Part shown: positions 1 to 27,127 of the stretch, one piece after another
How positions within the stretch are numbered: position 1 is the first letter of the stretch
How the letters are laid out: each line of letters starts with the position of its first letter
IMG/VR virus record: IMGVR_UViG_3300025168_000534
Coordinates: 1-27,127 of that record
Source: a virus
Length of the DNA: 27,127 nt
Direction: 5' to 3' (one strand)
Program-made: the position numbers and the translations under genes
The notes under the pieces: generated by a model
What the model was told of the DNA's origin: nothing
Databases searched by the model: none
The model's input: only the letters and a program-made list of their open reading frames with translations

Positions 1-1
1 A

Positions 2-1381
2 ACATTTACGATGGATGGATCTGCTTTTGATGTAAATTCAACCTCTACCCTAGCTTTAGACAACTCAAATACTTCAAACGGTATAACAATCGGTACTGCC
101 ACATCAGGTGTTCCTATTTCAATTGGCCACGGTACCTCTGAAACCACAGTTAACGATAATTTAAGTGTTACAGGTAATTTAGCAGTTGACGGAACAGCTA
201 ACCTCGACAATACCGATATAGATGGCACATTAGTAGTAGATGGCTCAAACATCTCTTTAGATTCAACCTCTACATTAAATATAGATAACTCAAATACCTC
301 TAACGGCATAACAATTGGTACTGCCACATCAGGTGTTCCAGTTTCAATTGGCCACGGTACCTCTGAAACCACAATTAACGATAATTTAAGCGTTACGGGT
401 AATTTAGCAGTTGACGGAACAGCTAACCTTGATAACACAGACATAGATGGAACACTTGTAGTAGATGGCTCAAACATTTCCTTAGACAGTACTTCCACTT
501 TAAATATTGACAATTCCAACACTTCAAATGGTATAACAATTGGTACTGCCACATCAGGTGTTCCTATTTCAATTGGTCACGGTACCTCTGAAACTACAGT
601 TAACGATAATTTAACAGTTACTGGAAACATCACAGCAAGTGGTGGTTTAAATGCTAACCTAGTAGTTGAACCAGCATCTTTAACTTCAACTAAAGTAGTA
701 GTGTTTGATGATTCAACTAACCAATTCTACTTTACAGGAAGTTATGGGGGAGCTGGAGGAGGAGGTAGCTTAGTAGACCTTACAGCTGCCTCAGCAATAG
801 TATCAGCATCCGTTTTATCATCCGCTAACCAAGGAGAAGCCACATTAACTATAAATGGATCCGGATCTACTATAGATTTAGGTTTAAAAACAGGTGCTTC
901 ACCAACATTCGAGGGCTTAACAACAACGGGTAATGTCCAATTAGGAAACGAATCCACTGATACCGTAACTATTGCTGGTAATCTTATCGTTAATGGAAGT
1001 ACAACAACTATTTCAACCTCAAATCTTACAATTGAGGATAAATTTATGTTATTAGCCTCAGGAGCAGCTACAACAGTTAATGCAGGTATAATAGTTGAAA
1101 GAGAACAAGGAGGAATAGGAACAGCTTTATATTTCGATGCAAACACTAACATGTGGAGTGTAGATGTAACTGGAGCTGATGCAGATGATGGTACTGACGG
1201 ATCCGCTGCTGCAGATGTTAAAGTAGTTACTGTAGGACAAGCATCTAGCTTACCAGCCTCACCACTAATAGCCCTAGACTCAGAGGGAGCTACAGCAGGA
1301 CCAACAGATGCCAATGCTAGAGGTCAATTATTTGTAGACACGGATGATGAGTTTGGATTATATGTTTGGTTGGGAGCATAA
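2..1381 (+). CDS. Tail fibre / structural repeat protein, 5' end outside window
   Basis: Virion fibre-like protein, probably part of the distal tail. The frame is open to the left edge. The first ATG in the window (position 11) lies inside a repeat: TFTMDGSAF...STSTL aligns with TLVVDGSNI...STSTL in the next copy, so the real start is upstream. Three copies of a 75-residue repeat occupy roughly the first 210 residues, with signatures ITIGTATSGVP, SIGHGTSETT and DGTANLDNTDIDGT. A glycine-rich linker (GGAGGGGS, near nt 748-770) follows. The C-terminal part has the pattern NLIVNGSTTTISTSNLTIEDK and ends in LYVWLGA. Such beta-rich repeats are typical of phage fibres and structural proteins of marine T4-like phages (family knowledge). 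A strong terminator follows 22 nt after the stop. Role as fibre is inferred; receptor unknown. Confidence 0.8.
   Translation, partial: TFTMDGSAFDVNSTSTLALDNSNTSNGITIGTATSGVPISIGHGTSETTVNDNLSVTGNLAVDGTANLDNTDIDGTLVVDGSNISLDSTSTLNIDNSNTSNGITIGTATSGVPVSIGHGTSETTINDNLSVTGNLAVDGTANLDNTDIDGTLVVDGSNISLDSTSTLNIDNSNTSNGITIGTATSGVPISIGHGTSETTVNDNLTVTGNITASGGLNANLVVEPASLTSTKVVVFDDSTNQFYFTGSYGGAGGGGSLVDLTAASAIVSASVLSSANQGEATLTINGSGSTIDLGLKTGASPTFEGLTTTGNVQLGNESTDTVTIAGNLIVNGSTTTISTSNLTIEDKFMLLASGAATTVNAGIIVEREQGGIGTALYFDANTNMWSVDVTGADADDGTDGSAAADVKVVTVGQASSLPASPLIALDSEGATAGPTDANARGQLFVDTDDEFGLYVWLGA
62..630 (+). repeat. 225-bp tandem repeat inside fibre gene (about 2.5 copies)
   Basis: Copies begin at 62, 287 and 512, a spacing of exactly 225 nt (75 codons). 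The third copy is cut short near 630. The copies are near identical over long stretches but differ mostly at synonymous positions, so the protein repeat is better conserved than the DNA. Part of another copy precedes position 62 and runs off the window. Confidence 0.85.
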
Positions 1382-1402
1382 TAATATTGTAAAATAAAAA
1401 AG

Positions 1403-1428
1403 AAGCATTCCTATGGGATGCTTTTTTT
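1403..1428 (+). terminator. Rho-independent terminator after fibre gene
   Basis: AAGCATTCC (1403-1411) pairs with GGGATGCTT (1415-1423) around a TAT loop, with one G-T wobble. A run of seven T (1422-1428) follows. It lies 22 nt after the fibre stop codon and just before a promoter-like ATATGTATAT element. Confidence 0.85.
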
Positions 1429-1431
1429 AGT

Positions 1432-1441
1432 ATATGTATAT
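1432..1441 (+). promoter_or_regulatory. ATATGTATAT upstream element (copy 1)
   Basis: ATATGTATAT ends 20 nt before the ATG at 1462. The same ten bases occur 23 nt before the ATG at 8678 and 22 nt before the ATG at 11775. In all three the element is followed by an A-rich leader containing AAGTTAT. The fixed spacing suggests a promoter or leader element; no transcript data are available. Confidence 0.4.
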
Positions 1442-1461
1442 ATGATTAAATAAAATAAGTT

Positions 1462-1608
1462 ATGTTACAAATTAAATTAGAACCACAAGAAATACAATTA
1501 GCAATTGTAGCCATACATCAGACGCAATTTCAAGGTAAGGATGCCCATTTAGTATCAAAAACCTTAAAAAAATTTGAAGATAAGTTAGCTAATTTCAAGC
1601 CTATGTAA
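1462..1608 (+). CDS. Small 48-aa hypothetical protein
   Basis: ATG at 1462, TAA at 1606-1608, product of 48 residues beginning MLQIKLEPQEIQLAI and ending KLANFKPM. It is lysine-rich and probably helical in its second half (LVSKTLKKFEDKL). I do not recognise it. Support comes from the start context AATAAGTTATG, shared with the starts at 4600 and 8678, from the ATATGTATAT element at the usual distance, and from its place between a terminator and the next promoter-like motif, as a one-gene unit. It could be a small regulator or a conserved phage orphan. A chance ORF cannot be excluded because of its length. Confidence 0.5.
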   Translation: MLQIKLEPQEIQLAIVAIHQTQFQGKDAHLVSKTLKKFEDKLANFKPM

Positions 1609-1615
1609 AGCCTTT

Positions 1616-1624
1616 ATATTTATT
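1616..1624 (+). promoter_or_regulatory. ATATTTATA-type promoter-like motif (fibre gene)
   Basis: TATATTTATT lies just after the small ORF and 78 nt before the fibre ATG at 1703. It matches the motif found before the sheath, tube, tape-measure and 14675 genes. If it is a -7 element, the mRNA would carry a leader of about 70 nt that contains hairpins. Confidence 0.35.
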
Positions 1625-1640
1625 AATAGTATATTATTGG

Positions 1641-1693
1641 CCCATTAACTATGGGAAGTAGGCGGTAATGTTGCCGTATCTAACCGTGAAATA
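1641..1693 (+). promoter_or_regulatory. Structured 5' leader of fibre gene
   Basis: This leader is less AT-rich than its surroundings. It contains CCCAT/ATGGG (1641-1645/1651-1655, 5-nt loop), CGGTA/TGCCG (1663-1667/1672-1676, one wobble, 4-nt loop) and GTAT/ATAC (1677-1680/1690-1693). Two short hairpins in series plus a weak third one suggest an RNA element. The stems are short, so this is tentative. Confidence 0.3.
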
Positions 1694-1702
1694 CCACATA
1701 TA

Positions 1703-3706
1703 ATGCCAAGTTGGAAAAAAGTCATAGTCTCCGGCAGTAATGCCAATCTAGCGCAAATAAGCGCAAGCGTAGTCCCTACAGCTACCACCCAAAACTTATT
1801 AGCAATTGATTCCTCAACAGGAGGAATTATGCAGATAGCTCAATCAAATGTAGACTCAAGCACAACAGCAACAGATACCTTTAAAGCAACTGGACAAAGA
1901 AATGGAGACTCAGCCATTACAGGCTCATTGTTTATGTTGAAGGGTAACATAACTGCTTCAGGCAACATAAAGGCAGATGGTGATTTAGCAATAGGTGGAA
2001 ATATTTTTTCATTTAATGGATTTAGCTTTATTCAAGGATTAGCAGCAAACTTTACAGGAAGTAATGTATTTGGATCAGGCTCAAACCCCTCAGCTAATGA
2101 CACAGCGGGTGGTGGAACGGCCCATCAATTTACAGGCTCTGTCGCAATTACAGGAAGTAGTGCATTAGATATTTTTGGAGGAGGTATTACTGTTCATAAT
2201 GGGAACTCTACTTTTAATAATCATGTTTCCCTAGGAGCTGATTCTAATAACAGAATCAATGCAAATGGTTTCGTAGCTACAAGACTAGATGTTAAAAACC
2301 ATATAACAGCCTCACTTAATATATCAGCTTCGGGTGATATAATAGGAAAGGCTATTAGAACTGACACATTTATGGGGACAGGTAATGATGTTTTAGTTTT
2401 ACATGCAAATGCTGGACAGATTTTACTAAGACCTAACGGAGCAACCTCACCTTCCGGAATGACTACTATAGATAATGCAGGATTAACGGCTGCTAACTTA
2501 ATAGGAACTGATGATATCACCGCAGGAGGTGTCATAAGTTCTAGTAAAGTAGACTTAGAATATTCTTTATTTGCTCACTCAGCTTCATTAAATTATGTAA
2601 ATGCCGGTGAATTAGCTTTACCAGGTTTTTCAAATGTCTCAGCTTCTCTAGCAGCTTTAACAGCAGGAACAGTAGGCGATAATTTAGGCAACCACACTGC
2701 AACTGAAGATTTAGATCTTGCTACTTTTAGTATCAAAGGTATCACCAACATAACAGCCTCAGGTGTTATAAGTTCTAGTAAAGATGCTCTTATTAATGGA
2801 TTAACTATTGGAAGAGGAGGGGGAGATAACATAAATAACACAGTTATAGGTAATTTAGCACTTTTATCATCTACTGATTCAAACCAAGAGGGTAACACAG
2901 TAGTAGGCGCTTCAAGCATGCAATTAAGCCCCATAGGTAAACTCAACACAGCGGTAGGTTGGAAAGCATTATACCAGACAAAAGCCTCTAACAACACCTC
3001 TATAGGTCAAGATTCTCTTTACAATCATGTAATTGGAGATAATAATGTAGCTTTAGGTCTTGAAGCAGGAAAAACTATTACAGGAGGTTCAACTGCTCTT
3101 TATTCAGCTTCAAACTCTACCTTTATAGGAGTTGACACAAAAGCCAAAGCAGACGATGAAACAAATCAAATAGTTATAGGTTTTGATGCAGTTGGAGAAG
3201 GTTCTAATACTGTTGTTTTAGGTAATAACTCAATAACAAAAACAGTCTTAAAGGGCGATGTATCTTCAAGTGATAATTTAGCAATAGATAATATAAGAGC
3301 CTCGGGAACAATAAATGGTAAAATGCCATTTTTTACCCACCATAATGGTAATTTTACAAATACCACAGAACAATTTATCCCTATAAATAACATCTCTGAA
3401 GGTATTCAAAGCCTAGAACGTAATACTATAATAGCCCCCCATAATGGAATTTTAAAGAAAATAAAAGTATTCTCTGCAAGCGCCCCTGGTAATACGGTAG
3501 TTGCAGTTTACATAAATACTGCAACTACTTCATCACCACAATTCCAAGTTACAACTACAACATTTTCTGATGCTTTAACTACTGGTACACTTAATGTAAA
3601 TGAATCATTTTCGGCTGATGATAGAATAGCTATATCTTTTAACCCTAATTCACAAATGGGACTTACGGCTGTAACTTGTTTATGGGAATATGATACAAAC
3701 ACATAA
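1703..3706 (+). CDS. Tail fibre protein with NTxxG repeats and C-terminal beta domain
   Basis: A 667-aa fibre-like virion protein. The N-terminus MPSWKKVIVSGSNANL looks like a virion-attachment start and fixes the ATG at 1703. The shaft holds ITASGNI/ISASGDI segments. Residues about 141-215 form a module (HQFTG, GGGITVHNGNSTF, RINANGFVATRLD) that recurs in the 990-aa fibre downstream. Residues about 375-510 carry loose repeats with NTVIG, NTAVGWKAL, NTSIGQDSL, NNVALGLEAG, resembling left-handed beta-roll heads of YadA-type trimeric adhesins (structural analogy, inferred). The last ~130 residues are repeat-free (THHNGNF... CLWEYDTNT) and are the likely receptor-contacting tip. Its stop overlaps the next start by one base (TAATG), so the two are probably translationally coupled. 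Target on the host is unknown. Confidence 0.8.
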   Translation: MPSWKKVIVSGSNANLAQISASVVPTATTQNLLAIDSSTGGIMQIAQSNVDSSTTATDTFKATGQRNGDSAITGSLFMLKGNITASGNIKADGDLAIGGNIFSFNGFSFIQGLAANFTGSNVFGSGSNPSANDTAGGGTAHQFTGSVAITGSSALDIFGGGITVHNGNSTFNNHVSLGADSNNRINANGFVATRLDVKNHITASLNISASGDIIGKAIRTDTFMGTGNDVLVLHANAGQILLRPNGATSPSGMTTIDNAGLTAANLIGTDDITAGGVISSSKVDLEYSLFAHSASLNYVNAGELALPGFSNVSASLAALTAGTVGDNLGNHTATEDLDLATFSIKGITNITASGVISSSKDALINGLTIGRGGGDNINNTVIGNLALLSSTDSNQEGNTVVGASSMQLSPIGKLNTAVGWKALYQTKASNNTSIGQDSLYNHVIGDNNVALGLEAGKTITGGSTALYSASNSTFIGVDTKAKADDETNQIVIGFDAVGEGSNTVVLGNNSITKTVLKGDVSSSDNLAIDNIRASGTINGKMPFFTHHNGNFTNTTEQFIPINNISEGIQSLERNTIIAPHNGILKKIKVFSASAPGNTVVAVYINTATTSSPQFQVTTTTFSDALTTGTLNVNESFSADDRIAISFNPNSQMGLTAVTCLWEYDTNT

Positions 3707-4023
3707 TGGCAAAAACTACTACTACATGGAATAAAGCTAACTTTAAATGGAATATAGCTCCAACTAACACTAGTAAATCTCGTTATACTTGGAATGAAAT
3801 TACGTTAGTTAAGTATGCCGCTGGAGTTGTGGAAGAGGATAATTTTATTCATTCATTTTTTGATAGAGACCCAGAAAAAAAAGATAAATTAGTTAAATTA
3901 ATATGCAAAGTTCAAGGAAAAACTATAAAAAAAGAAAAAGAAATTAAAGACTACAAAATTACTGTTAAAGACATTCAACTCCTTACAGAAGAGGTATTAG
4001 GTATTAACGTAACAATATTATAA
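3706..4023 (+). CDS. Conserved-looking hypothetical protein, 105 aa
   Basis: Starts in the TAATG overlap with the fibre stop. The N-terminal third is rich in Trp and Thr (TTTTWNKANFKWN, YTWNEITLVKY). The rest is charged and lysine-rich (KLVKLICKVQGKTIKKEKEI) and ends DIQLLTEEVLGINVTIL. No signal peptide, membrane segment or catalytic motif is visible. Its position between fibre genes, tightly coupled on both sides (2-nt gap to the next gene), suggests a virion component or a fibre assembly factor. This is inferred from context only. Confidence 0.7.
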   Translation: MAKTTTTWNKANFKWNIAPTNTSKSRYTWNEITLVKYAAGVVEEDNFIHSFFDRDPEKKDKLVKLICKVQGKTIKKEKEIKDYKITVKDIQLLTEEVLGINVTIL

Positions 4024-4025
4024 AC

Positions 4026-4592
4026 ATGTATAAATTATACACAGATAAACAAGAAACATTCGAGTGTGATATTCAACTTGAAGGAGCATCCCTAAATAAC
4101 TCAAAAGCACGTTTAGTTATTGAAACAACTGACTTAGCTCTACTATTTAAGGGCACTATAACTTCAGAGGGAAAATGCAAAATTCCAGTTAAAAAATTAA
4201 AAGGTATTTTAGGTGAAAACTCTAAAGGCACTATAAAATTGGAAGTAATAGCTGAAGACACTTATTTTATTCCTTGGGAGTCTAATTTTGAGGTTGACAC
4301 AGCTAAAAAAGTACAAGTTGAAGTGAAATCACAGCAGGGAAATATCATTAAAGAAGGAAAACCTTCTATTAAAGTAAAAAATATTAATGAAGTAACCCTA
4401 AATGAAAAAAACCACGTTCTAAATATCCTTAAACTACTAATTAAAGAAGAAATTACCTTATCTAATGTTTCTTTTAGAAAAAATAAACTCAACCACATAG
4501 TAGCAACTTATATAGATAAACACCCAATTAACGAAGTACAAAAAAATAAAATTATAACAGGGGTTATAGGTGGACTTTCAAAACTAAAGTAA
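4026..4592 (+). CDS. Hypothetical protein, 188 aa, beta-rich N-terminus
   Basis: Begins 2 nt after the previous stop. Residues about 10-95 alternate hydrophobic and polar residues in a way that suggests a beta-sandwich (FECDIQLEGASL, KARLVIETTD, GTITSEGKCKIPVKKLK, IKLEVIAEDTYFIPWES). The C-terminal half is lysine- and asparagine-rich and more helical (HVLNILKLLIKEEITL). I do not recognise a family. The small beta domain and the neighbourhood fit a structural or decoration protein. The leader of the next gene (4600) has the AATAAGTTATG context. Function is unknown. Confidence 0.7.
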   Translation: MYKLYTDKQETFECDIQLEGASLNNSKARLVIETTDLALLFKGTITSEGKCKIPVKKLKGILGENSKGTIKLEVIAEDTYFIPWESNFEVDTAKKVQVEVKSQQGNIIKEGKPSIKVKNINEVTLNEKNHVLNILKLLIKEEITLSNVSFRKNKLNHIVATYIDKHPINEVQKNKIITGVIGGLSKLK

Positions 4593-4599
4593 ATAAGTT

Positions 4600-4950
4600 A
4601 TGGCGTTACCAGATTTAACGGGCCAAAATATAGAGGATACTTACCAAAGAGTATTACAAATAGGTAATGGGGGTGATCTCCGTGATGGCACAGGTTCTTT
4701 AATTCCTTTTTTAGCTTTAAATGATGTAAGTGCAAGTGACTTTATAATCGGTGGTCGGTTAAATATTGCTACAGCTGCTACTTTAGGCTCTGCTAAAATA
4801 ATAGGCAACCTTACTGTAAATGGCGATATAACTTCAAATAATTCCCATATAAAAGTTTTACTACCAATAACAGCATCAAGTAATATAAGTGCAAGTGGAA
4901 CAATAACAGCAGCATCCTTTATAGGAACAATGGATGGAGGATCTTTCTAA
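4600..4950 (+). CDS. Short tail-fibre protein / fibre N-terminal adaptor, 116 aa
   Basis: The first 35 residues (MALPDLTGQNIEDTYQRVLQ, then GDLRDGTGS) look like a fibre or structural N-terminal adaptor. It is followed by NLTVNGDITS and one ITASSNISASGTITAASF repeat, then stops after GTMDGGSF. Full fibres of this type continue into a long shaft and tip, as the downstream 990-aa protein does, so this is either a mini-fibre or the 5' remnant of a rearranged fibre. The start context AAATAAGTTATGG is shared with other genes here. It ends 13 nt before the next start, and an ATATTTATA motif sits in that gap. Confidence 0.7.
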   Translation: MALPDLTGQNIEDTYQRVLQIGNGGDLRDGTGSLIPFLALNDVSASDFIIGGRLNIATAATLGSAKIIGNLTVNGDITSNNSHIKVLLPITASSNISASGTITAASFIGTMDGGSF

Positions 4951-7245
4951 ATATTTATAACAAATGGCAACTATAATACAAATAAAAAGAGGAACAGGAT
5001 CAGCAGTCCCAACTGGATTAGCTGATGGAGAATTAGCAATCAACCTTGATAATGGTAAATTATTTTTTGGTTCGGGTTCTAATAGCATAAATAGCTTCAG
5101 ATTTAAAAATCTCACAGCAGAAAATTATATAGTATCTTCCTCTGTTACAAATATTACAACACAAACATTATCAGGTTCATCAGCTTTTGGGGATAGTATA
5201 GATGATACCCATCAATTTACGGGCGCCATAACTGCTTCAGGTAATATAAGTGCAAGTGGTAATTTATTAGGGGGTGGTATTACCGTTAACGGCAATTCAA
5301 TTTTTAATAGTAATGTTATTACTTTAGGAGTTGATGATAGTGATAGGATTAATTTAAATGCATATGTTGCAACTAATGTAGATATTAGGGGCCCTATAAC
5401 AGCCTCAGGTAATATAAGTTCAAGTGGAATAGTAACAGCAAATTCATTTACAGGTAATGGCTTATCAATTGATGGCCCTTCAAATGCACACATTGAAGTG
5501 GGTGAATATAATGTAGGATTTGATGTAGTAGCATTAAATACTGTATTTATTACAGGATCAGGTCTTATTATTTCTGGGGCAATGGCTGATGCAAACCACC
5601 ATAATATGTTAAAAATTGGTAATGTAGAGTTACTAGATTTAAATACAGCCCTTTCCCCTAATGAATTCCTTATTCACAATGTTAATAGTTTTAAAATAAC
5701 TAGTGGTAGTGATGGGGGCGATGCAGGAAATTCTGGACGATTATTTGAACATAATGGTACTGATTTTACTCTTTTTAAAAATAATGCGGCAGCAATTGCT
5801 GTTACATCAAATACAACTACACTCACAAATACTAATGTTCAATTTGTAGGTAGTACATTTATTAAAGCAGACATCGAAAGCCCGGGAGCTAATGGTTATT
5901 TTTTATTCGCTGCGAGCGATCCGCATTTATCCCCTACAATAACAAAAGCTGTAAAAACAGATAATGTGTTTCAATCACTTACAGGTAATGTTACAGCATC
6001 CGCAATAAGCGCAAGTGGAACAATAACAGCTTTGGCGTTAGATATTAATGGAGTAGCAGCGAATACTATTGACATTAGCTCTGGAGAAGGCAATGTAGCC
6101 ATTAATGCATCTAGTACAGATGCAGACTGCATGATAAGAGTTCAAGATAATTCCACAGCCGGAACTAATGCAATGGGAATAGTAGCCACATCAGATGATT
6201 TTATAATAAGAAATGATGAAGGTAACTTTAAAGTTAAAATGGCCAATAATGCCACTACAACTCTAACCCTAAACCAGTCTGGAGATTTATCTTTAACAGG
6301 CGAAATCACAGCATCCGCAGTAAGTGCAAGTGGAACAATTACGGCAGCAGCAGCAGTTTTAACAACCGCCGACATAAATGGCGGAACTATTGATGGAATC
6401 ACATCATTAACCGCAGGAGGAGATTTAGACATAGGTGCACATGATTTAAGAGCTGCAACGCTAACAGCCGATGGTTTAACATCTGGAAGAGTAATATTTG
6501 CAGGAACAGCTGGTGTATTATCTGATGATGCAGATTTAACTTTTGCAACTGACACACTAACAGTAACTAAAATAGCAAATGTTAATTCTACTTCTCATAT
6601 AACAGCATCTGGTAATATAAGTGCAAGTGGCAATATAATTGCTGTTTCTATGAGTGCCGCAGCTCTTAGTGGTGACGGTAGTGGAATAACAAATGTATCA
6701 GCAACCGCGAATGCAGGAACATACTCAAGTTCTTTACAAATATTAGGTAATATAACATCTTCAGGTAATATAAGTTCAAGTGGAACTATCATAGCCGCTA
6801 CTTTAGATGCAGCAGCGGTTACAGATACCTTAGCTGCAGCAATTGTTGCTGAAATAGATAATGATGAAATCCCAATCGCTAAATTAGCTGAAGACGCTGT
6901 AACTGTAACTGCTGGAACCGGCCTTACAGGAGGAGGAAGTATCACTTTAGGTGGTTCAGCAACTGTAAATGTAATAGGAGGTACAGGTGTAACAGCAAAT
7001 GCAAATGACATAGCTATTGGTCAGGATGTAGCCACTACAGCAAATGTACAATTTGCTAATATTACATCATCCGCTAATATAAGTGCAAGTAGTACTATAT
7101 CTGCTTTTTCAATAAATTTACAGGGCGAAATAATAAGAACAGATGGTGACTTTATAGATATACCAGGTTCAGGATTAATAGTAACTAAAGGTATTCAAGC
7201 AGAGTCACATATAACAGCATCAGGTAATATAAGTGCAAGTGGAGA
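4870..7245 (+). repeat. Dispersed ~30-bp ITASGNISASG-coding repeats
   Basis: Variants of ACAGCATCAGGTAATATAAG followed by TGCAAGTGGA recur near 4870, 5227, 5399, 5995, 6307, 6601, 6747, 7063 and 7212 within two adjacent fibre genes. Looser copies occur near 1950 and 2311 in the 667-aa fibre. They encode short shaft repeats. Their nucleotide similarity could promote recombination among fibre genes. Confidence 0.75.
4951..4959 (+). promoter_or_regulatory. ATATTTATA motif abutting fibre start
   Basis: ATATTTATA ends only 4 nt before the ATG at 4964. If it works as a -7 element like the other copies, transcription would begin at or next to the start codon, giving a leaderless mRNA. It may equally be a chance match in AT-rich DNA. 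Confidence 0.3.
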
Positions 7246-7936
7246 TATTAAAGCAAATACATTCACAGCAGTAGGTAACGTTGATTTTGATGGTGATTTA
7301 GATGTAGATGGTACTGCTAATTTAGATATAGTAGATATAGATGGAGCAGTTGATATGGCTTCAACTTTAACAGTTGATGGAACCGTAGATATTGAAGGAG
7401 AACTACAACACAGTGGTGATGCAGATACTAAAATTTCATTTGCTACAAATCAAGTATCAATAAAAGCTGGTAATACTGTAGTATTTTCATCTACAGTAAC
7501 AGGAAGTAAGGTAGAAAATGTACACCAAAATATATATAACACAGGCTCATTAGCTTTATCAGGTAATGGGGGTGCTATTGGAGATATAGTCAAATTTGGG
7601 GGTATTACAACAATAGCCGGTGGATTATATGCTCTTACAGGATCTGATTGGTCACTCGCTTCAGCAACTAGCACAGCTACAGGAGCAACATCTTCTTTAG
7701 CGGTAGCATTAGGTACTAATCCATCATCAGATGGAATGTGTTTAAGAGGATTTGTAAATCCAGCCGTAGATCCATCAGCTCCATTAGGTAATCCCCTTTT
7801 CTTAAATACAACAGTAGGTAGAATGGTAAAAACAGCTCCGGCATCATCAAATAATGTAGTAAGAATAGTAGGCTACCAATATGGTTCAGACTTAATTTAC
7901 TTTAATCCATCTAACGATTATATAATACACGCTTAA
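4964..7936 (+). CDS. Large tail fibre protein, 990 aa
   Basis: The N-terminus MATIIQIKRGTGSAVPTGLA followed by DGELAINLDNGKLFFG is a familiar phage fibre start and supports the ATG at 4964. The shaft contains at least eight ITASGNISASG-like repeats with DNA-level similarity. A module at residues about 83-155 is paralogous to residues 141-215 of the 667-aa fibre. DVDGTANLDIVDIDGA near residue 780 recalls the repeats of the first, partial fibre. The last ~120 residues form a distinct beta domain (GDIVKFGGITTIAGGLYAL, GNPLFLNTTVGRMVKTAPAS, ending YFNPSNDYIIHA), a type common at the C-terminus of marine phage fibres. Probably trimeric and host-contacting (inferred). The stop overlaps the next ATG by one base. 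Confidence 0.85.
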   Translation: MATIIQIKRGTGSAVPTGLADGELAINLDNGKLFFGSGSNSINSFRFKNLTAENYIVSSSVTNITTQTLSGSSAFGDSIDDTHQFTGAITASGNISASGNLLGGGITVNGNSIFNSNVITLGVDDSDRINLNAYVATNVDIRGPITASGNISSSGIVTANSFTGNGLSIDGPSNAHIEVGEYNVGFDVVALNTVFITGSGLIISGAMADANHHNMLKIGNVELLDLNTALSPNEFLIHNVNSFKITSGSDGGDAGNSGRLFEHNGTDFTLFKNNAAAIAVTSNTTTLTNTNVQFVGSTFIKADIESPGANGYFLFAASDPHLSPTITKAVKTDNVFQSLTGNVTASAISASGTITALALDINGVAANTIDISSGEGNVAINASSTDADCMIRVQDNSTAGTNAMGIVATSDDFIIRNDEGNFKVKMANNATTTLTLNQSGDLSLTGEITASAVSASGTITAAAAVLTTADINGGTIDGITSLTAGGDLDIGAHDLRAATLTADGLTSGRVIFAGTAGVLSDDADLTFATDTLTVTKIANVNSTSHITASGNISASGNIIAVSMSAAALSGDGSGITNVSATANAGTYSSSLQILGNITSSGNISSSGTIIAATLDAAAVTDTLAAAIVAEIDNDEIPIAKLAEDAVTVTAGTGLTGGGSITLGGSATVNVIGGTGVTANANDIAIGQDVATTANVQFANITSSANISASSTISAFSINLQGEIIRTDGDFIDIPGSGLIVTKGIQAESHITASGNISASGDIKANTFTAVGNVDFDGDLDVDGTANLDIVDIDGAVDMASTLTVDGTVDIEGELQHSGDADTKISFATNQVSIKAGNTVVFSSTVTGSKVENVHQNIYNTGSLALSGNGGAIGDIVKFGGITTIAGGLYALTGSDWSLASATSTATGATSSLAVALGTNPSSDGMCLRGFVNPAVDPSAPLGNPLFLNTTVGRMVKTAPASSNNVVRIVGYQYGSDLIYFNPSNDYIIHA

Positions 7937-8625
7937 TGCCAACAATAAATCTAAATAAAGGAGGAGCAATTACAGGTGCAACAGCTGCTAGCCAAGCAGC
8001 TGCAAGAGATGTGGCATCGGGACAATCAATTATTCAAGATTCAGATTCAAGTGCTGCTATACAATACTTTTTTAGCTCCGGTAGAGGTGGAGGAACTTTT
8101 AGATATACAAGATCATTCTTACAATTTGACACGTCTGGCATAACAGGAACTGTAACTGCTGCTACTTTAAATATAGAAAGTGACGGTGGTAATGACAACG
8201 CAGATGTAATAGTTTGTGCAAGTGATGCTTTTGGGGGGACAAGTGATGATCTTGTAAACGACGATTTTAATAACTTAGACTTTAGTACTCCATATTCAAG
8301 TGAGCTTCCTATTTGGGCTGATGATGGAAATAATAACGCAATTACATTAAATAGTGCTGCTCGCTCCGCTATTCAAAGCGATAATAGTTTTATATGCGCT
8401 GCAATAGATCATGATAGTGATTTTCAGGATACTGATAGTCTAGGTGGGAGTGATGGCAATACAACTGTAGGTATAAATTTTGGAGGAACTATAACTTTAG
8501 TATTAACAGTAGCAGCTAGTGGACCTGCAAATCTTACATCATACAACGGAATTGCTAAGGCAAGTATTACTTCTATAAATGGAATTGCTATTGCAAATAT
8601 TACAACTCTAAATGGAATTAGTTAG
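7936..8625 (+). CDS. Adhesin-like structural protein with C-terminal NGI repeats, 229 aa
   Basis: Translationally linked to the large fibre by a TAATG overlap. The N-terminal 25 residues are Ala/Gly-rich. Residues about 60-185 read as a beta domain: SFLQFDTSGITGTVTAATLN resembles the DNRLRE-type pattern of bacterial surface proteins (fold similarity by motif, not verified). Then come FGGTITLVLTVAASGP and an 11-residue repeat, YNGIAKASITS / INGIAIANITT / LNGIS, right to the end. Such short NGI repeats at the C-terminus are seen in fibre-associated proteins of Bacteroidetes phages, from memory. A role in the fibre tip or as an accessory adhesin is inferred. Confidence 0.7.
   Translation: MPTINLNKGGAITGATAASQAAARDVASGQSIIQDSDSSAAIQYFFSSGRGGGTFRYTRSFLQFDTSGITGTVTAATLNIESDGGNDNADVIVCASDAFGGTSDDLVNDDFNNLDFSTPYSSELPIWADDGNNNAITLNSAARSAIQSDNSFICAAIDHDSDFQDTDSLGGSDGNTTVGINFGGTITLVLTVAASGPANLTSYNGIAKASITSINGIAIANITTLNGIS
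8542..8622 (+). repeat. 33-bp tandem repeat at 3' end of adhesin gene
   Basis: Two full 33-nt units (8542-8574, 8575-8607) and a 15-nt part unit (8608-8622) share the core AAYGGAATTGCTA or a close variant. They code for the NGIAxAxIT repeat and end directly at the stop codon. Confidence 0.75.
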
Positions 8626-8644
8626 TGGTTTTTAAAATCCACAT

Positions 8645-8654
8645 ATATGTATAT
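8645..8654 (+). promoter_or_regulatory. ATATGTATAT upstream element (copy 2)
   Basis: Same ten bases as at 1432 and 11743, here 23 nt before the ATG at 8678. It is followed by TTTAAACATA and AAAAGTTATGG, which partly match the copy at 11743 (AAACATA, AAAAGTTAT). Confidence 0.4.
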
Positions 8655-8677
8655 TTAAACATAAAATAATAAAAGTT

Positions 8678-8938
8678 ATGGCGATTAAAGAATCAAAAAA
8701 ATTAGAAACTCAAGAATTAGAATCTTTACTTAGTTTAAGAAAAAAAAATAATAATTTAATTTTTCAAAGAGGGCAAGTAGGATTAGCTGAGGATAATCTA
8801 CAATCACAAAAAGATCTTTTAAAAGAAGAAATTCAAAAATTATCTCAAGAAGAGCAAACTATTTCTACCCAACTTTTCGAAAAATATGGAAAAGGAGAAG
8901 TTAACATTGAAGATGGTACTATTACCCCAGTAGAGTAA
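8678..8938 (+). CDS. Small coiled-coil protein, 86 aa
   Basis: Highly charged and almost wholly helical. Heptad-like hydrophobics run from about residue 8 to 70 (LETQELESLLSLRKK, NLQSQKDLLKEEIQKLSQEE), and a short tail follows (GEVNIEDGTITPVE). There is no Cys, no membrane segment and no catalytic motif. It has its own ATATGTATAT-type leader and sits just ahead of the sheath gene with a 111-bp gap. Small coiled-coil proteins beside tail genes are common in T4-like phages, but I cannot name this one. Possible roles are tail chaperone or fibre bundling; both are guesses. Confidence 0.75.
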   Translation: MAIKESKKLETQELESLLSLRKKNNNLIFQRGQVGLAEDNLQSQKDLLKEEIQKLSQEEQTISTQLFEKYGKGEVNIEDGTITPVE

Positions 8939-8958
8939 ATTCTCTATACTGGTTCGGA

Positions 8959-9049
8959 TATTTTCTAGATATTTATTATTGGCTTTAATTCATCATGGTT
9001 TTGATGAAAGAGTTCATATTTATATATAACAATAATAATCTAGAAAATA
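8959..9049 (+). promoter_or_regulatory. Nested inverted repeats in sheath leader
   Basis: The outer arms TATTTTCTAGAT (8959-8970) and ATCTAGAAAATA (9038-9049) are a perfect 12-bp inverted repeat. The right arm ends one base before the sheath ATG (9050). Inside it lies a second hairpin, TTCATCA/TGATGAA (8989-8995/9002-9008, 6-nt loop), and then the ATATTTATA motif (9016-9024). In a read-through RNA the outer stem would bury the sheath start region. An RNA started after the motif would lack the left arm. Confidence 0.5.
9016..9024 (+). promoter_or_regulatory. ATATTTATA promoter-like motif (sheath)
   Basis: ATATTTATA lies 25 nt before the sheath ATG, inside the outer inverted repeat. It belongs to the motif class also found before tube (11180), tape measure (12750) and the 14675 gene (14650). 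Confidence 0.45.
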
Positions 9050-11164
9050 ATGGCTGAAGCAATAGTATCACCAGGTGTATTTCAACGAGAAACCGACCAA
9101 TCATTCATAACCCCAGCTCCTGTAGAAGTAGGGGCAGCAATTGTAGGTCCTACGGTTAGGGGGCCAATAGAGCAACCAACAGTAGTAAGTTCATTTGCTG
9201 ATTATAAAAATAAATTTGGAACGACTTTTGTGTCAGCTTCTGAAAATCTTGAATTTTTCACATCAATAGCAGCACAGAAATTCTTCTCTAATGGAGGAAA
9301 TTCTATGTTAGTAACTAGAGTTGGTAGTAGTTCATTTACTGAAGCTACTTCAACTAATATAACAGCTAATCAAGGAGCATCTTCTGGATTTGCTGGTGGT
9401 TCTTTAACTATATCATCTAATTTTACCCCTGAAGATGAAGTACAAATCACAGTAAATTCTAATGAATTTAGATTTATTGCAGCCGATCCTGTTGGGGGCA
9501 TTCCAGCAAATAATTCACCAGTGTTTTATTTTGCAACAGGTTCAGACACAGCAGCAGGTATAGCAAGTTTAGTTACGGTTATTGACGCCGCAAGTGTTGG
9601 AGTAGGTGCAACAGCAACATCCGCAGCATTACAATTAACGGCATCCGTAGCGGGAACCGCAGGTAATTCAATTACAGTTGAAACTGGTTCAGGTGCTACA
9701 ATTACAACTGATTCATTAACATTAAGTGGTGGTACTGATGGTGCTGGTAGTGTAGCATTTACATTAAAAACTCTAGCCGAAGGAACTGTTTTGAATAACT
9801 CAACAGGAGCTACTGATGATGGAGTAGAATTTTCAGATGGATCTTTAAAATCAGGTTCTCTTGATAATTTAAGATATGAGATCTCAGGATTAAATACAAC
9901 TGCGGGTACATTTAATGTATCAATAAGAAGAGGAGATGATAATACAAATAGTAAAATTATTCTTGAAACATTTGTTGGATGTAGTTTAGACCCTAAAGCA
10001 GACAATTACATTTCAAAAATAATAGGCGATCAATACGCAGAACCTACAACCATGGAAGGTCAAACTTCAATTAGAATAAATGGCGATTATCCAAATAAAT
10101 CTAAATTTGTAAGAGTATCAAGTGTTGCTTTGCAAACTCCAGATTACTTCTTAAATGATGGCTCCGTAGGAAAAAATTCAAGTGGAAATTCATTCACATC
10201 AAATCTTCCAGTAAATCAAAGTGGTTCATTCCAGGGTGCAACAGGTACTAATATACCAACAGGTGGAGCTTTATTAGCATTTGAAAATATTTCAATCACT
10301 AACACTCAAGGATTAGTTGCAAGTGATTACACAACAGCCCTAAATATTCTTAAAAATAAAGATGAATATAGATTTGCTACTATAGCACTTCCTGGAATTT
10401 ATCAAGAAAATTTCTCCTCGGCAGTTGCATCAGCAATTGAACTTTGTGAAGTAAGAGGAGATTGTTTCTACATAGCAGATATGGTATCTTACGATTCAAC
10501 AGTAGCTACTGTAACATCAGAAGCAGGTGAATTAAATACTAATTTTGCAGGTACTTATTGGCCTTGGGTTAAAGTCCCTTCTACTGAATTAAGTAGAAAC
10601 GTGTGGGCTCCAGCTTCAACAGTAATGCAAGGCGTTTATGCCGCTAACGATAAAATAGCAGCTCCATGGTTTGCACCAGCTGGTCTAAATAGAGGAGGTC
10701 TACCAATAGTAAGATCAGAATTTAAAGTAACACAAGCTTTAAGAGATAAATTATATGACAATAAGGTTAACCCAATTGCTACTTTCCCAAGAGTAGGACC
10801 TGTAGCATTTGGTCAGAAAACTCTTCAAAAGAAAGCAAGTGCTTTAGATCGCATTAATGTAAGAAGATTACTTATTTCTCTGAAGAACTTTATAGGAGAT
10901 ACTTCCAAAAACCTAGTATTTGAACAAAATACAACAGTAACTAGAAATAGATTCTTAAACGCAGTCAATCCATTCTTAGAATCAGTTCAACAAAGACAAG
11001 GATTATTTGCTTTTAGAGTAGTAATGGATGAATCAAATAACACCGCGGATGCTATAGATAGAAATCAGTTAGTAGGTCAAATATTTATTCAACCAACAAG
11101 AACAGCTGAATATATAATTTTAGATTACACAATACAGCCAACAGGAGCTACATTTAATGACTAA
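9050..11164 (+). CDS. 18: Contractile tail sheath protein (T4 gp18-like)
   Basis: Forms the contractile sheath around the tail tube. The 704-aa length is near T4 gp18 (659 aa). The N-terminus MAEAIVSPGVFQRETDQSFI, then VGAAIVGPTVRGPIEQPTVV, is the standard sheath opening. LEFFTSIAAQKFFSNGG follows near residue 70. The middle (about 110-300) is a Ser/Thr/Gly-rich, variable surface insertion. The conserved C-terminal core includes NPIATFPRVGPVAFGQKTL, the arginine-rich segment ALDRINVRRLLISLKN, LVFEQNT and a final IILDYTIQPTGATF beta segment. The tail tube gene follows directly, as in T4 (18-19). Its leader is unusually structured (see 8959-9049). Identification is firm from pattern and context. 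Confidence 0.95.
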   Translation: MAEAIVSPGVFQRETDQSFITPAPVEVGAAIVGPTVRGPIEQPTVVSSFADYKNKFGTTFVSASENLEFFTSIAAQKFFSNGGNSMLVTRVGSSSFTEATSTNITANQGASSGFAGGSLTISSNFTPEDEVQITVNSNEFRFIAADPVGGIPANNSPVFYFATGSDTAAGIASLVTVIDAASVGVGATATSAALQLTASVAGTAGNSITVETGSGATITTDSLTLSGGTDGAGSVAFTLKTLAEGTVLNNSTGATDDGVEFSDGSLKSGSLDNLRYEISGLNTTAGTFNVSIRRGDDNTNSKIILETFVGCSLDPKADNYISKIIGDQYAEPTTMEGQTSIRINGDYPNKSKFVRVSSVALQTPDYFLNDGSVGKNSSGNSFTSNLPVNQSGSFQGATGTNIPTGGALLAFENISITNTQGLVASDYTTALNILKNKDEYRFATIALPGIYQENFSSAVASAIELCEVRGDCFYIADMVSYDSTVATVTSEAGELNTNFAGTYWPWVKVPSTELSRNVWAPASTVMQGVYAANDKIAAPWFAPAGLNRGGLPIVRSEFKVTQALRDKLYDNKVNPIATFPRVGPVAFGQKTLQKKASALDRINVRRLLISLKNFIGDTSKNLVFEQNTTVTRNRFLNAVNPFLESVQQRQGLFAFRVVMDESNNTADAIDRNQLVGQIFIQPTRTAEYIILDYTIQPTGATFND

Positions 11165-11179
11165 AAACTAAAAAGAATT

Positions 11180-11188
11180 ATATTTATA
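11180..11188 (+). promoter_or_regulatory. ATATTTATA promoter-like motif (tube)
   Basis: TATATTTATAATAAAATAAC lies 16 nt before the tube ATG in the 40-bp sheath-tube gap. The AAAATAACAACACA leader is very close to the one before the gene at 14675. Confidence 0.45.
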
Positions 11189-11204
11189 ATAAAATAACAA
11201 CACA

Positions 11205-11690
11205 ATGGCAATACTTAGCTCAGCAGATATGTTTTTTACGGCTTACGAGCCTAAACTACAAAATAGATTTATATTTTACATAGACGGAATTCCCGCTTAT
11301 CTTGTAAAATCCGCAGATAAACCAAAATACGTAGCAGAAGAAGTAGTTCTTGATCACATTAATGTTAAAAGAAAAGTAAAAGGCAAATCTGATTGGTCTC
11401 CTATTTCTTGCACTTTATATGATCCAGTAACACCCTCAGGAGCACAAGCAGTAATGGAATGGGTTCGACTCCATCACGAATCAGTAACAGGTAGAGATGG
11501 TTACTCTGACTTCTATAAAAAAGATGTAAGATTCAATACCCTAGGACCTGTTGGAGATGTTGTTGAAGAATGGATCTGTAAAGGGGCTTACATAACTAAT
11601 GCTGAATTTGGAAGTGGTGATTGGACTTCATCTTCACCTATGGAAATTAGTTTAACAATTGCTATGGATTATGCAATCCTAAATTACTAA
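11205..11690 (+). CDS. 19: Tail tube protein (T4 gp19-like)
   Basis: Monomer of the inner tail tube through which DNA passes. At 161 aa it matches T4 gp19 (163 aa). The sequence has the usual tube layout: N-terminal beta segment with NRFIFYIDGIPAYLVKSADK, then KRKVKGKSDWSPISCTLYDP, a helix around AVMEWVRLHHES and a C-terminal WTSSSPMEISLTIAMDYA beta hairpin used in ring stacking. It follows the sheath gene and is followed at 11714 by a strong terminator, so tube, probably made in large amount, ends its own transcription unit. Confidence 0.93.
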   Translation: MAILSSADMFFTAYEPKLQNRFIFYIDGIPAYLVKSADKPKYVAEEVVLDHINVKRKVKGKSDWSPISCTLYDPVTPSGAQAVMEWVRLHHESVTGRDGYSDFYKKDVRFNTLGPVGDVVEEWICKGAYITNAEFGSGDWTSSSPMEISLTIAMDYAILNY

Positions 11691-11713
11691 AATTACTTAC
11701 ATATAAAAATTGA

Positions 11714-11740
11714 AGAGGTGCGCAAGCACCTCTTTTTTTT
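11714..11740 (+). terminator. Rho-independent terminator after tail tube
   Basis: AGAGGTGC (11714-11721) pairs perfectly with GCACCTCT (11726-11733) around a GCAA tetraloop. The T run continues to 11740. It starts 23 nt after the tube stop. A GTG codon at 11718 lies inside the stem and is not a credible start for the next gene. Confidence 0.92.
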
Positions 11741-11742
11741 AC

Positions 11743-11752
11743 ATATGTATAT
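11743..11752 (+). promoter_or_regulatory. ATATGTATAT upstream element (copy 3)
   Basis: Third copy of the element. It directly follows a terminator T run, as copy 1 does, and lies 22 nt before the ATG at 11775. It is followed by CAAACATACAAAAGTTATAA. Confidence 0.45.
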
Positions 11753-11774
11753 GCAAACATACAAAAGTTATAAA

Positions 11775-12521
11775 ATGGAAAATAAACAACTATTCCCTAC
11801 TGAAGAAGTTACTTTACCTTCAAAAGGTTTGATTTACCCTAAAGACAATCCACTTTCAAAAGGTGTACTTGAAATGAAGTACATGACTGCTAAAGAGGAA
11901 GATATCCTTACAAATGGAAGTTACATTAAAAATGGAACAGTAATAGATAAACTATTAAAATCTTTAATAGTAACACCTATCGACTATAATGATATAGTAG
12001 TAGGAGATAAAAACGCAATTATGATTGCTGCTCGTGTTTTAGGGTATGGCAAAGATTATACTTTTTCTATAGGGGATGAAGAACATACTGTTGATCTTAC
12101 TGAAATAAATGATAAGGAATTAAATGAAAAAGATCTTTTATCTAAAGGCCAAAATGAATTTGAATTTACTCTTCCTACAATTAAAAAAACAATTAACTTT
12201 AAACTCCTTACTCATGGTGATGAAAAAAAGATAGATAATGAAATTAAAGGAATCAAAAAGATTAAAAAAAATGAATCACCAGAATCTAGCACTCGATTAA
12301 AACATATGATAACATCTATAGAGGGGGATTCAGAGCGCAAAACTATAAGAGAATTTGTAGATAATCAACTACTAGCACGTGATGCTAGAGCATTAAGACA
12401 ATACATCAAAGAAATCCAGCCTGATGTAGATTTATTATTTGAACTCGAAACAGAAGCTGGAGAAAAGGAGGTCAGGGTTCCAATTGGGATCACGTTTTTT
12501 TGGCCTGACACCGAATTATAA
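11775..12521 (+). CDS. 26: Baseplate hub / tail assembly protein (T4 gp26-like)
   Basis: 248 aa from the ATG at 11775. A longer reading from GTG 11718 would start inside the terminator and is rejected. The opening VTLPSKGLIYPKDNPLSKG, then LEMKYMTAKEEDIL and the C-terminal ITFFWPD match the T4 baseplate gp26 family pattern, and the length falls in that family's usual range (about 206-248 aa). In T4, gp26 is a baseplate hub component. Because it precedes the tape measure and is overlapped by a second ORF, it may act here as a tail assembly chaperone. The last 28 codons overlap the next ORF, and a T7 run sits at ITFFW (12495-12501). Its ATATGTATAT leader follows the tube terminator. Confidence 0.8.
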   Translation: MENKQLFPTEEVTLPSKGLIYPKDNPLSKGVLEMKYMTAKEEDILTNGSYIKNGTVIDKLLKSLIVTPIDYNDIVVGDKNAIMIAARVLGYGKDYTFSIGDEEHTVDLTEINDKELNEKDLLSKGQNEFEFTLPTIKKTINFKLLTHGDEKKIDNEIKGIKKIKKNESPESSTRLKHMITSIEGDSERKTIREFVDNQLLARDARALRQYIKEIQPDVDLLFELETEAGEKEVRVPIGITFFWPDTEL

Positions 12522-12555
12522 GTTTCAAGTTTACCAAGAAATACATGACTTGGTA
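12466..12555 (+). promoter_or_regulatory. Candidate recoding region: SD-like AGGAGGT, T7 run, downstream hairpin
   Basis: AGGAGGT (12466-12472) is one of the few strong Shine-Dalgarno-like strings here. It is followed by T7 (12495-12501) and a perfect hairpin TACCAAG/CTTGGTA (12532-12538/12549-12555, 10-nt loop). The downstream ORF lies in the +1 frame, reachable by a -2 or +1 shift on the T run. Spacings (22 and 30 nt) are longer than in classical frameshift sites. Confidence 0.35.
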
Positions 12556-12735
12556 TATTATGGGAATGGAGGTTTTATATACTCTGAAGTATATATTATG
12601 CCTATTCATATTAGACGTTATCATATTAAAAAAATAAATGATCTTCACGAAAAACGTAATGAGGATGAGCAAAAAGCTATGAATACCTCTAAACAAAATA
12701 TGCAAAACCTTGCTAAAATGCCTAGAGTAAAATAA
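12484..12735 (+). CDS. Overlapping small protein, candidate tail assembly chaperone partner (gp51 position)
   Basis: An open frame +1 to the gp26-like gene. The distinctive part begins around FFGLTPNYKFQVYQEIHDLV, continues through YGNGGF and RRYHIKKINDLHEKRNEDEQ, and ends PRVK; it is helical and basic. There is no ATG before the protein is half over (12598). TTG at 12484, 11 nt after AGGAGGT, is the start chosen here; TTG 12439 is another. Alternatively the segment is made as a C-terminal extension of the gp26-like protein by slippage at T7 (12495-12501), as in the two-product tail chaperones of lambda and Mu. In T4, gene 51 (hub assembly catalyst) lies near 26, and the tape measure follows here. 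Sequence identity to gp51 is not claimed. Confidence 0.55.
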   Translation: MGSRFFGLTPNYKFQVYQEIHDLVYYGNGGFIYSEVYIMPIHIRRYHIKKINDLHEKRNEDEQKAMNTSKQNMQNLAKMPRVK

Positions 12736-12749
12736 AGCTAAATCTTTTT

Positions 12750-12758
12750 ATATTTATA
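12750..12758 (+). promoter_or_regulatory. ATATTTATA promoter-like motif (tape measure)
   Basis: TTTTTATATTTATACCC lies 20 nt before the tape-measure ATG, in the 43-bp gap after the small overlapping gene. Confidence 0.45.
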
Positions 12759-12778
12759 CCCAACAATAATACTATCTA

Positions 12779-14650
12779 ATGGCTAAAATAAATGATGTTG
12801 ATAAGGCAGGTAAGGATATAAAAAATACCTTTTCTGAGATAGGTAACCTTATTGGTGAATTAAATAATAGCCTAGAGAAAACTCTTCTTTTAACTAAAGG
12901 AGTATCTGATAATCTTTTTCAAAGTAATGATCTTACTAAAGAATTTATGGAAAGTGAAGAAAATCTAAAAGGCCTAAAAGAAACATTAGCAGGCTTAGAT
13001 GAGGACAAACAGAAAAGACTTGCAGAAGCAATGAAAACTGGTAAAGGACTAAACCATGAATTAACTAAAGAGTTAGGTCTTCAAAAACATATAGGAAAAT
13101 TAGCAGGAACAGGAGGTAAAATAAAATTAGAGGTGTTACAAAAACTTATTGATAAGCAGGATGAGTTAAACGCAAAAAAGGAAGAAGAAAAGAAAAAGGA
13201 AGAAAAAAAAGCGGCATTTGAAGCTAAAGTTATAAAATCAGCAAATGCCGCTGCAGATGTTTTTCTAACTGCAATCATGAAGACAGACGAAGAAACTACA
13301 AAAATGGCTCGTAGTTTAAATATGTCAAAAGACGAGGCTATAGATATAAAAGAGCAATTTGCCATAATTGCTGTCAATTCAGGAGATATAGCAATAAATT
13401 CTATAAGATTAGGTAAAGCTAATGCTGGCCTTAATGCTCAATTAGGAACGGGTGTTCGATTTAGTGGGGAAATGTTAACAACTTTTTCTAAACTTACTGA
13501 AATAGTAGGAATTTCAGCTGAAGCAGCTGCCCAATTAGCATTTCAAGCCCAGATTTCTGGACAAAGTTTTAGAGAAGTAGAGGAAAATGTATTAGGAGCA
13601 TCTTATGAGATGCAAAGAGGAGTAGGCATTCAACTTAATATGAAGGATATATTAGAAGCAACAGGTAAAGCTACTGGTAAATTAATGGCAAATTTAGGAG
13701 CAAATCCTGAAGCAATAGCAAAAGCAGTAACCCAAGCTAAACTATTAGGAACTGAATTAGAGGCATTACACGCGGCAGGTGCAACTCTTCTTGAGTTTGA
13801 ATCAAGTATTGAAAAAGAACTTGAAGCTGAACTCCTAATAGGTAAACAATTAAATTTAGAAAAAGCAAGAGCAGCAGCTTTAGCAGGTGATGAATTAGCT
13901 TTAGGGGAGGAATTAAGTAAAAACTTTGGAACCCATAAGGAATTCATAAATATGAATGTAATCCAAAGACAAAAATTAGCAGCAGCAGTAGGATTGGAGG
14001 CAGGAGCTATGGCAGATATGCTATTTAAGCAAGAAACCATGAATATGAATGCTAAACAACTTAGAGCCCAAGGTAAAGGTGAATTAGCAGATAAGTTAGA
14101 GCAATTAGATACACAAGAAAAAATAGCATTGGCTCAAGAAAAATTCCAAGCAGCAATAGGAGATCTAGCCACAGTATTTTTACCTATAGTTGAAGGATTT
14201 GGAAATTTGGTTAGTTTTATTGCAGAATCTAAAGGGGGCGTAATAGCATTAGTAAGTGTAATGGCAGGTCTTGCAGCAGTATCAGTTGCAAACGCTATAG
14301 CAAGTATTTATATGAGTTTAGGTGCAATACCATTTATAGGAATTGGGTTAGCTGTAGCAGCAACTGTAGGTTTTTTAGCTACAATGGCTTCTGCAAAATC
14401 TAAAGTTAAGGATGGACATGCCCCTGCAAGTAGGGGTCCATTTACAATTATGGATAATTATGGTAGTGTGCAAGGCACAACACCTGGTGATAGTATAGAT
14501 GTTACAGGAGGGGCACGTAATGGAGGAGCATCATCACAACCTATAGTAATTCAAAATAAAATAGACCCATACACAATGGCTAATGGGGGTAAACCTCGAG
14601 GAGGATTTGGTGCAATTCAAGAACATCAGTCAAGTCCTACAATGGCTTAA
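12779..14650 (+). CDS. Tail tape measure protein (T4 gp29-like role)
   Basis: Sets tail length and occupies the tube lumen. At 623 aa it is close to T4 gp29 (590 aa). The N-terminal half is long, charged and helical (GLDEDKQKRLAEAMK, and a Lys/Glu run near residues 134-148). The centre is alanine-rich helix (AAAQLAFQAQISGQ, RAAALAGDELALGEE). Residues about 485-537 form two hydrophobic segments (GGVIALVSVMAGLAAVSVA and IPFIGIGLAVAATVGFLATM), as expected for a tape measure that inserts into the host membrane. The tail end, GPFTIMDNYGSVQGTTPGDS, is a common tape-measure C-terminal pattern. The preceding candidate chaperone pair and following tube-initiator-like gene support the call. Homology to gp29 itself is inferred, not shown. 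Confidence 0.85.
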   Translation: MAKINDVDKAGKDIKNTFSEIGNLIGELNNSLEKTLLLTKGVSDNLFQSNDLTKEFMESEENLKGLKETLAGLDEDKQKRLAEAMKTGKGLNHELTKELGLQKHIGKLAGTGGKIKLEVLQKLIDKQDELNAKKEEEKKKEEKKAAFEAKVIKSANAAADVFLTAIMKTDEETTKMARSLNMSKDEAIDIKEQFAIIAVNSGDIAINSIRLGKANAGLNAQLGTGVRFSGEMLTTFSKLTEIVGISAEAAAQLAFQAQISGQSFREVEENVLGASYEMQRGVGIQLNMKDILEATGKATGKLMANLGANPEAIAKAVTQAKLLGTELEALHAAGATLLEFESSIEKELEAELLIGKQLNLEKARAAALAGDELALGEELSKNFGTHKEFINMNVIQRQKLAAAVGLEAGAMADMLFKQETMNMNAKQLRAQGKGELADKLEQLDTQEKIALAQEKFQAAIGDLATVFLPIVEGFGNLVSFIAESKGGVIALVSVMAGLAAVSVANAIASIYMSLGAIPFIGIGLAVAATVGFLATMASAKSKVKDGHAPASRGPFTIMDNYGSVQGTTPGDSIDVTGGARNGGASSQPIVIQNKIDPYTMANGGKPRGGFGAIQEHQSSPTMA

Positions 14651-14658
14651 TATTTATA
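14650..14658 (+). promoter_or_regulatory. ATATTTATA promoter-like motif (14675 gene)
   Basis: TTAATATTTATAACAAAACA overlaps the tape-measure stop codon and ends 16 nt before the ATG at 14675, the same spacing as the copy before the tube gene. Confidence 0.4.
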
Positions 14659-14674
14659 ACAAAACAACACAATC

Positions 14675-14977
14675 ATGTCATTAAAAAATTTAAAATCAAT
14701 TCACGACTTAGTTCAAGGAGACACCGCTCCCGTAGGAGATATGGAATCTCAAACAGGCCCCGCATTTTCAATCACAGGCCCAGATGTAGAAAAAGGTTTA
14801 TCCCCATTTAATATTCCAGCAGGATCATCACTACACGGAGGTCCTGCAGTTGATCAAGCAGGTAGATCATTAGTAGGACCTGCTTACCAAGGAATTTATG
14901 GGGGTGTTTCAAACCAATCCGGATTAGATAAGGATGGAAAAACTCCAGATCTCTACACAGACAATCTCCCAGACTAA
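14675..14977 (+). CDS. Hypothetical protein, 100 aa, between tape measure and baseplate genes
   Basis: Gly/Pro/Asp-rich, low-complexity composition with little predicted hydrophobic core (GDTAPVGDMESQTGPAFSI, GPAVDQAGRSLVGPAYQGIY, ending DNLPD). It is probably extended or disordered. The N-terminal MSLKNLKSIHDLVQ could be a short helix. There is no Cys and no known motif. It lies 24 nt after the tape measure behind an ATATTTATA motif, and 6 nt before the next gene. Position suggests a minor tail component or a factor joining tape measure and baseplate. I do not recognise a family. Confidence 0.7.
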   Translation: MSLKNLKSIHDLVQGDTAPVGDMESQTGPAFSITGPDVEKGLSPFNIPAGSSLHGGPAVDQAGRSLVGPAYQGIYGGVSNQSGLDKDGKTPDLYTDNLPD

Positions 14978-14983
14978 TGTTCA

Positions 14984-16999
14984 ATGGCGATAGCTCTAAA
15001 AAATCTCCTCTTACTCGCCGAAGAAAGTAATTCAATCACGGTTAATCACCTTGATGGGACAACTTCTACCCTTCCTTTTGAGCAAAGATCATTTGGATAT
15101 GGTCAAGGAGGAGGAAAAATTGGGTTTGATTCCCAACCCCCATTTATAATCACAGATTTACCCCCAGTAGGTAGTGAATCTACTGGTTATGTTTTAGAAG
15201 ACCCAAGCACCTTAGATGTAGTAGATGATCTTTCAAGTAATTTTGTAAGAGGAGGAGCTGTAACTTTAGGTAAAAGGGCTCTTAAAGACTTAGAAAGATT
15301 TGGTAAAGTTATATTTAGCCCAAGTGGATTAGCCTGGTCGGCTGCCCAATTAGCATTAGCTGCAACAAACCCAAAAGGACCAATACCTGAAGCAGATCCT
15401 GCGGCCGCATCAGATCCTGACAAAGGTGCGTTAATTCAGGGCATACAAGAATTTGGCCAAAAGTTAAAAAATAAATTCCCCCGAAATCAAGTAACCTTAC
15501 CCATCGGTACAGGTTTAACAGTTGGAACTGGTGCGGCTGGAATAAGATTTAGAAAGGACGGCCTTGCAGATCTTACGATAGAATCAGGCCATAATTATGA
15601 TCCTAATAATGGAGGGGCAAAATATGATAAAATTACTGTAAATAATGCTAAAGAAATTAGTGAAAATGCAAAAGAATCTAATAAGAATTTTAATAGATTA
15701 CTTAATATATATGGTAAACACATACTTAGTGATGATTTAGATCCAAGTATAGGAAGTGTTAAGATTGATTCTAAAAAAAGAAAAGATTCATCCAATGCTT
15801 TTTTATTAGAATATGGAGGAGGCGCCCATTCACTTTTTGGTATAGGTAAAACTGCTATAAAAAAATATAAAAGTAATCCCTATGATAAATCTATAGAACC
15901 TACTTCTGGTTATTTACCTGTTTTTAATAGTGGTTTCTTTTCCTTAAGACAAGGCCTAAATACAACAAACCAAATAGTCATAGGTAGCTCTGATTATACT
16001 GATTATAAAACAGTAAAAGGTTTACCACACCAAGTAAAAAGTACAAGAATTAATTTATATAAAATTGGTGATCCTGGAAGAAAAGCCCGCAGTCCTGAAA
16101 GTTTTATTCCTCAAAACCATTCCTCAAAAAATAAACATTCATATGGGGTTTATAACGTACGCACTGTAGACAAAATATCAGCGGCTAATATTTTTAAAAG
16201 ACAAGGAGTAACCGATATAACCGAATTTAAAGACTATATTAAATTTAGAATAGCAGTGGTAGACACAGAAAATCCTACTAATGATAATGTAATTCTATTT
16301 AGAGCCCTCCTAGATAATGTAGCAGATAATTTCTCAGGAGAATGGAATTCTTTTAAATATAATGGTAGAGCTGAAAAGTTTTACACATATGGGGGATTTG
16401 ATCGTTCAATAACTTTTGGATTTAAAATCCATGCTCAAACTAGATGGGAGCAAAAACCCCTATGGAGAAAATTAAATTACTTAGTAGCCCAAACTGCACC
16501 TGAATACAAAAACAGAAGAATGCGAGGAGTATTTTCTCGCTTAACCATTGGTGATTGGATGAATGAAATTCCAGGCTTTTTTACCTCAGTAAATTTAAGC
16601 TGGAATACAGCTTATCCTTGGGAAATTAGACATGATGGTGGAGAAGATGGAGCTGATGCAGATTTAAATGAATACCCACACATTTTAGATGTTTCTTGCA
16701 ATTTCCAACCAGTACACAACTTTGCCCCATCAAACAGCCCAACAACACCATTTTTGCTCCCTGAAATTGGGGTAGAAGGTAATAGAAAATATGCTAGAAA
16801 AGATTCTAATGAGTTTGAAACAAATTTTAACAAAAATGGAGTAGCGGAAAATGCAGTTGCTAGTATAATACCACCACCACCACCGCCACCACCTACTGAT
16901 GATCCTTCACCCGACTCACCACAAAACACTTCAACAGGTGGTTTCTTAACAGAAGAGGATCTTATTAGTAGATTTCTTCCACAAAATCAATTCTTATAA
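14984..16999 (+). CDS. Baseplate / tail-tube-initiator-like protein, 671 aa
   Basis: The N-terminal ~120 residues contain a hydrophobic Ala/Leu stretch (SGLAWSAAQLALAATNPKG). The best-patterned part is about 420-570: FRALLDNVADNFSGEWNSF, GRAEKFYTYGGFDRSITFGF, WRKLNYLVAQTAPEYKNRR, LTIGDWMNEIPGFF and AYPWEIR. This looks like the tube-fold domain of baseplate tube-initiator proteins (T4 gp48/gp54 class). That assignment is inferred from the pattern and from gene order, since T4 has 29-48-54 and this gene lies just after the tape measure. The C-terminus has eight consecutive prolines (about 629-636) and ends in a short acidic-hydrophobic peptide (GFLTEEDLISRFLPQ), perhaps a docking tail. Its stop overlaps the gp53-like start (TAATG). 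Confidence 0.75.
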   Translation: MAIALKNLLLLAEESNSITVNHLDGTTSTLPFEQRSFGYGQGGGKIGFDSQPPFIITDLPPVGSESTGYVLEDPSTLDVVDDLSSNFVRGGAVTLGKRALKDLERFGKVIFSPSGLAWSAAQLALAATNPKGPIPEADPAAASDPDKGALIQGIQEFGQKLKNKFPRNQVTLPIGTGLTVGTGAAGIRFRKDGLADLTIESGHNYDPNNGGAKYDKITVNNAKEISENAKESNKNFNRLLNIYGKHILSDDLDPSIGSVKIDSKKRKDSSNAFLLEYGGGAHSLFGIGKTAIKKYKSNPYDKSIEPTSGYLPVFNSGFFSLRQGLNTTNQIVIGSSDYTDYKTVKGLPHQVKSTRINLYKIGDPGRKARSPESFIPQNHSSKNKHSYGVYNVRTVDKISAANIFKRQGVTDITEFKDYIKFRIAVVDTENPTNDNVILFRALLDNVADNFSGEWNSFKYNGRAEKFYTYGGFDRSITFGFKIHAQTRWEQKPLWRKLNYLVAQTAPEYKNRRMRGVFSRLTIGDWMNEIPGFFTSVNLSWNTAYPWEIRHDGGEDGADADLNEYPHILDVSCNFQPVHNFAPSNSPTTPFLLPEIGVEGNRKYARKDSNEFETNFNKNGVAENAVASIIPPPPPPPPTDDPSPDSPQNTSTGGFLTEEDLISRFLPQNQFL

Positions 17000-17310
17000 T
17001 GAAACGATTTAGAGACATAAAAAGATTAAGAAATAGAAATAGGAATAGATACTACATTAATACTATTCTACCAGAAATTCCTCTAAGCCAAGATGATGTT
17101 TACATTATAACTCAAGATGGGGATAGATTAGATAATCTAAGTTATGAATTTTACAATAACGTACAATTTTGGTGGGTAATATTAGCGGCTAACCCTAATA
17201 AATTGCGAAAAGATAGTTATCATGTAGCCTTAGGTGAGCAAATTAGAATACCATCAGATCCTATTAGGTACATAAATGAATTTATAGATTTTAATAATAA
17301 CAATAGATGA
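16999..17310 (+). CDS. 53: Baseplate wedge protein with LysM-like domain (T4 gp53-like)
   Basis: 103 aa. A basic N-terminus (MKRFRDIKRLRNRNRNRYY) leads into INTILPEIPLSQDDVYII and then the LysM-like core DGDRLDNLSYEFYNNVQFWW, VILAANPNKL and a closing GEQIRIPSDP. The TxxGDxLxxLAxxFYxD..WWxIAxAN..L..G..IxIP pattern is shared by gp53 baseplate wedges and tail protein X. T4 gp53 is longer (196 aa), so this is a short form with the LysM core only. It starts in the last base of the preceding stop and overlaps the next gene by ATGA, so the three are almost certainly co-translated. Confidence 0.8.
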   Translation: MKRFRDIKRLRNRNRNRYYINTILPEIPLSQDDVYIITQDGDRLDNLSYEFYNNVQFWWVILAANPNKLRKDSYHVALGEQIRIPSDPIRYINEFIDFNNNNR

Positions 17311-20300
17311 GTATTTTTAAAGATACTTTTAGGAAATATGTCAGAAACCAAATATCACTTAGAGAAGAATTAATTGATATAGGAAATACTGATGATAATG
17401 GTGTAAGATCATCTAGGTTAAAATCAAAAGAGGTTAAACTCCAGGATGGCACAAACGCTACAATAGATCCAGGAGCGTTTTTTTCATACTCTTTAAACAA
17501 ACAATGTGCTATAAGAATGACATCTTTAGTAGATTATGTAGAAGATGTAAATTTAGATATAGGTAATTTAGGAGAACAAAGTTTTCAACGATTAAAAGGA
17601 GCATCATTATCACAAAATTTTATATTACAAGGAGGCATTTTAAGCGACTTTGCAAGAAATACCGACCGGAAGACAACAGATAAAGATGGAAACCCTCTAA
17701 CAGAAAGGAAAGTAAGAAAAATTGATCAAGTGAGGCAATCATTCCGCCGACCTGGATTAAAAACAAATTTAGGATATGGTGATTTTGCTATAGGATCAGA
17801 TGCAACTAGTGATGGTTATGGAATAGTACCTATGCCCGGTATTACTGATGCTAATATTAGAACTAAAAGTGCTTATGGTTCTTTAAGAGAGGCAAAAGTA
17901 ACTTTTGAAGTCCATAACCAAAGACAACTTGAGATAATGGAAATGCTTTATATGAGACCTGGTTATATGGTTTTATTAGAGTGGGGTTGGTGTCCCTATA
18001 TAAAAAGTAGCGGTAATAGAGAGGAAAGAGGTAAAATAGTAAATGAATTAAGATTAATTGAAGATGAAACTAATAATAAAATTTACACTAATGATATTAC
18101 CCAACAAACTGTATTTAATGCAATTAATAAACTAAAAGAATCCCAGGATGGAAATTATGATGGTTTATTAGCTATTGTAAAAAACTTCGGTTTTCAAGCT
18201 AGAGATGATGGGGGTTTTAATTGCTTTACCGAATTAATTTCTATAGGAGAAGTAATGGAAAGCCTCAAAATCCCTAATGTATCTGTTTTTAAATCAGGAA
18301 TAGGAGGAACCCTCCAATCAGAAATAAATGAAGAAGAAAACAAAAGTTTTGAGATAAATAGTAAATACGAAAATATCACATACCACCACCGTGGTGGGTC
18401 TACTAAAACAATAAAAGACAGAGACCACCAAATCAATCTTACAGACTTCCAAAACGCATTATCAGCAGGAATATTCCCTAATAGTAATGGACTTTTAGGT
18501 ATGATTCAATCCTTAAATAATTATGTTACCTTTAATGCTAGGGTATTAAATGGTACTAACTCCCAAAGAGCTAGAGAAATATCAGACGATGATAGTCTAA
18601 TCAGTCAAAAGTTAGATAATGTAATGCCCGAATTAAATGATGAAGTAAGGGATAAGGATAATTTTAAAACCGACTACTTTGAAAATTTTGATAGATCAGC
18701 TACATCTGCCGGATATGGAACGGAAATAAAAAAAGGTGATGGCGGGGAAGCTACTACTGAAAGAGATAGAAGAAAATATTTATTAGATTTATTAAGATTT
18801 CAATCTGCTAATATAGATATATTCATTAAAAAAGTTCTAAAAGTTGATGATGAAACTTTAAAAGATTATATTATTTTTAGAGGCCACAAAGGAAAAGAAG
18901 GCTTTAAGATAGTAAATGAAGTCCAACAATCCTATATTAGATGGGATGCTCTTTCAATTTTATTTAATGAATCCTTAATCCCTAAAGATGCAAAAGCTTC
19001 AACACCTTTCTCTATTATAACTGATAGAATTTACTATAAAAGTAAAGATGAAAAGAGATTTGATCCTTTATTATTTTGTGGTATTACTGCTTATGATAAA
19101 ATCCAATCAAATGAAATATTTGATTTTTCTTGTGATGCTAATGTTTGTATATTACCTAACCAATTTGCATCAACAACCACAGCAGATAATGATGTAGTAG
19201 ATTTTAAACAAATAGAGAAAACCTTAGGATATATTCCTAACCTTGAAAAAATCCCTTTTGATTATGTAACTGCTAAATATGAAATAAATAAATCTATTAA
19301 TTATAAGGGAAATCCTTATAGTACTAATGATGATTTCAAACTTACTGAAACTGATAAATTTCGCAGAATAGGTAATATATTCTTAAATATAGATATGTTA
19401 TTAAATATCGCAGAAAAAAATGCCGATAATGATGATTATACTATAGGTAATTTTATTAATGATGTCTGGGGAGAAGTAAATAAAGTATGTCCAAACCACA
19501 ATTTTGTTTTAACAGATGACAAAGAATCTAACTTAGGTTTTATTATTGATTTACCTGTAGATAACACAGAATTACCTTTAGATGATTTACATGAATTTAT
19601 ACCCTACAGTAATAAAAATATTTTAAGAAATTTTGAATACACTAGTAATGTTCCTAGTGCTATGACTTCAACTGTTGCAATACAAGCTCAAGATCCTAGA
19701 AATATACAAGACATAGATGGTGTTACCTTTGCAGCTTTTAATAGAGCTATAAAAAATAGAATCTTAAGCACTGATATAACATCAAATTTTGAAAAAACCA
19801 TAAACAATTTAGGAAGTCAAAAAAGCAGCTTTGTATATGAACAGAATAAGCTAAAAAATAGATTAATTATTTATTTAGATAAATTTTTTCTTAACCTTAA
19901 AGCTATAGCTAATGAGCAATCTACTGTGGGGGATGGAAATATTATGGGAACTTTAAAATCTTACCAAAAAAATTCAGCTTATTTCTCTACCGCTTACTCC
20001 CAAACCTCAACATTTAATTCAGTTATCCCTCTAGAATTTTCTGCTACAATGGATGGAATTTCTGGCATAGTAATTGGAAATATATTTAAAATCCAAAAGG
20101 ATCGATTACCAAAAGCATATGCTAAAACTGACATTGGTTTTATAGTATTTAATGAAGAACAAAAAATAACAGCAGGTGGAGATTGGACTACGGATATTAG
20201 TGGAAAAATGATTATTTTACCCCCTAAAGATAAAAAACCACAAATATTAGGAATAAGCACTGAAATCCCTGTTGCTGAAGACTTAAAGGACTATAATGAA

Positions 20301-21338
20301 TCTACAAAAACTGTAGTTGATGAAACTGAAATAACAGCTGCTCAAAGTAAAAATGGTGGAACTGCCGTTCTTATAGAAGGGGATGAAGTATTCCTTAAGC
20401 AAGTAGATCTTGAAGGTTTAGGATTTCGGAGCAGTTATTTTAATATTCGTGAAAATGAAATACCACAAAAATTTGGGTTTTCAGTTGTTAGATCCACTCC
20501 TAGTATATTTGAAAAAGGCAACATAATAAATGAAACTGATGACACTGCTATAGGATTGTTTAATTCTTGGGAAGTAGGAAATAAAGGCGAATTTGGCATT
20601 AAAGGAGTAAATAATTTCACAGATGGAACTCCTGGCGCTGCTACTGTGGTATTAGGTAAGATCGAGGAAGTAAAAAGAATACCTTTTGATAATAATCAAG
20701 TTAAAATTTATAAATCGGCATTATCTTCTTATATAAAAGAAGAAGACTTAAACCACCCAGAAATGAAGGGAGGCAACAAAACAATTCTTTTTTCTTATGC
20801 AGATATTGTAACTGAGGAAGATGGAGAAAAATATTATATAATAGAAGGTGGATTACCAACTATTGATGTAGTAGAAGAAAGAGCAGCAGTAGGCACTCTG
20901 GGCCAGCCAGGATATGTAGCACCCCAAAATATAATAAAATCAAAATATATTGATATAAGCACTAGACCAGGTAATGGAGAATTTTTAGGAGGCCAGGCTC
21001 CTGATGGTAAACCAGTTCTTAATTCAGCAGAAATTAATAAAGATAAAAATCCAAAACAACTGAGAAATGCTTTGGAAAAACCAAGAAGAGTAAGGGTAAC
21101 AGACACTGTAAATGACAAAGACATATGGTTTAAAATTAATTTTTACCCTTCTGTAGATGAATTATTTCTTAATAAGTGGTCTATAAAGGGGGGCTACGTT
21201 AGAGATTATGGAGCTGATGATTCCTTCTCATCATCTACTAAATTATCTGAATACTCAGCTACTAATGACTGTTGGATGAGAGATGATACATTAGCAGCTA
21301 CCAAAGACTTAGCAACATATGCTTCAAACATTATTTAA
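17307..21338 (+). CDS. Very large baseplate (hub-like) structural protein, 1343 aa
   Basis: The largest protein in the window, begun in an ATGA overlap with the gp53-like gene. Residues about 193-230 read GSLREAKVTFEVHNQRQLE, then YMRPGYMVLLEWGW. Near 907-965 there is a conserved-looking block: DGISGIVIGNIFKIQKDRLP, then GFIVFNEEQKITAGGDWTTD and ISGKMIILPP. Its pattern (signal of an interface beta domain, W-T-x-I-xG-x-M) resembles hub proteins that sit on the tube axis, so a gp27- or gpD-like hub domain is possible. The intervening 300-900 region is charged and Asn/Asp-rich with no motif I know. No lysozyme or peptidase active site was seen. Baseplate role is well supported by position; hub role is a guess. 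Confidence 0.7.
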   Translation: MSIFKDTFRKYVRNQISLREELIDIGNTDDNGVRSSRLKSKEVKLQDGTNATIDPGAFFSYSLNKQCAIRMTSLVDYVEDVNLDIGNLGEQSFQRLKGASLSQNFILQGGILSDFARNTDRKTTDKDGNPLTERKVRKIDQVRQSFRRPGLKTNLGYGDFAIGSDATSDGYGIVPMPGITDANIRTKSAYGSLREAKVTFEVHNQRQLEIMEMLYMRPGYMVLLEWGWCPYIKSSGNREERGKIVNELRLIEDETNNKIYTNDITQQTVFNAINKLKESQDGNYDGLLAIVKNFGFQARDDGGFNCFTELISIGEVMESLKIPNVSVFKSGIGGTLQSEINEEENKSFEINSKYENITYHHRGGSTKTIKDRDHQINLTDFQNALSAGIFPNSNGLLGMIQSLNNYVTFNARVLNGTNSQRAREISDDDSLISQKLDNVMPELNDEVRDKDNFKTDYFENFDRSATSAGYGTEIKKGDGGEATTERDRRKYLLDLLRFQSANIDIFIKKVLKVDDETLKDYIIFRGHKGKEGFKIVNEVQQSYIRWDALSILFNESLIPKDAKASTPFSIITDRIYYKSKDEKRFDPLLFCGITAYDKIQSNEIFDFSCDANVCILPNQFASTTTADNDVVDFKQIEKTLGYIPNLEKIPFDYVTAKYEINKSINYKGNPYSTNDDFKLTETDKFRRIGNIFLNIDMLLNIAEKNADNDDYTIGNFINDVWGEVNKVCPNHNFVLTDDKESNLGFIIDLPVDNTELPLDDLHEFIPYSNKNILRNFEYTSNVPSAMTSTVAIQAQDPRNIQDIDGVTFAAFNRAIKNRILSTDITSNFEKTINNLGSQKSSFVYEQNKLKNRLIIYLDKFFLNLKAIANEQSTVGDGNIMGTLKSYQKNSAYFSTAYSQTSTFNSVIPLEFSATMDGISGIVIGNIFKIQKDRLPKAYAKTDIGFIVFNEEQKITAGGDWTTDISGKMIILPPKDKKPQILGISTEIPVAEDLKDYNESTKTVVDETEITAAQSKNGGTAVLIEGDEVFLKQVDLEGLGFRSSYFNIRENEIPQKFGFSVVRSTPSIFEKGNIINETDDTAIGLFNSWEVGNKGEFGIKGVNNFTDGTPGAATVVLGKIEEVKRIPFDNNQVKIYKSALSSYIKEEDLNHPEMKGGNKTILFSYADIVTEEDGEKYYIIEGGLPTIDVVEERAAVGTLGQPGYVAPQNIIKSKYIDISTRPGNGEFLGGQAPDGKPVLNSAEINKDKNPKQLRNALEKPRRVRVTDTVNDKDIWFKINFYPSVDELFLNKWSIKGGYVRDYGADDSFSSSTKLSEYSATNDCWMRDDTLAATKDLATYASNII

Positions 21339-22126
21339 TGGCATACTTACCTAAAAATAAATACCAAGTACTTTATACTAATGGGGGTGAATATAAATTC
21401 CCAAACTCCCAAACTCCCTATATAGGAAATTATCTTAAATTATATAATGGTGAGATCTTTGCGGGGGATAGTATTTCATCACCACAAGGAAAATTAATTC
21501 CAATTACCTCCCTTCCCTCAAGAAATGTCCAAATTGACTCAATTAATAATAGAGTGTACTCTGTTTTAAAACCAAATCTTACAAAAGAGCAGGATGAATA
21601 TATTCCAATTATTGGCAGCACACCCTACCCTACTGAGGTAGATTATAAAAAAGGCTTCTTTATACGGTTTTTCTCAGTAAGACTTAATACTAAAAGCTAT
21701 CAAGAAATAGATAAAAATACTTTTTTAAACTTTTATAAAAGAAAATACAATAGAAAATTATATAAAGTTTTTCAATTAAAATGGTATTTAGGCGAAGATA
21801 GTGAAGTAAAAAATCAAAATTCTTTAAGGATTTATGAATCTAAATTACATGGAATATCAAATATGTTTCCTAATAACACCCAATATAGAAGAAATAACCC
21901 TACAAACTCTGAAATATTAGAAAGTTTAATAGCAAATCAGGGAGAATTATTTTATTTAGATGGAAGCCCATATCCTAAGGGAGCTTTATACCATATCCAC
22001 CCAATTAAAGGACCAATGGAGGGAGCTATCCACATCCCTGAAGTTCACGCATCTCTATCATACTCTTCAGTCCCAGGATTCCCGTCAGATGATACATCTT
22101 CTTCTGACGGGGGAAGTGGCTATTAA
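21338..22126 (+). CDS. Hypothetical baseplate-associated protein, 262 aa
   Basis: Linked to the large baseplate gene by a TAATG overlap and last in the structural run. It is Tyr/Asn/Lys-rich. Features include YLPKNKYQVLYTNGGEYKFP at the start, a central basic stretch (NFYKRKYNRKLYKVFQLKWY), and near residues 205-240 a histidine-rich motif, GSPYPKGALYHIHPIKGPME followed by GAIHIPEVHASLSY. The HIHP and HIPEVH histidines could bind a metal, as in spike tips of some contractile systems, but this is speculation. The end is Ser/Asp/Gly-rich (DDTSSSDGGSGY) and its codons form a 9-bp hairpin. I do not recognise a family. Confidence 0.7.
   Translation: MAYLPKNKYQVLYTNGGEYKFPNSQTPYIGNYLKLYNGEIFAGDSISSPQGKLIPITSLPSRNVQIDSINNRVYSVLKPNLTKEQDEYIPIIGSTPYPTEVDYKKGFFIRFFSVRLNTKSYQEIDKNTFLNFYKRKYNRKLYKVFQLKWYLGEDSEVKNQNSLRIYESKLHGISNMFPNNTQYRRNNPTNSEILESLIANQGELFYLDGSPYPKGALYHIHPIKGPMEGAIHIPEVHASLSYSSVPGFPSDDTSSSDGGSGY
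22079..22113 (+). terminator. Hairpin at end of structural module (possible terminator, no T run)
   Basis: CCCGTCAGA (22081-22089) pairs perfectly with TCTGACGGG (22103-22111), with two more T-G wobbles outside. The loop is 13 nt. It lies in the last codons of the 262-aa gene. No T run follows at once, so it may be a weak terminator, an RNA processing site or a 3' end stabiliser. Confidence 0.35.
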
Positions 22127-22138
22127 TAAATTATTTTG

Positions 22139-22146
22139 TATATTTG
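22139..22146 (+). promoter_or_regulatory. Bacteroidetes-type -7 element before polymerase gene
   Basis: TATATTTG matches TAnnTTTG exactly and ends 4 nt before the ATG at 22151. A start point 4-6 nt downstream would give a leaderless mRNA. No TTG is seen at the usual -33 distance. Confidence 0.45.
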
Positions 22147-22150
22147 AGGT

Positions 22151-23476
22151 ATGTACTACCTCATAGAAACTAAAGATCAATTAAATCGTTTTTTTAAAGA
22201 TGAAGGCAATGAATGTTACCTTCAATTTATTACAAATAATGATGAGGTACACCCCAAATTACAATCTCTATGTGCTTTATACATTTACTCATTTAGTAAA
22301 GAAAAGGGATTTATTATTAATTTAAATCATCCTGAGGCATTTGAATTAGACTTACCCCTAAATCATTTGCAATTTTACACAAACATATTTGTGAAAGAAA
22401 AAACCAAAGCTTTACTACACCTTCCCCAACTTTCTTATACGGATATACAATCTATATTCTACTTACTAAAAAATGAGCCTTTAGATCCGCTACCAAAAAC
22501 AGCAGCCCACACGTTTTATGAGCGCAAATTTGGCGCAAACAACGTGAATAAAATAATTCCAATTACAAAACACTACGAGGCGTTAACCCAGGAATTTAAT
22601 GCGTTAAATCCATATATTACTAATTACAAGAGTGAAGCTTCAAATAAATGGTATAATGAAATACTTACACCAACTTTAGCTAAAATGGTAAGTGAGGGCT
22701 TTAAAATTAATGGTGACTTTCAAAAACACTTCGACATTAAGGAAAAGTTTAGTATTAAAGACGATAAAATATATGGTTGGTATAATTTTTGCACAACAAC
22801 CGGTCGTCCCACTAATAACTTCAATAAAATAAACTTCTCAGCCTTAAAACACGACAGTGGAGAAAGAGATGCTTTTGAAGCAAATAACGATGTATTGGTT
22901 GAAATGGATTATGAGGGCTACCACCCACGAATTATAGCTTACTTAATAGGACACTACATAGATAATAAAGAATCTGTACATACTCAACTAGCAAAAATGT
23001 ACTTTGAAACTGAGGAGGTAGATAAGGAAATGTATAAAAAAAGTAAAGAGCTAACCTTCCAACAAATGTATGGGGGTATATCTAAAAAATATCTTAAACA
23101 TGAGTACTTTAATAAAACCCAAAAATTTATCGATGCCTTGTGGGGGGAATTTAATGAAAAAGGATTCGTTAAAACTCCAATTTCAAGGCGTAGGCTTTTA
23201 AAAGGCAATTATAAAAACATAACACCACAAAAGTTGTTTAATTACTACATACAAGCATTTGAAACTGAGTATAATATTACTTTACTATCGCGAATATTTG
23301 AATTTTTAAAGGATAAAAAAACTAAGATGGTGTTATATGTGTATGACTCCATGCTATTTGACTTTTCGTTAGAGGATGGTAAAGAAACTCTTCAATCTTT
23401 AAAAAATTTAATTTCATCTGACTTTCCTATAAAATTAAAGAAAGGAAATATATACTCTTCTCTTGAGGCCCTTTGA
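22151..23476 (+). CDS. Compact family-A DNA polymerase-like protein, 441 aa
   Basis: Likely the replicative or repair polymerase. PolA landmarks in order: TTTGRP (residues 215-220, Arg219 as in TGRLS), motif A VEMDYEGYHPR (catalytic Asp253), motif B KKSKELTFQQMYGG (Lys299, Phe303, Tyr307-Gly308 align with E. coli Pol I Lys758, Phe762, Tyr766) and motif C YVYDSMLFDF (catalytic Asp399). Odd features: His258 stands where Glu710 (sugar steric gate) is expected, Tyr295 replaces Arg754, and motif C reads YDS instead of HDE. The N-terminal 160 residues may be a relic 3'-5' exonuclease domain, but no DxE motif is visible. At 441 aa it is much shorter than usual phage PolA proteins. It heads the replication block right after tail genes. 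Activity is likely from the two aspartates but unproven. Confidence 0.85.
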   Translation: MYYLIETKDQLNRFFKDEGNECYLQFITNNDEVHPKLQSLCALYIYSFSKEKGFIINLNHPEAFELDLPLNHLQFYTNIFVKEKTKALLHLPQLSYTDIQSIFYLLKNEPLDPLPKTAAHTFYERKFGANNVNKIIPITKHYEALTQEFNALNPYITNYKSEASNKWYNEILTPTLAKMVSEGFKINGDFQKHFDIKEKFSIKDDKIYGWYNFCTTTGRPTNNFNKINFSALKHDSGERDAFEANNDVLVEMDYEGYHPRIIAYLIGHYIDNKESVHTQLAKMYFETEEVDKEMYKKSKELTFQQMYGGISKKYLKHEYFNKTQKFIDALWGEFNEKGFVKTPISRRRLLKGNYKNITPQKLFNYYIQAFETEYNITLLSRIFEFLKDKKTKMVLYVYDSMLFDFSLEDGKETLQSLKNLISSDFPIKLKKGNIYSSLEAL

Positions 23477-23484
23477 TATTTATG
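23476..23484 (+). promoter_or_regulatory. ATATTTATG promoter-like motif
   Basis: GATATTTATG overlaps the polymerase stop codon and ends 22 nt before the ATG at 23507. The expected start point falls in or next to the inverted repeat that follows. Confidence 0.4.
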
Positions 23485-23506
23485 TGTGAACAATACAATT
23501 CACACA
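23483..23506 (+). promoter_or_regulatory. 8-bp perfect inverted repeat before ATG 23507
   Basis: TGTGTGAA (23483-23490) and TTCACACA (23499-23506) are separated by 8 nt and end directly against the ATG. It may be an operator at the transcription start or an RNA hairpin controlling the start codon. Confidence 0.5.
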
Positions 23507-23899
23507 ATGAACAATAAACTTTACTGCACCTTTATTGAAGAAGATGAAGTAGATGAAGTTATAGATGAGATAGTAGGGGAGTACGAAGTTTTATTCAATA
23601 AAATATTTGTTCTGTCCTCTATAGACGAGGATAAATTAATGTTAACTTATAACATTGATGTTCCTTATGGAAATTATAATTTGCATTTACCTAATACCAT
23701 TTTGGTCCACAGAAAAAAACAAACAAATACCTTATATACTATAAATGCATTAAATGAGGTTATAAAATATTTAAATAATGGTATCTTAGATACCTCCTAC
23801 CAAGTTGATTGGAGTAAATTTAGAAATTCCTTACTATTAACTCGCCCTGGTGGATTTAAAAAACTAAGAACACGCTTAAAAGACATTAGAGAAATATAA
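23507..23899 (+). CDS. Conserved-looking hypothetical protein, 130 aa
   Basis: The ATG at 23507 is preferred over a GTG at 23486, which lies within the inverted repeat and the probable promoter. Acidic N-terminus (FIEEDEVDEVIDEIVGEYE), then YNIDVPYGNYNLHLPNTIL, a compact block VHRKKQTNTLYTINALNEVI, then VDWSKFRNSLLLTRPGGFKK and a basic end RLKDIREI. It has the look of a small conserved phage protein of the replication region, not a chance ORF, but I cannot assign a function. Own promoter-like motif plus a possible operator suggest separate control from the polymerase. It lies 15 nt before the cysteine synthase gene and is probably co-transcribed with it. Confidence 0.75.
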   Translation: MNNKLYCTFIEEDEVDEVIDEIVGEYEVLFNKIFVLSSIDEDKLMLTYNIDVPYGNYNLHLPNTILVHRKKQTNTLYTINALNEVIKYLNNGILDTSYQVDWSKFRNSLLLTRPGGFKKLRTRLKDIREI

Positions 23900-23914
23900 T
23901 ATATTAAAAAGGTT

Positions 23915-24814
23915 ATGAGATTATCAAGTTATGTAGGAAATACACCACTAATTCCTATTAGATTAGGAGGATACACAGTATGGGGTAAATGTGAATTTAT
24001 GAATCCCGGAGGATCCGTTAAAGATAGAATGGCAACTTATATTTTAGATGACGCCGAAGATCGTAAACTTATAAAAAAAGGTGACACATTAATAGAAGCA
24101 ACTTCAGGTAATACTGGAATTGCTTTTGCTATGTTAGCAGCAGAAAGAGGCTATAAAATGAAAATTGTAATGCCTTCTAATATGTCTAAAGAACGTAAGC
24201 AAATGTTAAAGTTTTATGGTGCTGGTTTAATTCAAGTAGAAGAAGGAGACTTTGATGGAGCAATAGAGACTAGAGATACTTTAGCAGAATCTTTTGGATG
24301 GTTTAATTGTAATCAATTTCACAATCCCTTAAATATACTAGCACATTATAACACAACAGGCCCTGAAATCAATAAACAATTTAGAAAATTAACATCTACC
24401 GATCATGAATCACCATGGCCCCAAGCATTTGTTGTTGGAACAGGAACAGGAGGAACTATCATGGGTTGTGGAGAGTACCTTAAAGAAAAATTTCCAGGAA
24501 TGAATTTAATAGCTGTAGAACCAGAAGAAAGTGCAGTTATGTCAGGGGGAGAGCCAGGCCTACATGGAATTCAAGGTATTGGGGATGGAAGCAAGTTCTT
24601 AGTAGATTTAAATAAAATAAATGGCATTAGGACTGTACACACAGAATGTGCAAAAAAAGTAGCAAAACATTTAGCTTTAAAATATGGGTTATTTGTTGGA
24701 ATATCAGCGGGAGCAAATGTAATGGCTGCTTTTCAATGGTTAAGAGATAATAATCAACAAACCGCTATAACAATTCTGTGTGATAGGGGTGAAAGATATT
24801 TTAGCTGCTTATAA
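23915..24814 (+). CDS. cysM: Cysteine synthase (PLP-dependent, CysM/CysK family)
   Basis: Makes L-cysteine from O-acetylserine and sulfide (CysM may also use thiosulfate), in the cytoplasm with pyridoxal phosphate. 299 aa matches E. coli CysM (303 aa). All key motifs are present: NPGGSVKDRMA with Lys36 as Schiff-base lysine, EATSGNTGIA (61-70) substrate loop, VVGTGTGGTIMG (173-184) phosphate-binding loop, HGIQGIG (217-223), VGISAGAN (261-268) with the Ser contacting the PLP ring nitrogen, and LCDRGERYFS near the end. Nothing suggests decay. It stands among phage replication genes with matching AT-rich codon use, so it is a phage-borne auxiliary metabolic gene. Start context AAAAGGTTATGAG. CysM versus CysK, or a related beta-substituting enzyme, cannot be settled from sequence alone. 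Confidence 0.93.
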   Translation: MRLSSYVGNTPLIPIRLGGYTVWGKCEFMNPGGSVKDRMATYILDDAEDRKLIKKGDTLIEATSGNTGIAFAMLAAERGYKMKIVMPSNMSKERKQMLKFYGAGLIQVEEGDFDGAIETRDTLAESFGWFNCNQFHNPLNILAHYNTTGPEINKQFRKLTSTDHESPWPQAFVVGTGTGGTIMGCGEYLKEKFPGMNLIAVEPEESAVMSGGEPGLHGIQGIGDGSKFLVDLNKINGIRTVHTECAKKVAKHLALKYGLFVGISAGANVMAAFQWLRDNNQQTAITILCDRGERYFSCL

Positions 24815-24832
24815 AAAGCCCCCTGGAAAAAT

Positions 24833-24863
24833 TTGGTTTTACTGACCTAAGTTCGTATATTTC
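24833..24863 (+). promoter_or_regulatory. Bacteroidetes-type promoter before ssDNA-binding protein gene
   Basis: TTG (24833-24835) and TATATTTC (24856-24863) are 20 bp apart, close to the Bacteroidetes TTG / TAnnTTTG arrangement. The ATG follows 17 nt after the -7 element. This is the best two-part promoter in the window. Confidence 0.55.
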
Positions 24864-24880
24864 GTCAAAATTAAAAGGTC

Positions 24881-25633
24881 ATGAATCTAGATGAAATTAG
24901 AAAGCGTATGGACCGCTTGCAAAATAAGTCCAATGGAAAATCCAGTAGCGATTTTAAAAAGAATTTTTGGAAACCACCAAGTGGTGAAAAATCTGTAGTT
25001 CGTATTGTACCATACAAGTATAATAAAGATGTTCCCTTTACGGAGCTATATTTTTACTTTGGTATTGATAAAGCTAGAATGTTAGCTCTATCAAATTTTG
25101 ATGAGTCTGATCCTATTTTAGAGTTTGCCTCTCAACTTCGTAAAACTAACGACCCAGATAATGTAGCTCTTGCTAAAAAATTATTCCCTAAAATGCGTAT
25201 TTTAGCACCAGTATTAGTACGTGGTGAGGAAGATAAAGGTGTTCGTTTTTGGGAATTTGGAAAGATGGTATACCAAGAACTTTTAGGAGTTATGATGGAT
25301 GAAGATTATGGTGATATCACAGATATTGCTGCTGGTAGAGATATTACTGTTGAAGTAATTCCAGCTAAGGAAACAGGTAAAATGTACGATACTACTACAG
25401 TTCGTGTTAAGCCAGTTCAATCTCCTATTTCTAAGAATGGTGAAGATGCTGAAGGATACCTCGAAAATCAGAAAAATGCTGTAGAATTATTTAACAAATA
25501 TTCATTTGATGAAATGAAAGCATCCCTCCAGAAGTACCTAGCACCATCTGAAGAAACAGAAACAGTTGCTGCTACTGAACCTGAAAAAGGAAAAGTTGAT
25601 CTCGATTCTAAAATAGACGACTTATTTAGTTAA
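24881..25633 (+). CDS. 32: Single-stranded DNA-binding protein (T4 gp32-like)
   Basis: Coats ssDNA in replication and recombination and works with UvsX, which is the next gene. Three-part layout as in gp32: basic N-terminus (LDEIRKRMDRLQNKSNGKSS) for cooperative binding, core domain opening with FWKPPSGEKSVVRIVPYK and containing VRFWEFGKMVYQELLG with many aromatic residues, and an acidic tail ending LDSKIDDLFS. Length is 250 aa (T4 301). The whole protein lacks Cys and His, so the zinc site of T4 gp32 (His64, Cys77, Cys87, Cys90) is absent. A good promoter precedes it. The recombinase gene begins 1 nt after its stop codon, so the pair is co-expressed. Confidence 0.88.
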   Translation: MNLDEIRKRMDRLQNKSNGKSSSDFKKNFWKPPSGEKSVVRIVPYKYNKDVPFTELYFYFGIDKARMLALSNFDESDPILEFASQLRKTNDPDNVALAKKLFPKMRILAPVLVRGEEDKGVRFWEFGKMVYQELLGVMMDEDYGDITDIAAGRDITVEVIPAKETGKMYDTTTVRVKPVQSPISKNGEDAEGYLENQKNAVELFNKYSFDEMKASLQKYLAPSEETETVAATEPEKGKVDLDSKIDDLFS

Positions 25634-25634
25634 T

Positions 25635-26780
25635 ATGGCTAGAAAATCCAACAAACCAGCTCCAACAGGGGAAAGTCTTACTGAGGAATTAGCGGTATCG
25701 CTGAATAAAAAATTCAAGAAAGAATACAATCAGGTAGCATACTTCCTTAATGGGGGAGAAGAATCGCCAACAGATGTTACGTCGTGGGTATCTACTGGAT
25801 GCACACCACTGGATCTAGCGATTTCTAACAGACCAAACGGGGGTTTGCCTGTTAGTAAAATTGTTGAGATTACGGGTCTAGAGCAAAGTGGTAAATCCCT
25901 CCTTGCAGCCCACGTTATAGCTTCTACACAAAAACAAGATGGTGTAGCAATTTATATTGACACAGAGTCATCACTTGATGCTCAGTTTTTAACCGCCATA
26001 GGAGTTGATGTTGATAATATGCTTTATATTCCCCTTAATACTATTGAGGATGTTTTTGAAGCTATGGAAGACATCATTGTTAAAATTCGCGAAAAAAACA
26101 AAGATAAATTAGTTACAATTGTTGTTGACAGTGTTGCCGCTGCTACTACTAAGATTGAATCTGCTGCTGATTATGATAAAGATGGATACGCAACGGCAAA
26201 AGCCATTATTATGTCTAAATCAATGCGTAAGATTACTAATCTAATAGGGAAACAAAAAATCCTGTGTGTATTCACAAATCAGTTACGTCAAAAACTAAAT
26301 GCTATGCCATTTGGTGATCAATACACAACATCAGGAGGAAAAGCCCTACAATTCCACGCTTCAGTTCGCTTACGACTCAAAGGAGTAGGTAAGATTAAAG
26401 AAAAAGTTAATGGAGTTGACACAGTAGTTGGTCAAGAAGTAGAATGTGTAGTTGTTAAAAACCGCCTAGGCCCCCCTAACCGAAAAGTACGTTATAGTGT
26501 ATTTTATGATTCAGGGATTGATGATGTTTTTGGTACTTTAAAATTACTTAAAGAATATAGTGTTGTAAAACAAGGAGGAGCATGGTATAAATATACTACT
26601 GCTGATGGTGAAACCCACCAATTCCTAGCTAAAGAATTTGGAGATTTATTAGAAAGCCACCCAACAGCTAAGGAAGAATTATATGAAGCTCTTTGTGATA
26701 AATACATTATGAAATATCGTCATGAAAAAGAAGACAATCTAGATCGTGATCCTGACGAAACCATAGTTGAGAATGAATAA
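25635..26780 (+). CDS. uvsX: RecA/UvsX-type recombinase
   Basis: ATP-dependent strand-exchange protein for recombination-dependent replication and repair. 381 aa (T4 UvsX 391). Walker A GLEQSGKS (81-88) within KIVEITGLEQSGKSLLAAHV, catalytic Glu111 in YIDTESSLD, Walker B VTIVVDSVAA (160-169), TNQLRQK (214-220) matching the RecA INQIR region, and TTSGGKALQFHASVRLRL (231-248) matching the RecA TGGxALKFYASVR block. These look closer to bacterial RecA than T4 UvsX does. The acidic end (DNLDRDPDETIVENE) is usual for this family. It sits between gp32-like and exonuclease genes, and its stop codon overlaps the exonuclease start by 8 nt. Confidence 0.93.
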   Translation: MARKSNKPAPTGESLTEELAVSLNKKFKKEYNQVAYFLNGGEESPTDVTSWVSTGCTPLDLAISNRPNGGLPVSKIVEITGLEQSGKSLLAAHVIASTQKQDGVAIYIDTESSLDAQFLTAIGVDVDNMLYIPLNTIEDVFEAMEDIIVKIREKNKDKLVTIVVDSVAAATTKIESAADYDKDGYATAKAIIMSKSMRKITNLIGKQKILCVFTNQLRQKLNAMPFGDQYTTSGGKALQFHASVRLRLKGVGKIKEKVNGVDTVVGQEVECVVVKNRLGPPNRKVRYSVFYDSGIDDVFGTLKLLKEYSVVKQGGAWYKYTTADGETHQFLAKEFGDLLESHPTAKEELYEALCDKYIMKYRHEKEDNLDRDPDETIVENE

Positions 26781-27127
26781 ATTTGAAGATATATTAAACA
26801 ATATAACCCCAGAAGAGAAGCACCCTAATGACAGGGTGCTTCTTATTGATGGGTTAAATATATTTTTAAGGGCATTTGCTGTAAATGGTTCCTTAAATGA
26901 AAAAGGTGTACCTGTAGGAGGTATTACTGGTTTTATGAAATCTTTAGCGTTTGCTATTAGAGAAATGGAACCTACTAGAGTTATTGTAGTTTATGATGGT
27001 GCAGGGGGTAGTAAAAGAAGAAGAAAAATTAAACCTGATTATAAGGCAAATCGTACTCCTAAAAGAGTAACTAAATTTGATGCTTTTAATTCCTTAGAGG
27101 AGGAAAAAGAAGCAATGAAAATTCAAT
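26773..27127 (+). CDS. 5'-3' exonuclease (T4 RNase H / FEN-like), 3' end outside window
   Basis: Removes RNA primers and 5' flaps during lagging-strand synthesis. 118 codons are visible, then the window ends. The start overlaps the recombinase stop by 8 nt. After a short leader segment (MNKFEDILNNITPEE) come RVLLIDGLNIFLRAF, with the first metal-binding Asp, and VIVVYDGAGGSKRRRKIKPD followed by YKANR, the arginine/lysine-rich 5'-nuclease block with the second Asp. Both are classic motifs of the PIN/FEN 5'-nuclease family. Adjacent ssDNA-binding protein and recombinase support the role; T4 gp32 contacts RNase H. The remaining metal-site acidic residues would lie beyond the edge. It carries a strong hairpin at codons 15-24. 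Confidence 0.88.
   Translation, partial: MNKFEDILNNITPEEKHPNDRVLLIDGLNIFLRAFAVNGSLNEKGVPVGGITGFMKSLAFAIREMEPTRVIVVYDGAGGSKRRRKIKPDYKANRTPKRVTKFDAFNSLEEEKEAMKIQ
26816..26843 (+). promoter_or_regulatory. 11-bp perfect hairpin inside the exonuclease gene start
   Basis: AGAAGCACCCT (26816-26826) and AGGGTGCTTCT (26833-26843) pair perfectly around AATGAC. The downstream TATTG is only weakly T-rich. The base pattern GAAGCAxxC is like the terminator at 1403. It may attenuate transcription after uvsX or slow translation. Confidence 0.45.

Follow-up and report, generated by a model that had tools for sequence, protein, structure and literature searches.

Several reports describe viral cysK or cysK/M genes from marine viromes and jumbo phages and, in their accessible text, read them as sulfur metabolism genes (PMC8725595, PMC10134843, PMC11018836, PMC13037316, PMC6359870). 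The one such gene traced to a source, from the Mariana Trench, was assigned to Thaumarchaeota in the accessible part of that report (PMC8725595). As far as the available descriptions go, and it is by descriptions only that we set our gene apart, none of the reported viral cysK/cysM genes forms a separate subfamily with the loop presented below, is linked to Flavobacteria or has members in small Flavobacteriales. A literature search, with subscription papers mostly outside its coverage, returned no description of a cysteine synthase subfamily carrying the motif HGIQGIGDGSK in the text available. A full cysteine synthase gene is known from cultured phages of the Lactococcus phage P087 group (Teubervirus), but the P087 enzyme, 40% identical to ours, groups with canonical bacterial CysK and lies outside the clade described here. 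Many further 'phage' database matches (Listeria, Staphylococcus, Acinetobacter and faecal scaffolds) were not used as precedents, since they resemble bacterial sequence that ended up in phage assemblies, and the one that was examined proved to be so. The isozymes CysK and CysM are told apart, according to the accessible parts of two papers, by a single segment, made of small residues with Ala231 in the former and of Arg210-Arg-Trp in the latter, where it likely binds thiosulfate (PMC9547175, PMC3805590).

A cysteine synthase-type gene within a phage replication module

The window, i.e. the whole stretch of DNA that was analysed, is a virus record of 27,127 bases; since it is a 27-kb fragment, the rest of its genome is not directly readable. 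The replication genes and the gene under study are arranged as follows.

22151-23476, plus strand: family-A DNA polymerase-like protein (Pfam DNA_pol_A, 1.4e-15; 33% identity to immuto gp1)
23486-23899, plus strand: 137-residue ORF with no family match, syntenic with immuto gp2 (50% identity, 1e-43)
23915-24814, plus strand: predicted cysteine synthase (O-acetylserine sulfhydrylase-type PALP) of a viral subfamily, 299 residues
24881-25633, plus strand: gp32-like single-strand DNA-binding protein (SSB; 45% identity to immuto SSB)
25635-26780, plus strand: UvsX/RecA recombinase (profile match)
26767-27127, plus strand: 5'-3' exonuclease, truncated at the end of the window (Pfam 5_3_exonuc_N, 1e-15; 43% identity to immuto gp6)

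The ORF runs from an ATG at 23915 to a stop ending at 24814 with no interruption. A sequence-only reading of this DNA had placed a cysteine synthase between phage replication genes, which is what we find: the polymerase and, immediately upstream, the ORF without a family precede it, and SSB, UvsX and exonuclease follow. Tail and baseplate genes, sheath and tube among them, make up the remainder of the window. Long, repetitive tail-fibre-like ORFs occupy positions 11-7936, with near-identical repeats (e.g. SISLDSTSTLNIDNSNTSNGITIG) and a weak Mtd N-terminal match. Around the gene, a scan for promoters and terminators gave promoter candidates no better than chance.

The same gene order, sheath-tube-hub-tape measure-polymerase-gp2-SSB-RecA-exonuclease, is found in the Flavobacterium phage vB_FspM_immuto (Immutovirus, 160 kb, Baltic Sea), with identities to the window of 52% for the sheath, 56% for the tube, 60% for the hub, 33% for the polymerase, 50% for gp2, 45% for SSB and 43% for the exonuclease. 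Between gp2 and SSB, where the window carries cysK, immuto has an unrelated 171-residue gene, and it has no cysteine synthase match; nor were any Flavobacterium phages among the database matches to the window enzyme. This indicates that cysK is facultative cargo at a variable position. Near its replication genes, immuto (NC_055915, 18607-20331, L207) encodes QueC, a thioredoxin-domain protein and tRNA-Cys.

The host of the window virus is probably a flavobacterium, judging from the 52% identity of its tail sheath to that of immuto, from the synteny and from a type IX domain in the viral relative G008 (145 kb, same gene modules). This relative encodes an 844-residue protein (L191:309-2843) that carries a C-terminal sorting domain for type IX secretion, a domain typical of Bacteroidota. 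More generally, the large phages carrying the clade appear to infect marine Flavobacteria.

A host-type metabolic gene with phage flanks and synteny to a cultured phage has the genomic setting of a phage auxiliary metabolic gene. Host contamination, already dismissed by the sequence-only reading, and a recent host copy are both ruled out by the phage neighbours, the synteny with immuto and an identity of at most about 48% to proteins of 198 Bacteroidota genomes outside the clade. The gene is under purifying selection, with dN/dS values of 0.05-0.16 in comparisons of the window with eight viral relatives; these values, the existence of 95 viral homologues and the synteny rule out both contamination and an ORF arising by chance.

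Fold and active site of a probable O-acetylserine sulfhydrylase

The 299-residue product matches Pfam PALP (PF00291) with 222.5 bits for a gathering score of 35 (1e-65), and this score together with the invariant Lys36 makes it a member of the fold-type II PLP enzymes. It matches the NCBIfam cysKM model at 1e-88, but its 297.5 bits against TIGR01136 fall short of the curated cut-off of 344, and it scores under every curated NCBIfam cut-off (cysKM, cysK, cysM), while the best curated matches are cysteine synthases. We therefore name it a cysteine-synthase-type subfamily and not a CysK/CysM equivalog. The closest solved protein by sequence is the O-acetylserine sulfhydrylase 1ve1 of T. thermophilus (2e-64), and the closest solved folds are again O-acetylserine sulfhydrylases, 1ve1 (TM 0.90) and S. 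aureus CysK (TM 0.89), as compared with an AlphaFold model of pLDDT 84.7. Identity to E. coli CysK is about 39% and to E. coli CysM about 40%. The positions that matter for function are listed below.

24020-24022, plus strand: codon of Lys36, the PLP Schiff-base lysine, invariant in clade alignments and aligned with the lysine of E. coli CysK/CysM (role, PMC9547175)
24101-24115, plus strand: TSGNT substrate (asparagine) loop, residues 63-67 (clade alignment and PMC9547175)
24314-24319, plus strand: Gln134-Phe135, equivalent of the CysK active-site QF, invariant (role, PMC9547175)
24443-24454, plus strand: GTGG, residues 177-180, PLP-phosphate loop, invariant in clade alignments
24563-24604, plus strand: clade-diagnostic loop HGIQGIGDGSKFLV, residues 217-230 (49-row alignment; comparison with CysK/CysM)
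24704-24706, plus strand: Ser264 in GISAGAN, which corresponds to the serine at the PLP pyridine (S272 of H. influenzae CysK), invariant (active-site list, PMC9547175)

All segments of the published CysK/CysM active-site list (Lys, TSGNT, QF, GTGT/GTGG and the PLP serine; PMC9547175) are present, and Lys36, S64-G65-N66, Gln134, GTGG 177-180 and Ser264 are invariant across the clade alignment; at residue 67, roughly half of the clade members have Thr and the others Ser. The landmarks from which the sequence-only reading had deduced an intact PLP-fold enzyme (Lys36, SGNTG, GTGTGGT at residues 175-181 and GISAGAN at 262-268) are exactly as it described them, and the active-site positions checked are unchanged. 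With CysK of E. coli, S. aureus and T. thermophilus (1ve1) the protein thus shares the fold, the PLP lysine, the TSGNT loop, QF, GTGG, the PLP serine and the QGIG stem of the donor loop; with E. coli CysM it has in common the segments IEATSGNTGI, MPxNMS and CDRGxRYxS. It departs from CysK in a shorter C-terminus, in a variable insertion at about residues 159-168 and in its end, CDRGERY, which is as in CysM.

A charged, invariant donor loop

A further departure lies in the loop that follows the QGIG stem, where the clade motif HGIQGIGDGSK is invariant. In a 49-row alignment, residues 217-227 and V230 do not vary, and F228 and L229 hardly do. The Gly-Ala-Gly of the CysK donor loop is replaced by Gly223-Asp224-Gly225, with Asp224 aligned to CysK Ala231 and CysM Arg210, and Ser226-Lys227 stand where CysK has Phe/Ile-Pro, so that Asp-Gly-Ser-Lys takes the place of Ala-Gly-Phe-Ile-Pro. 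Nor is the Arg210-Arg211-Trp212 segment that CysM uses for thiosulfate present, as the clade has Gln220-Gly221-Ile222. Position 220 is an invariant Gln in the clade and Arg220 in M. tuberculosis CysM, a residue which we take to be used for O-phosphoserine. These replacements of Arg-Arg-Trp and of Arg220 favour sulfide over thiosulfate and O-acetylserine over O-phosphoserine. An acidic residue at the position of Asp224 is also seen in sister proteins from archaea, Diapherotrites and Poribacteria, and M. tuberculosis CysM carries a Glu there, as confirmed on its sequence. An O-phosphoserine-type archaeal enzyme as nearest kin is ruled out, since ordinary cysteine synthases are the best matches of the sister protein from archaea. 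A structural reading of the changed loop is precluded by the AlphaFold confidence, which is below 50 at residues 213-223, i.e. within the loop itself.

From the residues present, we expect the substrates to be O-acetylserine and sulfide, with a real chance of an altered donor: the invariant Asp224 and the Ser226/Lys227 replacement suggest that the sulfur donor or the amino-acid substrate may differ. The protein could thus be a PLP enzyme that catalyses beta-substitution with another nucleophile or acceptor, for instance one whose sulfur donor is larger or bound to a carrier, or whose product is not cysteine. The charged loop, invariant and distinct from its counterparts in CysK and CysM at the very place that determines sulfur-donor specificity, the acidic residue of its sister proteins and of M. 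tuberculosis CysM, and the scores below the curated cysK/cysM cut-offs all speak for it. Against it, every other active-site segment matches O-acetylserine sulfhydrylases, the large viral relatives yielded no ThiF/ThiS sulfur-carrier system, and the cellular members of the clade stand alone in genomes lacking canonical CysK/CysM, as a plain cysteine synthase would. We regard this alternative as rather unlikely.

A mostly viral clade in several genomic contexts

One scan for viral relatives found 95 viral stretches, of which 80 were kept, with identities of 63-96%. The viral contigs bearing the clade number no fewer than 95, and the longest measures 298 kb. Clustering of the neighbouring genes at 81 loci gave several unrelated contexts. 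The gene follows cyclophilin and precedes lysozyme in about 35, is near SSB, UvsX or ribonucleotide reductase in 22, near GroEL or a PD-(D/E)XK nuclease in 12 and between tail genes in 5, with 7 loci in other contexts. A fixed operon of cysK with replication genes is therefore ruled out. The sequence-only reading had seen in the proximity of ssb, recA and exonuclease genes a hint about replication; this gains no support, since most relatives carry cysK elsewhere and the syntenic immuto does without it. Over 17 loci, cysK and UvsX distances are correlated (Mantel r 0.86, p 0.0005), cysK being much more conserved: it is 65-84% identical to the window gene where UvsX is 27-61% identical.

A ribonucleotide reductase gene lies within 6 kb of cysK in 14 loci, often adjacent; the reductases comprise adenosylcobalamin-dependent as well as class I types. 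This proximity, irrespective of class, and the reverse reaction, a known property of CysK according to the accessible part of one report (PMC8725595), would suit a main role in the balance of sulfide and thiols in place of net cysteine for protein, be it by reverse cysteine desulfhydration, as a redox buffer or as a source of thiols for ribonucleotide reductase. Such a role is improbable, given that most other loci lie near cyclophilin and lysozyme, GroEL or tail genes and that no dedicated partner was found.

Several other genes were observed close to the cysteine synthase of the relatives. A glutamine synthetase gene (L033:7652-8692; cluster c13, 18 loci) lies a few kb away in many of them, and GroEL-type chaperonin genes are close by (L011:4500-6122; cluster c24). 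Relatives also carry a eukaryotic-type phosphomannomutase (L038:8894-9595, cluster c48) adjoining small cupin-like proteins (L037:8445-8786, cluster c23), and in G008 the UV-damage endonuclease UvdE is encoded directly upstream of SSB (L189:567-1589).

In the tree, all viral rows group with a 635-kb phage (LR745206) and with some rows from metagenome-assembled genomes (MAGs) in one clade with SH-aLRT 100 and a stem of 0.7-0.9, apart from E. coli CysK, E. coli CysM and Bacteroidota CysK/CysM. The best match outside the clade in the 198 Bacteroidota genomes is about 48% identical. A placement in a known non-cysteine clade, which would have contradicted the sequence-only reading, was not observed.

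Members on small Flavobacteriales chromosomes

Cellular members fall in three places among the viral rows. The MAG members L084, L087 and L100 look viral; that all MAG members are binned virus contigs is ruled out for L082, L083/L088, L085 and L086 by chromosomal neighbours (MnmE, photolyase and xanthine-dehydrogenase-type subunits). We screened 396 Flavobacteriales genomes with a query made of the first part of the L083 protein joined to the window protein, matches being confirmed by their own sequences. The clade was found in 6 of them, all MAGs of 1.5-2.0 Mb and possibly incomplete. In five of these possibly incomplete MAGs, the clade member is the sole CysK/CysM candidate besides a CBS/cysteate-synthase-like PALP, no CysK or CysM being above cut-off, which counts in favour of a working cysteine synthase; a canonical CysK is present in the sixth, G035.

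The three cellular groups nested among viral rows and the lack of canonical CysK/CysM in five MAGs fit an acquisition by Flavobacteriales from phages. In the AU test, a single viral clade was not rejected (p 0.12), so that transfer could have run either way. The full form of this scenario, in which a subfamily that evolved in viruses and has a donor specificity of its own (Asp224/Lys227 loop) was acquired from phages by streamlined marine Flavobacteriales as their only cysteine synthase, is a tentative proposal that we consider possible but doubtful.

Other sulfur genes of the large relatives

Partner genes were searched in large relatives, which are mostly fragments with three above 200 kb, so that absence from them is not proof. 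For the IscS-type desulfurase (aminotransferase class V), 28 records gave two weak partial matches just over the cut-off and one below it. No cysE was above cut-off in the large viral relatives or in the MAGs searched, no MnmA in the large viral relatives and no member of the PAPS reductase/DndC family (cysH/dndC) in the viral records; ThiF and ThiS were not found in 18 large relatives. The weak cysE-like and PAPS-reductase-like matches of G005 and G013 are only a few kb apart and, from this position, are probably sugar-modification genes. For cysteine synthesis, the phage seems to contribute no more than the final step. No recognisable cysH was found in two small clade-bearing MAGs; this and the lack of cysE above cut-off in the MAGs searched make the host source of O-acetylserine and sulfide a point against a working cysteine synthase.

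G008 encodes an APS-kinase-like domain fused to a HAD-like region (L190:2726-3487) with an adjoining cytidylyltransferase-like protein (L190:3484-3837), and a sulfotransferase-domain protein (L190:11032-11652) near glycosyltransferase-like genes. Phage-encoded glycan sulfation is a possible function of the APS-kinase and sulfotransferase genes, as is a polynucleotide kinase/phosphatase for L190:2726-3487.

The sequence-only reading had also suggested that the enzyme feeds a phage-encoded thiolation or Fe-S system, and this suggestion is all that speaks for a supply of sulfur to DNA or tRNA modification. It found no backing in the large relatives, in which DndC/CysH and MnmA were not above cut-off, ThiF and ThiS were missing and desulfurases amounted to the weak partial matches in two records; the sulfotransferase-domain and APS-kinase-like proteins of G008 would use sulfate and not cysteine. 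We consider such a supply very improbable.

Discussion

We favour as the likely function of the ORF at 23915-24814 that of a working, virus-adapted O-acetylserine sulfhydrylase-type cysteine synthase drawing on host O-acetylserine and sulfide, a proposal built on comparisons of sequence and fold. The scores below the NCBIfam cut-offs and the altered loop (Asp224, Ser226/Lys227) count against it. In the proposed reaction, O-acetylserine would bind the PLP on Lys36, acetate would leave and sulfide would add to the aminoacrylate to give cysteine. The infected flavobacterium would have to provide O-acetylserine and reduced sulfur, the phage contributing the last step only. Made during infection, the enzyme could allow cysteine synthesis to continue once the synthesis of the host enzyme stops or when regulation holds the host enzyme back. 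It is plausible that cysteine or sulfur supply limits infection.

Viral cysK genes as such are already known; what is new is a mostly viral subfamily with a diagnostic loop. Such genes are usually listed singly as sulfur auxiliary genes, and here they make up a large, coherent branch. This clade is an old branch of the family that shifts between genome positions in large phages and is also present on a few small-genome Flavobacteriales chromosomes. Since curated models currently miss the branch, HGIQGIGDGSK offers a simple annotation marker for it. The clade raises a testable question, namely whether a single last-step cysteine enzyme benefits the phage, and with which sulfur donor. Its members in small-genome Flavobacteriales raise the possibility that a core biosynthetic step of the host was replaced by a phage version.
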